Assembly: GCA_026004935.1 (NCBI GenBank)
Contig: BPKC01000001.1
Span: 930,001-994,000 of the forward strand
DNA from: Rhodothalassiaceae bacterium
Lineage (GTDB): Bacteria > Pseudomonadota > Alphaproteobacteria > Sphingomonadales > Rhodothalassiaceae
Length of the DNA: 64,000 nucleotides
Reading direction: 5' to 3'
Shown: piece after piece, positions 1 to 64,000 of the stretch
Numbering within the stretch: the stretch's first letter is position 1
Layout of the letters: each line of letters opens with the position of its first letter
The notes under the pieces: generated by a model
Databases searched by the model: none
What the model saw: the letters and a program-made list of their open reading frames with translations, nothing else
What the model was told of the DNA's origin: nothing
Position numbers and translations under genes: made by a program

Positions 1-614
1 AGCCGCTCGCTGGCCGCGCGCGAGCGGCCCTCCGCCGCCAGCAGGATGAAAGCCTCGGCCCCGTCCGCGATGCGGACCCGGCTTAGGCCGTGCGCCGCAA
101 AGTCCCGGGCCGTGGAATGAAGGGCGAGGCGGCGGGGCGAGCCGGCCGCGACCGCGGCGTCGATCCCGTGGGTCGCGAACGCCCGCGCCAGCAGCCAGAC
201 GGCGTCATCGTCGCCTTCCGCGCCCGCCGGGGGAAGCGTGCCGGCGGGATCATGGATCGTGCCGCAGATCTCCTCATCCGGGCGTGCGACGCAGTGGCCG
301 TCGAGAAAGCGCAGCGCCGGCACCGCATCGCCCGCCTCCGGTTCCACAGCGTGCAGGCTGCGGGCGAGCCCGGGCAGGAAATCCGCAGGAGCGAGATCCT
401 TCAGATCCGCGTAGCGCCAGGCTTCGACCTTCGGGCCCGGCAGTCCCGCCTCCGCCGCCGCATGGAAGAGGCGGCGGCGCAGCGCGCGCTCGTCCTCCGG
501 CACGGGCGCGCGGGCGAACCATTCGTCGGCCGCGCGCGCGGCCCCGAGATCCGCGACACCGGCCGCGGCGCGGTTCGCGGGTGCCGTCGTCGCACCCTCA
601 GGCAACGGCCGCAT
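1..614 (-). CDS. sufD: SufD, Fe-S cluster assembly protein (5' part; runs off the window)
   Basis: This is the N-terminal part, about 204 residues, of SufD, partner of SufB in the SufBC2D scaffold that builds Fe-S clusters in the cytoplasm. The reading frame runs open to the window edge. The stretch around residues 45-60 (KVEAWRYADLK) matches the N-terminal helical region typical of SufD, which precedes the beta-helix core. I chose the ATG at 614-612 because it follows AGGAG at good spacing; a TTG at 605 is in frame but less likely. The start overlaps the end of sufC by 17 bases, so the two are probably translationally coupled. The C-terminal core lies outside the window. Confidence 0.85.
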   Translation of the reverse strand, partial: MRPLPEGATTAPANRAAAGVADLGAARAADEWFARAPVPEDERALRRRLFHAAAEAGLPGPKVEAWRYADLKDLAPADFLPGLARSLHAVEPEAGDAVPALRFLDGHCVARPDEEICGTIHDPAGTLPPAGAEGDDDAVWLLARAFATHGIDAAVAAGSPRRLALHSTARDFAAHGLSRVRIADGAEAFILLAAEGRSRAASER

Positions 615-1344
615 AGCCCTTCTCCTCCAGTTCGCGCGCGAGCTCCGGGCCGCCGGAGCGCAGGATCCGGCCGTCCTGGAGGACATGGACGACGTCGGGC
701 GCCACATGGTCCAGCAGGCGCTGGTAATGGGTGATGAGCAGGATGCCGCGCCCGGACCCGCGCATGGCGTTGATGCCGGCGGCGACCGTCTTGAGCGCGT
801 CGATGTCGAGCCCCGAGTCCGTCTCGTCCAGGATCATGAGCCGGGGCTCCAGGAGCAGCATCTGCAGCACCTCGTTGCGCTTCTTCTCGCCGCCCGAGAA
901 CCCGACGTTCACGGCCCGCTTCAGCATCTCCATGTCGATGCCCAGAAGCTTCGCCTTCTCGCGCACCAGCTTGAGGAAGGATGCGGCGTCCAGCTCCGGC
1001 TCGCCGCGCGCCTTGCGCTGGGCGTTCACGGCCGTGCGCAGGAAATTGAGATTGCTCACCCCCGGAATCTCGACCGGATACTGGAAGCCGAGAAAGACGC
1101 CGGCGGCCGCCCGCTCATGCGGCTCCATCGCCAGCAGATCGCGGCCATCATAAAGCACCCGGCCACCCGTCACCTCGTAGCCCGGCCGGCCCATGAGCGC
1201 GGCCGCCAGCGTCGACTTGCCCGCGCCGTTGGGGCCCATCACGGCATGCACCTCGCCCGGGTCGATGACGAGATCGAGGCCCTTGATGATCTCGGTCTCG
1301 CCGACCGTGACGTGAAGGTCGCGGATCTCGAGCAGATGGGTCAT
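598..1344 (-). CDS. sufC: SufC, Fe-S assembly ATPase
   Basis: SufC, 248 residues, is the ABC-type ATPase that drives the SufBD scaffold; it is cytoplasmic and not a transporter subunit. Visible motifs are Walker A GPNGAGKST (about residue 36), the family-specific signature FSGGEKKRNE, Walker B LMILDETDSGLD and the H-loop in LLITHYQRLL. The length is normal for the family. It sits 35 bases downstream of sufB and overlaps sufD, inside the minus-strand suf operon, so it should be under the Rrf2 regulator at 2856-3317. Confidence 0.97.
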   Translation of the reverse strand: MTHLLEIRDLHVTVGETEIIKGLDLVIDPGEVHAVMGPNGAGKSTLAAALMGRPGYEVTGGRVLYDGRDLLAMEPHERAAAGVFLGFQYPVEIPGVSNLNFLRTAVNAQRKARGEPELDAASFLKLVREKAKLLGIDMEMLKRAVNVGFSGGEKKRNEVLQMLLLEPRLMILDETDSGLDIDALKTVAAGINAMRGSGRGILLITHYQRLLDHVAPDVVHVLQDGRILRSGGPELARELEEKGYAAVA

Positions 1345-1379
1345 CTCTCGTCCTGCCTTTCCCGTGCCGTCGTCTCGGC

Positions 1380-2846
1380 TCAGCCGACCGCGCCCTCGAG
1401 CGAGATGCCGAGCAGCTTCTGGGCCTCGACCGCGAATTCCATCGGCAGATGCTGCATCACCTCGCGCGCGAAGCCGTTTACGACGAGCGCCACCGCCGCC
1501 TCCGGATCGAGCCCGCGGGCCATGCAGTAGAAGAGCTGGTCCTCGGAAATGCGCGAGGTGGTCGCCTCGTGCTCCACCTGCGCCGTCGGGTTGCGGACCT
1601 CGATGTAGGGTGTGGTGTGGGCGCCGGCGTGTGGCGAGAGGATGAGGCTGTCGCACTGCGTGTAGTTGCGCGCGCCCTCCGCGCCCGCCAGCACGCGCAC
1701 GAGCCCGCGGTAGGTGTTCTGCGAATGGCCGGCGGAGATTCCCTTCGAGATGATCCGCGAGCGGGTGTTGCGGCCGATGTGGATCATCTTGGTGCCGGTG
1801 TCCGCCTGCTGGCGGTTGTTGGTGACAGCGACCGAGTAGAACTCGCCCACCGATTCGTCGCCCTTCAGGATGCAGCTCGGATACTTCCAGGTGATGGCCG
1901 AGCCCGTCTCCACCTGGGTCCATGAGATCTTGGCCCGCGGGCCCGCGCACAACCCGCGCTTGGTGACGAAGTTGTAAATGCCGCCGCGGCCTTCCGCATC
2001 ACCCGGATACCAGTTCTGGACGGTGGAGTAGCGGATTTCGGCATCGGCCAGCGCGACGAGCTCGACGACGGCCGCATGCAGCTGGTTCTCGTCGCGCATC
2101 GGCGCCGTGCAGCCTTCCAGATAGCTCACATAGGACCCCTCGTCGGCGACGATCAGCGTGCGCTCGAACTGGCCGGTATTGGCGGCGTTGATGCGGAAAT
2201 AGGTCGACAGCTCCATCGGGCAGCGCACGCCCTTCGGCACGTAGACGAAGGTGCCGTCGGAGAAGACGGCGGAATTGAGCGCGGCAAAGAAGTTGTCGCG
2301 CACCGGCACCACCGAGCCCAGCCAGCGCCGCACGAGATCCGGGTATTCCCGGATCGCCTCCGAGATCGACAGAAAGATGACGCCCGCCTTCTTCAGCTCC
2401 TCGCGGAAGGTGGTCGCCACCGACACCGAGTCGAAAACGGCGTCCACCGCCACCTTCGGCGCGCCTTCGACCCCGGCCAGCACCTTCTGCTCGGCGAGCG
2501 GGATGCCGAGCTTCTCATAGGTGCGCAGGAGCTCGGGATCGACCTCGTCCAGGGACTTCGGCCGCTTCCTCTGCTTCGGCGCCGCATAGTAGTGGATCGC
2601 CTGGTAGTCGATGGGCGGATGGTGGACCCGCGCCCAGGTCGGCTCCTTCATGTCGCGCCAGATGCGGTAGGCCTTGAGCCGCCATTCCAGCATCCACTCC
2701 GGCTCGCCCTTCTTCGCCGAGATGAAGCGGATGATGTCCTCGTTCAGCCCCGCCGGGGCCAGCTCGGATTCGATCGGCGTCACCCAGCCGTGCTCGTAGC
2801 GGCCGGAAAGCGCCGTGATCTGTTCGAGCGTGCGCGCCTTGCTCAT
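1380..2846 (-). CDS. sufB: SufB, Fe-S cluster scaffold protein
   Basis: SufB, 488 residues, is the scaffold subunit on which Fe-S clusters are assembled with SufC and SufD. The length and the conserved core fit the family, for example the stretches [19 protein letters not shown] and [14 protein letters not shown] and the C-terminal [13 protein letters not shown]. The gene starts only 9 bases after the stop of the upstream Rrf2 regulator, so the two form one transcript. No iscU-like scaffold is seen in the window; SUF may be the main assembly route here, but the rest of the genome is not visible. Confidence 0.97.
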
Positions 2847-2855
2847 CGGCCTGCC

Positions 2856-3317
2856 CTATCTGCCTTCCGCCGCGGCCACCGCCCGCGAATCCGCCTCGGG
2901 CAGCTGGGCGGCCGCCGCATGCGCGAGATCCGCAAGCGTGATGGAATCCAGCGCCTCCGCCAGCGTGCGGTTGATCAGCATCCAGTGCGGCCGGATCCCG
3001 CAAAGGGACTCGATGCCGCAGTTGTCCTCGCTCTCGCCGAGACAGCTCACAAGCGCGATGGGGCCGTCGGCCGCCTCGATGATCTCGCGCAGGGTCACCG
3101 CCGCCGCCGGACGGGCGAGCGCGAAGCCGCCGCCCGCACCCCGGCGCGAGACGAGCACGCCCGCCCGCGCCAGGGCGTTCAGAAGCTTGGCGACCGTCGG
3201 CTGCGGCACGCCGGTTACCTGCGCGAGCCGGGCGGCATTCATCTGCTCGCCCGCGCGCTCGGCCAGCGCACCGGCCAGCACCACCGCGTAATCCGCCATC
3301 TGGCTGAGCCGGATCAT
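2856..3317 (-). CDS. iscR: Rrf2/IscR-type regulator of the suf operon
   Basis: This 153-residue Rrf2-family winged-helix protein heads the suf operon and is very likely its Fe-S-sensing repressor. The N-terminus (residues 1-70) carries the helix-turn-helix (VPQPTVAKLLNALARAG) and the wing with RRGAGGGFALARP. Three cysteines near residues 90-110 are spaced C-x7-C-x5-C, close to but not the same as the C-x5-C-x5-C of E. coli IscR; that is consistent with the SUF-associated branch of the family. I chose the ATG at 3317 because GAGGA lies 8 bases upstream; an earlier in-frame ATG at 3404 would place coding sequence over the promoter. A palindrome at 3360-3374 is the probable autoregulatory operator. 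Confidence 0.9.
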   Translation of the reverse strand: MIRLSQMADYAVVLAGALAERAGEQMNAARLAQVTGVPQPTVAKLLNALARAGVLVSRRGAGGGFALARPAAAVTLREIIEAADGPIALVSCLGESEDNCGIESLCGIRPHWMLINRTLAEALDSITLADLAHAAAAQLPEADSRAVAAAEGR

Positions 3318-3359
3318 CCGAAAAGCATCCTCGGCTGCCCGCCACCCGTAAAGGTGACC

Positions 3360-3374
3360 AAATCGGTCCGGTTT
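3360..3374 (-). promoter_or_regulatory. Candidate operator of the suf Rrf2 regulator
   Basis: This is a 15-base near-perfect palindrome, AAATCGG-T-CCGGTTT, with one mismatched pair. It lies just downstream of the predicted -10 box, over the expected transcription start, the normal place for a repressor of this family. The assignment is inferred from symmetry and position. Confidence 0.6.
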
Positions 3375-3375
3375 G

Positions 3376-3404
3376 CACATGGCGAAGCCGACCCCGCCTG
3401 TCAA
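3376..3404 (-). promoter_or_regulatory. Promoter of the suf operon
   Basis: On the minus strand a perfect TTGACA (3404-3399) is followed after 17 bases by CATGTG (3381-3376), a weak -10. The start of transcription would be near 3369, inside the palindrome described above. Confidence 0.55.
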
Positions 3405-3544
3405 GCCCCGCAGGCCTCGGCGGGCGGGGGCACGAAGGCCGGAAATCGCGGTCGGCAGACGCCGTGCGCGAGGTTCTCCGGCCGCGGGCGCTCCGGGGAG
3501 GCCCCGCGCCGCTGCGGCAGGCGCACTGTGGCCGCTGCGGCGTC

Positions 3545-3574
3545 TTGACGCGCCGCGTCGGGCGCTCGTAGGAT
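3545..3574 (+). promoter_or_regulatory. Possible promoter for the exported protein at 3763
   Basis: TTGACG, 18 bases, TAGGAT. The same architecture (TTGACG, 18 bases, TAGTCT) is seen at 26443-26472. The rest of 3405-3762 shows no gene I can support; long frames there are shadows of high GC. Confidence 0.4.
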
Positions 3575-3762
3575 CTTTGCGGGCGGACGGTCCCGGAGCG
3601 GGCCGGTTCCGCTCCGGCGGGGCGACGGGGGCCGGAGGCGGCGATGGGGGCGACTCTTTCCGGTGGCTTCAGGCGATGACGCCGCGGGCGCGCAGGCTTC
3701 GGGTCCGTCGGTCCCGTCGCGTGGGGCGTTGCGCCTGCATGAAGATCGGGAGGGAGGCGGCG

Positions 3763-4356
3763 ATGGCGAAAGATGTGACGACGGGTGGGATGAGGCGGCG
3801 TGAGGGGCTGCGGCCGCTTGCGGCATCGGCGGCGGTGCTGGCGCTGATTCTGGCGCAGCTGCCGGTGCCGGCCGGGGCGGGGCCCTTCGATCCGGGGCTG
3901 GCCCGGCGGGCGGAGCGGGGCCTTCAGGAGATCCCCTACGGCCGGGCGGCTGTCGCCGCGGGCATCTCGGTGACGCTGCCCTTCCAGACGGTGCGGGGCC
4001 GATCGGCGCTCGCGGAAACCCGGCTTGCGGCGGGGCTTGCGCTGCGGCGCACGGCGCGGCTTGCCACTTCCGCGGCCGCGTTCGAGCCTGTGCGCGTGCG
4101 TCCGCTTGCGCGGCTGTCCGTCGATCTTGGCGGCCAGCCGGGTTCGCTTCGCCTCAACGGCCTGCCGCTCCTTGTGCCGGATGCGCTTGCGGCCGGGGAG
4201 GATGCGACCGAACCGGCAAACGCCCCGCGCAAGAAGCACAAGAACCGCAAATGGTGGTGGATCGGCGGCGGGGTGCTGGTTGCGGGTTTCGTGACCGCCT
4301 TGGCGGTTGCGTCGTCCAATCTGCCGGGAGATCTGGGTTTCGACCAGCAGCAGTAG
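3763..4356 (+). CDS. Exported protein of unknown function with a C-terminal membrane segment
   Basis: I do not recognise this 197-residue protein. It starts with a basic stretch and a hydrophobic segment (about residues 20-40, ending VPAGAG), which reads as a Sec signal peptide. It ends with a Lys/Arg-rich stretch (KKHKNRK) followed by WWWIGGGVLVAGFVTALAVA, a clear transmembrane helix near residues 165-185, and a short acidic tail. The middle is rich in Arg, Ala and Leu without motifs. The ATG at 3763 is preceded by GGGAGG; an ATG at 3739 is possible. A strong terminator follows, so it appears to be a single-gene transcript. Confidence 0.6.
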   Translation: MAKDVTTGGMRRREGLRPLAASAAVLALILAQLPVPAGAGPFDPGLARRAERGLQEIPYGRAAVAAGISVTLPFQTVRGRSALAETRLAAGLALRRTARLATSAAAFEPVRVRPLARLSVDLGGQPGSLRLNGLPLLVPDALAAGEDATEPANAPRKKHKNRKWWWIGGGVLVAGFVTALAVASSNLPGDLGFDQQQ

Positions 4357-4390
4357 CGTCGATCGCGGATGCGATGTCCACGGGACCTGG

Positions 4391-4416
4391 CCGGGGGCGC
4401 GCGCCCCCGGCTTTTT
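4391..4416 (+). terminator. Rho-independent terminator
   Basis: A perfect 20-base palindrome (CCGGGGGCGC and its complement) is followed by C and five T. It ends the transcript of the exported protein at 3763-4356. A very similar stem followed by the same GGCTTTTTCGTGCC tail terminates the regulator gene at 54022, on the other strand. Confidence 0.85.
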
Positions 4417-4621
4417 CGTGCCGGTTGCCGGCTCTGCCGGTCGAGACGGCGTCTCGCGACGGGAGAGGACGCCGTGTGACGCGAAGGGACCACGGCGATG
4501 GACGCAAAAAGAAAGTCCCAACCGACGCGGGAAAGGGGCGTCCACCGCAAGCATGGGCGGAAGCGGCAGCCGGAAGTGCCGCACCGGCCAGAAGCACCCG
4601 CTTCTTCTCGCGGCGGCAGGG

Positions 4622-5791
4622 TCAGCTGAGCGTGCGCATGGCGCGTTCCAGCCCCTCGGGGGTCAGCGGGAACATCCGGTCCTCCATGAGCTCGCGGATG
4701 AGCCCGATGGAGGGCGTCCAGTCCCAGTGCTCCTCGGGAACGGGATTGAGCCAGACGGCCTTGTGGTAGACGGCGAGCAGGCGCTTCAGCCACACGGCGC
4801 CCGGCTCCTCGTTCCAGTGCTCGACCGAGCCACCCGGATGCGTGATCTCGTAGGGCGCCATGGAGGCGTCGCCCACGAAGATGAGGCGGTAGTGCGCCGG
4901 GTAGCGATGGAGGATGTCGGCGGTGGCGATGCGCTCCTCATGGCGGCGGCGATTGTCCTTCCACACGCTCTCGTAGACGCAGTTGTGAAAATAGAAGAAT
5001 TCCAGATGCTTGAACTCGCTGCGCGCCGCGGCGAAGAGCTCGCGCGAGAGCTCCACATGGTCGTCCATGGAGCCGCCCACATCCAGCATCAGCAGCACAT
5101 TGACGGCGTTGTGCCGTTCGGGCCTGAGCTTCAAATCCAGCCAGCCCTGTTTGGCCGTGGCCTTGATGGTGGCGTCGAGATCGAGCTCGCTGGGCGCGCC
5201 GATCCGGGCGAACCGCCGCAGGCGCCGGAGCGCCACCTGGATGTTGCGGCGCGAGAGCGCCTCGTCATCGTCCAGATTGCGGAATTCGCGTCGATCCCAG
5301 ACCTTGATCGCGCGCCGGTGGCGTGATCCCTGCTGGCCGATGCGCACGCCCGCCGGGTTGTAGCCCCAGGCGCCGAAGGGCGAGGTGCCGGCGGTGCCGA
5401 TCCAGCGGTTGCCGCCCTGGTGACGGTCCTTCTGCTCCTTCAGCCGCTCGGCGAGCGCCTTCATGATCTCCTCGAAGCCGCCGAGCGCCTCGATCTTCGC
5501 CATCTCCTCCGGCGTCAGATGCAGCTCGGCGAGCTTCTTCAGCCATTCGGCCGGCAGCGCGACGCCCTCCTCTCCTTCCGATTCGAGGCCCTTGAAGACC
5601 TGGCCGAAGACGCGGTCGAAGCGGTCGAGAAAACGCTCGTCCTTGATGAGGGTGGTGCGCGCCAGATAGTAGAAGTCCTCCACCGAAAAGCGGGCGAGAC
5701 CCGCCTGCAGCCCCTCCAGCAGGACGAGATATTCCTTGAGCGTCACCGGCACGCCGGCGGCCTTGAGCTCATAGAAGAAGCGCGTGAACAT
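4622..5791 (-). CDS. VWA-domain protein, CoxE-like
   Basis: This cytoplasmic protein of 389 residues has a von Willebrand factor A domain in its C-terminal half. The metal-binding start of that domain reads MLDVGGSMDDHV, where the usual DxSxS is DxGGS; the N-terminal half is helical (FFYELKAAGVPVTLKEYL). This is the layout of CoxE-like proteins, usually encoded beside a MoxR-type AAA ATPase with which they act as a chaperone pair. No MoxR gene is adjacent here: a TonB receptor lies upstream and a terminator region downstream. The ATG at 5791 has AAGGG just upstream; an earlier in-frame start would add 28 residues that do not look coding. Confidence 0.85.
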   Translation of the reverse strand: MFTRFFYELKAAGVPVTLKEYLVLLEGLQAGLARFSVEDFYYLARTTLIKDERFLDRFDRVFGQVFKGLESEGEEGVALPAEWLKKLAELHLTPEEMAKIEALGGFEEIMKALAERLKEQKDRHQGGNRWIGTAGTSPFGAWGYNPAGVRIGQQGSRHRRAIKVWDRREFRNLDDDEALSRRNIQVALRRLRRFARIGAPSELDLDATIKATAKQGWLDLKLRPERHNAVNVLLMLDVGGSMDDHVELSRELFAAARSEFKHLEFFYFHNCVYESVWKDNRRRHEERIATADILHRYPAHYRLIFVGDASMAPYEITHPGGSVEHWNEEPGAVWLKRLLAVYHKAVWLNPVPEEHWDWTPSIGLIRELMEDRMFPLTPEGLERAMRTLS

Positions 5792-5850
5792 GCCGCCCTT
5801 ATAGCCGCGGCGCGCCGCCGAGGCGAGGGCCCCGCCCTTGCCGCAATGAA

Positions 5851-5886
5851 GAGGGCCGCGGCGGCCTCGCGCCACCGCGGCCCCTC
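5851..5886 (-). terminator. Hairpin between the TonB receptor and the VWA gene
   Basis: On the minus strand, GAGGGGCCGCGGTGGC and GGCCGCCGCGGCCCTC pair with one bulge and one mismatch around a short loop. There is no strong T-run, so it could be a weak terminator or a transcript-stabilising 3' hairpin after the receptor gene. Confidence 0.45.
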
Positions 5887-5910
5887 ATGAGGTCGGGTTG
5901 CCTGCAGGTG

Positions 5911-8900
5911 CTAGAAGTTGCCCGTCACCCCCAGGAAGAAGAAGGTGCCGACGAAGCCGGCCGGACGCGTGAGGCTGGCCAGATAGGGCTTGCGGCCCGC
6001 CAGGTTGTTCACGCCCGCATAGACCTGCAGGTTTTCCTTCACCTGATAGCGCACCGACACGTCATGAACGAAGGAGTTGCCGGTGTGCGTCGGGTCGACG
6101 AAGAGGGGATCGCTGATCAGATCCTCCACCTCGACGCCCGGCAGCAGCTGGCTCGACTCGAAGCGGGTCTGCCAGGCCACCGTCCACGGCCCGCGGTTCC
6201 AAGTGATGTCGAGATTGACCACCCAGTCCGGGAAGGCGAACTCGCCCTTCACCCGGTCCTTCTCGTCGGGGAAGTCCTGGAACTCGAAGTCGTTGCGCTT
6301 CAACAGATGCGAGCCGGTGACTCCGAAGGTCAGGCTGCCCGCGTTCTCGAAACCGAGATCCGCGAGCTCGACGAGATAGGTGGCGCCGAAGTCGATGCCC
6401 TGGGCGGTGAGCTTGGCCACGTTCTGCTCGCCCGAGCGGAAGAAGGTGATGAAGCCGAAGGTGGGATCACGATCGACAAGATCGCAGAACACGTTGTCCA
6501 GCGTCGGCGCATCCACGCAGTTCTCGATGATCCGCTCGGGATCCACGACGATGATCGCATCCTTGATGCGCACGTCATAGAAGTCCACGGTTGCCGTGAA
6601 CCCGGGCAGGAAGCGCGGCGTGATCACTGCGCCGATGGTCAGCGTGTCGGCGGTCTCTTCCTTCAGATCCGGATTGCCGCCGGCCCGCCCCGTGATGAAG
6701 GCGGAGACGAACTTCGTCGAGTCGAAGTCCGGCCCCACAAGCTGCAGGCAGTTCTTCTTGCGGAATTCCGTACCCGCATTGATCTGGTTGGGATTGCACG
6801 GGTCGAAGTCCGCCTGGATGAAGATCGGCTGGGGCGGCGAGAACAGCTCGTTGATGTTCGGCGCCCGGATCGCGCGACCATAGGTGCTGCGCAGGCGGAT
6901 GTCGTCGATCGGCCGCCATGCGCCGCCGAAGTTCCACGTCAGCGTCGAGCCCACTGTCGAATATTCTGAGAAGCGCACGGCGCCGTCGATCTCGAGCTCC
7001 TTGACGAAGGGCTTGTCGGCCAGCACCGGCAGACGCACCTCGCCGAACAGCTCCCAGACGTCGAAGCGGCCGCGCACCGGCTCGGAGCGGGTCGTCACCG
7101 TATTGAACAGCAGACCGCCCTTTTCGAAGTCGCTCGGATCGAAGTCGCTCTGCTCTTCCCGATACTCGAAGCCCGCGGCGAAGCCGACCGGGCCACCCGG
7201 AAGCGAGAAGTACTCCGTGGTGTCGCCGCTCAGGACCGCCGAGACCACCTGCTGCTTGATCTTGATGGTGTCGGTCGCGCGCACGAAGATGAAGTCGATG
7301 GCCTCCTGGCTGAAGTTGCCGAAGCCGAAGATGTTGAGCGGCTTGCACTGGCCGTCGCCGGGGCTGAAGCTGAGGAAGCCCTGGCGCACGTCCGGGAAGG
7401 GGGCGACCGGCGGGATCGCGTTCGGGTCGAGATCCGAACGGCAGACGATCTCGCCCGTATCCGGGTCCCGCACGGCGTCGATCGCGGCAAAGAAGCGGTC
7501 TTCGACGCGCGCCTTCAGGTTCGTGATGTTGGACTGCGTCTGGCCGTAGTTGAAGGAGATCTCGTAGTGCCAGCCGTTGTCGAAGTCGCCGTCGAAGCCG
7601 CTCACGATACGGAAGGTGTAGCGGTCGGTGCGCCCCTCGGAGGGGACATCCAGATTGTCGCGCGAGACCGTGATCCGCGGCGTGATCCCCTGATCGATCA
7701 GCGCATCGATCTGGGCGCGCAGGGCCGCCGGGATGAACGGATTGTCGAGCGAGATGGGGATGTCGTCATTGAAGCCGTTCACCTGATCGAGCGAATGGGT
7801 GTTCGTGTAGGCGAACTTTGATTCCGTGAAAAAGCGGATCCCCTTCGCGACCTCGTAGTGGAAGTTTCCGTTCACGACGATCCGGTTGATGTCGGGCTGG
7901 AGCCAGCCGACGTTCGGATTCACCGGGATCGCGTCACCGCCGATCGCGTTGAACAGATTCACGAAGATGTCGCCCGGATTGAACGGGCGCAGATTGCCGT
8001 TCTCGTCCACGATCTGGGCGACGGGGAAGCCGCCGACGGTGGCACCCGGAAACAGCAGGTTGATGAAGCCCGGATCGAAGAAGTCGTCGGCGTCCTGCAG
8101 CCAGATGATGCCGAACTTGGACGACACCGGCAGCGTCCGGTTGGGCGCGAAGGTGTTCGCCGCATCGGGGTTGACGCCCAGAAACTCCGCAAGCTCCGGT
8201 GAATTCGGCATGAAGGAGGCGAGCCCCCGGCCCGCGAACTTGCGGTCGGCGACATTGATGTGTTCGTTGTGGGTGTATTCGACGCTCACCACCGCATTGC
8301 CGCGGCCGTCGTCGAAGTTGAAGCCGCCGACGGCGCTCAGGAACCATTCCTCGCCGTCGCCATTGTCCGTGATGCCGCCCTGGCCACGATAGGTGAGGCC
8401 CTCGAAGTCATCCTTGAGGATGAAGTTGACGACGCCGCTCACACCATCCGCGCCGTAGACCGCGGATGCGCTGCCGGTCTGGACGTCGACACGCTCGATG
8501 AGGTCGACCGGGATGGTGGCGATATCCACCGCAGCGGTGCCAGAGACGCCCGCCACATGGCGCCGGCCGTTCACCAGCACCAGCGTCCGCTCCGTGCCGA
8601 GCCCGCGCAGGTTGAGCAAGCCGACGCCGGACGGTGCCGCGTTCTGATCAGACTGGTTGGCCGGCAGCGACTGATGCAGCGCCGGGATCTCACGCAGAAG
8701 CGTCGAGATGTCCGTCTCGCCGGAGGCCAGGATCTGCTCGGCGTCCACGATGGTCACGGGATTGGGCGCGGTCAGGTTGGGACGCGGAATGCGCGAGCCC
8801 GTGACCACGATCTCCTCGAACGAAGCCTCCTCCTCGCTCTGCTGCTGCGGGGCGGCTTGCGACTGCGGCTGCGTCTGCTCCGCGGTCTGGGCCAGCGCCG

Positions 8901-8994
8901 GCGCAGCCACGAGCAGAGCCAGGCCGGCCGACGCCGCAAGCAGACGGGCCCTGAGCTGCTGCGTGTCGGACGTGTGACAGAAGGATCTCGTCAT
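5911..8994 (-). CDS. TonB-dependent outer-membrane receptor
   Basis: This is a 1027-residue outer-membrane receptor. It has a signal peptide (residues 1-36, ending PALAQ), a Gln-rich linker, a TonB-box-like EEIVVTGSRI near residue 60, a plug domain (about 70-190, with LRGLGTERTLVLVNGRRH and SAVYGADGVSGVVNFILK), and a long beta-barrel ending in Phe, as expected for insertion by the Bam complex. Length and sequence style match the large receptors of Caulobacterales and Sphingomonadales, which import sugars, peptides or other ligands. The substrate cannot be told. GGGAGGA lies 8 bases before the start. No transporter or regulator gene is adjacent, so the ligand is not given by context. Confidence 0.95.
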   Translation of the reverse strand: MTRSFCHTSDTQQLRARLLAASAGLALLVAAPALAQTAEQTQPQSQAAPQQQSEEEASFEEIVVTGSRIPRPNLTAPNPVTIVDAEQILASGETDISTLLREIPALHQSLPANQSDQNAAPSGVGLLNLRGLGTERTLVLVNGRRHVAGVSGTAAVDIATIPVDLIERVDVQTGSASAVYGADGVSGVVNFILKDDFEGLTYRGQGGITDNGDGEEWFLSAVGGFNFDDGRGNAVVSVEYTHNEHINVADRKFAGRGLASFMPNSPELAEFLGVNPDAANTFAPNRTLPVSSKFGIIWLQDADDFFDPGFINLLFPGATVGGFPVAQIVDENGNLRPFNPGDIFVNLFNAIGGDAIPVNPNVGWLQPDINRIVVNGNFHYEVAKGIRFFTESKFAYTNTHSLDQVNGFNDDIPISLDNPFIPAALRAQIDALIDQGITPRITVSRDNLDVPSEGRTDRYTFRIVSGFDGDFDNGWHYEISFNYGQTQSNITNLKARVEDRFFAAIDAVRDPDTGEIVCRSDLDPNAIPPVAPFPDVRQGFLSFSPGDGQCKPLNIFGFGNFSQEAIDFIFVRATDTIKIKQQVVSAVLSGDTTEYFSLPGGPVGFAAGFEYREEQSDFDPSDFEKGGLLFNTVTTRSEPVRGRFDVWELFGEVRLPVLADKPFVKELEIDGAVRFSEYSTVGSTLTWNFGGAWRPIDDIRLRSTYGRAIRAPNINELFSPPQPIFIQADFDPCNPNQINAGTEFRKKNCLQLVGPDFDSTKFVSAFITGRAGGNPDLKEETADTLTIGAVITPRFLPGFTATVDFYDVRIKDAIIVVDPERIIENCVDAPTLDNVFCDLVDRDPTFGFITFFRSGEQNVAKLTAQGIDFGATYLVELADLGFENAGSLTFGVTGSHLLKRNDFEFQDFPDEKDRVKGEFAFPDWVVNLDITWNRGPWTVAWQTRFESSQLLPGVEVEDLISDPLFVDPTHTGNSFVHDVSVRYQVKENLQVYAGVNNLAGRKPYLASLTRPAGFVGTFFFLGVTGNF

Positions 8995-9185
8995 GATGTT
9001 TCCTCCCTCGCTTGCGAGATGTCAGATCAATGGGGGTTTGGACATGTGAGGCAGCCTCGCGGGCTGCACAATATTGCAAGCAGACCTCGAACGGTGACGC
9101 AAGAACATTTCGCCGAGCCGCACGCCGGCCGCTGCCGGTTCCTGCGGACAGTTGCCGGAATGTCACAGTTGAGGGAGCCGCGCCG

Positions 9186-9605
9186 TCAGGACGCGCGCAG
9201 GTTCTTGCACCGCGCGCTCAGATACCGGCCGGCCGCGGTGCCGGCGGCGCGCGGCCTGGCGAGGTCGCCCGCCGTCATGGCGCCGATGACGGCGCGCCGC
9301 ATCTCCTCCTTGATGAGGGAATCGCCGCCGGCGCAGAGCTCGGCCAGCGGCAGCCGCCGCAGAACGCGGCGCACGAGCATCTGCGCATCCGCGGACAGGG
9401 CGGCGTAGGCCTCGTCCTCGCCGATCTCCGCGAGCACGACCTCAAGCGGGCGCTGCGGCTCGGGCGCCGGCGCGGGGCCGTATGCCCCGCCGCCGCAGGC
9501 CGAGGGCAGCACGGCAAGAACGCCGACGATGACCGCCATGACCACTCTGCGCCGCCGCCCGCCCGGAACGGGCGCACCGGTGCGGCCGGAAGGGTCCCGC
9601 GTCAT
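9186..9605 (-). CDS. Small probable lipoprotein, function unknown
   Basis: This protein of 139 residues starts with a basic N-terminus (GGRRRR), then a hydrophobic stretch and VLPSAC followed by GGG. This resembles a lipobox, although Pro at -3 is unusual. The mature part is helical and acidic-basic mixed, with two further Cys, and has no motif I recognise. AAGGAG stands 7 bases before the start. It lies downstream of sodC on the same strand with 77 bases between them, so co-transcription is possible. Confidence 0.6.
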   Translation of the reverse strand: MTRDPSGRTGAPVPGGRRRRVVMAVIVGVLAVLPSACGGGAYGPAPAPEPQRPLEVVLAEIGEDEAYAALSADAQMLVRRVLRRLPLAELCAGGDSLIKEEMRRAVIGAMTAGDLARPRAAGTAAGRYLSARCKNLRAS

Positions 9606-9682
9606 CGTGCTCTCCTTGCGCGAATGCTCACCTTGCGCGGCTCGACGGATGCCGCCCGCTGGCCGGACCGGTCCGTGCGGTC

Positions 9683-10234
9683 CTAGCGGACTTCTTCGAT
9701 CACGCCGCAGGCGATCCGCCCGCCGGCGGCTCCCGACGGCTGGGAGCGGTAGTCGTCCGGCCCCTCGTGGATCACGAGCGCTGCGCCGTCCTCGTCCAGC
9801 AGGCCGTCGTGGCCGACGAGCAGCTGCTCGGGCAGGAAGACCTCCACCGTCAGCTTGCCGTCCGCCGGCACGTGGATGTTGGGCATGTCGCCCGCGTGCG
9901 GGCCCTCCTCGCTGAAGAAGCCGTGCTGGGCGCCGTCCGGGTTGAAGTGGCCGCCGGCCGACTTGAAGTCGCTCTCGCAGCGGCCCGCGGCATGCAGGTG
10001 GAAGGCGTGGGTTCCGGCGGGCAGGCCGCTCAGCCGCGCGGTCACGAGAAGCCCCGTGGGCGTCTCGGCGAAGTCCGCCTCGCCCACCACGTTGCCCGAT
10101 CGGTCATGGAGCGTCGCATGGGCGCGCAACCCGCCATCCTGGGCCGCGGCCGCCCCAGCCGTCGCCAGCATGAGCGCGGCCGCCGCCATCGCGCCCGCTG
10201 CGCCTGCACCCCTGCGGTTCGTCACGATCGTCAT
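9683..10234 (-). CDS. sodC: Periplasmic Cu/Zn superoxide dismutase
   Basis: This Cu/Zn superoxide dismutase of 183 residues converts superoxide to peroxide and oxygen in the periplasm. A signal peptide (residues 1-32, ending GAAAAQ) is followed by the typical fold. Copper ligands lie in HAFHLHAAGRC and in HEGPDDY, zinc ligands in GGHFNPDGAQHG and GPHAGDMPN, and the C-terminal GGRIACGVI supplies the second Cys of the conserved disulfide. It is transcribed divergently from prfC across a 196-base gap holding a GGCAC-N5-GTGCC inverted repeat. Confidence 0.95.
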   Translation of the reverse strand: MTIVTNRRGAGAAGAMAAAALMLATAGAAAAQDGGLRAHATLHDRSGNVVGEADFAETPTGLLVTARLSGLPAGTHAFHLHAAGRCESDFKSAGGHFNPDGAQHGFFSEEGPHAGDMPNIHVPADGKLTVEVFLPEQLLVGHDGLLDEDGAALVIHEGPDDYRSQPSGAAGGRIACGVIEEVR

Positions 10235-10299
10235 CGGCTCTCTCCCCGTCTGCGACCATCCGGGCGGGAGGGGATCCCGCCGCGTCCCCCGTCCCGGCC

Positions 10300-10328
10300 T
10301 TGCCTTTGCAATCTAGGCACTCTATGTG
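10300..10328 (+). promoter_or_regulatory. Promoter for prfC
   Basis: TTGCCT, 17 bases, TATGTG. It lies about 100 bases before the chosen start of prfC. Confidence 0.5.
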
Positions 10329-10330
10329 CC
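10316..10330. promoter_or_regulatory. Inverted repeat between sodC and prfC
   Basis: A perfect inverted repeat, GGCAC-TCTAT-GTGCC, overlaps the -10 box of the predicted prfC promoter. It could be an operator acting on one or both divergent genes; the regulator is unknown. Confidence 0.4.
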
Positions 10331-10430
10331 GGGCGCAATCGCCATGCGGCCCATTCCCGCAACCTCGACGCCACGATATCCGGCCGGCCGCCGGAGAAGG
10401 CCGGGTGTGCCGCCGCGGACGGAAGACGAC

Positions 10431-12035
10431 ATGACGGACCTTGTACTCGAGCAGGAGATCGCGCGCCGGCGGACCTTCGCGATCATCTCGCACCCGGACG
10501 CCGGCAAGACCACGCTGACCGAAAAGCTGCTGCTCTACGGCGGCGCGATCGATCTGGCCGGCGAGGTGCGGGCCCGGGGCGAACGCCGCCGCACGCGCTC
10601 GGACTGGATGAAGGTCGAGCAGGAGCGCGGCATCTCGGTGACCTCCGCGGTCATGACCTTCGCGGCGGAAGGCTGCGTCTTCAATCTGCTGGATACGCCG
10701 GGCCACGAGGACTTCTCCGAGGACACCTACCGGGTGCTGTCGGCGGTCGATTCCGCGATCATGGTGCTGGATGCCGCGAAGGGCATCGAGGCGCAGACGC
10801 TGAAACTCTTCGAGGTCTGCCGCCTGCGCGACATCCCGATCATCACCTTCATCAACAAGATGGACCGGGAGGCGCGCGACCCCTTCTCGCTGCTCGACGA
10901 GATCGCCGAGCGTCTGGCGCTCGACGTCGCGCCGCTGACCTGGCCCATCGGCATGGGGCGCGACTTCAAGGGCTGCTACGACCTCGCAGCCGACCGGGTG
11001 CTGCTGCTGGACGAGACGGCGCGGCGCGCGCGGGTCGAGGGGCGGGTGCTCGAGGGCCTCGCGGATCCCCGTCTGCCGGAGGTGATCGGCGATGCGGCGG
11101 CGGAGCGGCTTGCGGAGGAGGTGGAGATGCTGCGCGCGCTCACCCCCGCCTTCGACCGCGAAAGCCATCTTGCCGGCCACATGACGCCGGTGTTCTTCGG
11201 CTCCGCGCTCATGAGCTTCGGCGTGCCGGAGCTGGTCAGGGCGGTGGCGACGCTGGCGCCGGCGCCACGGCCCTATGCTGCGATCGAGCGGACGGTGGCG
11301 CCGGCGGAACCCGCGGCGAACGCCTTCGTCTTCAAGATCCAGGCGAACATGGACCCGAAGCACCGCGACCGCATGGTCTTTCTGCGCCTCGTCTCTGGCC
11401 GGCTGAAGCGCGGCGACAAGCTGAAGCACGCCGGAACGGGCAAGGTCATCGCCATCACCCAGCCGCAGTTCTTCCTTGCGGCGGAGCGCGCGCGGGCGGA
11501 CGAGGCGGTCGCCGGCGACATCATCGGCATCCCCTCCCACGGCGGGTTCCGGATCGGGGATTCGCTGTGCGGCGGCGAGATCCTGCATTTTACCGGCCTG
11601 CCGCATTTCGCTCCCGAGCTGCTGCAGCGGGTGCGCAGCGAGGATCCGATGAAGGCCAAGCACCTGGGTCGCGCGCTCGTCGGGCTGGCGGAGGAGGGCG
11701 CGGCGCGGGCCTTCAAGGCGCTCGTCGGCGGCGAGTGGATCATCGGCGTGGTGGGGCCGCTCCAGTTCGACGTGCTCGCACGGCGTCTCAAGGACGAATA
11801 CGATCTCGCCGTGCGCTTCGAGCAGGTGGACGTGCATGCGGTGCGCTGGCTGGACGGCGAGCCGCGGATCGTCAAGGACTTCATCGACCGGCACCGGTCC
11901 CAGATCGCCTTCGATCACGAGGAGGTGCCGGTGTTTCTCGCCCGCAGCGCCTGGCAGCTGGACAAGGTCCGCGAGGACTGGCCCGCCATCCGCTTCCTGA
12001 AGCTGCGCGAGGCCGCCCACGCGGCGGGCGGTTGA
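10431..12035 (+). CDS. prfC: Peptide chain release factor 3 (RF3)
   Basis: RF3, 534 residues, is the GTPase that recycles release factors RF1 and RF2 from the ribosome after termination. Visible GTPase motifs are HPDAGKTT (P-loop), RGISVTSAVM (switch I), LDTPGHEDFSEDTYR (switch II, characteristic of RF3) and NKMDRE. The C-terminal half has the domain II-III pattern, including GVVGPLQFDVLARRL and the closing HEEVPVFLARSAWQL. I chose the ATG at 10431 (MTDLVLEQEIARRRTFAIIS) because family members begin just before the P-loop region; the upstream 35 in-frame residues are low-complexity. Confidence 0.96.
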   Translation: MTDLVLEQEIARRRTFAIISHPDAGKTTLTEKLLLYGGAIDLAGEVRARGERRRTRSDWMKVEQERGISVTSAVMTFAAEGCVFNLLDTPGHEDFSEDTYRVLSAVDSAIMVLDAAKGIEAQTLKLFEVCRLRDIPIITFINKMDREARDPFSLLDEIAERLALDVAPLTWPIGMGRDFKGCYDLAADRVLLLDETARRARVEGRVLEGLADPRLPEVIGDAAAERLAEEVEMLRALTPAFDRESHLAGHMTPVFFGSALMSFGVPELVRAVATLAPAPRPYAAIERTVAPAEPAANAFVFKIQANMDPKHRDRMVFLRLVSGRLKRGDKLKHAGTGKVIAITQPQFFLAAERARADEAVAGDIIGIPSHGGFRIGDSLCGGEILHFTGLPHFAPELLQRVRSEDPMKAKHLGRALVGLAEEGAARAFKALVGGEWIIGVVGPLQFDVLARRLKDEYDLAVRFEQVDVHAVRWLDGEPRIVKDFIDRHRSQIAFDHEEVPVFLARSAWQLDKVREDWPAIRFLKLREAAHAAGG

Positions 12036-12135
12036 GGCCCGCCGGCGCCGCCGCCGGCCGCAGGGCGCCGCTCTTGCCAGAAGGCCGTGCATCGCCGAGA
12101 ATGGGGGCGGTGGTCGCGGCAGGGGAGAGCGGCTC

Positions 12136-13356
12136 ATGATCGCCCATGTGATCGCAAGACTCCGGGCGATGGTCCGGGCGGATGCGCGGCTGCGGATCCT
12201 CCTCATTCTGCTTGCCGTCCTGTTGATCGTCCTGCTGGCTCTCGCCCTTTGCAGCCGGCAGGTGCCGCAAGTCCCGCCACCGTCGGGCGAGGCACCCCGT
12301 GCGCCGGCTGCGCCGGGGACGGCGCATCCCGCCCGCTACCCCGTCTATCAGGGGTGCTGGACGATGGATTTCCATCCGATCGTCTCGATCCGGCTGCATC
12401 GCGACCCGCAGAGCGGCCGGCCGGTGGCGGAGGTCGCCTATGCTCCCAAAGAGGAGACGGCCAATATCGAGTGGCGCAGCGATCCTCTCTCATTCGCCGG
12501 TCTTGAGAAGAAGGATTTTGCCGCCGAATGGAACCCGCCCGTCCTGACGCTGACCCATCCGATCGAGACGGTGGAGGAATGGGCCTGGTTCAATGCCGAC
12601 CGCTTTCCCGAGGGACTTGAACAGGTGCTCACCTACGAGGGAGACCGGGCGACATTGACGGTCGGCGACATGGCGGCGCGTCTGGTGGAGGCCGGAACCG
12701 ACGTGCGCTACCGCATCACCTTCCGGAAGGCGCGCGGGGCGGATGAGGACGGCGTGTTCCTCTCTCATGATCCCGCCTTTCCTGCTCCGACCGTGGCCGA
12801 GGTCATCTACTGGCCGAGCACGCGCGGCTTCGTGCTGGCGGAGGACGGCTTCAAGACCATCTTCATGCCCGATGTCGACAGGGACATGATTTCCGACGAG
12901 GCGGCCACATCGGGCTGGATCTCGCCCGGCGGGAGGATGCTTCCCATCCTGGAGGGGCGCGCCATCAGTTTCAGCCGGCTCGTCGTGCGGGATGGCGACG
13001 GCCGCGCCCTTGACGCCCTGCCGCGCGCCGTGCCGGTCACGCTCGTCGCGCAGGCCGCGAGCCATTGTCCCTACGCCCGGGAGACCGCGCGCCTCGAGGT
13101 GCTTGCCGACAATTTCTCGCCGTTCGACGACGCGCATCCGTGGGAGAGCAGATTCGTCGAGCTCGTCGAAACCGCGCCGGCAAGCGGAATTTTCGTGACA
13201 CCGCAGCCGTTCGTGCTGGAATGGCCGGTGTTGACGCTGTTCGAGGGCGCGCAGGCCCCGATGCTGCGTTTCGTGCCGGAGGGGCTGGGCAGCAGCGTGC
13301 CGGAGGAGGCCGGCCGCGTCTTCCGTCTGCCCTACGCGGATGGAGGAGATTCCTGA
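12136..13356 (+). CDS. Membrane-anchored protein of unknown function
   Basis: I do not recognise this protein of 406 residues. After a basic start it has one strong hydrophobic helix (about residues 20-40, LRILLILLAVLLIVLLALAL) and then a Pro-rich linker, so most of the chain should lie in the periplasm. The globular part is rich in aromatic and acidic residues, including QGCWTMDFHPIVSIRL and VEEWAWFNADRFPEGLEQ, and looks beta-rich, with no enzyme motif. AGGGGAGA lies upstream of the ATG. It stands alone between prfC and the convergent rlmE, 100 bases after prfC. Confidence 0.6.
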   Translation: MIAHVIARLRAMVRADARLRILLILLAVLLIVLLALALCSRQVPQVPPPSGEAPRAPAAPGTAHPARYPVYQGCWTMDFHPIVSIRLHRDPQSGRPVAEVAYAPKEETANIEWRSDPLSFAGLEKKDFAAEWNPPVLTLTHPIETVEEWAWFNADRFPEGLEQVLTYEGDRATLTVGDMAARLVEAGTDVRYRITFRKARGADEDGVFLSHDPAFPAPTVAEVIYWPSTRGFVLAEDGFKTIFMPDVDRDMISDEAATSGWISPGGRMLPILEGRAISFSRLVVRDGDGRALDALPRAVPVTLVAQAASHCPYARETARLEVLADNFSPFDDAHPWESRFVELVETAPASGIFVTPQPFVLEWPVLTLFEGAQAPMLRFVPEGLGSSVPEEAGRVFRLPYADGGDS

Positions 13357-13486
13357 GCGGGCGGGCCGGTCCGGTCCTTTTTCGCCGCTGCACGGCGACC
13401 AGATGACCGTGTTCCGGGCCGAGGCCCCCGCGACCCGGCGCGCGGCGATCACGCCGCTTCCTGCCGCGACGCCACGGCCGGCTGCC

Positions 13487-14206
13487 TCATCCCGCCGCCG
13501 TGTCCGCGCCTTGCGGCCGGAAGCCCTTTGCGACGAGGTAGGTCTCCACGGACTCCGGGCGGCTGGCCGGCGGCTTCCAGTGGCGGACATGGCGGAATGC
13601 GCGCTTGATCTCGGCCAGAAGGTCGCCTTCGGCGCCGCCCTGGTAGATCTTGGTGACGAAGCTGCCGCCCTCGGCCAGCACCGTGCGCGCGAAGGCGAAG
13701 GCGGCCTCGGCGAGCGCGAGCGTGCGCAAGTGGTCCGTCGCGCGGTGGCCGGTGGTGGGCGCCGCCATGTCGGAGACGACGATGTCCGCCCGCCGCCCGC
13801 CCAGCGCCGCGCGCAGCTTCTCCTCGGTTTCCTCGGCGAGAAAATCGCCGGTGAGAATCGTCACGCCGGGGATCGGCTCGATCGGCAGGATGTCGACGGC
13901 GAGAACCACCGCGTTCGCCCCCATGCGTGCGCGCAGCACCTGGCTCCAGCCGCCGGGTGCGGCGCCCAGATCCACCGCCACCTTCGCCTGCGCCAGCAGC
14001 CGGAAGCGGTCGTCGATCTCGGCGAGCTTGAAGGCCGCGCGCGAACGCAGACCGCGGCGTCTGGCCTCCTGCACGTAGGGATCGGAAAGCTGGCGGGCGA
14101 GCCAGCGGGTGGAGGAGGCCTTGCGCCCGGCCTTCTTCTTCAGCTTCGGCCGCGCGCCGACGCGCCGCGCGGGCCCGCGTGCGCGCCTTCCGTCTCGGCC
14201 GCTCAT
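13487..14206 (-). CDS. rlmE: 23S rRNA 2'-O-methyltransferase RlmE (FtsJ)
   Basis: This SAM-dependent methyltransferase of 239 residues is expected to methylate the 2'-OH of U2552 in 23S rRNA. The SAM motif is VDLGAAPGGWSQVL (about residue 80). The catalytic K-D-K-E set is visible in RSRAAFKL, VVSDMAAP, FVTKIYQGG and ESVETYLVA. A Lys/Arg-rich N-terminal extension (about residues 1-30) is longer than in E. coli RlmE and may aid RNA binding. Its start overlaps the stop of the upstream ppx gene by 4 bases, so the two are coupled. Confidence 0.94.
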   Translation of the reverse strand: MSGRDGRRARGPARRVGARPKLKKKAGRKASSTRWLARQLSDPYVQEARRRGLRSRAAFKLAEIDDRFRLLAQAKVAVDLGAAPGGWSQVLRARMGANAVVLAVDILPIEPIPGVTILTGDFLAEETEEKLRAALGGRRADIVVSDMAAPTTGHRATDHLRTLALAEAAFAFARTVLAEGGSFVTKIYQGGAEGDLLAEIKRAFRHVRHWKPPASRPESVETYLVAKGFRPQGADTAAG

Positions 14207-15276
14207 CGCCGCGGCTCCCAGACCACCATGTCGTCGAGGCCGATGAGGGTGCGCAGCACGCCCTCGCGCAGCCCCCGGTCGGCGACCCGGAGCCGGTCCG
14301 CCGGCCAGACGGCGAGCAGCGCCTCCAGCACGGCGCAGCCCGCGACCACATAGCGCGCCCGGTCCGCACCGATGGACGGCAGCCGCTCGCGCCGCTCGAG
14401 CGGCATCAGCGCCACCTTGCGCGCGAGCGCCGCCAGCGCGTCCGCGGCGAACCAGGTGCCGTCCACCCGCCGCCGGTCGTAGCGCGGCAGCTTGAGGAAG
14501 GTGCTCGCCAGCGTCGTCACCGTGCCCGAGGTGCCGATGAGCTGCACCCGCCCGGCCCGCGCCTGTTCCGCAAAGCCCGCCCGCGCCTCGACCTCCGTCA
14601 TGAGCGCGCGCATCTCCTCCAGCGTGCGGGCATAAGCCTGCGGATCGCCGCCCGGCAGGTCACGGGCCTCGCTCAGCGTGATGACGCCGGCGGGCAGCGA
14701 CGCGAAATCGCGGATCGCGACCCGGCCGTCCGGGAGCCGCTCGAGGAAGACCACCTCGGTGCTGCCGCCGCCGATGTCGAAGACGAGGGCGTAGGGAAAG
14801 CGCGGATCGAGCAGGCTCTGGCAGCCGAGCACGGCAAGGCGCGCCTCCTCCTCCGGCGAGATGATGTCGAGCCGGATGCCCGTCTCCGCGGCGACCGCCT
14901 CCACGAAGGCGTCGCGGTTTGCGGCGCGCCGGCAGGCCTCGGTGGCGACCGCCCGCACGGCGGTGGCTCCGGCGCGGGCGATCTTGCGCCGGCACACCGA
15001 GAGCGCTTTGAGCGCGCGCTCGATGGCGGCCGCGCCGATGGCGCCGTCCCGCTCCAGCCCCTCGCCGAGCCGGACGATGCGCGAATAGGAATCGAGGATG
15101 CGGAAATCGCCGGCCCCGGCGCGGGCGATGAGCAGGCGGCAGTTGTTGGTGCCGAGGTCGATCGCCGCGCACACCTCGCCCGCGCGGGCCGCCTTCGCTG
15201 CGGCGCCGCGGGCAGCCTCCCGCATGGGCGCGCCGTCCGGCGCCGCCCGCGACCAGTCCATCCTGTCGAGCGCCAT
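14203..15276 (-). CDS. ppx: Ppx/GppA family phosphatase
   Basis: This exopolyphosphatase/guanosine pentaphosphatase-type enzyme has 357 residues. It belongs to the actin-like ATPase superfamily: phosphate-1 motif AAIDLGTNNCRLLIA (about residue 38), phosphate-2 motif VFDIGGGSTEVVF, and LIGTSGTVTTLAS. The catalytic Glu is probably in IISPEEEARL. It is shorter than E. coli Ppx, matching the short one-unit members common in alphaproteobacteria, so the split between polyphosphate and pppGpp as substrate cannot be settled. I chose the ATG at 15276; 15225 is an alternative. It forms an operon with rlmE through an ATGA overlap. Confidence 0.88.
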   Translation of the reverse strand: MALDRMDWSRAAPDGAPMREAARGAAAKAARAGEVCAAIDLGTNNCRLLIARAGAGDFRILDSYSRIVRLGEGLERDGAIGAAAIERALKALSVCRRKIARAGATAVRAVATEACRRAANRDAFVEAVAAETGIRLDIISPEEEARLAVLGCQSLLDPRFPYALVFDIGGGSTEVVFLERLPDGRVAIRDFASLPAGVITLSEARDLPGGDPQAYARTLEEMRALMTEVEARAGFAEQARAGRVQLIGTSGTVTTLASTFLKLPRYDRRRVDGTWFAADALAALARKVALMPLERRERLPSIGADRARYVVAGCAVLEALLAVWPADRLRVADRGLREGVLRTLIGLDDMVVWEPRR

Positions 15277-15419
15277 GGGGACCTGCGCTCCAGATTCCGT
15301 GCGGTCGCCGCACCCCCGGCATTGGCGCGGGGGGCGCATGACCTCTCGCCTTCCTTAAACCACGAAGCGCGCCGCAAGGAAAGGCCGGCGCGGACCGCGG
15401 CGGGCCGCGGCGGGAGGCC

Positions 15420-15448
15420 TTGCCGGCGCCGCGGCCGGCTGCTAGCAG
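15420..15448 (+). promoter_or_regulatory. Promoter for purB
   Basis: TTGCCG, 17 bases, TAGCAG, about 45 bases before the purB start codon. Confidence 0.45.
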
Positions 15449-15493
15449 GTGCGCGCCCGCGCCAGGAACGCCCAGGAGAAGGAGCAGCCGACC

Positions 15494-16798
15494 ATGGTGC
15501 CCCGCTATGCCCGGCCCGAGATGACGGCGATCTGGACGCCGGAGAACAGGTTCCGGCTCTGGTTCGAGATCGAGCTTGCTGCGCTCGAGGCCCAGGCGGA
15601 GCTCGGGCTCGTGCCGCGCGAGGCCGTGGAGGCGGTGCGCGCGCGCGGGCGCTTCGATGTCGCGCGCATCGACGAGATCGAACGCGAGGTCAAGCACGAC
15701 GTCATCGCCTTTCTCACCAATCTGGCCGAGAACGTCGGCCCCGAGGCGCGCTTCGTGCACCAGGGCATGACCTCCTCCGACGTGCTCGACACCTGCTTCA
15801 ATCTCCAGCTCGTGCAGGCCTCCGACATCCTGCTCGCCGATCTCGACGCGCTGCTGGCCGTCCTCAAGCGCCGGGCCTTCGAGCACAAGGACACGGTGAC
15901 CATCGGCCGCTCCCACGGCATCCATGCCGAGCCCACGACCTTCGGGCTGAAGCTCGCCTTCGCCTATGCGGAGTTCGCCCGCGCCCGGGCGCGGCTCGAG
16001 CGGGCCCGCGAGGAGGTGCGCACCTGCGCGATCTCGGGGGCCGTCGGCACCTTCGCCAACATCGACCCGCGGGTGGAGGAATACGTCGCGCGCAAGCTGG
16101 GCCTTGAGCCCGAGCCGATCTCGACCCAGGTGATCCCGCGCGACCGGCACGCGATGTTCTTCGCGACGCTGGCCGTGATCGCGAGCTCCATCGAGCGCAT
16201 CGCCGTCGAGATCCGGCATCTCCAGCGCACGGAAGTGCTGGAGGCGGAGGAATATTTCTCGCCCGGCCAGAAGGGCTCGTCCGCCATGCCCCACAAGCGC
16301 AACCCGGTGCTTTCCGAGAATCTCACGGGGCTTGCGCGGATGATCCGCGCCTATGCGCTGCCGGCGATGGAGAACGTGGCGCTGTGGCACGAGCGCGACA
16401 TCTCGCATTCCTCCGTCGAGCGCTTCATCGGTCCCGACGCGACGATCACCCTCGATTTCGCGCTCGCGCGGCTGACCGGCGTCATCGACAGGCTCGTCGT
16501 CTTTCCCGAGCGCATGCGCGCCAATCTCGAGCGCCTCGGCGGGCTCGTGCATTCCCAGCGCGTGCTGCTGGCGCTGACGCAGAAGGGCTTGAGCCGCGAG
16601 GAGGCCTACCGCCTCGTTCAGCGCAACGCGATGAAGGTGTGGGAAACGGACGGGCGCACGAGCCTGCTCGAGCTCTTGGAGAACGATCCCGAGGTCGCCC
16701 GCCACTTCGCGCCCGGCGAGCTCGAGGCCCTCTTCGACCTCGGCTACCACACCAAGCATGTCGACACGATCTTCGCCCGGGTGTTCGGGAAGGCGTGA
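15494..16798 (+). CDS. purB: Adenylosuccinate lyase
   Basis: PurB, 434 residues, cleaves SAICAR and adenylosuccinate, two fumarate-releasing steps of purine synthesis. The superfamily signature GSSAMPHKRNPVLSEN is at about residues 260-275, and the conserved stretches VHQGMTSSDVLDTC and TIGRSHGIHAEPTTFG are present with the catalytic His and Ser regions. The chosen ATG begins MVPRYARPEM, the normal N-terminus of the short PurB type, with AGGAG upstream. It is followed by guaB on the same strand, though guaB appears to have its own promoter. Confidence 0.97.
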   Translation: MVPRYARPEMTAIWTPENRFRLWFEIELAALEAQAELGLVPREAVEAVRARGRFDVARIDEIEREVKHDVIAFLTNLAENVGPEARFVHQGMTSSDVLDTCFNLQLVQASDILLADLDALLAVLKRRAFEHKDTVTIGRSHGIHAEPTTFGLKLAFAYAEFARARARLERAREEVRTCAISGAVGTFANIDPRVEEYVARKLGLEPEPISTQVIPRDRHAMFFATLAVIASSIERIAVEIRHLQRTEVLEAEEYFSPGQKGSSAMPHKRNPVLSENLTGLARMIRAYALPAMENVALWHERDISHSSVERFIGPDATITLDFALARLTGVIDRLVVFPERMRANLERLGGLVHSQRVLLALTQKGLSREEAYRLVQRNAMKVWETDGRTSLLELLENDPEVARHFAPGELEALFDLGYHTKHVDTIFARVFGKA

Positions 16799-16829
16799 GA
16801 CCGCGCCGGCCCCGTCCCGGAAAAAGCCC

Positions 16830-16858
16830 TTGGAGCGGGCGGGAGGCTGGGCTATAGC
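16830..16858 (+). promoter_or_regulatory. Promoter for guaB
   Basis: TTGGAG, exactly 17 bases, TATAGC, with expected transcription start near 16865, about 70 bases before guaB. Confidence 0.6.
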
Positions 16859-16933
16859 CCGGTCGCACATTGCGACGCCGCCGGCCGGCGCGCCCGCGCG
16901 CGCGGCGGTGCCCCGTGGACAAGGATCTTCGCG

Positions 16934-18409
16934 ATGGGCGACATCCCCTTGAGTCTCACCTTCGACGACGTGCTGCTCGTGCCGCAGTATTCCGAGGTGC
17001 TGCCCGGCGAGGTGGACACGCGCACCCGGCTTGCCCGCGACATTGCGCTCAACATCCCGCTGCTGTCGGCGGCGATGGACACCGTCACCGAGACGGACCT
17101 CGCCATCGCCATGGCCCAGAACGGCGGCATCGGCATCATCCACCGCAACAACGCCATCGACGAGCAGGCCGAGATGGTCCGCCAGGTCAAGAAGTTCGAG
17201 GCGGGCATGGTGGTGAACCCCGTCACCGTCCATCCGGACCAGACGCTGGCCGAGGCGCTCGAGCTGATGCGCCGCCACCGGATCTCCGGCATCCCCGTGG
17301 TCGCCCGCGAGCCCGGCGCGGGGCCGAAGAAGCTGCTCGGCATCCTGACCCACCGCGACGTGCGCTTCGCCACCGACGAGCGCCAGCCCGTGAGCGAGCT
17401 GATGACGAAGGAGGGCCTCGTCACGGTGAAGCCCGGCGTGACGAGCGAGGAGGCCAAGCGTCTCTTCCACCAGCACCGGATCGAGAAGCTGCTCGTGGTG
17501 GACGAGGATTTCCGCTGCATCGGGCTGATCACCGTCAAGGACATGGAAAAGGCCGTCGCCTATCCGAACGCCGCCAAGGATTCCCACGGCCGCCTGCGGG
17601 TGGGCGCGGCGGTCAACGTCGGCGATGCGGGCCTCAAGCGCGCCGAGGCGCTGGCCGAAGCCGAGGCCGACGTCATCGTGGTGGACACGGCCCACGGCCA
17701 CTCGAAGCGCGTGATCGAGACCGTCCGGCGCATGCGCGCCGCACTTCCCGATGTCGCGATCATCGCCGGCAACATCGCCACCGCCGAGGCCGCCGAGGCG
17801 CTGATCGAGGCGGGTGCGGACGCCGTCAAGGTCGGCATCGGGCCGGGCTCGATCTGCACGACGCGGGTGGTGGCCGGCGTCGGCGTGCCGCAGCTGTCGG
17901 CCGTGATGGAGGTGGCGAAGGTCGCGCATGCCAAGGGCGTGCCCGTGATCGCGGACGGCGGCATCCGCACCTCCGGCGACATCGCCAAGGCCATCGCCGC
18001 GGGTGCCGACGCCTGCATGGTGGGTTCCCTGCTCGCCGGCACGGCGGAGGCGCCGGGCGAGGTCTTCCTCTACCAGGGGCGGTCCTACAAGGCCTACCGC
18101 GGCATGGGCTCGGTCGGGGCCATGGCGCGCGGATCGGCCGACCGCTATTTCCAGGAGGACATCAAGGACAGCCTGAAGCTCGTGCCCGAGGGGGTGGAGG
18201 GCCAGGTGCCCTACAAGGGCCCCGTCGCCAATGTGCTGCACCAGCTGATCGGCGGCCTGCGCGCGGGGATGGGCTATGTCGGCGCGCGCACGATCCCCGA
18301 GATGCGGCAGAAGGCCCGCTTCGTGCGCATCACCAATTCGGGGCTGAAGGAAAGCCACGTCCACGACGTGGTGATCACCCGTGAGTCGCCCAATTATCCG
18401 ACGAACTGA
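16934..18409 (+). CDS. guaB: Inosine-5'-monophosphate dehydrogenase
   Basis: IMP dehydrogenase, 491 residues, oxidises IMP to XMP with NAD and commits purines to GMP. The N-terminal catalytic part ([22 protein letters not shown]), two CBS domains (about residues 95-205, with [10 protein letters not shown] and [16 protein letters not shown]), and the catalytic loop [13 protein letters not shown] with its Cys (about residue 305) are all present. The flap [10 protein letters not shown] is normal too. It belongs with guaA 2 kb downstream, with an rRNA methyltransferase and a TPR protein between, an order common in alphaproteobacteria. Confidence 0.98.
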
Positions 18410-18436
18410 CCGGCCGCGGTCCGGCCGCGCCGCCGC

Positions 18437-19762
18437 ATGACGCCGGCCGCCCGCATCGCCTCCGCCGCCGAGGCGCTCGGCGGCATCGCACATGCCCGAG
18501 AAAGCGGCGGGCCGGCCGCGGACGTCCTGCTCGGCCGCTTCTTCCGCACCCGCCGCTACGCCGGCGCGAAGGACCGGCGTGCGATCCGGGATCTCGTCTA
18601 CGCAGTGCTGCGGCGGCAGGGCGAGCTCGATGCGCGCCTTGCCGCGAGCGGCCTTCCCGCCGGCACGACGAACCGGCTGCTTCTGGCGCTGCTGCTGGCG
18701 GAGGGACGGCTCGAGGAGTCCTGGTTCGGCGGCCCGCACGGGCTTCCGCCTCCCGGGGAGGCGGCCCGGGCCGCGCTTCATCGCGCCGCCGCTCTGCCCG
18801 CATCCGTCCTGCCGCAGGCGGCGCGGCTTTCGCTGCCCGACTGGGCGCTTGCCGGGCTTGCGCACCGATTCGGCGAGGCGCTCGCGGCCGAGGCGGCCGG
18901 CTGGGAGATGCAGGCGCCGATCGATCTGCGCGTCATCACGGCGCGGACATCGCGCGAGGGGCTGCTTCAGGCTCTTGCCGGCGCCGGCGTCGCTGCCGGG
19001 CCCACGCCCTTCAGCCCCGTCGGCCTGCGGATCGCGGGGCGCCTCGCGCGCGGGCGGCTGAAACCCTTCCTCGACCGCGAGGCCATTCTTCAGGACGAGG
19101 GCTCGCAGCTTGCCGCGCTGCTGGTGGATGCCCGGCCCGGCATGACGGTCGTGGAACTCGGCGCGGGCGGCGGCGGCAAGACGGCGGCACTGGCCGACAT
19201 GATGGCCGACCACGGCCGCATCGTCGCCGCCGACATCGACAACCGCCGCCTTGCCCGCGCCCGCGCCCGCCTCGGCCGTCTGGGCTTTTCCTGCGTCGAC
19301 TGGCTCGCGCTGCCCGATGATGAGGCGAAGGCAGCCGAGCTGCTCGCGCCCTCGCGCCGGCGGGCGGACCGGGTGCTGGTGGACGCGCCGTGCTCGGGCT
19401 CGGGCACCTGGCGGCGCAACCCGGACCTCAAGTGGCGCTGGCGCGCGGCGGACGTCGTGGCCTTCGCGCGCAGGCAGCGGGCGCTGCTTGCGCGGGCGCT
19501 GGAGCTCGCGGCGCCGCACCCGCAGGCGCGTGTGGTCTATGTCACCTGCTCGCTGCTGCCGGAAGAGAACGAGGAGGTCGTCGAATCCGTGCTGGCGGCC
19601 CATCCCGGCTGGGCGCTTGCGGACTGGCGCGGCATCGCCGGCGCGCAGCACTGGCCAAGAATGCCCGAAAGCGCGGCGCTCATCCGGGAGGCGCTCCAGC
19701 TTGCGCCCGCGCGCCACGGCACCGACGGGCTTTTTGTTGCGGTGCTGCAAAGAAGGCTCTAG
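18437..19762 (+). CDS. rsmB: RsmB-type RNA m5C methyltransferase
   Basis: This protein of 441 residues belongs to the RsmB/NOP family and transfers a methyl group to cytosine C5, most likely in 16S rRNA (C967 in E. coli). An N-terminal helical region (to about residue 130) precedes the Rossmann core. Motifs include VVELGAGGGGKTAALA (SAM site), DAPCSGSGTWRRNPDLKWR with one conserved Cys, and VYVTCSLLPEENEEVV with the other; both Cys are needed in this family. The position between guaB and guaA is a known alphaproteobacterial arrangement. The exact target base is inferred. Confidence 0.9.
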   Translation: MTPAARIASAAEALGGIAHARESGGPAADVLLGRFFRTRRYAGAKDRRAIRDLVYAVLRRQGELDARLAASGLPAGTTNRLLLALLLAEGRLEESWFGGPHGLPPPGEAARAALHRAAALPASVLPQAARLSLPDWALAGLAHRFGEALAAEAAGWEMQAPIDLRVITARTSREGLLQALAGAGVAAGPTPFSPVGLRIAGRLARGRLKPFLDREAILQDEGSQLAALLVDARPGMTVVELGAGGGGKTAALADMMADHGRIVAADIDNRRLARARARLGRLGFSCVDWLALPDDEAKAAELLAPSRRRADRVLVDAPCSGSGTWRRNPDLKWRWRAADVVAFARRQRALLARALELAAPHPQARVVYVTCSLLPEENEEVVESVLAAHPGWALADWRGIAGAQHWPRMPESAALIREALQLAPARHGTDGLFVAVLQRRL

Positions 19763-19801
19763 AAGCCCACGGCATCACGGCACCGGTGGAAGAGACGAGG
19801 C

Positions 19802-20317
19802 ATGATGCAGGCGAAGATCATCGCGCTGGCGCTGGCGGCGGCGCTGGCCACGGGCTCGGCGGCCCAGTCGCTTACCGCGCCGGCCTATCAGCGCGCCTCG
19901 CAGCAGCTGCTGGAGGAAGGCCGCAAGGCGCTCGCGGCCGGCGAGCCGGCCACGGCCTTGAAGCGTTTCGAGGAGGCGCTGGTGGCCGATCCCGCCAATG
20001 TCGCGGCATTGGTCGCCATCGGCCGGGCGCATGAGGCGATGGGCCAGCAGCAGGCCGCGCGGGGCTACTACCTGCGGGCGCTCACCGTCGATCCGGCCTA
20101 TCTGCCGGCGCTCGAGGCCGAGGCCCTGCTGGCGCTCAAGATGGGCGACCGCGAGAAGGCGCTGGCGGATCTGAAGGCGATCCAGGAGATCTGCGCGCCG
20201 CGGGACTGCCCCGAGCAGGCCCGGGTTGCCACCGCCCTGCGCGAGGCCGGGGAAGAGGAAGCCGCCGGATCGTCATCCGCAAGGCCCGACGCATCCGCGG
20301 GGCCGCCGCGGAACTAG
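19802..20317 (+). CDS. Exported TPR protein
   Basis: This 171-residue protein has a signal peptide (residues 1-21, ending GSAAQ) followed by about three TPR helical pairs: [39 protein letters not shown] and [19 protein letters not shown]. Two Cys (CAPRDC) lie near residue 135, and the tail is Ser/Ala-rich. It is likely a periplasmic protein-interaction module; the partner is unknown. It sits 39 bases after the rsmB-like gene and ahead of guaA, so it is probably on the same transcript. Confidence 0.75.
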
Positions 20318-20399
20318 CATGCCGCAAGGCCCCGGATCGCACCGGCCGCAGGGCGGGCCGTCCGGCGGGCATGCGCGGCATCAGGAGACGGAACCGATC

Positions 20400-21947
20400 G
20401 TGGACGAGACCATCCTCATCATCGATTTCGGCAGCCAGGTCACCCAGCTCATCGCGCGGCGCGTGCGCGAGGCGGGCGTCTATTCCGAGATCGTGCCCTT
20501 CCAGAAGGCCGAAGAAGGCCTCGCGCGGCTGCGGCCGAAGGGCGTGATCCTCTCCGGCGGACCGGCAAGTGTCACGGATCCGGGAAGCCCCCGTGCGCCG
20601 GAGGAGCTGTTCCGCATGGGCCTGCCCATCCTCGGCATCTGCTACGGCCAGCAGACGATGGTCGCCCAGCTCGGCGGCCGGGTGGAGGGATCGGACCACC
20701 AGGAATTCGGCCGCGCCTTCCTCGATGTCGTCGACGACTGCCTGCTGTTCGAGGGCGTCTGGGCGAGGGGCGACCGCGAGCAGGTGTGGATGAGCCACGG
20801 CGACCGCGTCGTCGCGCTGCCCCCCGGCTTCAAGGTGGTCGGCCGCTCCGAGGGCGCGCCCATGGCCGCGATCGCCGACGACGAACGGCGCTTCTACGGC
20901 CTGCAGTTCCATCCCGAGGTCGTGCACACGCCCCAGGGCGCGAAGCTCATCGCCAATTTCGTGCGCCGCGTCTGCGGCTGCCGCGGAACCTGGACCATGG
21001 CGGCCTTCCGCGAGACGAAGATCCGCGAGATCCGCGACCAGGTGGGCAAGGGCCGCGTGATCTGCGGGCTATCCGGCGGCGTCGACAGCTCGGTGGTCGC
21101 CGTCCTGCTGCACGAGGCGATCGGTGATCAGCTCACCTGCGTCTTCGTCGACACCGGGCTGATGCGGCTCAACGAACCGCAGGAGGTCGTCTCGCTGTTC
21201 CGCGACCACTACAACATCCCGCTCATCCACCGGGATGCGAGCGAGCTGTTCCTGTCCGCGCTGAAGGGGGTCACCGACCCCGAGGCCAAGCGCAAGACCA
21301 TCGGCAGGCTCTTCATCGACGTCTTCGAGGAGGAGGCGCGCAAGGTGGGCGATGCGGAATTCCTCGCCCAGGGCACGCTCTATCCGGACGTCATCGAGAG
21401 CGTCTCGTTTACGGGCGGGCCGTCGGTGACCATCAAATCCCACCACAATGTCGGCGGCCTGCCGGAGCGCATGAAGCTCAAGCTCGTCGAGCCGCTGCGC
21501 GAGCTCTTCAAGGACGAGGTGCGCGAGCTCGGCCGCGAGCTGGGGCTGCCGGAGGCCTTCGTCAGGCGCCATCCCTTTCCGGGGCCGGGGCTCGCCATCC
21601 GCATCCCCGGCGAAGTGACCCGCGAGAAGGCGGACGTCCTGCGCAAGGCGGACGCCATCTTCCTCGAGGAGATCCGGCTTGCCGGGCTCTACGATTCGAT
21701 CTGGCAGGCCTTCGCGGTGCTGCTGCCGGTGAAGACCGTCGGGGTCATGGGCGATGCCCGCACCTATGACCATGTCTGCGCGCTGAGAGCCGTCACCTCG
21801 GTCGACGGCATGACCGCCGACTCCTACCCCTTCGACCATGGCTTCCTGTCGCGGGTGGCGACCCGCATCATCAACGAGGTGCGCGGCATCAACCGCGTCG
21901 TCTATGACGTGACCTCCAAACCGCCCGGCACCATCGAGTGGGAGTGA
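20400..21947 (+). CDS. guaA: GMP synthase (glutamine-hydrolysing)
   Basis: GuaA, 515 residues, aminates XMP to GMP with glutamine and ATP. The glutaminase domain (residues 1-200) shows ILGICYGQQ with the catalytic Cys and [11 protein letters not shown] with the His; the ATP-pyrophosphatase domain has the P-loop [10 protein letters not shown]; the dimerisation domain ends KPPGTIEWE as in all GuaA. I chose the GTG at 20400 ([18 protein letters not shown]) since family members start there and AGGAG stands upstream; the in-frame extension to 20319 looks non-coding. Confidence 0.97.
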
Positions 21948-22043
21948 TGCGGCCGCGTCCGCCGCGCGGGCGGTTCTCCTGGGGCTCCGGCGGCCCGACC
22001 GGCATGTCCCGTTCCGCTCCTGCGCCCCCCGCCTCCTCTCTTC

Positions 22044-22150
22044 GTCATCCGCCGACTTGATCGGCGGATCCAGCGGACGGCCGAGCCGATCGCCACCGTT
22101 CGGCTGGTCCCGCACGCCTCGTGGGTTCGCCGGTCAAGCCGGCGGACGAC
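22044..22150. repeat. 108-bp palindromic repeat, copy 1
   Basis: This is a divergent copy of the repeat family. The left end reads GTCATCCGCCGACTTGATCG and the right end GGGTTCGCCGGTCAAGCCGG. Each end is itself a hairpin, and the two ends are inverted copies of each other. The stretch 21948-22043 shows nothing else. Confidence 0.8.
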
Positions 22151-22255
22151 GCGGGAGAAAAGCATCACCGCCGGCGCGCACTCGCCATCGTCACCCGCCG
22201 GCATGACCCCGTGGTCTGCTCTGTTTTCCGCGCTACCCGCGGTTACTTTCTCTTC

Positions 22256-22363
22256 GTCACCCGCGGGCTCGACCGGCGGATCCAGCGGGAAGCGGGGATA
22301 CCCGCAGGCGCAGGGATCGTTCTCCACGGCGGCTGGATTCGCCGCTTTCGCGGCGAATGACGA
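22256..22363. repeat. 108-bp palindromic repeat, copy 2
   Basis: The left end is GTCACCCGCGGGCTCGACCG. The right end differs in its loop (GGATTCGCCGCTTTCGCGGC) but keeps the hairpin, which suggests selection on or conversion of the structure. The 22151-22255 spacer has no gene I can see. Confidence 0.75.
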
Positions 22364-22400
22364 GAAAGGAGCGCGTCACCGCCGGTACGCTCTCTTCCGC

Positions 22401-22508
22401 GTCACCCGCCGGCTTGACCGGCGGGTCCAGCGGGCAGCGGAGCCGACGACAAGCGCCGGGCCTGCCATCACCGCCTGCTGGGTTCGCCGGTCAAGCCGGC
22501 GAACGACG
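22401..22508. repeat. 108-bp palindromic repeat, copy 3 (first of a 212-bp tandem)
   Basis: The left end is GTCACCCGCCGGCTTGACCG and the right end finishes GCCGGCGAACGACG. It differs from copy 4 by a single base. Together with the following 104-base spacer it forms a 212-base unit that is repeated next to it. Confidence 0.9.
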
Positions 22509-22612
22509 CGGGAGGGGAAGGCGTCACCCGCGGCGGCGCACTTTCGATCCCAGCGGGCCGCCGGACGCGGCAGACGTCGGCACTTTACTCGACCTGCCCG
22601 CATTTTTTCTGC

Positions 22613-22720
22613 GTCACCCGCCGGCTCGACCGGCGGGTCCAGCGGGCAGCGGAGCCGACGACAAGCGCCGGGCCTGCCATCACCGCCTGCTGGGTTCGCC
22701 GGTCAAGCCGGCGAACGACG
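22613..22720. repeat. 108-bp palindromic repeat, copy 4 (second of a 212-bp tandem)
   Basis: It is nearly identical to copy 3. The following spacer (22721-22824) matches the previous spacer (22509-22612) with a handful of substitutions, so the tandem arose by duplication of element plus spacer. Confidence 0.9.
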
Positions 22721-22824
22721 CGGGAGGGGAAGGCGTCACCCGCTGCGGCGCGCTTTCGATCCCGGAGGGTCGCCGGACGCGGCAGACGTCGGCACTTTAC
22801 TCGACCTGCCCGCATTTTTTCTGC

Positions 22825-22932
22825 GTCACCCGCCGGCTCGACCGGCGGGTCCAGCCGACGGCGGAGACAGTCCCGAGCGCCGGGGCTGGCGTCACCGCCT
22901 CATGGAATCGCCGGTCAAGCCGGCGAACGACG
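22825..22932. repeat. 108-bp palindromic repeat, copy 5
   Basis: It starts exactly 212 bases after copy 4 and keeps both hairpin ends, but the interior differs from copies 3 and 4 (GACAGTCCCGAGCGCC). The tandem duplication therefore ended within this copy's left end. Confidence 0.85.
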
Positions 22933-22993
22933 CAAGAGGGGCATCACTGCCGACTTGTCGCCCGTTTCTGATGACTGATCACCGATGACCGGC

Positions 22994-23023
22994 CGGGTTT
23001 GCCGGTCAAGCCGGCGAACGACG
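22994..23023. repeat. Right-end fragment of the 108-bp repeat
   Basis: Only the right hairpin remains (GGGTTTGCCGGTCAAGCCGG, then CGAACGACG). It is bracketed by GATGACTGATCACCGATGACC and ACTGGCGACCGATGACC, short GATCA/GATGACC-type words that recur beside the second repeat cluster at 53893-53935. Confidence 0.7.
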
Positions 23024-23147
23024 CGGAATGGTGCCACCGCCGGCCGGACTGCCGCTTCCGACGACTGGCGACCGATGACCGATCCGTGACGACCGAGGAG
23101 TGCGCCGCGCGCTTGGCGGATGGCTCTCCGGCCGCTAAGAGGGGCGC

Positions 23148-24254
23148 ATGATGGAAGACCGCCTCGACCCCTCGCATGCGCTCTACGGCGCGGACCTGCG
23201 GACGCTCGGCCGCGTTCTGCGCCGCCATGGGCCGGTCGCGCCCGAGCGCCGGGCCGTCGTCCGGCGCGCGCTGCTCGCGGCGCTGGGCCGGCTGCCGTTC
23301 ACGGCCCTCGAGCGTCTCTACGAGGCGGTCCGGCCCGACCCGCCGCCCGGGCCGGAGCCCCTCTTCATCCTCGGCCACTGGCGCTCGGGCACGACCCATC
23401 TCTACAACATCCTGAGCAAGGCCGACGATGCCGCCTATGTCTCGCCCTTTGCGACCGCGCTGCCGCACGACTTCCTGATCCTGGGCCGCCTCCTGCAGCC
23501 GCTTCTCGCGCGCAAGCTGCCGCGTCACCGCTACATCGATCGCGTCTCGGTGACCCCGGACGCGCCCCAGGAGGACGAGATCGCGCTGGCCAACATGACG
23601 CCGGTGTCCTTCTACCACGCGCTCTATTTCCCGCGGCACTTCCACGCGATCTTCGGCCCGGCGATCTTCTTCGACGGCCTCGAGGAGGAGCGGCGGGAGG
23701 AATGGGAGCGGGTGCTGAGGCGCTTCTACCGCAAGCTCAGGATCGCCCAGCCGGGCCGGCGGCTCATCATCAAGAACCCCGTCTACACCGCCCGCCCGGC
23801 GCAGATGCGGCGCCTGCTGCCGGACGCGCGCTTCGTGCACATCCACCGCGACCCCTACCGGGTCTTCGTGTCGATGCGCAATTTCTACCGCCAGCTTCTG
23901 CGCCAGTTCGCGCTCCAGCCTTATGACCACCTCGACATCGACGAGATCATCCTCGAGACCTATGCGCGGATGATGGATCGTTACGAACGCGAAACGAGAG
24001 ACTGGCCGCCCGGGCGGCTGATCGAAATCTCGTTCGCCGAGCTCGAGCGCGCGCCCATCGAGACGGTTGCGCGCATTTACGACCAGCTCGGGCTCGAGGG
24101 CTTCGCCCGCAACCGCCCGCGCTTCGAGGCCTATCTCGCCTCGGTCGCGGGCTATGAGAAGAACCGCTACCGCCCGGTGCCCGAGGACGTGCGCCGGAAG
24201 GTGGAGGAGCGATGGGGGCGGTATCTCGCCCGCTACGGGGACGCGGCGGCGTGA
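23148..24254 (+). CDS. Sulfotransferase family protein
   Basis: This 368-residue protein has the PAPS-binding motifs of sulfotransferases. ILGHWRSGTTHLYNIL (about residue 75) is the 5'-phosphosulfate loop, and FVHIHRDPYRVFVSMRNFY (about residue 230) the 3'-phosphate-binding region with its Arg and Ser. It would transfer sulfate from PAPS to a hydroxyl of an unknown acceptor such as a lipid or sugar. GAGGGG stands before the start. Its stop overlaps the start of the next gene by 4 bases, so it leads a three-gene operon. Confidence 0.88.
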   Translation: MMEDRLDPSHALYGADLRTLGRVLRRHGPVAPERRAVVRRALLAALGRLPFTALERLYEAVRPDPPPGPEPLFILGHWRSGTTHLYNILSKADDAAYVSPFATALPHDFLILGRLLQPLLARKLPRHRYIDRVSVTPDAPQEDEIALANMTPVSFYHALYFPRHFHAIFGPAIFFDGLEEERREEWERVLRRFYRKLRIAQPGRRLIIKNPVYTARPAQMRRLLPDARFVHIHRDPYRVFVSMRNFYRQLLRQFALQPYDHLDIDEIILETYARMMDRYERETRDWPPGRLIEISFAELERAPIETVARIYDQLGLEGFARNRPRFEAYLASVAGYEKNRYRPVPEDVRRKVEERWGRYLARYGDAAA

Positions 24255-25426
24255 CGGGCCGATGGATCGGGCTGCCGTTGTGCGTCGCCGTGCTGGCTCT
24301 CGCGGCGTGCGGCGGCGGCGGGCAGGCGCCGCCGGATCGCGAGCTTGCGGCCATCGACTGCATCGGCCGGCCCGTCATCGATGCCGAGACGGGGGCGACG
24401 ATCAATGGAGCCGAGGATCTGGCCGTCGTCGACGCCGGCCGGCTGCTGCTGGCCGCCTACGACCGCCGGGCGGTCGCACGTGCGCTCGCGCGCGGCACGC
24501 GGCCACCCGAAGGGGGCGTCTATCTGCTGAGGGCCACCGGGCTGAAGAGCGCGGGCGCGGGCGCGCCGCTGCGGCTTCTGCCGGTGGTGAGCCCCGTGGC
24601 GCTCCGCCCCCACGGGATTGCGGTCTGGCGGCAGGAGGGGCGCATCAGGCTGGCCGTGATCGACCGGCACCATGCGGCCGGCGAGCCCCGCGTGCGGATC
24701 TGGGCCTTCACGCTCCTGGATGATCCGCCGCGCCTTGCGGACGCCCGGCTGCTCGCCGACGGGCCGGCGTGGTGTGCGGCGAACGATCTCGTGGCCGGGC
24801 CCGAGGGAAGCCGGCTGTTCGTCAGCCTCGATCACGCGGCCTGCACCGGGCCGCGGCGGCTGTGGGAGGACCTGCGCGCCGCGGCCTCCGGCCGGATTGT
24901 GGCCCTGCCGCTCGATCCCCCACGCCCGCTTGCCGCACCGGCCGAGGTGATCGCCGCGGGCCTGCGCTGGCCGAACGGACTGGCCCTGGTGGCCGGTCCC
25001 GGTGGCGCGCCGGTGCTCGCGGTGGCGGAGACGCGCGGGTACCGGCTGACGATGCTGCCGCTTGCGTCGACGGCTCCCGCACCCCGGCGGATCCGGCTGC
25101 CCGCGGCGCCCGACAATCTCACCGTCGCCCCGGATCCTGAAGGCGGGGCGGGCGCGGATCTGATCGTGGCCGCGCATCCCTCGCTTCTTGCTCTCGCCTT
25201 CTTCCGCGACCACCTCTTCGGCGTGCGGCGGGTCAAAAGCCTCATTCTGCGGGTGCCGGCGGACGGCCGGGCGGGACGGCTGCATGCGGGTTCCGGCGCG
25301 CTTCTGTCCGCCGCGACGGCGGCCGCCGTCTGGGGCGGTCTGCTGGTCGCGACGAGCGCCTGGGACCACCGCATGCTGATCTGCCGGCTCACGGCCGCGG
25401 CCGGTCACGGGGAGCACCGCGCATGA
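24251..25426 (+). CDS. Paraoxonase/arylesterase-like lipoprotein
   Basis: This 391-residue lipoprotein starts at a GTG overlapping the previous stop. Its signal peptide ends LALAAC (lipobox), followed by Gly residues. The body matches the six-bladed beta-propeller of paraoxonases: PHGIAVW, ANDLVAGPEGSRLFVSLDHA, RWPNGLALV and PDNLTVAPD fall in the order of the calcium- and substrate-binding segments of PON enzymes. A Ca-dependent lactonase or esterase on the envelope is likely; the substrate is unknown. An SMP-30/gluconolactonase assignment is the alternative. Confidence 0.75.
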   Translation: MTGRWIGLPLCVAVLALAACGGGGQAPPDRELAAIDCIGRPVIDAETGATINGAEDLAVVDAGRLLLAAYDRRAVARALARGTRPPEGGVYLLRATGLKSAGAGAPLRLLPVVSPVALRPHGIAVWRQEGRIRLAVIDRHHAAGEPRVRIWAFTLLDDPPRLADARLLADGPAWCAANDLVAGPEGSRLFVSLDHAACTGPRRLWEDLRAAASGRIVALPLDPPRPLAAPAEVIAAGLRWPNGLALVAGPGGAPVLAVAETRGYRLTMLPLASTAPAPRRIRLPAAPDNLTVAPDPEGGAGADLIVAAHPSLLALAFFRDHLFGVRRVKSLILRVPADGRAGRLHAGSGALLSAATAAAVWGGLLVATSAWDHRMLICRLTAAAGHGEHRA

Positions 25427-26424
25427 TCGCCGAGCCCGTTCTCGTCACAGGCGGCGCCGGCTTCCTCGGCCGGCGGCTGGTTGCGCGCCTCGTCGCCGAA
25501 GGGGCCCGGGTGCGGGTGCTGGATCCGGCGGCGAGCGAAGACGACCCGGCGCTCGCCGGCGCGGAGATCGTCGCGGGTTCGGTAACCGACCGCGAGGCGG
25601 TGCGGCGGGCGCTCACGGGCGTGCGGACCGTGTTCCACATGGCGGCGATCACCCATCTCTGGCTTCCCGACCCCCGGGCCTTTCGCCGCGTCAACTACGA
25701 AGGCACGGTGATCATGCTCGAGGAGGCCTGGCGTGCCGGGGTGGAGCGCTTCCTCCACACGGTTTCCGAGGTCGTGCTGCGCGGCTGGAACGATCCCGAC
25801 CCGACACCGATCACCGAAGACAGCCCGACGGCGCCGGTGACCCGCATGGCCGGCCCCTACAGCCGCTCCAAGTGGTGGGCGGACCAGGCCGTGCGCAATG
25901 CGATCGCCGCCGGTTTTCCGGCCGTGATCCTCTATCCCGCGATCCCCGTCGGCCCCGACGACCGCTCGCGGACGCCGCCGACGCGAATGCTGGAGCAGTT
26001 TCTGTTCGACCCGCCGCCCGCCTATCTCGACTGCGCCCTCAATCTGCTCGATGCGGACGACATCGTCTCGGCGCATCTGCTCGCGGCCCGGCGCGCGCCG
26101 GCCGGGCGACGCTACGTGATCGGCACGCGGGCGACACCGATGGCGCGGCTTCTCGCCATCATCGCCGAGATCACGGGCCGCCCTCCGCCGCGCCGCCGGG
26201 TGCCCTTCCGGCTGGCCCTGCTCACCGCATGGCTGGCCGAGCGCCGCGCCGCGCGCAGCGGCAGGACGCCGCTTGCGAGCTGCGAGGGGGTGCGGCTTGC
26301 GCGCCATCCGCGCCCCCTGGATGCCCGCCGCGCGGGGGCCGAGCTCGGCTGGCGGCCGCGGGATCCCGCCGATGCCCTGCGCGCGGCAGCCGAACGGCTC
26401 TGGCGCGCCCGTGCCCGCGACTGA
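25423..26424 (+). CDS. NAD-dependent sugar epimerase/dehydratase (extended SDR)
   Basis: This 333-residue extended short-chain dehydrogenase begins with the nucleotide motif LVTGGAGFLGRRLV. The Rossmann Asp is in VRVLDP, and the active site reads YSRSKWWAD (YxxxK) near residue 146 with a Ser upstream (HTVSEVVL). The style resembles hopanoid-associated (HpnA-like) and 3-beta-hydroxysteroid-type members, so a sugar-nucleotide or polycyclic lipid substrate is possible. It overlaps the preceding lipoprotein gene by 4 bases and closes that operon. Confidence 0.85.
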   Translation: MIAEPVLVTGGAGFLGRRLVARLVAEGARVRVLDPAASEDDPALAGAEIVAGSVTDREAVRRALTGVRTVFHMAAITHLWLPDPRAFRRVNYEGTVIMLEEAWRAGVERFLHTVSEVVLRGWNDPDPTPITEDSPTAPVTRMAGPYSRSKWWADQAVRNAIAAGFPAVILYPAIPVGPDDRSRTPPTRMLEQFLFDPPPAYLDCALNLLDADDIVSAHLLAARRAPAGRRYVIGTRATPMARLLAIIAEITGRPPPRRRVPFRLALLTAWLAERRAARSGRTPLASCEGVRLARHPRPLDARRAGAELGWRPRDPADALRAAAERLWRARARD

Positions 26425-26442
26425 GGAGGCCGGCGCGGCGGA

Positions 26443-26472
26443 TTGACGACGGCCTGCGGCCACCGCTAGTCT
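26443..26472 (+). promoter_or_regulatory. Promoter of the lipoprotein / M48 protease operon
   Basis: TTGACG, 18 bases, TAGTCT. It lies in the 129-base gap after the epimerase gene and about 80 bases before the first gene of the next operon. Confidence 0.55.
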
Positions 26473-26553
26473 CAATGCGGGAACGAGGGGCGATCGGCCC
26501 GGCCGGCGGCGGTTTTCCGGCATCCTGCCGCCGGCCGCGGGGGCGGACGGGGA

Positions 26554-27345
26554 ATGGCGGCGGCAGCCCGATACCAGGCGAGAAAGCTTGCGCATCCGGC
26601 GGCGCGGGCGGTCATGCTCGTCGCCGTCGCGATCCTTCTGACCGGCTGCATCCAGACGACGCGTCGCGCCGATCCCGCGCTCGAGGCCTCGCCGCCGGAG
26701 ATCCGCAGCGTCCTTCTCATGCCGCCCGACGTCACCCTGGCGCGGCTGACCACCGGCGGCGTCGAGGAGGTGGAGCCCGACTGGACGGCGGCCGCGCGGC
26801 GCAATCTCGCGGATGCGCTGCAGGTGGCGCTCGCGGCGCGGGTGGTCGATCTCGTCGCCTACGCGCCCGCGGACGAGGAGGGCGCGCGCATGCCCGCCGA
26901 GGATCTTGCGCTCGTGCGCCTCCACCGGCTGGTCGCGGCGGCGGTGCTCCAGTACAAGTATGGCGCCGCGCGGCTGCCGACCAAGAAGGGACGGTTCGAC
27001 TGGACGCTGGGCGGGACGGCACGCCGCCTCGCCGGGCGCTTCGGTGCGCAATACGGCCTGTTCATCCATGTCCACGACACCTACGCGAGCTGGGGGCGCA
27101 AGATCGTCGCCACGCTCGCCGGCGGTCTCGGCATCTATCTGCCGCAGGGGGAGACGATCGGCTTCGCCTCGCTGGTCGATCTGAGGACCGGACAGCTCGT
27201 CTGGGCGCAGCTGCTGCGGAGCCGCTTCGCGGATCTGCGCAGGCCCGAGGGCGCGGAGGAGGTGGCGGCGGCCCTGCTCAGGGGCTTTCCGACCGACCGG
27301 CGCGGGCCGCCCGCGGAGCCGGCGGCGGAGGAGGCGAAGCCATGA
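26554..27345 (+). CDS. Lipoprotein of unknown function
   Basis: This 263-residue protein has a hydrophobic stretch ending ILLTGC (lipobox, Cys near residue 32) and a mixed alpha/beta body with no motif I recognise. The segment RSVLLMPPDVTL just after the anchor and VDLRTGQLVWAQLL near the end look like those of envelope proteins that bind other proteins rather than catalyse. The next gene starts inside its stop codon (ATGA), so it is coupled to the M48 protease, which may be its partner. Confidence 0.7.
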   Translation: MAAAARYQARKLAHPAARAVMLVAVAILLTGCIQTTRRADPALEASPPEIRSVLLMPPDVTLARLTTGGVEEVEPDWTAAARRNLADALQVALAARVVDLVAYAPADEEGARMPAEDLALVRLHRLVAAAVLQYKYGAARLPTKKGRFDWTLGGTARRLAGRFGAQYGLFIHVHDTYASWGRKIVATLAGGLGIYLPQGETIGFASLVDLRTGQLVWAQLLRSRFADLRRPEGAEEVAAALLRGFPTDRRGPPAEPAAEEAKP

Positions 27346-28595
27346 GGACGCCCGCCGTCATGCTGCTTGCCGCGGTCCTGGTCTCCGCCCCGTTCGTCCG
27401 GCCCGCCGTCGCCGGGTCCGCCTCCTGCGCGCCGGTCCGCACGGAGCCGGCGTGGCCGCTGCCCGAGCTTCGGCCCGAGGTCCCGCCCGGTTACGCTCCC
27501 GCGCCCGAGCACGAGGTCGAACGCGGGCTGTGGCTCATCGGCGAACGGGCGGAGCGGGAGATCGTCTCTTCCGCCTATCGGGTGCGCGACGCCGCCGCCG
27601 AGGCGCTGATCGACCGCATCATCTGCCGGCTCGTGCCCGAATATGCGGCCGACATCCGCGCCTATCTCGTGCGCGTGCCCGACTTCAACGCCAGCATGAT
27701 GCCGAACGGCGCCATGCAGATCTGGACGGGCCTGCTGCTTCGCGTGGACGGCGAGGCGGAGCTTGCCGCCGTCATCGGCCACGAGATCGGGCATTATCTC
27801 CGGAGCCATTCGCTGACGAACTTCCGCAAGCGCCGGAACACGCTCTCGCTCACGGTCGCCGGTTCGCTGGGGCTGGCGGCGGTCGGCACGTCGTCGAATA
27901 CCCTTTCGCTCTTCCAGATCACCATGATCGCCGGCATCTTCACCTTCAGCCGCGCCCAGGAGCGGGAGGCGGATGCCATCGGGGTCGCGCTGCTGGCGCG
28001 CGCGGGCTACGACCCGATGGCGGCGAGCCGCGTGTGGGCGAAGCTCCTTGACGAGCTGCCCGAGCAGCGCAGGCGCCGGCCCGCCCTGTTCGACACGCAC
28101 CCGCCCACCCCCCGGCGCATGGAGCGGCTCGCGACGCTCGCCAAAAGGCTGCGGCCCGACGGCGGCGGCGAGGTCGGCGGCGAGTCCTTCGAGAAGGCCG
28201 TCGCCGGCATCCGGGACATGCTGTGGGAGGACCAGCTGGAGCGGGGCGAGGTCCCGCGCACGCTCGTGCTCGTGGACCGCATGATCGCCGCGGGCCGCGA
28301 CCCGGCGCTCGCGCACTGTCTCAAGGCGGAGGCGCTGCGCCGGCGCGGCAACCGGGGCGACCTTGCGGCGGCGCTCGCCGACTATGAACGCGCCCGGGCG
28401 ATGACGGACGACCTGCCCGCCTGGTGCTGGCGGGGTCTCGGGCTTGCGCTCTGGCGCACGGGCCGGCGGCAGGAGGCGCGGGCGCCGCTCGGCCGCTATC
28501 TTGCGCGCGCCGGCGATCCGCCGGACCGCGCGGCCATCGAGTTCTATCTATCCTCCGACGAGGGGGCGGGGCGGAACGGCCCGGAGCCACCATGA
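27342..28595 (+). CDS. Periplasmic M48-family zinc metalloprotease
   Basis: This protease has 417 residues. A signal peptide (to about residue 24, RPAVAGS) is followed by the peptidase M48 domain: AVIGHEIGHYLRSH carries HExxH (about residue 145), and QEREADAIGVALLARAGYDP supplies the third zinc ligand, Glu. The C-terminal third is helical and TPR-like (ALAHCLKAEALRRRGN, ARAMTDDLPAWCWRGLG). This layout matches BepA/YfgC-type proteases that act on misassembled outer-membrane proteins. It is framed by two lipoprotein genes with 4-base overlaps on both sides. Confidence 0.88.
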   Translation: MRTPAVMLLAAVLVSAPFVRPAVAGSASCAPVRTEPAWPLPELRPEVPPGYAPAPEHEVERGLWLIGERAEREIVSSAYRVRDAAAEALIDRIICRLVPEYAADIRAYLVRVPDFNASMMPNGAMQIWTGLLLRVDGEAELAAVIGHEIGHYLRSHSLTNFRKRRNTLSLTVAGSLGLAAVGTSSNTLSLFQITMIAGIFTFSRAQEREADAIGVALLARAGYDPMAASRVWAKLLDELPEQRRRRPALFDTHPPTPRRMERLATLAKRLRPDGGGEVGGESFEKAVAGIRDMLWEDQLERGEVPRTLVLVDRMIAAGRDPALAHCLKAEALRRRGNRGDLAAALADYERARAMTDDLPAWCWRGLGLALWRTGRRQEARAPLGRYLARAGDPPDRAAIEFYLSSDEGAGRNGPEPP

Positions 28596-29248
28596 CGACG
28601 GCGGACGTGATGCGGCGGGCAGGGCGAAGGAAACCCGGGGCGGGCATGTGGGCCGCCGTGCTCCTCGGCCTTCTCCTTTCCGGCTGTGTCGATTCGGCGT
28701 GGCTGGTGCGGCCCGGCCCGCAGCGCGTGGCGCGGGCCTTCCTGGTTACCCCGGACGCGCCGTGGAATGCGGTGAACCCGACCCTGTTCGCGGGCCGCAA
28801 ACGCAATGCGCTGTGGACCATGAACGGGGTGCCGCTCGATTTCGTCGCCTTCATCGGCGGCATCCCGAGCGGCGGCACCCTGTTCCGGCTCCCGACGAAG
28901 CAGGTGAAGAAGCGGGAGGTGCCCGTCTTCCGCTCGTCCATGCTGCTGCCGGAGATCGCGGAGTTCATCGAGGCCTCCTACGCGCGCGCGCTCGAGGCGC
29001 AGGAATTCCGGACGCTTGCGCTGGCACCCTTCTCCTTCGGCGGCCATGACGGCTTTCGCATGGAATTCCGCACGGTCCTGCGCGACGAGGTGCCGCGGCG
29101 GGGGATCGCGGCCGGCGCCATCGTCGACGGCAGGCTCTATCTCGTCCTCTACCAGGCCGCCGAGCTGCACTATTTCGCGCACAACCGCGAGCGGGTCGAG
29201 GCCCTGTTGCGGAGTCTGTCCCTTGCGCCCGCCCGTCGAAGCTCGTGA
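28592..29248 (+). CDS. Lipoprotein of unknown function, M48 operon
   Basis: This 218-residue lipoprotein has LLLSGC as its lipobox (Cys near residue 32). The mature part includes KRNALWTMNGVPLDFVAFIG and the strand-rich FGGHDGFRMEFRTVLRDE, resembling small lipoproteins that sense or clear unfolded envelope material; I know no specific family. Its start overlaps the protease stop by 4 bases, and it ends about 95 bases before dnaN. Confidence 0.68.
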   Translation: MTTADVMRRAGRRKPGAGMWAAVLLGLLLSGCVDSAWLVRPGPQRVARAFLVTPDAPWNAVNPTLFAGRKRNALWTMNGVPLDFVAFIGGIPSGGTLFRLPTKQVKKREVPVFRSSMLLPEIAEFIEASYARALEAQEFRTLALAPFSFGGHDGFRMEFRTVLRDEVPRRGIAAGAIVDGRLYLVLYQAAELHYFAHNRERVEALLRSLSLAPARRSS

Positions 29249-29256
29249 AAAAGGGG

Positions 29257-29285
29257 GTGATTTGGCGCCGGGGCCGGTCTATAAG
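29257..29285 (+). promoter_or_regulatory. Possible promoter for dnaN
   Basis: TATAAG (29280-29285) is a good -10. The best -35 at 17 bases, GTGATT, is poor. It lies just after the preceding lipoprotein gene. Confidence 0.4.
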
Positions 29286-29342
29286 GGGCCGCGGCCCGCG
29301 GCCGCGCGGACAACGACAATGCCAGGTGATGTGAAACGCGCC

Positions 29343-30452
29343 ATGCAGCTCGTGATCGAACGCAACCCGCTCCTTCGGGCCCTCTCGCACATCCAGAGCG
29401 TCGTGGAGCGTCGCAACACGATCCCGATCCTGTCCAATGTCGAGCTGGTCGCGGACGGAGAGACCCTGCGGCTGACCGCAACCGACCTCGACATCGCGCT
29501 GGTGGAGGAGGTGCCCGCCAACGTCGCGGCGGCGGGCGGCACGACGGTGCCCGCGCACACGCTGCACGACATCATCCGCAAGTTCCCCGACGGGGCCGAG
29601 CTCGATCTCGCGCTTCAGGACGGCCGGCTCACGCTGCGCGCGGGTGGCGCGCGCTTCCAGCTTGCCACCCTGCCGCGCGACGACTTCCCGCAGCTGGCCG
29701 CCGACGACCTGCCGCACCGCTTCTCCCTCGGCGCGGACGTGCTGAAGAAGCTGATCGACAAGACGCGCTTCGCGATCTCGACCGAGGAGACGCGCTACTA
29801 CCTCAACGGCATCTATCTCCACGTGGCCGAGGGCGCGGACGGCCGTCTCAAGGCGGTGGCGACCGACGGCCACCGCCTCGCCCGCGTGGAGACCGCGCTG
29901 CCCGAGGGGGCGGCCGGGATGCCGGGCGTCATCGTGCCGCGCAAGACGGTGGCGGAGCTGCGCAAGCTGGTGGAGGAATACGACGGCACGATCGCCGTCT
30001 CGCTCTCCGACACCCGCATCCGCTTCGCCTTCGACTCGGCGGTGCTCACCTCCAAGCTCATCGACGGCACCTTCCCCGACTACGAGCGGGTGATCCCCAC
30101 GGCGAACGACAAGATCCTGCGCGTGGACGCGAAGCTGCTGGCGGAGGCGGTCGACCGGGTTTCCACGATCTCCAGCGAAAAGACCCGGTCGGTGAAGCTG
30201 ACGCTCGAGGCGGAGCGCATCGTTCTTTCCGTCACGAGCCCCGAGCACGGCACCGCCACCGAGGAGCTCTCGGCGGTCTACGAGGGGGCGCCGCTCGAGA
30301 TCGGGTTCAACGCGCGCTACCTTCTCGACATCCTGGCCCAGATCGAGGGCGCCGAGGCGGAAATCCGCCTGATGGACGCGACCTCGCCGACGATCATCGT
30401 CGATCCCGAGGACGAAAGCGCGCTCTACGTGCTGATGCCGATGCGCGTCTAG
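29343..30452 (+). CDS. dnaN: DNA polymerase III beta subunit (sliding clamp)
   Basis: The clamp, about 369 residues, encircles DNA and tethers polymerase III. Conserved stretches are SVVERRNTIPILSNVEL near the start, ATDLDIALVEE, ATDGHRLARVE in the middle and the C-terminal YVLMPMRV that forms the hydrophobic cleft region. I preferred the ATG at 29343 (MQLVIERN) from family alignment; 29319 would add 8 residues, and neither has a strong ribosome site. It heads the dnaN-recF-gyrB block; dnaA is not in this window. Confidence 0.95.
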   Translation: MQLVIERNPLLRALSHIQSVVERRNTIPILSNVELVADGETLRLTATDLDIALVEEVPANVAAAGGTTVPAHTLHDIIRKFPDGAELDLALQDGRLTLRAGGARFQLATLPRDDFPQLAADDLPHRFSLGADVLKKLIDKTRFAISTEETRYYLNGIYLHVAEGADGRLKAVATDGHRLARVETALPEGAAGMPGVIVPRKTVAELRKLVEEYDGTIAVSLSDTRIRFAFDSAVLTSKLIDGTFPDYERVIPTANDKILRVDAKLLAEAVDRVSTISSEKTRSVKLTLEAERIVLSVTSPEHGTATEELSAVYEGAPLEIGFNARYLLDILAQIEGAEAEIRLMDATSPTIIVDPEDESALYVLMPMRV

Positions 30453-30513
30453 GCCGTCCGGCCGCCGGGATCCGCCCGCGGGCGGCCCGGCCGTGGGCCG
30501 GCGTCTTGAGGCG

Positions 30514-31812
30514 ATGGAGAACGGCCGGATGGCGATGGACGAGCATCCCGCCCGCGCGCCGGACAAGAGCCCGGCCGAGGCGGGTGGCGGGCCGTCGCTG
30601 CTGGCGCTCGAGACCCGGGCGTTCCGCAATCTCGCGGACGGCCGCCTTCGGCTTCCCGCCGAGGCCCGGCTGCGGATCCTCGTCGGCCCCAACGGCGCCG
30701 GCAAGACGAGCCTGATGGAGGCGATCTCGATGCTGGCGCCGGGGCGCGGCATGCGCGGCGCGCGTCTGGGCGAGATCCTGCGCGCGGGCGCCGATCCGGG
30801 ACGCGGCTGGACGGTCGCCGCGGCGCTGGTGGATGCCTACGGCGGGGAGCGGCGCGCCGTCGTCCACGCCCTGCCGGCCGCCACCGGCGAGGAGGCGGAG
30901 GAGGGCGATGACGACGACGCGCCGGGGGACGCCGCGCCAGCCGGCGGTCCCGTGCGGCTGCGGCGGCAGGTGATCCTCGACGGCCGTCAGACGATCCCGG
31001 CCGCGCTTTCGAGCCTTGCGACGATCGCCTGGGCCACGCCGGCGATGGACCGCCTGTTCGTCGAGTCCGCCGGCGGCCGGCGCCGCTTCTTCGACCGCAT
31101 GGTGGCAAGCTTCTTTCCCGAGCACGCCCGCCTGCTCGCCCGCCACGAGCGCGCCATGCGGCAGCGGCTGCGCCTGCTCGCGGAGCGGGGGCCGGCGGCC
31201 GATCCGCACTGGCTCGCGGCGCTGGAGGCGCAGCTGGCCGAAACCGGTGCGGCGATCGCCGCCGCGCGGGTGGAGACGGCGGCGCTTCTCAACGCCCACG
31301 CCCGGCAGCTCGCACCGGAGGATTTTCCGGTTCCGCGCGTGGCCTTCGCCGGCGAGGCGGAAGAGCTGATCGCGGCGGGGACGCCGGCGCTCAAGCTCGA
31401 GGAGCGGCTGCGCGAGCGGCTGCGGGCCCGCCGGCGCGCGGATGCGGAAGAGCGGCGCACGGGTGCGGGGGTGCATCTGAGCGACGTCGTGGTCCACGGC
31501 ATCTTTCCCCCCGCGCGCGCCGAACGTCCCGCGCGCCTCGCCTCGACCGGCGAACAGAAGGTGCTGCTGCTCGCCCTCGTTCTGGTGCACGCCGAGCTTG
31601 CGGCGCTGCACAGCGGCGCGCCGGTGATCCTGCTGCTCGACGAGGTCGCGGCCCATCTCGACGCCCGGCGCCGCGCGGCCCTGTTCGCGCGCATCGCCGC
31701 GCTGCGCGGCGAGGTGTGGCTGTCGGGCACCGACCGAACGCTCTTCGGCGCGCTCGCACGCCGGGGCGATTGCGTGCTTTTGAGGATCGACGAAGGCCGC
31801 ATCGGACACTAA
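30514..31812 (+). CDS. recF: RecF recombination mediator
   Basis: RecF, about 432 residues, is an SMC-like ATPase that loads RecA at gaps. It has Walker A LVGPNGAGKTSLMEAI (about residue 60), the signature region STGEQKVLLLALVLVHAEL, and Walker B ILLLDEVAAHLDARRR. An acidic insert rich in Glu and Asp followed by Pro/Ala (about residues 128-147) interrupts a region normally compact in RecF. The start is uncertain: ATGs at 30514, 30529 and 30535 are all in frame, and GAGG precedes the first. Confidence 0.93.
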   Translation: MENGRMAMDEHPARAPDKSPAEAGGGPSLLALETRAFRNLADGRLRLPAEARLRILVGPNGAGKTSLMEAISMLAPGRGMRGARLGEILRAGADPGRGWTVAAALVDAYGGERRAVVHALPAATGEEAEEGDDDDAPGDAAPAGGPVRLRRQVILDGRQTIPAALSSLATIAWATPAMDRLFVESAGGRRRFFDRMVASFFPEHARLLARHERAMRQRLRLLAERGPAADPHWLAALEAQLAETGAAIAAARVETAALLNAHARQLAPEDFPVPRVAFAGEAEELIAAGTPALKLEERLRERLRARRRADAEERRTGAGVHLSDVVVHGIFPPARAERPARLASTGEQKVLLLALVLVHAELAALHSGAPVILLLDEVAAHLDARRRAALFARIAALRGEVWLSGTDRTLFGALARRGDCVLLRIDEGRIGH

Positions 31813-31928
31813 ATAGAAGGCATGGCATGCACATCGTGGGGCGCGCACCCGCATCCTTCCCGCAGGCGCACATGCGCACCGCCTGGATGGAAAGACTTCC
31901 GGGCCGCTCCGCGCAACGGTATGAGTAG

Positions 31929-34376
<2,448 letters not shown>

Positions 34377-34425
34377 GGGGCCGACCGCGGCCGATTGCCG
34401 GCGTGACGGGAAGAAAGGGGTGTTT

Positions 34426-34929
34426 GTGGGCAGGATCGACATCGCGAGCGTTCCCGAGCGCGTCGGCAGCGGCTATCCCCCGCCTCATGACGCACGCTGC
34501 AGGGCGCGCCGCAGCCGCGCGCTGGGCTTGGCGGCCGGGCTGACGCAATTCGGGGTCAACCTCGTCACGCTGCCGCCGGGCAGCTGGTCCAGCCAGCGGC
34601 ACTGGCATGCGCTGGAAGACGAGTTCGTCTTCGTCGTCTCGGGCGAGGTCGTGCTCGTTACCGACGAGGGGGAGACGCCGATGGGGGCCGGGGAATGTGC
34701 GGCCTTTCCGGCGGGCGTGCGCGATGGTCATCACTTCCAGAATCGCGGAGACCGGGATGCCGTGCTTCTTGCCGTCGGCACCCGCGATGATCGCGACTGG
34801 GGTGAATATCCGGACATCGACATGATCTTCGAGCCCGGTCGCTACTCGGGCAGGGGATCCGTCTTCCGCCATCGCGACGGGCGCCCGTTCGAGACGGACG
34901 CGCGCAGGGGCGATGCCGCGCAATCGTGA
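34426..34929 (+). CDS. Cupin-domain protein
   Basis: This small cupin has 167 residues. Motif 1 reads RHWHALEDEFVFVVSGE (metal-binding His, His and Glu) and motif 2 reads PAGVRDGHHFQN. The fold is a single beta-barrel; members of this type bind a metal or small ligand, or are sugar isomerases or dioxygenases, and the role here is unknown. I chose the GTG at 34426, with AGGGG five bases upstream. Its end overlaps the start of the penicillin-binding protein gene by 17 bases. Confidence 0.8.
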   Translation: MGRIDIASVPERVGSGYPPPHDARCRARRSRALGLAAGLTQFGVNLVTLPPGSWSSQRHWHALEDEFVFVVSGEVVLVTDEGETPMGAGECAAFPAGVRDGHHFQNRGDRDAVLLAVGTRDDRDWGEYPDIDMIFEPGRYSGRGSVFRHRDGRPFETDARRGDAAQS

Positions 34930-36793
34930 TCACTCTTGCGTCCCGACCCGGACATCCCGCCCGGGCGGGGGCGGAAAGGACGAACCGGGCGGCGGGCGGC
35001 GACGCCTGCGCCCATGGCGGCTCATCCTCGCCGCCTTCGTCTGGGCGCTCTTCTTCGCGCTGCTGTGGCTGCTGTGGATCGCACGGGATCTCCCGGACAT
35101 CTCCCATCCGCCGCCGCTGCCCGAGCCCGCGCGCGCAACCGTGCTGGCCGTGGACGGCAGCGTGCTCACCACCTACGGCCCGAAGCCGGGACGCGATCTG
35201 GCGCCCGAGGAGATTCCGGAGATCATGGTGGAGGCCGTGGTGGCGACCGAGGACCGCCGCTTCTTCCATCACCACGGCATCGATCCGGTGGGGATCGCGC
35301 GCGCGGTCTGGGCGAATCTTGCGGCCGGGCGGCTGGTGGAGGGCGGCAGCACCATCACCCAGCAGCTCGCCAAGAACCTGTTCCTCGACCCCGAGCGTTC
35401 GCTGGCCCGCAAGATGCGGGAGCTGCTGCTCGCCCTCTATCTCGAGCAGAAGCTGACCAAGCCCGAGATCCTCGCCCTCTACCTCAACCGCGTCTATTTC
35501 GGCGCCGGCGCCTACGGCCTCGACGCGGCCGCGCGCACCTTCTTCGGCCACGGAGCCGGGCACCTCGATCTCGGGGAGGCGGCGCTGCTCGCCGGCCTGC
35601 TCAAGGCGCCCTCGCGGCTGCAGCCGCTCGCCAATCTGGAAGGGGCCTGGGAACGGGCGCGCCGCGTCGTGCTTCCCGCGATGCGGCGGGAGGGATTCAT
35701 CACCGAAGAACAGCTCGCGGCGGCGCTGGAGGCCGGGCCGCCGCGGCTTGCGGCGGACCTTGGCGCCGGCGTGCGCTATGCGAGCGACCGCGCGCTGCTC
35801 GAGGCCGAACGCCTGACCGGCGGCTGGCAGGGTTCGGTGACGATCCTGACCACCATCCGTCCGGACCTGCAGCGCCGGGCCGAGGCGGTGCTCCGCCGGG
35901 TCCTCGACGCCGAAGGCGACGCCCGCGGGGCCCGGCAGGGCGCCGTCGTGGCGATGCTGCCCGACGGGGCGATCGAGGCCTATGTCGGCGGGCGGGACTG
36001 GCGGCTGAGCCAGTTCGACCGCGCCGGACAGGCCCGCCGCCAGCCGGGCTCGGCGATGAAGCCGTTCCTGTATGCGGCGGCACTGGAAGCCGGCGTCCGC
36101 CCCGACGACGTCCTGCCCGATGCGCCGATCACCGTCGGCGACTGGTCGCCCAAGAATTTCGACGGGCGCTACCGCGGCCCCGTCGCGCTGCGCGAGGCCT
36201 TCGTGCATTCGCTCAACAGCGTCGCGGTGCGTCTCATCCTCGAGGTGGGGCCGGAGGCGGTGGTGGCGATGGCGCGCCGCCTGGGGCTCGAGGAGCCGCT
36301 GCAGCCCTCTGCCGTCGCTTGCGCTGGGGGCGCAGGAGGTGCAGGCTCGTCGATCTCGTCGCGCGCCTATGCCCCCTTCGAGAACGGCGGCTACGCGGTG
36401 GATCCCTACATGGTGCTGGAGGTCCGGGCCGAGGACGGGCCCGTGCTCTACCGCTACCGGCCCGCAGACGGCGGCGGTGCCCGTGCTCTCGGAGGAGGTG
36501 CTGGAGACGATGCGCGGTCTCATGCGGGCGGTGGTGGCGGAGGGCACCGCCCGGCGCGCGCGGCATGCCCGGCGTTGCCTGCCGGCGGCAAGACGGGCAC
36601 GACCCAGGACTTCCGCGACGCCGTCTTCGTGGGCTTCATCCCGGACCATGTCGCGGGCGTGTGGGTGGGCAATGACGACAATGCGCCGATGAAGGGAGTG
36701 ACGGGCGGCAGCCTGCCGGCGGCGATCTGGCGCGGCGTCTTGGCCCCGCTTGCGCCGCCCGCCGCGACCGGGACGCGAAAGGCCGCACCATGA
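34913..36793 (+). CDS. Class A penicillin-binding protein (PBP1A-like), with frame breaks
   Basis: This bifunctional peptidoglycan synthase reads as 626 residues. A short cytoplasmic part and a membrane helix (about residues 35-57) precede a GT51 domain with ATEDRRFFHHHGID, GGSTITQQLAKN and ILALYLNRVYFGAGAYG. The transpeptidase domain has SxxK in PGSAMKPF, SxN in HSLNS, and KTGTT near residue 560. Between about 36308 and 36366 the family-like sequence moves through all three frames (LPSLALGAQEV, then RLVDLV, then AYAPFENGG), and again between about 36475 and 36577 (VLSEEVLETMRGLM). Each jump is cured by removing one base, so the true protein is probably intact. Confidence 0.85.
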   Translation: MPRNRDHSCVPTRTSRPGGGGKDEPGGGRRRLRPWRLILAAFVWALFFALLWLLWIARDLPDISHPPPLPEPARATVLAVDGSVLTTYGPKPGRDLAPEEIPEIMVEAVVATEDRRFFHHHGIDPVGIARAVWANLAAGRLVEGGSTITQQLAKNLFLDPERSLARKMRELLLALYLEQKLTKPEILALYLNRVYFGAGAYGLDAAARTFFGHGAGHLDLGEAALLAGLLKAPSRLQPLANLEGAWERARRVVLPAMRREGFITEEQLAAALEAGPPRLAADLGAGVRYASDRALLEAERLTGGWQGSVTILTTIRPDLQRRAEAVLRRVLDAEGDARGARQGAVVAMLPDGAIEAYVGGRDWRLSQFDRAGQARRQPGSAMKPFLYAAALEAGVRPDDVLPDAPITVGDWSPKNFDGRYRGPVALREAFVHSLNSVAVRLILEVGPEAVVAMARRLGLEEPLQPSAVACAGGAGGAGSSISSRAYAPFENGGYAVDPYMVLEVRAEDGPVLYRYRPADGGGARALGGGAGDDARSHAGGGGGGHRPARAACPALPAGGKTGTTQDFRDAVFVGFIPDHVAGVWVGNDDNAPMKGVTGGSLPAAIWRGVLAPLAPPAATGTRKAAP

Positions 36794-36895
36794 AGCCGCC
36801 TGCGCATGCGGGAAGGCCGGCCCCGGCGGCCGGCCCCCACGACGCTTCGGCGTGATGCCCACGCCGGCCCGTATTCCGCGTCCCTCTGCCCGCGC

Positions 36896-37339
36896 TCAGG
36901 CCTCGGAATCCAGCACCAGGCCTTCCGCCTCGCGGATCTGGGCGACGATGCGCAGGATCTCGTCCGGCGGATACTGGCGCAGCACCTCACCCGTGTTCAC
37001 GTCGATCACGCGGTAGACGAAGCGGCCGGTCGCCTCGTCCTGCGCGATGGAAAGTCTGCGCGACGCGAAATCCGCCCCCAGCACCTCTTTCAGGATGCCT
37101 TCGAGCTTCTTCTCCAGGGCCCCGGCCACATCCTGCGGCGACCGGTCGTCGCGGAGCACGGGGCCGCCTGCGTCCGTGCCGGCCGTTCCATCCGACCTTC
37201 CGGGCCCGGACACGGGTTCCTGGCCGGAAGCCTGCGGCTGAGGCTGACGGCGGGTGACGGCGGGCGCCGGCTCGACGGGCTTCAGTTCGCGCGGCAGGCC
37301 GGGCGGGGCGATGCCGTTGATGCGCGTGATGTCAGCCAT
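36896..37339 (-). CDS. flaG: FlaG-family flagellar protein
   Basis: FlaG-like protein of 147 residues, encoded beside flagellin and thought to influence filament length. The N-terminal half is Pro/Gln-rich and disordered; the conserved C-terminal domain reads RLSIAQDEATGRFVYRVID and VLRQYPPDEILRIVAQIRE. GGAGGA stands before the ATG. Unlike its neighbours on both sides it shows no frame break. It lies 184 bases downstream of flagellin on the same strand. Confidence 0.82.
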   Translation of the reverse strand: MADITRINGIAPPGLPRELKPVEPAPAVTRRQPQPQASGQEPVSGPGRSDGTAGTDAGGPVLRDDRSPQDVAGALEKKLEGILKEVLGADFASRRLSIAQDEATGRFVYRVIDVNTGEVLRQYPPDEILRIVAQIREAEGLVLDSEA

Positions 37340-37523
37340 GGCTCTGTCCTCCGCACCCCGGCTCCATCGGATCCGCCGACCGTCACCCCGGCCACCATCC
37401 GGTTTCGGAATCGGGCTTCGTGTCGAGACCGGTCAGCGCATCCGGGTGCCTTCCGGCGGCGGCGGAGGGGCCGCCCTGCGGGCGTGGCCCTCAGGCGAAC
37501 CCCTCCTCGCCAGAAGAAGCGCC

Positions 37524-38348
37524 TTACCGGAAGAGCGCCAGGATCGATCCCGGAGCCTGGTTGGCGATGGAAAGGGCCTGAAGGCCGAGCTGCTGCTTGA
37601 CCTGCAAGGCCTGCAGGTTCGCGCTCTCCTTCGCGAGATCGGCGTCCACGAGATTGCCGATGCCGACTTTGAGCGTATCCTGCAGCCTGCCGATGAAATC
37701 GGACTGCAGCTCGAGCCGCTGCCGACCAGCACCCAGACGCGACAGCACGTTGTTCGCAGTGACGCGATGGCGGCATTGTCCAGCGTCGACGACTGCCGCC
37801 TGGGCGGCCGATCGCGGTCGCAAATGCGGACGCGACGCGCCAAGCCGCCCGTGCCCGCCGTCAGGTTGGCGCCCACGACCGAGAAGATCGCGTTGCCATC
37901 CGAATCGATCGCCACCACCCTATTGGCGGCCGACACGAGGTTCGTGCCGTTAAAGGACGCGCTCGAGACGATCGCGTCGATCTGCGCCCGGACCTGCTGG
38001 AACTCATCCTCGAGCGCCGAACGCGAGGCGCTGTCAAGACCCGGGTCGGAGGCCGCGACCGCCGTCTCGCGCAGCCTGGTCAGCAGATCCGCGATGGATT
38101 CGGCTGCGTTCAGCGCCACGTCGACAGCGGAGATCGCGCGGTCCAGCGAGCTCTTGACGGCGTTGATGCCCGCCACGTCCGCACGAATGTTCTGCGCGAT
38201 CGCGAATGTCGCCGCGCCGTCCTTCGCGCTGGCCACCTTGAGACCGGTGTTGATCCGGTTCTGGGTGATGGCGAGCTGCTTGTTGGTCTGCGTTCAGCTG
38301 TTGCAGGGCGACGAACGCACCCTGGTTGGTGTTGACGGAAAAAGCCAT
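37524..38348 (-). CDS. fliC: Flagellin, frame broken at several places
   Basis: Flagellin of the short alphaproteobacterial type, about 272 residues once repaired. The N-terminus is [18 protein letters not shown], preceded by AAAGGAG. After one extra base near 38294 the frame continues [19 protein letters not shown], then through the D0/D1 region ([28 protein letters not shown]). Between about 37845 and 37755 four more jumps are needed (about five inserted bases) to join [22 protein letters not shown] and [10 protein letters not shown]. The C-terminus [19 protein letters not shown] and final ILALFR are normal. I read it as an intact gene damaged by sequence error, although a decaying gene cannot be excluded. 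Confidence 0.8.
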
Positions 38349-38375
38349 TTTGGCATCTCCTTTCTGGCTTCGAAC

Positions 38376-38410
38376 CCGCGCGTTTTGCGCGGCGAGGCGT
38401 TTTGCCTCGC
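38376..38410 (-). promoter_or_regulatory. Two tandem stem-loops at the 5' end of the flagellin leader
   Basis: The minus strand reads GCGAGGC-AAAAC-GCCTCGC, immediately followed by CCGCGC-AAAAC-GCGCGG, sharing one G. Both stems are perfect and both loops are AAAAC. They begin at the predicted transcription start. Possible roles are mRNA stabilisation or binding of a post-transcriptional regulator such as FlbT, which acts on flagellin leaders in Caulobacter. Confidence 0.7.
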
Positions 38411-38420
38411 AGGCCTTGTG

Positions 38421-38438
38421 AAGCGAGATCCGTGCCAG
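38421..38438 (-). promoter_or_regulatory. Sigma-54-type promoter of flagellin
   Basis: The minus strand reads CTGGCACG, four bases, TCGCTT. The -24 half matches the sigma-54 consensus fully and the -12 half has one mismatch (TCGC for TTGC). Transcription should start near 38411. Confidence 0.75.
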
Positions 38439-38509
38439 TTTTTGCCCGACCTCAAGGCCGCCTAATCGCCCAACTCCATTGTTAATACGCATGCATTTTC
38501 TATAGCGGA

Positions 38510-38524
38510 GGCAAAATCCTTGCC
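38510..38524. promoter_or_regulatory. Inverted repeat upstream of flagellin, site A
   Basis: GGCAA-AATCC-TTGCC, about 105 bases upstream of the predicted start. With sites B and C it is a candidate enhancer for the sigma-54 activator (FlbD-like) expected at this promoter class. Confidence 0.55.
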
Positions 38525-38562
38525 GGCCCGTCGCCCATGATCGGGCAGAAGACTTGCCGCCG

Positions 38563-38577
38563 CGGCAAATCTTGCCG
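38563..38577. promoter_or_regulatory. Inverted repeat upstream of flagellin, site B
   Basis: CGGCAA-ATC-TTGCCG, perfect. It overlaps a second symmetric arrangement, TTGCCG-CCG-CGGCAA, at 38554-38568. Confidence 0.55.
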
Positions 38578-38599
38578 TCCGCGCCGCCGTCGAGGCCGG

Positions 38600-38614
38600 C
38601 GGCAATATCTGCCG
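38600..38614. promoter_or_regulatory. Inverted repeat upstream of flagellin, site C
   Basis: CGGCA-ATATC-TGCCG, about 195 bases upstream of the predicted flagellin start and in the divergent region shared with valS. I see no gene in 38615-38802. Confidence 0.5.
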
Positions 38615-38802
38615 GACGTACCGGAATCGGGACGAGACGCTCCGCGGACCGCGCGAACAGGCCGCGAGGCAGAGTGTCCCGAAAGGCGGGCCGCCAAGCG
38701 GAGGCTTGCGGCAAGGCGAGCTTCGCCCTAAAGCCACCGGCCGGATCGCGGGCGGGCGGCAGCCAGGGGGCACCAGCGCAGGCAGTGGAACGCGAGGAGC
38801 CG

Positions 38803-41463
<2,661 letters not shown>

Positions 41464-41475
41464 GGAGGGCGGGCG

Positions 41476-42381
41476 ATGCGCGAGAGCGGCCGGAAGAGGC
41501 TCGAGGCGGCGGTAGAGGAGCCTTCCGGCACATGCGGGCGCGCCCTCGCGCTGCATGCGGACCCGGTGATCGAGCGCGCGCTCGCCTATCCCTACGATGT
41601 GCCGGAGGACAGCTACCTGTTCTGGCGCGGGCGCGCCTTCCCGATCCCCGATGGCGAGACGCCCGAGGCGCTTGCCGGGGCGCTGGACGCGCTCGTTGCG
41701 GCCGGCCGCCTGCCCGCAGCCCTCGCGCGATTGCTCCGCGACGACGCGGAAGAAGGGATTGCGGGCCTTGCGCGCCGGCATCCCGTCATCGCCTGCGGGT
41801 CGAACCGTGCGCCGGTGCGGCTTCAACAGAAATACGGCCCGACGATCCCGGATGCGGTGATCCCCGTCACGCGGCTCCATCTCGCCGACGTCGCCGTCTT
41901 TTATGCGGCGACGGTGACGGCCTATGGCGCCGTGCCCGCCACCGCCGCGCCCTGTCCGGGGGCGCGCGCGGAGCTCAGGATCACCTGGCTCACGGAGCGC
42001 CAGCTCGCCGTCATGAACGAGACCGAAGGGCTGGGCGTCGTCTATGCGCTGGAGCCGCTGCCGGTTGACTCCGCCGGCGGGCGGGCGCTTCTGGGCTACC
42101 GCGCGCTCAAGGGGCTGTTCGCGCCGGCGGGCAGGCCCGCCGCGCTCGCCGCGATCCCGCAGGCGCTGCCCGGGGGCGTGCCGGTGCGCGGGGAGGAAGA
42201 GATGCTGCGGGCGCTTCACGCGCGCTGGTCCCGCACCGCAGGGCGGGAATCCGGGGCGGCCTTCTATCCCTTCATCCGCCGGCTCGTCGCGGACGAGGGC
42301 CTGCGGCAGGCGGCGATCGCCTGGATGGCGGAGGAGGCGGCGGTGCCCTGGGAATTCTGGCGGACGCGCTCGGGCCGATGA
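41476..42381 (+). CDS. Unknown protein with a possible GGCT-like fold
   Basis: This 301-residue cytoplasmic protein begins 12 bases after valS with GAGGAGG upstream, so it is likely co-transcribed. I do not recognise a named family. The segment PVIACGSNRAPVRLQQKYG near residue 105, followed by VFYAATVTAYGAVPAT and LTERQLAVMNETEGLGVVY, resembles the GSN-loop and strands of gamma-glutamylcyclotransferase-like proteins, but the family's catalytic Glu cannot be assigned with certainty. It could equally be a non-catalytic relative. Confidence 0.6.
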   Translation: MRESGRKRLEAAVEEPSGTCGRALALHADPVIERALAYPYDVPEDSYLFWRGRAFPIPDGETPEALAGALDALVAAGRLPAALARLLRDDAEEGIAGLARRHPVIACGSNRAPVRLQQKYGPTIPDAVIPVTRLHLADVAVFYAATVTAYGAVPATAAPCPGARAELRITWLTERQLAVMNETEGLGVVYALEPLPVDSAGGRALLGYRALKGLFAPAGRPAALAAIPQALPGGVPVRGEEEMLRALHARWSRTAGRESGAAFYPFIRRLVADEGLRQAAIAWMAEEAAVPWEFWRTRSGR

Positions 42382-42480
42382 GCCGCCCCCTTGTCAGGCC
42401 GGGCCGTGCGAGGCCATTGTCGGCCGCGGTCGGAGCGGATGCGTGAGGGTGCTGATGCAGCCGAGAGGGAGAAACCGGCG

Positions 42481-42849
42481 ATGGCCTATGATCCGAACAA
42501 CGTCTTTGCGCGGATCCTGCGCGGCGAGCTGCCGGCGAAGAAGGTCTATGAGGACGACTTCGCCCTCGCCTTTCATGACATCAACCCGCAGGCCCCCATC
42601 CATGTGCTCGTGATCCCGAAGGGCCCCTATGTCTCGCTCGCGGACTTCTCCGCGAAGGCTTCGGATGCGGAGATCGCCGGCTTCTGGCGCGCGGTGGGGC
42701 GCGTGGCGCGGGAGCTGGGGCTGGAGGAGAGCGGCTACCGCATCCTCGCCAATCATGGCGCCAACGCCCATCAGGAGGTGCCGCATTTCCACGTGCACAT
42801 CTTCGGCGGCCGGCCGCTCGGGCCGATGCTCGTGCGCGTGAAGGATTGA
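42481..42849 (+). CDS. HIT (histidine triad) family protein, HINT-like
   Basis: This 122-residue HIT-domain nucleotide hydrolase has the triad HFHVHIFGG near its C-terminus and the N-terminal IFARI-like start DPNNVFARILRGELPAKKVYE. Members hydrolyse purine nucleoside phosphoramidates. GAGGGAGA lies upstream of the ATG. It is convergent with the ABC permease gene, only 22 bases away. Confidence 0.93.
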   Translation: MAYDPNNVFARILRGELPAKKVYEDDFALAFHDINPQAPIHVLVIPKGPYVSLADFSAKASDAEIAGFWRAVGRVARELGLEESGYRILANHGANAHQEVPHFHVHIFGGRPLGPMLVRVKD

Positions 42850-42871
42850 CCCGCGGCCGGCCGCGCGCTCG

Positions 42872-43747
42872 TCAGGGCTTCAGGCGCCAGCCGCGGGCGA
42901 GCACGCGCCAGGTGACGAGCCAGAGCGCCGCATCGACGGCGAACACGACGACGGCCCCCAGCGCGACATTGCTGTCCGCCTCGCCGATGAAGCCGTAGCG
43001 GAAGCCGTCGATCACGTAGAAGAAGGGATTGGCGGCCAGCACGAGGTCGAGGATGTGGGCGCCGGCACCGCCGACGCTCTCCTTCAGACGCGCGACGGAA
43101 TAGAAGGTACCCGACAGCAGGGTCAGCGGCGCCACCACGAAATTCGTGATGGTCGCCACGTGGTCGAACTTGTAGGCCCAGATGCCGGTCAGCATCCCGA
43201 TGAGCGCCAGCATCGCCGCACCGGTGAGCGCGAAATAGACGATCGCCGCCCAGTCGTGGATCACCACGACCTTGAAGGGGAGCAGAAGAAAGGCGCCGAG
43301 GAGCGCGATCGCCAGCAGCACGCCGCGGGTGACCCCGCCCATGACGTAGCCGAAGGTGATCTCGCCCGCCGACAGCGGCGGCATCAGTACGTCGATGATG
43401 GTGCCCTGGACCTTGGCGATGATGAGCGAGGATGAGGTGTTGGCAAAGGCGTTCTGCAGGATCGCCATGATGACGAGCCCCGGCGCCAGAAACTGGGGGT
43501 AGGGGACCGACGCGCTCGCACGTCCCGAGCCGCCGATGACGATGGCGAAGATGATGAAGAAGAACAGCGCCTGTGCGGCCGGGGCCGCGATCGTCTGCAG
43601 CCAGACCTTCAGAAACCGCCAGACCTCCTTCTGGTAGAGGGTCCACAGCCCGAGGGTGTTGACCCGCCCGATCCGACGCACGCCGTGGGGCGGCAGGCCG
43701 CGCGGGGACGCCTCGTCTTCCGCCGCTTGCTCACGATCGCCTGCCAT
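42872..43747 (-). CDS. ABC-2 type transporter permease
   Basis: This integral membrane protein of 291 residues has about six hydrophobic segments (for example QALFFFIIFAIVIGG and GVLLAIALLGAFLLLPF). The conserved stretch TSSSLIIAKVQGTIIDVLMP is typical of ABC-2 permeases that export polysaccharides, drugs or lipids. No ATP-binding subunit is adjacent on either side, so its partner must be elsewhere. It points away from gcrA; both starts lie within 153 bases. Confidence 0.88.
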   Translation of the reverse strand: MAGDREQAAEDEASPRGLPPHGVRRIGRVNTLGLWTLYQKEVWRFLKVWLQTIAAPAAQALFFFIIFAIVIGGSGRASASVPYPQFLAPGLVIMAILQNAFANTSSSLIIAKVQGTIIDVLMPPLSAGEITFGYVMGGVTRGVLLAIALLGAFLLLPFKVVVIHDWAAIVYFALTGAAMLALIGMLTGIWAYKFDHVATITNFVVAPLTLLSGTFYSVARLKESVGGAGAHILDLVLAANPFFYVIDGFRYGFIGEADSNVALGAVVVFAVDAALWLVTWRVLARGWRLKP

Positions 43748-43817
43748 CGGGTCCTGCTCCCGGCTTTTCCCGGCTTTATCGGTGACCGGCCCTCTCCCTA
43801 GCCGGCGGCGGGCGTCC

Positions 43818-43845
43818 TTGCCAAGCGGGCGCGCCCGCCTATATA
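43818..43845 (+). promoter_or_regulatory. Promoter for gcrA
   Basis: TTGCCA, 16 bases, TATATA. The start would be near 43852, about 50 bases before gcrA. Confidence 0.55.
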
Positions 43846-43899
43846 GGCTGCGGGCCGCGGGGCGGGCCGCCGGCGGAAGATGGATGCGAAAGCGGCGCG

Positions 43900-44298
43900 A
43901 TGAGCTGGACCGAGGACAAGATCGAAAAGCTTAAGAAGCTGTGGGCGAAGGGCCTGTCGGCGAGCCAGATCGCGAAGGAGCTCGGCGAGGGCTTTTCGCG
44001 CAACGCCGTCATCGGCAAGGTGCACCGGCTGGGGCTGAAGTCGCGTCCCTCGCCGGTCAAGCCCAGGGCCCGCAAGACCGGCGGCCAGCCCCGGCGTCGC
44101 AAGAGCCGCGAGAAGACGCTGGTCCGCCTGCTCGACCTCAACGACCGCATGTGCAAGTGGCCGATCGGCCATCCGAACGAGCCGGATTTCCACTTCTGCG
44201 GCAAGCCCGTCGAGCCGGGCTTTCCCTATTGCTCGGCCCACTGCGACGTGGCCTATCAGACCTCCCACCGCCGGCAGCGCCAGGCGCAGCCGGGATGA
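43900..44298 (+). CDS. gcrA: GcrA cell-cycle regulator
   Basis: GcrA, 132 residues, is an alphaproteobacterial transcription factor that binds sigma-70 and promoters methylated at GANTC by CcrM. The N-terminal DNA-binding domain reads MSWTEDKIEKLKKLWAKGLS and RNAVIGKVHRLGLKSR. The C-terminal sigma-binding part has RMCKWPIGHPNEPDFHFCGK and the Cys-rich FPYCSAHCDVAYQ. Length and domain order are normal. It stands alone between the ABC permease gene and surA. Confidence 0.95.
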   Translation: MSWTEDKIEKLKKLWAKGLSASQIAKELGEGFSRNAVIGKVHRLGLKSRPSPVKPRARKTGGQPRRRKSREKTLVRLLDLNDRMCKWPIGHPNEPDFHFCGKPVEPGFPYCSAHCDVAYQTSHRRQRQAQPG

Positions 44299-44471
44299 CG
44301 CCGCGCGCGCGGCCCTTGCCATATTCCGGCCCATTTGGCATGACACTTCCCGGGCGGGACGGGCAGTGGCTCCATCCCCGATTCCGGCACGGCGGACGCG
44401 GCGTTTTCATCATCATGACCGGATCGATCACGCGCAGCAGCAAGAGGTTTCCGCATGCGCATTTCCGACGC

Positions 44472-45773
44472 ATGGCGGCGGGGCTGCGAAGGATCGCCCT
44501 CGCGCTTGCCGCGCTCGCCGCGCTGTTGCCGCCTGGCGCGCGCGCCCAGGCGCCGACCCAGGGCACGGAGAACGCCCCGGGCGGCATTCCGCAGCGCATC
44601 GTCGCCCTGGTGAACGACGAGCCGATTTCGGCCTATGACGTCGTCCAGCGGCTCAGACTGACGCTCGCCTCCATCGGCGGCGTGAAGGACGAGGAGCAGT
44701 TCGCGCGCCTGCAGCAGCAGGTCATCCGCAACATGGTGGACGACAAGCTGAAGCTGCAGGAGGCCGCAAAATTCGACATCAAGGTGACGGACAAGGACGC
44801 CGAGGAGGCGTTCCGCCGCCAGGCCGCCAACTTCCGGCTGACCCCCGAGCAGTTCGAGGCCTATCTCGCGCGCCTCGGCATCGAAAAGCAGGCCTATCTC
44901 GACCAGATGAAGCCCGAGATCGCCTGGCAGCAGCTCGTCGAGGGGCGGCTCGGCCCGTTCGCGGCCGTCTCGCGCGAGGAGGCGGAGGCCGAGCTCGAGC
45001 GGCTCAAGGCCTCGGTGGGCGAGCCGCAGTATCACCTCTCCGAGATCTACCTGATCGTCGACAACCCGGCGCGCGAGGCCCAGGTGCGTGACACCGCTCG
45101 CCGCCTCGTGGAACAGCTGCGCGAGGGTGCGGATTTCGCGGCGGTGGCCCGCCAGTTCTCGCAGTCGGCGTCGGCGGCCGCCGGCGGCGACATGGGCTGG
45201 GTGACGGCCGAGCAGCTCCCGGCTGCGCTGGCGGACGCGGTGGCCAGGCTCGATGTCGGCGAGATCTCGGAGCCGATCCGGCACGGCGGCGGCATCACGA
45301 TCCTCAAGCTCAACGACCGCCGGAAGATGCTGGAGCCCGACCCGCTCGATGCCGAGATCGAGCTGGCGCAGATCGTCCTGCCCGTGGACGCGAATACCAG
45401 CGAGCAGGAGCTGGTGGCCATCGTCGACAAGGTCGAGGCGCTCGCCCCGCAAATGACGGACTGCGCGAAAATTCCCGAATACGCCGCGGCGCTGGGAGCG
45501 AAGGACCACGGCTCGCTCGGGCGGCTCACCCTGCGCGACCTGCCGGCCGACCTGCGCCGGCTGCTCGTGGATCTGCCGGTGGGCCACGCAACCGAGCCCG
45601 TGCGTTCGGAGGACGGCATGCGGCTCTTCTTCGTCTGCGATCGTCGGCAGCCCGAGGTTCACATGCCCACGCTCGACGAGATCATCGCGCGTCTCGAGGA
45701 CCAGAAGCTTGCGATGATGGCCCGCCGCTACCTCAGAGACCTGCGCCGCAACGCCATCATCGACTACCGCTGA
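44472..45773 (+). CDS. surA: SurA-type periplasmic chaperone / peptidyl-prolyl isomerase
   Basis: This SurA-like protein of about 433 residues helps fold outer-membrane proteins. It has a signal peptide (ending ARAQA), the N-terminal chaperone domain (RIVALVNDEPISAYDVVQRL; DDKLKLQEAAKF), one clear parvulin domain (about residues 195-290, YHLSEIYLIVDN; QFSQSASAAAGGDMGW) and a second, more degenerate one. The start is uncertain: the ATG at 44472 gives the best signal peptide, and 44415 is in frame. It begins the surA-pdxA-rsmA block, a classic gene order; lptD is not adjacent here. Confidence 0.88.
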   Translation: MAAGLRRIALALAALAALLPPGARAQAPTQGTENAPGGIPQRIVALVNDEPISAYDVVQRLRLTLASIGGVKDEEQFARLQQQVIRNMVDDKLKLQEAAKFDIKVTDKDAEEAFRRQAANFRLTPEQFEAYLARLGIEKQAYLDQMKPEIAWQQLVEGRLGPFAAVSREEAEAELERLKASVGEPQYHLSEIYLIVDNPAREAQVRDTARRLVEQLREGADFAAVARQFSQSASAAAGGDMGWVTAEQLPAALADAVARLDVGEISEPIRHGGGITILKLNDRRKMLEPDPLDAEIELAQIVLPVDANTSEQELVAIVDKVEALAPQMTDCAKIPEYAAALGAKDHGSLGRLTLRDLPADLRRLLVDLPVGHATEPVRSEDGMRLFFVCDRRQPEVHMPTLDEIIARLEDQKLAMMARRYLRDLRRNAIIDYR

Positions 45774-45810
45774 AGCCCGCCAGGCGGCGGAAGCGCAAAG
45801 GGGCAGCCGG

Positions 45811-46863
45811 ATGCAGCGACCGCTCGCGGTAACCCTCGGCGAGCCGGCCGGAATCGGGCCGGAACTGCTGGCCCGCCTGTGGCGGGAACGGAGCGCGCAC
45901 GGGCTTGCCCCCTTCGTCTGGATCGCCCCGCCCGCGCTCGCCGCGCGCCGCCTGCCGGATGCGCCCCTCATCGCCGTGGAACGGGCCGGGGAGGCCGCCG
46001 AGTCCTTCGAGGCGGGCATTCCCCTGCTGTGGCCGACGGAGGCGGCGGAATCGGCGCGGGCGGATCCCGCCCGGCTCGAGCCCGGGCGGCCCGATCCGGC
46101 GTTCGCCCCCGTCGTCTCGGCTTCGATCGCCGCCGCCGTGGCGCTCGCGCGCCGGCACGAGGTGGCGGGGCTTGTGACGCTTCCGATCCACAAGGCGGCG
46201 CTGGCCGCCGGCGGCTTCTCCTTTCCCGGTCACACCGAATATCTCGCGCATCTGGCCGGCGTGCGGCCCGGCGACGTCGCGATGATGTTCGTGCTGGACG
46301 ATCTGCGCGTCGTGCCGCTCACGATACACTGTCCGCTCGCCGAGGTGCCGGGGCGGATCACGCCCGCCCTGCTTGCGCGACGGATCGGTGCGACGGTGCG
46401 CGCACTGGTTCACGACTTCGGGATCCCCGCGCCGCGGATCGCCGTTGCCGGCCTCAACCCGCATGCCGGCGAAGGGGGGCTGATGGGGCGGGAGGAGGCC
46501 GATGTCATCGCCCCCGTGCTCGCCCGGCTGCGCGAGGAGGAGGGCATGGACCTCGTCGGGCCGCTGCCAGCGGACAGCCTGTTCGCCGCGCCGAGCCGGT
46601 CGCGCTTCGACGCCATCGTGGCCATGTACCACGACCAGGCGCTGATCCCCGTCAAGACGCTGGATTTCGCCCGCGCCGTCAATGTGACGCTGGGTCTGCC
46701 CTTCGTGCGGACCTCGCCCGATCACGGCACCGCGCTCGAACTCGTCGGCACCGGCCGGGCGGACCCGGGAAGCCTGCTGGAGGCGCTGCGGCTCGCCGCA
46801 GCCCTCGCCCGCCGCCGGGCGGCCCGCGGGGCGGCGCCGGCCCGGGTGCGGGGGGAAGGCTGA
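45811..46863 (+). CDS. pdxA: 4-hydroxythreonine-4-phosphate dehydrogenase
   Basis: PdxA, 350 residues, oxidises 4-phosphohydroxy-threonine in the DXP-dependent vitamin B6 pathway. Conserved stretches are TLGEPAGIGPEL at the start, FPGHTEYLAHL, GLNPHAGEGGLMGREE, MYHDQALIPVK and RTSPDHGTALELVG, with the metal-binding His and Asp residues in place. AAAGGGG precedes the ATG. It follows surA by 37 bases and leads into rsmA with a 2-base gap. Confidence 0.95.
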   Translation: MQRPLAVTLGEPAGIGPELLARLWRERSAHGLAPFVWIAPPALAARRLPDAPLIAVERAGEAAESFEAGIPLLWPTEAAESARADPARLEPGRPDPAFAPVVSASIAAAVALARRHEVAGLVTLPIHKAALAAGGFSFPGHTEYLAHLAGVRPGDVAMMFVLDDLRVVPLTIHCPLAEVPGRITPALLARRIGATVRALVHDFGIPAPRIAVAGLNPHAGEGGLMGREEADVIAPVLARLREEEGMDLVGPLPADSLFAAPSRSRFDAIVAMYHDQALIPVKTLDFARAVNVTLGLPFVRTSPDHGTALELVGTGRADPGSLLEALRLAAALARRRAARGAAPARVRGEG

Positions 46864-46865
46864 AC

Positions 46866-47762
46866 ATGTCCGGCGAAGGACCCGGCGACGGCCTCCCGCC
46901 CCTGCGCGAGGTCGTGACGGCGCTCGGACTGTCCGCGCGCAAGGCGCTCGGCCAGCATTTCCTCTTCGATCTCAACCTCACCCGTCGCATCGCCCGCGCG
47001 GCCGGCCCCTTCGGTCCGGACGACGTGGTCTTCGAGGTGGGGCCGGGCCCCGGCGGGCTGACCCGCGCGCTGCTGATGGAAGGGGCGCCCTTCGTCTTCG
47101 CGGTCGAGCGCGATCGGCGGATGGTACCCGCTCTGGACGCCATCGCCGCGCGCTGGCCCGGCCGCTTCGCCTATCGCATCGCCGACGCCCGCGGGATCGA
47201 TCTGAAGGCGGAATTCGGCCCGCGCCCGGTGCGGGTGGTCGCGAACCTGCCGTACAACGTCGGCACCCATCTGCTCCTCGGCTGGCTGGGCGAGGAACCC
47301 TGGCCGCCTTCCTGGGTCTCGCTCACCCTCATGTTCCAGAAGGAGGTCGCCGCGCGCCTGACGGCCGCCCCCGGTTCGGCGGACTACGGCGCGCTCAGCG
47401 TGCTCGCCCGGTGGCGCGCAAGCGTGCGGCGCGTGATGACGGTGCCGGCGCGCGCCTTCGTGCCGCCGCCGAAGGTGGATTCGGCCGTGGTGCGGATCAC
47501 GCCCGCCACAGCACCGGTCCCCGATCTTCGCCTGCGCGATCTGGACCGGCTGCTGCGGCCCCTCTTCGCCGGCCGGCGCAAGATGCTGCGCCGCAGCCTG
47601 AAGGGACTGGTGGCCGATCCGTCGGCCTTTCTCGCCCGCGCCGGCGTGCCCGGGACCGCGCGACCCGAAGATCTCGATGTCGCGACACTGGTTCGGCTTG
47701 CGGCGCTGCTCAGGGTCGAAACCGGCTCGCGCGGCCCCGGGCGCGCTTGCGACAAAGATTGA
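46866..47762 (+). CDS. rsmA: 16S rRNA dimethyladenosine transferase RsmA (KsgA)
   Basis: RsmA, 298 residues, dimethylates A1518 and A1519 of 16S rRNA late in 30S assembly. Motifs are KALGQHFLFD at the N-terminus, EVGPGPGGLTRALL (SAM site) and the catalytic NLPYNVGTHLL; PPPKVDSAVVRI marks the C-terminal domain. GGGGAAGG precedes the ATG, and the gene lies 2 bases after pdxA. Confidence 0.96.
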   Translation: MSGEGPGDGLPPLREVVTALGLSARKALGQHFLFDLNLTRRIARAAGPFGPDDVVFEVGPGPGGLTRALLMEGAPFVFAVERDRRMVPALDAIAARWPGRFAYRIADARGIDLKAEFGPRPVRVVANLPYNVGTHLLLGWLGEEPWPPSWVSLTLMFQKEVAARLTAAPGSADYGALSVLARWRASVRRVMTVPARAFVPPPKVDSAVVRITPATAPVPDLRLRDLDRLLRPLFAGRRKMLRRSLKGLVADPSAFLARAGVPGTARPEDLDVATLVRLAALLRVETGSRGPGRACDKD

Positions 47763-47898
47763 CAAGCGGCGCTCTCTTGCGCGAAGGCACGGCGCGACGA
47801 TCAAGAGAACGCGTGATGTTCGCGTCTCCCGCAGCCGCGGCCCGCAGGCCCCGGGCGGGCGGTAGCAGACGCACCAGAGAGCAGATCCGGCCACGCCC

Positions 47899-49467
47899 AT
47901 GTCCTTCGCCCATCTCGGCCTCAGCGACGAGCTGCTCAAGGCAATCGACGAGCTCGGCTACAAGGAGCCGACCCCGATCCAGCGCAAGGCGATCCCCGCG
48001 GTTCTGCAGGGGCGCGACGTCATCGGCATCGCCCAGACCGGTACCGGCAAGACGGCCGCCTTCGTGCTGCCGATGCTGGACATCCTTGCCACCGGCCGGG
48101 CGAAGGCGCGCATGCCGCGGTCGCTGATCCTCGAACCCACCCGCGAGCTCGCGCACCAGGTGGCGGAGAACTTCGAGCGCTACGGCAAGTATCACAAGCT
48201 GTCGATGGCGCTCCTGATCGGCGGCGTGTCCTTCTCCGAGCAGGAGGCGAAGCTCGAGCGCGGCGTCGACGTGCTGATCGCCACGCCCGGCCGGCTGCTC
48301 GACCATTTCGAGCGCGGCAAACTGCTGCTCACCGGCATCGAGATCGTCGTGGTCGACGAATGCGACCGCATGCTCGACATGGGCTTCATCCCCTCGATCG
48401 AGCGGATCATGACGCTGATGCCGCAGCGCCATCAGACCCTGTTCTTCTCGGCGACGCTGGCGCCGGAGATCAAGAAGCTGACCGACCGCTTCCTCGATGA
48501 CCCCAAGGTGATCGAGGTGGCCCCTCCGGCCTCTCCGGCCGAGACGGTGGACCAGTCGATCATCGTCGTCTCGCAGCGCGAGAAGACGAAGGCGCTGCGC
48601 AGCCTGCTCGAGAGCGAGGACATCGAGAACGCGATCGTCTTCTGCAACCGCAAGACCGATGTCCGCACCGTCTACCTCAGTCTCAGGCGCGCGAAGTATT
48701 CCGTCGGCCAGCTTCATGGCGACATGAGCCAGCCGGACCGGCTGGACACCCTGCAGCGCTTCCGCGACGGCGAGATCAAGATCCTCGTCGCCTCCGACGT
48801 GGCCGCCCGCGGCCTCGACATCGCCAAGGTCAGCCACGTCTTCAACTTCGACGTGCCTCAGAACGCCGAGGACTACATCCACCGCATCGGCCGCACGGGG
48901 CGCGCGGGCCGGCACGGCGTGGCGATCACCATCGCCACCCCCGAGGACGCGCGAGCGGTCGCCGCGATCGAGCGCCTCATCGGCCGCACGATCCCCGAGC
49001 GCACGCTCGAGGGCGTGAAGGTGCGGCCGCTCCCGCGCGAGGAGGCGGCCGAGGAAAGACCGCGCAAACGCCGCCGCAGACGCCGCAAGGACCGCGAGGA
49101 TCGCAAGGAAGCGGCGCCCGCCGGCCCCGGCGCGCAGGCCCCGGAGGCCGCCTCCCGCGAACATGCGCAAGCCGGCGGCGGGAGGACGACCGAAGAGAAG
49201 GCGGACGGCGAAGGCGCCGGCGCGCCGCCCGCCGGAGAGCGGCCCCGCAGGCGCCGCCGTCGGCGCCGCAGGCGGCGGGGCCGCGAGGGCGAGGCGCGGA
49301 AGGCGGAGGCGGTCACCGAAGCGCAGGCGAAACCGGCATCGTCGGCGGAGGATGCCCCCGAGGAAGAGCGCACGAAGCCGCCGCGGCTCGGCGATGCCTC
49401 TCCCGTGCCCGCCTTCCTGCGCGTTCCCGCGCGCCGGCGCCGGCGCCGGCGGCAGAAGGCCGAGTAG
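47899..49467 (+). CDS. rhlE: DEAD-box RNA helicase, RhlE-like, with a DECD box
   Basis: This 522-residue RNA helicase unwinds RNA duplexes in ribosome assembly or mRNA decay. In order: Q motif (YKEPTPIQRKAI), AQTGTGKT, PTRELA, the box VVVDECDRMLDMGF, FFSATLAPE, and HRIGRTGRAGR. The motif II box is DECD, not the usual DEAD. After about residue 380 a long, very basic tail follows, with runs of Arg (RKRRRRRRKDRED; RPRRRRRRRRRRRGRE) between acidic Ala/Glu stretches, likely an RNA-binding extension. A 136-base leader separates it from rsmA. Confidence 0.92.
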   Translation: MSFAHLGLSDELLKAIDELGYKEPTPIQRKAIPAVLQGRDVIGIAQTGTGKTAAFVLPMLDILATGRAKARMPRSLILEPTRELAHQVAENFERYGKYHKLSMALLIGGVSFSEQEAKLERGVDVLIATPGRLLDHFERGKLLLTGIEIVVVDECDRMLDMGFIPSIERIMTLMPQRHQTLFFSATLAPEIKKLTDRFLDDPKVIEVAPPASPAETVDQSIIVVSQREKTKALRSLLESEDIENAIVFCNRKTDVRTVYLSLRRAKYSVGQLHGDMSQPDRLDTLQRFRDGEIKILVASDVAARGLDIAKVSHVFNFDVPQNAEDYIHRIGRTGRAGRHGVAITIATPEDARAVAAIERLIGRTIPERTLEGVKVRPLPREEAAEERPRKRRRRRRKDREDRKEAAPAGPGAQAPEAASREHAQAGGGRTTEEKADGEGAGAPPAGERPRRRRRRRRRRRGREGEARKAEAVTEAQAKPASSAEDAPEEERTKPPRLGDASPVPAFLRVPARRRRRRRQKAE

Positions 49468-49598
49468 CGCGCGGACCGCATGCGCGGTCGGGGGCGCGGC
49501 TGGTTCATTCTCCGTTCAGTTTGAAAGCGGCAGCCTGTGTCGGCCAGGGGGAAGCGTCTGCCGGCAGGGGATGGATGCATGGAGGATCGGGGGCAATC

Positions 49599-50999
49599 AT
49601 GACGAGGCAGCTTCAGCGGATCGCAGCGCGCTTGTTCAGGAACGCGCCGCGGCCGGCGATGGTCGCGGGAACTCTGGCGCTTGTCGCATCGCTTACTCCG
49701 TCCGCCCACGCCGCGCCCCAGGAGATCACGGAGCCCGCGGCGCCACCGGGCGAGCCGCTCGAGGTTCTTGTCTACCCGCGCAGCCTTCCGGAGAATCTTG
49801 CACGCTACGAAGAGGCGACGGCCGGACCGCTGACACCGGCCGAGGCGCCGGGGGCTGCCGCAGCGGCGCTCGCTGTGGCCGGCGACTTCTGGCACGCCGG
49901 CGATCTCGAGGGCGCCGTGATCCTTCTCTCTGAAGCCCTCGACCGCCTGCCGCCCGAGGACGGCTCCCCGCCGGTCGCGCTTGCGCGGGCCTCCCTCCAT
50001 CATGCGCTCGGCGAGATCTTCCGGACGACCGCGGAATTCAAGCGGATGAACCATGCCTATCTCATGGCTGCCGAGACGCTGCGCCGGGCCTTTGGTGACG
50101 AGCATCCGGCCGTCCTCAAGGCCGACACGCGCGCGGCCCGGGGGCTGCTCGAATCCGCCACCATCCGCGGCCGGTTCCAGACGGCGCAGGCTGCGCTGTC
50201 GACCAGACGGGACGCTCTCTTGCGCCTGCTGCGGCTGGAGAAGAGGGTTCGGGAAGTCCTCGGCGCAAATTCCTCCGAATACGCGATCGTGCGCCTCACC
50301 TACGCCCTGGGGCTGGCGATGCGCGGCTGGTCGCGCAAGGCGGACCAGATCGTCGCCGACCTCATCGAAGACCACAGCGCCCACATGGACGCGACGGCGT
50401 TGGCGGCGGCCTGGATAATTCGCGCCCGCATCGCCGCCTTTTTCAACAACGAGGAAAGAGCCGCCCGGTTTGCCGCCCGCGCGATGGCCCATGTGCGGGA
50501 GACCGAGGCTCCCGTGCGGGTCACGGACATCGCCGATGGCGAGTACGAGCGTGGCAGCCTCGGCGCGGGGCTGAGGCGGATATGGTCCCATCGCGGAACC
50601 GGGGACTTCAATCTCACCGCGCCTGGCGCGGCCGCTGAATCGCTGACCGGCGAGCGTGATCCCTGGGCGGGCAGCGTGGTCGAACTCAGTCTCTGCATCG
50701 CTCCCGACGGATCGGTGTCCACAGCCGAAATTACGGGATACAAGGGCAGCCGCGACTTTGCCCGCAGCATGCTCGAAGTGGTGCGCCACTACCGCTTTGC
50801 CGTGCCGGCGGCGCGCGCCGCCGAGAGCTGCAGCCCCGCGGCGCTGCGTCTCTTGGCCGGGGCGCCGACTGTCCAGCGGGGTCGCAGAATCGTCAAGAAT
50901 GGCGGTCCGCTTGCGGTCCGCCCCGTGGATATGCTCGGCGACGCGCCCTTCCGGGATGGCTATCTTGCCTGGCTGGACAGTGGTGCGGACGGACGTTAG
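49599..50999 (+). CDS. Exported protein with C-terminal TonB-C-like domain, paralogue 1
   Basis: This 466-residue protein has a signal peptide (to about residue 38, PSAHAAPQ). A helical middle part with TPR-like pairs (DLEGAVILLSEALDRLP, ALARASLHHALGEIFRTTA) leads to a C-terminal domain of about 90 residues: VELSLCIAPDGSVSTAEI and FARSMLEVVRHYRF resemble the TonB C-terminal fold. Two Cys (LCIAPDG and SCSP) match the paralogue next door, suggesting a disulfide. There is no membrane anchor beyond the signal peptide, so it cannot be a classical TonB. The role is unknown. Confidence 0.7.
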   Translation: MTRQLQRIAARLFRNAPRPAMVAGTLALVASLTPSAHAAPQEITEPAAPPGEPLEVLVYPRSLPENLARYEEATAGPLTPAEAPGAAAAALAVAGDFWHAGDLEGAVILLSEALDRLPPEDGSPPVALARASLHHALGEIFRTTAEFKRMNHAYLMAAETLRRAFGDEHPAVLKADTRAARGLLESATIRGRFQTAQAALSTRRDALLRLLRLEKRVREVLGANSSEYAIVRLTYALGLAMRGWSRKADQIVADLIEDHSAHMDATALAAAWIIRARIAAFFNNEERAARFAARAMAHVRETEAPVRVTDIADGEYERGSLGAGLRRIWSHRGTGDFNLTAPGAAAESLTGERDPWAGSVVELSLCIAPDGSVSTAEITGYKGSRDFARSMLEVVRHYRFAVPAARAAESCSPAALRLLAGAPTVQRGRRIVKNGGPLAVRPVDMLGDAPFRDGYLAWLDSGADGR

Positions 51000-51073
51000 C
51001 CTCGCGTAGTGATTGATGCCTGAGCCCGTCCGCGCGGACTTGCGGCCGGTCACGGGGCCGAGGGGAGAAGGAA

Positions 51074-52549
51074 ATGGGGGCGGGGATTCCGCGTGCCGAA
51101 GGCCTCCGCCGTGTTCGGCTGGTGCTGGCTCTCATCGCAGTGTCGGTGAGCGGCATTCATGCCGCGAGTGCCCAGGAGGCCGACGCGCCGGGAGAAAGAG
51201 GGCCGCTCAAGGTCGAGGTCTATCCCCTGCGCCTGCAGGAGAAGGTGCTGCTCTACGACGAATATCGTGAGAAGGTGCCGGCGGATCGGCGCGATCCGCT
51301 GCGGGAGGCGGAGCTGGCAACGGGCATCGCCGCCGACCTCCTCGCGACGGGGCACCGGGAGGAGGCCGCCGCCTTCCTGCGCAAGGCGCGCGACGAGCTC
51401 ACGCACAGCGCCGATCCGGTGCGCAATGCGCTCGCACGGGCCGAAATCGAGCATGCGCTGGGCCATCTGGCAGGGCAGGACGGTGCCTTCGAGGCCCGTA
51501 CGCGCCACCTGCTGGCGGCCGAGGCGGCGCTCAAGGAAGCTTTTCCGGATGATCATCCGATCGTTCTGGCCGCCCGCATCCGTGCGGCGAACGCCGAGTT
51601 CGAGCAGGGCTTTGCGCGCTTTATCGAAAGCGGACGCAAGGACATGGTCTTCGACGCCCTCCGGCGGCTCAGGCGGGTGGCGGAAACGGCCGGGCGCAAG
51701 TTCGGCCCCACAAGCCCGCAAGCCGTTCAGGCCCGCCTTGCTCTCGTCGTCGGCTCGGCCGTGCTCAACCGCAATCAGAGAGCCCTGCTCGAGATCGACG
51801 AGCTGGCCGCCCGGCTCGACGAGCGCGACGAGGAGCAGCGCTTTCTCAAGGCCGCCGCGCTGTCGCAGAAGGCGAAGCTGCTGAACTGGCTCGACAGGAA
51901 GGCCGAGGCCGCCGAGGCCGCCCGGCAGGCCATGGCCCTGCTCAAACCTGACGAAGTGGGCGGGCCCGTCGCGGTCGAGGAATTTACGCCGGAGGAATAC
52001 GGAAGCGGCGAGAAGCTTCCTGGACTCCGCCGGCGGGTGCGCATGCCCGGAGCGGGTGCGCCGGCCGGCGGCGTCTCGGTCCCGGGCGGGATTACGGGTG
52101 ATAACGACGTGGCCGGCGGCGGCGTGTCTCCGGCGACGGGCATTACGCCACGGGACTTTGCATCTCCCACCTCGGGAAGCTGGGTGCTGATCGGACTGTG
52201 CATCGACGCGGATGGCGGCGTCGCGCAGGCGGAAATGCTGGACCATGGCGGCCCCAGCCGGACCTGGGCCGAAAACGCCTTCAAGCTTGCCTCCCAGCGC
52301 CGCTATCTGCCGATGCCGGGGTTGAAGCCGGGCGAATGCGCGCCGCAGATGATCCGGCTGGCGGAGGTTTCCGAGCGCCAGGAGTTCCTGGGTTCGCGGA
52401 TCCGGCTGCGGTCGAAGGCGACCCGGATCGAGGTGGTGGACCTGGCAAAGGACAACCCGCTCTCGGGCGGCTATGTGGCCGCAGGTCTTGCGGCCGAGGA
52501 GGAGGCGCGCAAGGCGGGTGGCGAGCGGACTGAGACGTCGGGCTCCTGA
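51074..52549 (+). CDS. Exported protein with C-terminal TonB-C-like domain, paralogue 2
   Basis: This 491-residue protein lies 74 bases after paralogue 1 with the same architecture: signal peptide (to about residue 34), helical repeats, and a TonB-C-like end (VLIGLCIDADGGVAQAEML; CAPQMIRLAE). The mature N-terminus PLKVEVYPLRLQEKVLLYDE aligns with PLEVLVYPRSLPENLARYEE of paralogue 1. It differs by a Gly/Pro/Val-rich linker (about residues 315-350, [20 protein letters not shown]). GAGAAGGAA precedes the ATG. The two clearly arose by duplication and diverged widely. Confidence 0.7.
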   Translation: MGAGIPRAEGLRRVRLVLALIAVSVSGIHAASAQEADAPGERGPLKVEVYPLRLQEKVLLYDEYREKVPADRRDPLREAELATGIAADLLATGHREEAAAFLRKARDELTHSADPVRNALARAEIEHALGHLAGQDGAFEARTRHLLAAEAALKEAFPDDHPIVLAARIRAANAEFEQGFARFIESGRKDMVFDALRRLRRVAETAGRKFGPTSPQAVQARLALVVGSAVLNRNQRALLEIDELAARLDERDEEQRFLKAAALSQKAKLLNWLDRKAEAAEAARQAMALLKPDEVGGPVAVEEFTPEEYGSGEKLPGLRRRVRMPGAGAPAGGVSVPGGITGDNDVAGGGVSPATGITPRDFASPTSGSWVLIGLCIDADGGVAQAEMLDHGGPSRTWAENAFKLASQRRYLPMPGLKPGECAPQMIRLAEVSERQEFLGSRIRLRSKATRIEVVDLAKDNPLSGGYVAAGLAAEEEARKAGGERTETSGS

Positions 52550-52719
52550 TCGCCCCGCGGCCTCCCGCATCCGGCCGTCATCCCCGCACGTCGGCGGCTC
52601 CTCCCCCTTTCGGCCCTCGCCAGACGCGGCTTTCGGCGGCTATGAGAGCTCTCGACCCGGCTCCACGCGGCGGCCCGGGTTCCTCGAGCCGACGAGTCCG
52701 AGAGCGGAGTTCATCCACC

Positions 52720-53508
52720 ATGGCCGAAGCCGACGACATCCTGCTTGCCGCGCGTGACGGCGCGATCGTGACGCTCACCCTCAACCGGCCGGAGCGGCTG
52801 AACGCGCTGTCCGGGCCACTGCTCGCGCGCTTGGCGGACGGCCTCGCGCAGCTCAAGGAAGATGGCGGCGTGCGCGCGCTGATTCTCACCGGTGCAGGGC
52901 GCGGCTTTTCGTCCGGGGCCGATCTCATGGAAGGCGCGGGCGACGGTCCGCCGGATCTCGCGCGCACCCTGCGCGAGCGCTATGCGCCCGTGATCGAGGG
53001 GCTCGTCTCGCTGCCCTTTCCCACCATCGCCGCCGTCAACGGTCCGGCGGCCGGTGCCGGCATGAGTCTGGCGCTGGCCTGCGATTTCGTGATCGCGGCC
53101 GAAAGCGCCTATTTCCTGCAGGCCTTCGTGAACATCGGGCTGGTGCCGGACGCGGGCTCCACCTGGTTCCTACCGCGGCTAGTGGGGCCCGCGGCGGCGC
53201 GGCGGATGATGATGCTGGGCGAGAGGGTGCCGGCGGCCGCGGCCGCCGATCTCGGGCTCATTGCCGAGGTCGTGCCGGACGGCGAGCTCATGGCGCGCGC
53301 GCGCTCACTCGCCGAGCGGCTGGCCGCCGGACCGACGCGGGCGCTCGTCGGCATCAGACGCCTGCTGCAGGCGAGCTGGACCAATGATCTCCCCCAGCAG
53401 CTTTCCCTCGAGGCCGATATCCAGGGTGAAATGGGCCGCACCCGCGACTTCCTCGAGGGGGTCCAGGCCTTCGCCATGAAGCGTCCCGCCCGCTTCGAGG
53501 GCCGTTAA
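52720..53508 (+). CDS. Enoyl-CoA hydratase/isomerase, PaaG-like
   Basis: This crotonase-family enzyme of 262 residues has oxyanion-hole segments in GRGFSSGADLMEG and NGPAAGAGMSLALACD. The stretch AFVNIGLVPDAGSTWFLPRL and the C-terminal TRDFLEGVQAFAMKRPARF match PaaG-type ring-epoxide isomerases of phenylacetate breakdown better than beta-oxidation hydratases. No other paa gene is nearby, so a general fatty or aromatic acyl-CoA role is as likely. I chose the ATG at 52720; the upstream in-frame part is Ser/Arg-rich. Confidence 0.85.
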   Translation: MAEADDILLAARDGAIVTLTLNRPERLNALSGPLLARLADGLAQLKEDGGVRALILTGAGRGFSSGADLMEGAGDGPPDLARTLRERYAPVIEGLVSLPFPTIAAVNGPAAGAGMSLALACDFVIAAESAYFLQAFVNIGLVPDAGSTWFLPRLVGPAAARRMMMLGERVPAAAAADLGLIAEVVPDGELMARARSLAERLAAGPTRALVGIRRLLQASWTNDLPQQLSLEADIQGEMGRTRDFLEGVQAFAMKRPARFEGR

Positions 53509-53600
53509 CAGCGCAGGTGCCGGGGCGGACGGGCGCGCGGGATGGCCCGCCGCCGCAGAGGTCGCGCGACCCGTGGGCAAGAGGCGGCCCTTTCGTCTTC

Positions 53601-53888
53601 GTCACCCGCCGCACTCCTGCTTCGTCATCCGCCGGCTCGAACGGGGGGTCCGGCGGGAAGCGGAGCAATCACGGGCGTCAAGGCTGCCTTAACTGCTTGT
53701 TGGGTTCGCCGATCAAGTCGGCTAACGACGAGTGAGGAGAGCGTCACCCGCCGGCTTGACCGGCGGGTCCAACCCTTTCCTCGTCACCCGCCGGCTTGAC
53801 CGGCGGGTCCGGCGGGAAGCGCAGACGGCCTCGCACGCCGGGGATGCCGTGACCGCCTCATGGGTTCGCCGTCGAGCCGGCCAACGAC
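53601..53888. repeat. Second cluster of the 108-bp palindromic repeat
   Basis: A truncated left end (53601-53615) is followed by a full copy at 53624-53730, a left-end-only copy at 53743-53773 and another full copy at 53783-53888. Sequences match the cluster at 22044-23023. The rest of 53509-53991 shows no gene; 53893-53935 has GTGATCGGT/GTGATCA words like those after the first cluster, and 53942-53958 a small GGCGGGC-type hairpin. Confidence 0.85.
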
Positions 53889-53991
53889 AATTCAGTGATC
53901 GGTCGTCCGTCATCAGTGATCAGTGATCGGTGACCGGCATGGCGGGCGTCGCCCGCCGGTGCGTGGACGCCGCGTGCCTTCCGGCGGCACG

Positions 53992-54016
53992 AAAAAGCCG
54001 GGGGCGCACGCCCGGA
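53992..54016 (-). terminator. Terminator of the LuxR-type regulator gene
   Basis: On the minus strand a GC-rich stem (CCGGGCGTGCGCCCCCGG) is followed by CTTTTTC, six bases after the stop codon. Confidence 0.75.
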
Positions 54017-54021
54017 GCGCG

Positions 54022-54624
54022 TCACGCCTCCGCGCCAGCGCGGCGCAGCTCGGTGCCGTAGCGCACGACGGCCTCGGTGCGGTTGCGCACGCCGAGCGCC
54101 CGGAAGACGGCGTGGATGTGGGCCTTCACCGTCCCTTCCGCGATGCCGAGGCGGTGGGCGATCTCCTTGTTGGCCAGCCCCTCGGCCACCATCGCCATGA
54201 TCTGCCGCTGGCGGCGCGAGAGCTGGCGGGCGGCCCCGGGCAGGAAGCGGATGCGCCGGCGCCCCTGGGGCATCGCGCGCGCGAAGGCGGCGAGGACGTC
54301 CTCGCTGGAGCAGCTGCGCGGCAGCACGGTGACGGCTTCATCGATGGTTTCGGGATGATGCCGGGCCGCATGGTCGCGGAACAGGATCACCCGCGCATCC
54401 GGCGCAAAGCGGCGCACGAGGCGCAGGCCGTCGGCTTCCGACAGGTCGAGAGAGCGCGGATGCAGCACCACCGCCGCAAGCTCGCCCGCGCGCGCGAGCT
54501 GATGCAGCATCTCGCCGCTGCTGTGCGCCTCGCGGATGGCATCGAACAGACCGGTCCGTTCCGCGAGCTCCCGCAGCGTGATCCGGAACAGCTCGAAACC
54601 GTCGACGATCAGAAGCGTGCCCAT
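54022..54624 (-). CDS. LuxR/NarL-type regulator with a degenerate receiver domain
   Basis: This 200-residue protein has a C-terminal LuxR helix-turn-helix (about residues 135-195: LSRRQRQIMAMVAEGLANKE, IAHRLGIAEGTVKAHIHAVF). The N-terminal part is receiver-like (LLIVDGFELFRITL) but the acidic pair is reduced to one Asp and the phospho-acceptor region reads AAVVLHPRSLDL, with no Asp at the usual place. It therefore probably does not use a standard phosphorylation switch. It is divergent from the arginine operon at 54929 and may regulate it. The 304-base gap 54625-54928 holds no other gene I can support. Confidence 0.85.
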   Translation of the reverse strand: MGTLLIVDGFELFRITLRELAERTGLFDAIREAHSSGEMLHQLARAGELAAVVLHPRSLDLSEADGLRLVRRFAPDARVILFRDHAARHHPETIDEAVTVLPRSCSSEDVLAAFARAMPQGRRRIRFLPGAARQLSRRQRQIMAMVAEGLANKEIAHRLGIAEGTVKAHIHAVFRALGVRNRTEAVVRYGTELRRAGAEA

Positions 54625-54928
54625 CGCTCGTGCTCCTCTCCCTGTGCGTGCCCGGCGGCGACCGGCGGCCGGGTAAGGCCGCCCCCGGCGCGCCCGCCGT
54701 CCCATCCTCAACGATAGTCGCAGGTCGGGACATGTGAGCCCGCCTTGCGACGAACGGTCGGACTCGCGCGACGGCGCGCGGGGCGGGGTGCCGGATGCCG
54801 TCTCCGCACCCCGCGGCCGGCCGGCTTGCCGCACCCGCGGCGGCCCCCTATGAAGACGGGCGGCGGCGCCGGGCTCGACCCCTGACGGTGGCGGGCGCGG
54901 CAGGAAAACGGGATCCGGACGCGGATGG

Positions 54929-56236
54929 ATGGCGGCGGCAGCCGACGAGCGGAGTGGTGGATTTGCGGCGCTGGCCGACAGGCTTGCGCCCGCCTTCGCG
55001 CACATCGAGGAGCGGGCCGCGGAGGCCCGGCGGACTCTGCGCGCCTGGGCGCAGGTCAATTCGGGCTCCCTCAATCTCCGCGGCCTGGACGAGATGGGGC
55101 GGCTGGCCGGGGAGCTGCTCGCGGAGCGGACCGGCGCGGCGATCCGCCGGATCGGCACGCCACCTGTGGAGATGCTGTGCGACGACGGGCGGATCGAATC
55201 GGTCAAGCTTGCGGACGTCCTGCACGCGGAGCGCCGGCCGGAGCGGGGGCGCCGGCTGCTGCTCGTCGGCCACCTCGACACCGTGTTCGGCCCCGACGAT
55301 CCCTTCCAGACGGTGCGCGTGCTCGATGACGAGCGCTGGAACGGGCCGGGGGTCGCGGACATGAAGGGCGGCATTCTGGTGATGGCGCTCGCGCTCGCGG
55401 CCTTCGAGGAAAGCCCGTGCGCCGGGGCCATCGGCTGGGACGTCCTGCTGAACGGCGATGAGGAGATCGGCTCGCCGGCTTCCGCGCCGCTGCTCGCCGA
55501 TTTCGCCCGCCGGGCCCGGCTCGGACTCGCGTTCGAGCCGGCGCTGGATGCGCACCGCCTTGCCGGGGCGCGCAAGGGCTCGGCCAACATCCACTACCGG
55601 ATCACGGGCCGCTCCGCCCACGCGGGCCGCGCATTCGAGCAGGGCCGCAACGCGCTCGTGGCGGCCGCGGATCTCGCGCTGAGACTCGACGCGCTCAACG
55701 GGCGGCGCGCTGAGGTTACGGTCAATCCCGCGGTGATGCATGCGGGCGGGGCGCTCAACCGCGTGCCGGATACGGCGGTGCTCCGGGTCAACATCCGCGT
55801 GCCGGATGCGGACGCGCGGGCCTGGGTGGAAGACGAGCTTGCGGCCATCGAACGGGCGGTCTCGGCCCGCGACGGGATCGCGCTCAAGCGGCTGGGCGGC
55901 TTCCACCGCCCGCCCAAGCCGGCGGCCCCGACCCTTCAGAGCCTGTTCGCAGCCGTCACGCAGGCCGGCCGCGCGCTGGGGCTCGATCTTGCATTCGTGC
56001 CCACCGGAGGCTGCTGCGACGGCAACAATCTGTGGGCGGCGGGACTGCCCAATGTGGATACGCTTGGCGTCGTCGGCGGCGCGATCCACAGCCGCGAGGA
56101 ATGGATCCACCTGCCGTCGCTGGCCGAGCGCGCGAAGCTCACCCTGCTGATCATGGCCGGCTTTGCGACCGGGCTGATCGTACCGGCGGACGACGGAGCA
56201 GGCGAGGAGAAGCAAACGGGGGAGGACGCGGCGTGA
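54929..56236 (+). CDS. M20-family hydrolase heading the ast operon
   Basis: This dinuclear zinc hydrolase of 435 residues belongs to peptidase family M20. Metal ligands and catalytic residues are visible in LVGHLDTVF, GPGVADMKGG, NGDEEIGS and, near the end, HSREEWIH. M20 enzymes include ArgE and the succinyl-diaminopimelate desuccinylase DapE. Here the gene overlaps astA by 4 bases (GTGA), so a role in arginine succinylation breakdown, such as removing succinate from N-succinylglutamate in place of AstE, is a reasonable guess. That is inference only. Confidence 0.85.
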   Translation: MAAAADERSGGFAALADRLAPAFAHIEERAAEARRTLRAWAQVNSGSLNLRGLDEMGRLAGELLAERTGAAIRRIGTPPVEMLCDDGRIESVKLADVLHAERRPERGRRLLLVGHLDTVFGPDDPFQTVRVLDDERWNGPGVADMKGGILVMALALAAFEESPCAGAIGWDVLLNGDEEIGSPASAPLLADFARRARLGLAFEPALDAHRLAGARKGSANIHYRITGRSAHAGRAFEQGRNALVAAADLALRLDALNGRRAEVTVNPAVMHAGGALNRVPDTAVLRVNIRVPDADARAWVEDELAAIERAVSARDGIALKRLGGFHRPPKPAAPTLQSLFAAVTQAGRALGLDLAFVPTGGCCDGNNLWAAGLPNVDTLGVVGGAIHSREEWIHLPSLAERAKLTLLIMAGFATGLIVPADDGAGEEKQTGEDAA

Positions 56237-57288
56237 GCGAGGCCGGCATGCTCTATCTCAGACCCGCCCGCGCGGAGGATGCGGCCGCTCTCTTCGCGCT
56301 CGCGCAGCGCACGGGCGGAGGGCTGACGACGCTGCCGGCGGATCGCGAGGTGCTCGAGCGGCGCGTGCGCTGGTCCATCGACAGCTTCGCCAAGGCCCCG
56401 GAAGAGGCGGGCGAGGACTACTATCTCTTCGTCGCGGTCGACGCCGCAAGCGGGGCGGTGGTCGGCACCACGGGCATCTTCGCGCGCGTGGGGCTCTCGC
56501 GCCCCTTCTATTCCTACCGCCTGCTGCATCTGACGCAGGTGTCGCGCGAGCCGGAAAAGGTGGTGCACACCGCGCTGCTCCAGCTCGTGAACGACTATGC
56601 CGGGGCGACCGAGCTCGGCACGCTCTTCCTCGACCCCGCCTGGCGGGGCGGGCGCTTCGGGGCGCTGCTGTCCAAGGGCCGCTTCGTCTTCATGAAGGCG
56701 GAACCCCGGCGCTTCTCGGACAAGGTGATGGCCGAGATCCGCGGCTGGCTGGACGAGGAGGGGCGTTCGCCCTTCTGGGAGGCGATCGGCCGCCATTTCT
56801 TCGACATGCCGTTTCTGGAGGCCGACCGGCTCTCGGGGATGGGCAACAGCCAGTTCATCGCCGATCTGATGCCGAAGTTTCCCATCTACACGAATCTCCT
56901 GCCCGAGCCGGCGCGGGCCGTGATCGGCAGGCCCCACCGGGATGCCCGCGGAGCGGTGCGCCTGCTCGAGGAAGAGGGATTCCGGTTCGCGGGAGCCGTG
57001 GACATCTTCGATGCCGGCCCCTGCTACGAGGCCCCCTTCGAGACGATCCGCACCCTGCGCAAGACCCGCCGGGTCGGCGTCGAGCGGCTGGCGCCGATGG
57101 ATGCCGGGACGGGATCGCGGCGTCTGCTGGGTTTCCGCTCCGATGACGGCTTCCGTCTGACGCTCGCCTGCGTCGGCGTGCGCCCCGACGGCATCGTGCT
57201 GCCGCCCGAGGTGGCCGAGATCCTGGGCTGCCGGGCGGGCGATACGGTTTTCGCGGCACCGCTCGGCCCCAGAGGAGTGAGACGATGA
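56233..57288 (+). CDS. astA: Arginine N-succinyltransferase
   Basis: AstA, 351 residues, transfers succinate from succinyl-CoA to arginine, the first step of the AST pathway. Conserved stretches are LYLRPARAEDAAALFALAQR, FYSYRLLHLTQVSREP, ELGTLFLDPAWRGGRFGALL, and HFFDMPFLEADRLSG with ADLMPKFPIYTNLLP. The GTG start at 56233 has GGGGAGG upstream and overlaps the preceding stop; an ATG at 56248 is the alternative. It also overlaps astD by 4 bases (ATGA). Confidence 0.94.
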   Translation: MSEAGMLYLRPARAEDAAALFALAQRTGGGLTTLPADREVLERRVRWSIDSFAKAPEEAGEDYYLFVAVDAASGAVVGTTGIFARVGLSRPFYSYRLLHLTQVSREPEKVVHTALLQLVNDYAGATELGTLFLDPAWRGGRFGALLSKGRFVFMKAEPRRFSDKVMAEIRGWLDEEGRSPFWEAIGRHFFDMPFLEADRLSGMGNSQFIADLMPKFPIYTNLLPEPARAVIGRPHRDARGAVRLLEEEGFRFAGAVDIFDAGPCYEAPFETIRTLRKTRRVGVERLAPMDAGTGSRRLLGFRSDDGFRLTLACVGVRPDGIVLPPEVAEILGCRAGDTVFAAPLGPRGVRR

Positions 57289-58763
57289 CCGCGCAAGGAA
57301 GGCTGTGCATCGGCGGCGAATGGATCGAGGGCGCGGGCGGGGCCTTCACGAGCCACAATCCCGCGGACGGCTCGCCGCTGTGGGAGGGCCGGGCGGCGTC
57401 TCCCGCGCAGGTCGCCGATGCCGTCGCGGCGGCGCGGGCCGCCTTCCGCGACTGGCGACGGGTGCCGCTCGATGAGCGGATCGCGATCCTCGAGCGCTAT
57501 GCCGCGCTTGTGGAGGAAAGGCGCGAAGAGCTCGCACGGGCGATCGCCGAGGAAACCGGAAAGCCGCTGTGGGATGCCCGCGGCGAGGCGGGCGCAATGG
57601 CGGCGAAGGTGCGCATCTCGATCGCGGCCCACGAGGAACGCACGCCCACCCGCCGGCGCGAGAAGGGGGCGATCGTCCAGCATCTCACCCACCGGCCGCA
57701 TGGGGTGATGGCGGTCTTCGGGCCGTTCAACTTTCCGGGGCATCTGCCCAACGGGCACATCGTGCCGGCGCTGCTGGCGGGCAACACGATCGTCTTCAAG
57801 CCCAGCGAGCTGACCCCGCGCGTGGCCGAACTGCTCGTGCGGCTGCTGATGGAGGCCGGCGTGCCCGAGGGCGTCGTCAATCTCGTCCACGGGGGGCGCG
57901 AGGTGGGCGCGGCGCTTCTCGACCAGGCCGTGGACGGCGTGCTGTTTACCGGCAGCCGCGAGGCGGGGCTTGCGATCCATCGCCATTTCGCCGGCCGGCC
58001 GGAGGTGATCCTCGCGCTCGAGATGGGCGGAAACAACCCTCTCATCGTCTGGGACGCGGCGGATGCGCAAGCCGCGGCGCTGCTCATCGTCCAGTCCGCC
58101 TTCATCACGACGGGCCAGCGCTGCACCTGCGCTCGCCGGCTGATCCTGCCGGAAGGCGCGGCGGGAGATGGCGTGCTGGATGCCTTGGTTGCGCTCGCCG
58201 AGCGCCTGCGTGTCGACCGCTTCGATGCCGAGCCCGAACCCTTCATGGGCCCGCTCATCAGCGAGGCGGCGGCCTTGCGGCTCCTCGATGCGGTGAAGGC
58301 CCGGATCGCGGCGGGCGCGCGGGCGATCCTGCCGCTTGCGCGCCTGCTGGACAAGGGGCCCGCCTTCGTGACTCCGGCCATTCTGGATGTGACCGGCGTG
58401 CCGGTGCCGGATGGAGAGCTGTTCGGCCCGGTGCTGCAGGTGATCCGGGTCGCGGACTTCGACGCGGCGCTGGAGGCCGCCAACGACACCATGTTCGGGC
58501 TTGCGGCCGGCCTCATCAGCGACGACGAGGGCCTGTTCCGGCGTTTCGCCGAGGAGATCGCCGCGGGCGTCATCGCCTGGAACCGGCCGACGGCGGGCGC
58601 CAGCTCGGAGCTGCCGTTTGGCGGCATCAAACAGTCGGGCAACCACCGTCCCAGCGCCTGGTATGCCGCCGACTACTGCGCCTGGCCGCAGGCGGGGCTG
58701 AGCGCGGCCGCGGGCCGGCCCGTGCGCCCGGCGGAGCTGCCGCCGGGGATCGCCGCGGACTGA
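57285..58763 (+). CDS. astD: N-succinylglutamate 5-semialdehyde dehydrogenase
   Basis: AstD, 492 residues, is an aldehyde dehydrogenase oxidising succinylglutamate semialdehyde to succinylglutamate. It has the NAD site FGPFNFPGHLPNGHIVPALL and FTGSREAGLAIH, the catalytic Glu in ALEMGGNNPL and the catalytic Cys in TTGQRCTCARRL, all characteristic of AstD. It is translationally coupled to astA. Confidence 0.95.
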   Translation: MTAQGRLCIGGEWIEGAGGAFTSHNPADGSPLWEGRAASPAQVADAVAAARAAFRDWRRVPLDERIAILERYAALVEERREELARAIAEETGKPLWDARGEAGAMAAKVRISIAAHEERTPTRRREKGAIVQHLTHRPHGVMAVFGPFNFPGHLPNGHIVPALLAGNTIVFKPSELTPRVAELLVRLLMEAGVPEGVVNLVHGGREVGAALLDQAVDGVLFTGSREAGLAIHRHFAGRPEVILALEMGGNNPLIVWDAADAQAAALLIVQSAFITTGQRCTCARRLILPEGAAGDGVLDALVALAERLRVDRFDAEPEPFMGPLISEAAALRLLDAVKARIAAGARAILPLARLLDKGPAFVTPAILDVTGVPVPDGELFGPVLQVIRVADFDAALEAANDTMFGLAAGLISDDEGLFRRFAEEIAAGVIAWNRPTAGASSELPFGGIKQSGNHRPSAWYAADYCAWPQAGLSAAAGRPVRPAELPPGIAAD

Positions 58764-58782
58764 GGAAGGGAGCGCATCGGCC

Positions 58783-60135
58783 ATGCACGGGCAGGCGAGC
58801 GAGGTCAATTTCGACGGGCTGGTGGGGCCCACCCACAACTACGCGGGGCTCTCCTACGGCAACATCGCCGCGACCGAGAACGCGCTCCAGGTCTCCAACC
58901 CGCGGGAGGCCGCGCTCCAAGGCCTCGCCAAGATGCGCGCGGTCCGGGATCTCGGGCTCATTCAGGGCGTGCTTCCGCCGCATGAGCGTCCGCACATTCC
59001 GACCCTGCGCCGGCTGGGATTTTCCGGCAGCGACCGGGCGGTGCTGGAAGCCGCCTGGCGCACCGATCCGATGCTCGTGCGCAACGTCTCTTCCGCCTCC
59101 GCCATGTGGACGGCGAACGCCGCCACCGTCTCGCCCTCGGCCGACAGCGCGGACGGGCGCGTCCATTTCACCCCGGCCAATCTGGTGACGATGTTCCACC
59201 GCTCGATCGAGGCACCGGTGACCGCGCGCATTCTGCAACGGATCTTTCCGGAAGGGCCGCATTTCGCCCACCACCCGCCGCTGCCCGCGGCCCAGGCCTT
59301 CGGGGATGAGGGCGCGGCCAACCACAACCGCTTCGTGGCCGCAGACTACGGCGCGCCGGGGCTGCAGCTCTTCGTCTACGGCCGGCGCGGCTTCGCGCGC
59401 CAGGGCGGACCGAGCCGTTTTCCCGCCCGTCAGAGCCGCGAGGCGAGCGAGGCGGTCGCCCGCGCCCATCAGGTGCGCCGCGTGCTCCATGTCCAGCAGA
59501 ACCCGGCCGCCATCGATGCCGGCGCCTTCCACAATGACGTGGTGGCCGTCGCGAACGGGCCGGTCTTCTTCTATCACGAGCAGGCCTTTGCGGATCCGGA
59601 TGCGCTGGAAGCGGAGCTCAAGGCGGCGGCCGACATCCCCTTCCATTTCATCCGCGTGCCGGCGGCGCGCGTGTCGCTCGAGGATGCGGTCAGAAGCTAT
59701 CTCTTCAACTCGCAGCTTCTCTCGCCGCCGGGTCATGAGGGCATGGTGCTCGTGCTGCCGAAGGAGGCGGAAGAATGCGCGCCGGTGCGTGCGTATGTGA
59801 CGGAGCTCGTGGCGCAGGACCCCCATGTGCGTCATGCGCTTTACCTCGATGTGCGCCAGTCCATGCGCAACGGCGGCGGGCCGGCCTGCCTGAGGCTCAG
59901 AGTCGTGCTGACAGCCGCCCAGCGCGCCGCGCTAGGTGCGCGCGTGCTGCTCGATGATGCGCTTTTCACCGAGCTTGAGGCCTGGATCGGCCGCCATTAC
60001 CGCGACCGCCTTGCACCCGACGACCTCGGCGATCCCGCCCTGCTGGAGGAGTCGCGGACGGCCCTGGACGAGCTCACCCGCATCCTTGATCTCGGCAGCG
60101 TCTACGATTTCCAGCGCGAACCGGGGCCCATGTGA
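58783..60135 (+). CDS. astB: N-succinylarginine dihydrolase
   Basis: AstB, 450 residues, converts N-succinylarginine to N-succinylornithine, CO2 and two ammonia. It belongs to the amidinotransferase-like fold. Family stretches are NFDGLVGPTHNYAGLSYGN, SSASAMWTANAATVSPS, FYHEQAFADPD with the catalytic His, and NGGGPACLRLRVVL with the catalytic Cys. It is 19 bases after astD and ends the ast operon; astC and astE are not in the window. Confidence 0.95.
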   Translation: MHGQASEVNFDGLVGPTHNYAGLSYGNIAATENALQVSNPREAALQGLAKMRAVRDLGLIQGVLPPHERPHIPTLRRLGFSGSDRAVLEAAWRTDPMLVRNVSSASAMWTANAATVSPSADSADGRVHFTPANLVTMFHRSIEAPVTARILQRIFPEGPHFAHHPPLPAAQAFGDEGAANHNRFVAADYGAPGLQLFVYGRRGFARQGGPSRFPARQSREASEAVARAHQVRRVLHVQQNPAAIDAGAFHNDVVAVANGPVFFYHEQAFADPDALEAELKAAADIPFHFIRVPAARVSLEDAVRSYLFNSQLLSPPGHEGMVLVLPKEAEECAPVRAYVTELVAQDPHVRHALYLDVRQSMRNGGGPACLRLRVVLTAAQRAALGARVLLDDALFTELEAWIGRHYRDRLAPDDLGDPALLEESRTALDELTRILDLGSVYDFQREPGPM

Positions 60136-60235
60136 GCTCCCGGCTTGCCGGGATCGGCGGCTTGCCCGGGCAGGCCGCGGGCGGCAAGGCTCGCCCTGCC
60201 GTCATGGCCGGCTGATCGGACGAAGGGAGAACGAG

Positions 60236-61159
60236 ATGGCGGAGCTGCGCTTCGACGGGCGGGTCGCGATCGTCACGGGCGCGGGCCGGGGCCTGGGCCG
60301 CGCGCATGCGCTGGAGCTGGCGCGGCGCGGCGCGAAGGTGGTGGTGAACGACCTGGGTGCCGCGGTCGACGGCTCGGGCGGCTCCAGCGAGGCGGCCGAA
60401 TCCGTCGTCGCCGAGATCAAGGCGATGGGCGGCGAGGCGATCGCGAACGGCTCCTCGGTGACCGACCGCGCCGGCGTGCGGCGGCTCATCGAGGATGCGC
60501 TCGATGCCTTCGGGCGCATCGACATTCTCATCAACAACGCGGGCATCCTGCGCGACAAGTCCTTCGCCAAGATGACGCTGGACGACTTCGATGCCGTGCT
60601 CGCCGTGCATCTGACGGGGGCGGCCTGGTGCACCCATGCGGTCTGGCCGATCATGAAGGAGCAGAAATACGGCCGCATCGTCTTCACCTCCTCGTCCACC
60701 GGCCTTTACGGCAATTTCGGCCAGGCGAACTATGGCGCGGCCAAGCTCGGCCTCGTCGGCCTCATGAACACGCTGAAAATCGAGGGCGCGAAGGACGACA
60801 TCCGCGTCAACACCATCGTACCGATCGCCGCCACCCGGATGACGGAACCGCTGTTCCCGCCGGAGCTTCTTGCGGTCTTCCGGCCGGAGCTCGTCTCGCC
60901 GGCGGTCGTCTTTCTCGTGCATGAGGACGCGCCTACCGGAGAGATCCTGTGCGCCGGCGGCGGCCATTTCGCCCGCGCCGCAATCGTCGAGAGCGCCGGC
61001 GTGACCCTGGGCGCGGACGCCACGGCCGAGGCCGTCGCCGCCCGCTGGGCCGAGATCGCCGACATGACGGCCGCCCGCGGCTTCGCCCAGGGCGCGGAGC
61101 AGACGCGGAAATTCGCCGAAGCGGCACTGAAGGCAAAAGTGTCAAACGCGTATCACTAG
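60236..61159 (+). CDS. Short-chain dehydrogenase, multifunctional-enzyme-2-like
   Basis: This SDR of 307 residues has the cofactor motif VTGAGRGLGRAHALELARRG, the NNAG box (LINNAGILRDKSFAKM), and the catalytic Ser-Tyr-Lys (SSSTGLYGNFGQANYGAAK). These match the (3R)-hydroxyacyl-CoA dehydrogenase domain of peroxisomal-type multifunctional enzyme 2. Its substrate is likely an acyl-CoA. GAAGGGAGA precedes the ATG. It stands 100 bases after astB and may be separately expressed. Confidence 0.88.
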   Translation: MAELRFDGRVAIVTGAGRGLGRAHALELARRGAKVVVNDLGAAVDGSGGSSEAAESVVAEIKAMGGEAIANGSSVTDRAGVRRLIEDALDAFGRIDILINNAGILRDKSFAKMTLDDFDAVLAVHLTGAAWCTHAVWPIMKEQKYGRIVFTSSSTGLYGNFGQANYGAAKLGLVGLMNTLKIEGAKDDIRVNTIVPIAATRMTEPLFPPELLAVFRPELVSPAVVFLVHEDAPTGEILCAGGGHFARAAIVESAGVTLGADATAEAVAARWAEIADMTAARGFAQGAEQTRKFAEAALKAKVSNAYH

Positions 61160-61226
61160 AGCGGACGGGATCTCAAAATAACGATCTCTGGAAGACCGTT
61201 TCCGCATAAGTAGGATCGGCTCTTTT

Positions 61227-61976
61227 TCACGCTGCCAGCTGTGCAAGGTCATCCCACTCCGCTCTGGGGTCACGCACATGGCTCGCGACCTGGGCGAGGA
61301 GGTTGATGTCCGCAGCAGCCCAGTCCACCAGATCTGCGACGATGGCCTCTCTCGGCCAGTCCTTGTGGGCTTCGCGAAGGTCGAAGAACTTGAGGTGCGT
61401 GCCCGAGAGCGAAACGGGAGAGGGAGCCACCGTCTCGAAGACGGCAAAACGATCGCCTGGCAGGTCGACCACGAAATCAAAACGATGGCGTTTGTTGCTC
61501 GCGCCCAGGAGCTCGCGGTCCCGGGCAATCGCCCTGGAAGGAAAGACTTTCTTCAGACGCTCTTCCGTCAATTCGAGCAGCGTTCCGCGTTCGCGCTTCC
61601 GGCTCTGGAGAATCACACTGTGCGCCCATTGCCGGGCGGCTTCCGCGACATAGGCAATCCCGGCCGGAATCCGATCTCGGGAGATGCCACGAAGAAGAAA
61701 GCCGGTTCCCGTGAACTCCAGCCCCAGCCGCTCCGCGATATCCCGGGCTTTTCTGACGTCGCTGCGTGTGAGTTCCCTGTGGCCGCAAGCCTGAATCTCG
61801 TCAAGGGCACTTTCCCCGTCCCAGATGTCGAAACGCTCTCCTTTCAGCGCACGGATCCGCACGGCCACGACGGTACCGCCGGGCAGGAGCGTGGTCGTCG
61901 GGACGGACAATTCCTCGCCCGCCGCGCCGGCATCCGCGGCGACCAGTCCATGAATATGGGGGACGAAAGACATCAT
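61227..61976 (-). CDS. Unknown protein of a two-gene cassette (DUF1828/DUF1829-like)
   Basis: This protein of about 249 residues is not assigned to a known activity. The N-terminal half (LSVPTTTLLPGGTVVAVRIR; ERFDIWDGESALDEIQACGH) and the C-terminal half (NKRHRFDFVVDLPGDRFAVF) remind me of the DUF1828 and DUF1829 families, often found near defence or mobile genes; this is from memory and unverified. The start ATG at 61976 overlaps the stop of the upstream gene by 4 bases. Base composition is visibly less GC-rich than in the neighbours, suggesting transfer. Confidence 0.6.
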   Translation of the reverse strand: MMSFVPHIHGLVAADAGAAGEELSVPTTTLLPGGTVVAVRIRALKGERFDIWDGESALDEIQACGHRELTRSDVRKARDIAERLGLEFTGTGFLLRGISRDRIPAGIAYVAEAARQWAHSVILQSRKRERGTLLELTEERLKKVFPSRAIARDRELLGASNKRHRFDFVVDLPGDRFAVFETVAPSPVSLSGTHLKFFDLREAHKDWPREAIVADLVDWAAADINLLAQVASHVRDPRAEWDDLAQLAA

Positions 61977-62506
61977 GATACCAGCCTCGGCTCCCATGGC
62001 GGTGGCTCCACGCAGCCTTCTATACCGCATTCCCTGAAGAAAATCTGCATCGCATCCGCGTAGGATTCGGGCTCGGGACGCACCGGTTCGGCAACGGGCA
62101 GGTTGTCATCGGGCGGGCGAGGCCAGACCCTGTTCTCCCGCCAACGGTGGATCCGCGTAAGCCCTGCAGGAAGGGTCAGACCCCGCAAGGCCCTGGACAC
62201 TTTCTTGTGGAAGGGATTGGCGTGCGGGTGGTCGGGGCGATAGCTCATCCTATGAACAGGGCGCCCGTCACAGACGAGTGCCATGCTGCCTCGTTGCGGA
62301 GTGGTGTGCAGCGTCGCCACCAGCTGCACGAAGGCATTGCCCGGAATGCGGCCGTCCTCCAGTTTGAGAGATGCCCTCAGAAGAACGCGGGCCCGGCTTT
62401 CATCCGCCTCCCATGCCGGGTGTCCGAAGATGGCCTTGCGCCCGGCGAGAAAGGCTTCGATATCCGCGACAGTAGCGAACACCATGGTCCCCTCCGCTTC
62501 CCGCAT
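61973..62506 (-). CDS. Unknown protein, first gene of the two-gene cassette
   Basis: I do not recognise this protein of 177 residues with certainty. It is soluble and without a signal peptide. The central stretch RMSYRPDHPHANPFHKKVSR followed by GLTRIHRWRENRVWPRP carries His, Asn, Pro and Trp in an arrangement that recalls DUF6978-type partners, again only from memory. GGGGAG precedes the ATG at 62506; an alternative ATG at 62485 also has GGAGGGG. It precedes and overlaps the DUF1828-like gene, so the pair is made together. Confidence 0.6.
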   Translation of the reverse strand: MREAEGTMVFATVADIEAFLAGRKAIFGHPAWEADESRARVLLRASLKLEDGRIPGNAFVQLVATLHTTPQRGSMALVCDGRPVHRMSYRPDHPHANPFHKKVSRALRGLTLPAGLTRIHRWRENRVWPRPPDDNLPVAEPVRPEPESYADAMQIFFRECGIEGCVEPPPWEPRLVS

Positions 62507-62613
62507 TTTTCTCCCCGCAAGGAGGATAAGGGTAGGGAGGGATTCGGGAAAGGGAAGTCTTTCTCGCCATGGTGCGGCTCAACGCAGGGAGCGGGGCGCT
62601 CCGATGCGGGATG

Positions 62614-63720
62614 TCACTTGCCTGCCGCTCGCTCCATGGCGCCGGCGATGCACCCGGCGAGGCTTTCCAGCGCCCTGGCGGCGGCGCTGTCGGGGCGGGA
62701 GAGGACGAGGGGCCGGCCGGCATCGGCACTTTCGCGCACGGGCATCTCGAGAGGGATCGCACCGAGGAACGGCACGCCCAGGCGCTCGGCTTCCTGCGCC
62801 GCGCCCCCCTGGCCGAAGATTGCCGACTCTCCGCCGCAGTGCGGGCAGATGAACACCGACATGTTCTCGACAATGCCAAGGATCGGCACCTCCACGCGCC
62901 GGAACATCTGCACCGCGCGGCGCGCATCCGCCAGCGCGAGATCCTGCGGCGTGGAGACGATCACCGCCCCGCTGGGGCGCGCCCGCTGGACGAGGGTGAG
63001 CTGCGCGTCGCCCGTGCCGGGCGGCATGTCGACGACGAGCACGTCCAGCGCCCCCCATTCGACGTCATGCAGCAGCTGGCTGACGGCGCCGGCCACCATC
63101 GGCCCGCGCCAGATCGCCGCCTTGTCGGGGTCGATCAGGAAGCCCATGGACATCGCCTTGATGCCATGCGCTTCCAGCGGCACCAGCCGCCGCACCGGGG
63201 AGACTTCCGGTTTGGCCCGGATCCCCAGCAGCAGCGGCGCGGAGGGCCCGTAGATGTCCGCATCCATGAGCCCCGTGGCGAGTCCCCGCCGGGCCAGCGC
63301 CACGGCGAGATTGACGGCCACCGTCGACTTGCCGACGCCGCCCTTGCCGCTTGCCACCGCGACGATGTGGCGGACCTCCTTCAGCCCCGAGTCTGCGCTC
63401 TCGCCGACACCCGTCATCGGCCGATGACCGGCCGGCGCGGTGCCGCCCGGGGTGCCGGCGGCGGTGGGATCGGCGACGAGCGCGACGGTGACGGGGCCGG
63501 AGAGCCCTTCGGCCGCCAGCGCCTCGGCGATCGCGCGTTCGAGCGTGTCCGCCGTCCTGCGGTCCAGCCCGCCGGGCAGCACCACGAGCGCCTGCCAGCC
63601 GCCGTCCTTCTTCGCGATCAGGCGGCAGGCCTCGCGCACGGGGGCAAGCGGCCTGCCGCTGCGCGGGTCGCGCACGCCCGCGAGCGCGCGCAACAGGGTT
63701 TCGTCGCCGTTCCTCGTCAT
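62614..63720 (-). CDS. mrp: Mrp/ApbC-type Fe-S cluster carrier ATPase
   Basis: This P-loop carrier of 368 residues has an N-terminal MIP18/DUF59-like domain (residues 1-85, starting TLLRALAGVRDPRSGRPL), the deviant Walker A ASGKGGVGKST (about residue 115), DADIYGPS, DMPPGTGDAQL and the cluster-binding CPHC (FICPHCGGES). It delivers Fe-S clusters to apoproteins and fits functionally with the suf operon at the other end of the window. It is divergent from hflK across 133 bases. Confidence 0.93.
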   Translation of the reverse strand: MTRNGDETLLRALAGVRDPRSGRPLAPVREACRLIAKKDGGWQALVVLPGGLDRRTADTLERAIAEALAAEGLSGPVTVALVADPTAAGTPGGTAPAGHRPMTGVGESADSGLKEVRHIVAVASGKGGVGKSTVAVNLAVALARRGLATGLMDADIYGPSAPLLLGIRAKPEVSPVRRLVPLEAHGIKAMSMGFLIDPDKAAIWRGPMVAGAVSQLLHDVEWGALDVLVVDMPPGTGDAQLTLVQRARPSGAVIVSTPQDLALADARRAVQMFRRVEVPILGIVENMSVFICPHCGGESAIFGQGGAAQEAERLGVPFLGAIPLEMPVRESADAGRPLVLSRPDSAAARALESLAGCIAGAMERAAGK

Positions 63721-63764
63721 CGCCGATGCGTGCCTTTTCCGCGGCCGGCCACGGGCGACCGGCA

Positions 63765-63793
63765 TTGCGCCTTGCGCGCGGCTTCCATATAAG
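63765..63793 (+). promoter_or_regulatory. Promoter for hflK
   Basis: TTGCGC, 17 bases, TATAAG; the start would be near 63800, about 55 bases before hflK. Confidence 0.6.
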
Positions 63794-63853
63794 ACCCGGG
63801 CGGGTGAGGCAAACGGCGACGAGAAGAACGCGGGACGCGAAAGGCGGTCGATC

Positions 63854-64000
63854 ATGCCGTGGCAATCCTCCGGCGGTGGCTGGGGCGGCAGGCAGAATCC
63901 CTGGGGCGGCGGGCGCCCGCCGTCTTCGGGCGGGGGTGCCGGCCCCGATCTCGAGGAATCGCTGCGCCGGCTGCAGGCGGGCATCCGGCGCCTCGTGCCG
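63854..64000 (+). CDS. hflK: HflK, FtsH protease modulator (5' part; runs off the window)
   Basis: The first 49 residues read MPWQSSGGGWGGRQNPWGGG followed by Gly/Pro-rich sequence and DLEESLRRLQAGIRRL, the typical N-terminus of HflK, which with HflC forms a membrane complex that controls FtsH. The SPFH domain lies beyond the window. The position divergent from mrp is a common arrangement in alphaproteobacteria. Confidence 0.85.
   Translation, partial: MPWQSSGGGWGGRQNPWGGGRPPSSGGGAGPDLEESLRRLQAGIRRLVP

Follow-up and report, generated by a model that had tools for sequence, protein, structure and literature searches.

Two adjacent genes of a Rhodothalassiaceae bacterium, lying in the 64,000-nucleotide stretch of DNA that was analysed as a whole (the window), encode proteins that by sequence comparison fall into an unnamed protein family whose other members were seen in just one further family of the order Sphingomonadales, here called f6. 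Exported proteins of this family very probably join TPR helices to a TonB-like domain. The f6 relatives in addition carry a TonB box, and would therefore be soluble TPR proteins that combine the two halves of the TonB/TonB-box pair; in the two window proteins a strand of the form PLxVxVYP stands where the relatives have the box. A TPR solenoid combined with a TonB-like fold, in a family whose other members bear a TonB tag, suggests that there is a kind of periplasmic docking protein not described so far.

TonB is thought to work from the inner membrane straight onto outer-membrane receptors. If the reading proposed below is true, a soluble family holding both halves would be a third player in the Ton system of receptor-rich bacteria, the question of how few TonB proteins serve many receptors would become testable, and the window lineage would illustrate how a docking pair can change once it is off the canonical motif. 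Within the library searched, we recognised no account of a TonB box on a soluble TPR protein. A study of gene transfer agents lists, within a single table, a Sphingomonadales 'tonB' and a 'TPR' family (PMC9765227), either of which may or may not correspond to the family described here.

The gene pair and its genomic setting

An earlier note had described a tandem pair of genes at 49599-52549, and both reading frames are indeed intact there, on one strand (+) and 74 bases apart. Their products are 30% identical over nearly the whole length (E 1e-25), which makes them paralogues. The features discussed below are as follows, where A1 denotes an alignment of the three window-type proteins P0001, P0002 and P0003.

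47899..49467, + strand: DEAD-box helicase (RhlE-like), flanking gene outside the system (Pfam DEAD, 4.4e-51)
49599..50999, + strand: gene 1 (P0001), 466 aa, intact frame; signal peptide, PLEVLVYP, TPR helices, TonB-C-like domain and tail, in that order
49599..49712, + strand: presumed signal peptide of gene 1, residues 1-38, cut between SAHA and AP, read by eye
49755..49778, + strand: PLEVLVYP strand of gene 1, residues 53-60 (alignment A7)
50652..50969, + strand: TonB-C-like domain and tail of gene 1, residues 352-457 (TonB_C 17.1 bits; alignment A6)
50694..50696, + strand: Cys366 of gene 1, in LCI, strand 1 of the domain
50829..50831, + strand: Cys411 of gene 1, in SCSP, start of strand 3
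51074..52549, + strand: gene 2 (P0002), 491 aa, intact frame, plan as in gene 1
51074..51172, + strand: presumed signal peptide of gene 2, residues 1-33, cut between AASA and QE, read by eye
51203..51226, + strand: PLKVEVYP strand of gene 2, residues 44-51, the most conserved 8-mer of A1
51233..51958, + strand: TPR solenoid of gene 2, helices, residues 54-295 (model and structural matches)
52178..52369, + strand: TonB-C-like bb-a-b core of gene 2, residues 369-432 (model and structural matches)
52199..52201, + strand: Cys376 of gene 2, in LCI, strand 1
52337..52339, + strand: Cys422 of gene 2, in ECAP, start of strand 3
52391..52480, + strand: tail of gene 2, GSRIRLR...VVDLAKDNPL...GYVA (alignment A7, hhalign)
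52720..53508, + strand: enoyl-CoA hydratase, flanking gene outside the system (Pfam ECH_1, 1.2e-64)

When the host genome was searched with each protein, no third copy was found, and a profile built from the f6 relatives only (A3) matched gene 1 and gene 2 and nothing else in that genome, with all 44 candidates scored. The neighbours of the pair are the helicase and the hydratase, which we take to be RhlE and EchA from their Pfam domains; neither TonB-system genes nor receptors lie beside the pair at this locus, and the host's normal tonB sits elsewhere, in an exbD-exbD-tonB-TPR cluster. Across four of four genomes from two sister genera (G006, G013, G020 and G026), rhlE is followed directly by echA, and no reading frame belonging to the family intervenes. 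An insertion between rhlE and echA within that genus is most likely, judging from gene order, with one copy in its other genome (G031) and two here. Horizontal acquisition is not readable from composition, the GC content of the pair being 0.68-0.69 against about 0.67-0.75 around it. A promoter scan gave no sigma-70-like site, and terminator-like sites numbered 3 against 1.6 expected.

Export and the N-terminal strand

The suggestion that both proteins have a signal peptide and no TonB-type anchor is supported by the missing SHLS motif and, by eye, by cut sites of the AxA form, and the two products are most likely exported and soluble in the periplasm. As had been noticed, PLxVxVYP is common to both, and it also occurs in P0003, the single homologue in G031, and in P0004 (PLHVRVYP), an N-terminal remnant close to a contig end that is all that was found in a fourth genus. 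Its placement "at the mature N-terminus" was loosely worded, as the motif starts about 10-15 residues past the presumed cut. Within A1, where 84 of 491 positions are invariant overall, it is the sole 8-residue stretch with six of eight invariant, and the PLEVLVYP of gene 1 aligns (in A7) where the f6 relatives have their TonB box.

TPR solenoid and C-terminal domain

The helical repeats recognised in the earlier note proved, from the gene 2 model and its structural matches, to be TPRs. The best solved matches of the gene 2 solenoid are BtubC, LGN and kinesin light chain (Z 16-19); Pfam TPR matches of P0003 were below the cut-off. This full-length model has a mean pLDDT of 60.6, its input alignment having three rows only, and contains no beta-propeller, the feature of TolB. 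Its N-terminal 52 residues were modelled at pLDDT < 50, and for that reason no docking of PLxVxVYP is predicted. Among the matches listed by VIA for the full gene 2 model there was no TonB entry, one domain having filled the list, and the C-terminal domain was therefore folded alone.

Modelled in this way, residues 360-469 of gene 2 form a strand-strand-helix-strand arrangement (mean pLDDT 72.1, core 80-91). Upon re-alignment by VIA, the best nine entries are all C-terminal domains of TonB, FusB or TolA (Z 5.0-6.8, rmsd 2.3-3.7, 64-78 residues). Foldseek returned weak E values for the same domain, 0.2 or worse and none at or below 0.001, with probabilities of 0.35-0.93 for most TonB/TolA entries versus at most 0.25 for unrelated ones. 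Sequence profiles gave a graded picture: Pfam TonB_C reaches gene 1 at 17.1 bits (E 0.0078; cut-off 24.6) and does not match gene 2; the A1 profile has no TonB chain among its listed PDB matches; and the f6 profile A3 has ten TonB chains among its 25 PDB matches (E 0.008-0.2), all of them at the C-terminal domain. The TonB-C-like domain proposed from the sequence is thus supported both by the predicted fold and by the match of the relatives' profile to solved TonB domains, and an unrelated fold, which had been named as the outcome that would speak against it, did not turn up in the prediction. We regard a TonB/TolA fold as well supported by the model but not proven. The gene 2 tail that follows the core matches GTRIRRR...IEVMDLTPDN of the f6 relatives in A7 and by hhalign.

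Relatives and distribution of the family

The relatives are 32 proteins from 28 genomes of f6, which is probably the Sphingomonadaceae, judging from the style of its sequences (many receptors, AQ-DIVVTG starts). A profile search of the order covered 296 sampled Sphingomonadales genomes and scored the best five candidates per genome, so few that its counts of genomes and copies are minimum values. It matched at least 49 of the 296 genomes at E<=0.001, with at least 28 f6 genomes at 1e-15 or better; a search with the gene 1 protein alone reached 4 of 296. In the reverse direction, the f6-only profile of the 32 relatives recovers P0003 (8.6e-29), P0002 (7.8e-21) and P0001 (9.1e-13), against none of 900 shuffled controls at E<=10, and hhalign of window-type against f6 proteins gives a probability of 95.5% over 319 columns, that is, full-length homology. 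Tandem copies are present in at least 3 of the 28 f6 genomes (G064, G070 and G211).

Beyond the order, class-wide searches, in which the best three to four candidates per genome were scored, gave C-terminal-domain or partial matches only. A scan of genome contigs with the alignment returned one record, RFIU01000153.1 from an alphaproteobacterial MAG, with the same protein as G031; scanning genome contigs with a single-protein pattern, viral contigs with alignment A4 and plasmids with one relative returned nothing. The G031 homologue lies at the same locus as the window pair and is 37% identical to gene 2. In the tree, gene 1 falls outside the pair formed by gene 2 and P0003 (support 88/79, long branches); the duplication that produced gene 1 and gene 2 may therefore predate the split, with a copy later lost in G031.

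TonB boxes in the relatives

At the place of PLxVxVYP the f6 proteins have DIVVTG, EIVVTG, TIVVTA and similar strings, which are of the kind found on receptors. There are 27 plug matches in the host genome, a number that includes split ones, and by pattern 24 of these have an upstream box of the (E)EIVVT(A/G) type; the three without one by pattern are L073, L075 and L076, of which L075 has EEIVISA, missed by the pattern. In three f6 genomes with 31, 60 and 50 plug matches, a box lies ahead of 29 of the 30 examined (out of 141).

Receptor boxes from the host and f6 genomes were used to build a TonB-box scoring matrix (PSSM). Some boxes in the first matrix were one residue off, and a second, hand-aligned matrix was made from 51 boxes with two TITVIS strings omitted. 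The test covered 31 of the 32 relatives, L048 being excluded as it has no assigned start, and in all 31 the best site is near the N-terminus (positions 16-76). Scored with this second matrix, 28 of the 31 f6 proteins reach at least 10 bits, versus 6 of 422 background open reading frames, a set that includes spurious frames and whose six scoring members include at least one receptor (L013), and versus 64 of 3100 shuffles. No TonB box was found by PSSM near the N-terminus of the window proteins, which have PLxVxVYP there instead. With a TonB box and a TonB-type domain, the f6 proteins unite both halves of the pair on one exported TPR protein.

Cysteine pairs

The conserved cysteine pair of the C-terminal domain, already remarked on in the earlier note, is confirmed, and its members are the sole cysteines of each full-length window-type protein: exactly two per protein, aligned at 366/411 in gene 1, 376/422 in gene 2 and 403/448 in P0003. 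In an alignment of 22 proteins this pair is present in three of three window-type versus none of 19 from f6. A different pair, C-x4-C, occurs in the f6 proteins directly after the TonB box, and this N-terminal pair is missing from the gene 1 and gene 2 products. In the model, a cross-strand disulfide between Cys376 and Cys422, linking strands 1 and 3, is plausible.

Both copies keep every feature, and the idea that their far divergence means different roles is not borne out. On the whole the earlier note holds in part: the TonB-C-like domain and the lack of a TonB-type anchor are supported, different roles are not.

Proposed function and alternatives

The reading that we place first, with a likelihood a little short of even, is that the gene pair encodes periplasmic docking scaffolds using beta-strand augmentation. 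The TPR solenoid would be the partner-binding surface, and the TonB/TolA-fold domain would present an edge strand that can be extended by short peptide strands from other proteins. By homology the window proteins descend from a TonB-box-bearing family. Its f6 members could probably be gripped by the TonB of the cell, which would hold the box much as TolA holds TolB, and could themselves grip another box with their own domain. In the window genus the ancestral TonB box would have turned into PLxVxVYP, docking not on TonB but on the protein's own TonB-like domain or on that of its tandem partner, and the cysteine pair would staple strands 1 and 3 of this acceptor domain. Against the docking-scaffold reading stands the modest support for the fold, with a three-row alignment, Foldseek E values of at least 0.2 and Z < 8. 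The missing Pfam TonB_C match of gene 2, the lack of a TonB chain among the listed PDB matches of the A1 profile, the low-confidence N-terminus of the full model and the distance of the pair from any TonB-system gene also count against it. A bolder version, which we consider unlikely, makes the f6 family a self-complementary Ton relay, pulled by TonB while a receptor is held or assembled into head-to-tail chains, and gives the window genus a private pair of PLxVxVYP and Cys-stapled domain acting across the paralogues.

Direct action on receptors has a modest chance, well below even. The proteins would then be soluble adaptors of the Ton system, whose domain binds receptor TonB boxes and relays or buffers the action of TonB, which would suit the TonB fold of the domain, the TonB box of the relatives and the (E)EIVVT(A/G)-type box of 24 of the 27 host plug matches. 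However, the window genus lacks a TonB box of its own, which counts against the canonical version of an adaptor for this pair; the strand-3 edge of the domain may be stapled by the cysteines, the pair is not beside receptors or exbBD, and matches to the family were counted in just 49 of the 296 sampled genomes of the order, a lower bound.

It is distinctly unlikely that the Ton system plays no part, with the TonB-like fold reused in an unrelated scaffold of envelope assembly. The missing TonB box, the conserved PLxVxVYP, the new cysteine pair and the locus between housekeeping genes fit such a role, and there is a precedent in CpoB of the Tol-Pal system, a soluble TPR protein with TolA as a binding partner (PMC8928145). 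The TonB box in 31 of 31 relatives argues against this alternative, since it points to Ton in the ancestor. A periplasmic brake or decoy, in which import is tuned through competition of the TonB-like domain, or of the strand near the N-terminus, against TonB or against the boxes of receptors, is very improbable: the relatives show a TonB box on a soluble protein, and a pentapeptide of the TonB-box consensus reportedly inhibits TonB-dependent processes in vivo (by the title of Tuckman and Osburne 1992), but high abundance would be needed and the window copies lack the box.

Comparison with known systems

TonB itself was considered as an identity for the pair and rejected. TonB is defined by an N-terminal membrane anchor with an SHLS motif (PMC12204202). 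The N-termini of P0001, P0002 and P0003, read from the sequences, contain no S-x-H-x-L-x-S, although this test is weak because the host's own TonB also lacks SHLS. The gene pair further has TPRs in place of the proline-rich spacer (overall proline is 6.0% in P0001 and 5.5% in P0002), is not next to exbBD, and falls below the TonB_C cut-off or is unmatched. What it shares with TonB (PF03544) is the predicted bb-a-b C-terminal fold, for which TonB, FusB and TolA are the best structural matches.

The docking-scaffold reading draws on a mode of binding described for this kind of domain, in that TonB takes up receptor TonB boxes and TolA the N-terminus of soluble TolB, both by strand addition (PMC8928145). 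TolB, soluble, periplasmic and gripped by its N-terminal strand, offers an analogy for the f6 relatives; unlike them it is a beta-propeller, and neither TPRs nor a TonB-like domain are among the TolB domains named in the available text (PMC8928145). TtpD2 of the Vibrio vulnificus TonB2 operon is likewise a TPR protein required by a TonB system, but it is encoded in the tonB2 operon and, in the part of that report available, no TonB-like domain is described for it (PMC6957404). A placement like that of TtpD2 does occur in the host genome, where a separate TPR gene follows tonB, elsewhere from the pair.

Closest are the f6 TPR proteins, which share with the window pair the order of parts, full-length homology, the GSRIxxR...DL tail and, in some genomes, tandem copies, and which differ in having a TonB box and an N-terminal C-x4-C instead of PLxVxVYP and the domain cysteine pair. 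Exported TPR proteins with a TonB_C end are also found in P0005 (G028; 68.4 bits) and the L113 protein (G468; 31.8 bits), although P0005 has no N-terminal TonB box by PSSM and aligns with A1 by its C-terminal domain alone. Given such proteins in other lineages, the kind is already known as a domain architecture, and what is new, in our view, is the TonB-box family of f6 together with its rewired branch in the window genus.

Canonical Ton cluster, receptor match and small TonB_C proteins

The canonical Ton cluster of the genome that holds the window consists of exbD-exbD-tonB followed by a TPR gene (G000:C1:875120-878350, locus L001), and its TonB, as read from the sequence, has an N-terminal helix lacking His. 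Further features are a receptor match inside the window (L055), two small TonB_C-domain proteins (162 and 147 aa) at loci L002 and L003, and a family remnant in genome G036:

window 8431-8775, (-), TonB-dependent receptor plug match, box FEEIVVTGSRI
L002:1495-1983, (-), one small TonB_C protein
L003:1300-1743, (+), the other small TonB_C protein
L012:3907-4230 (G036:C65), (-), family remnant (N-terminal part), terminated by a stop

Both small proteins have a signal-peptide-like start and hardly anything beyond the TonB_C domain, and are putatively soluble, TonB-domain-only proteins. Across L002:600-3234, short pieces of reading frame (TRRLDRRVQ / LDPPVKPA) recur in dense succession and resemble repeats scattered between genes.

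Variation in and around the family

Either pseudogene formation or an artefact of the assembly would explain the remnant; the gene adjoining it resembles, by eye, a fusion of cytochrome c with an FTR1-type iron permease. In two proteins of the family from f6, another taxonomic family of the same order, an additional Cys pair flanks the GTRIR tail motif (L044:27-1259, (+); L045:859-2085, (-)). L018:460-1869, (-) (G385:C16) encodes an exported-looking protein whose N-terminal half contains a pair of TonB-C-like repeats, with helices after them; compared with the studied family, the TonB-C-like domain is duplicated and the domain order reversed.
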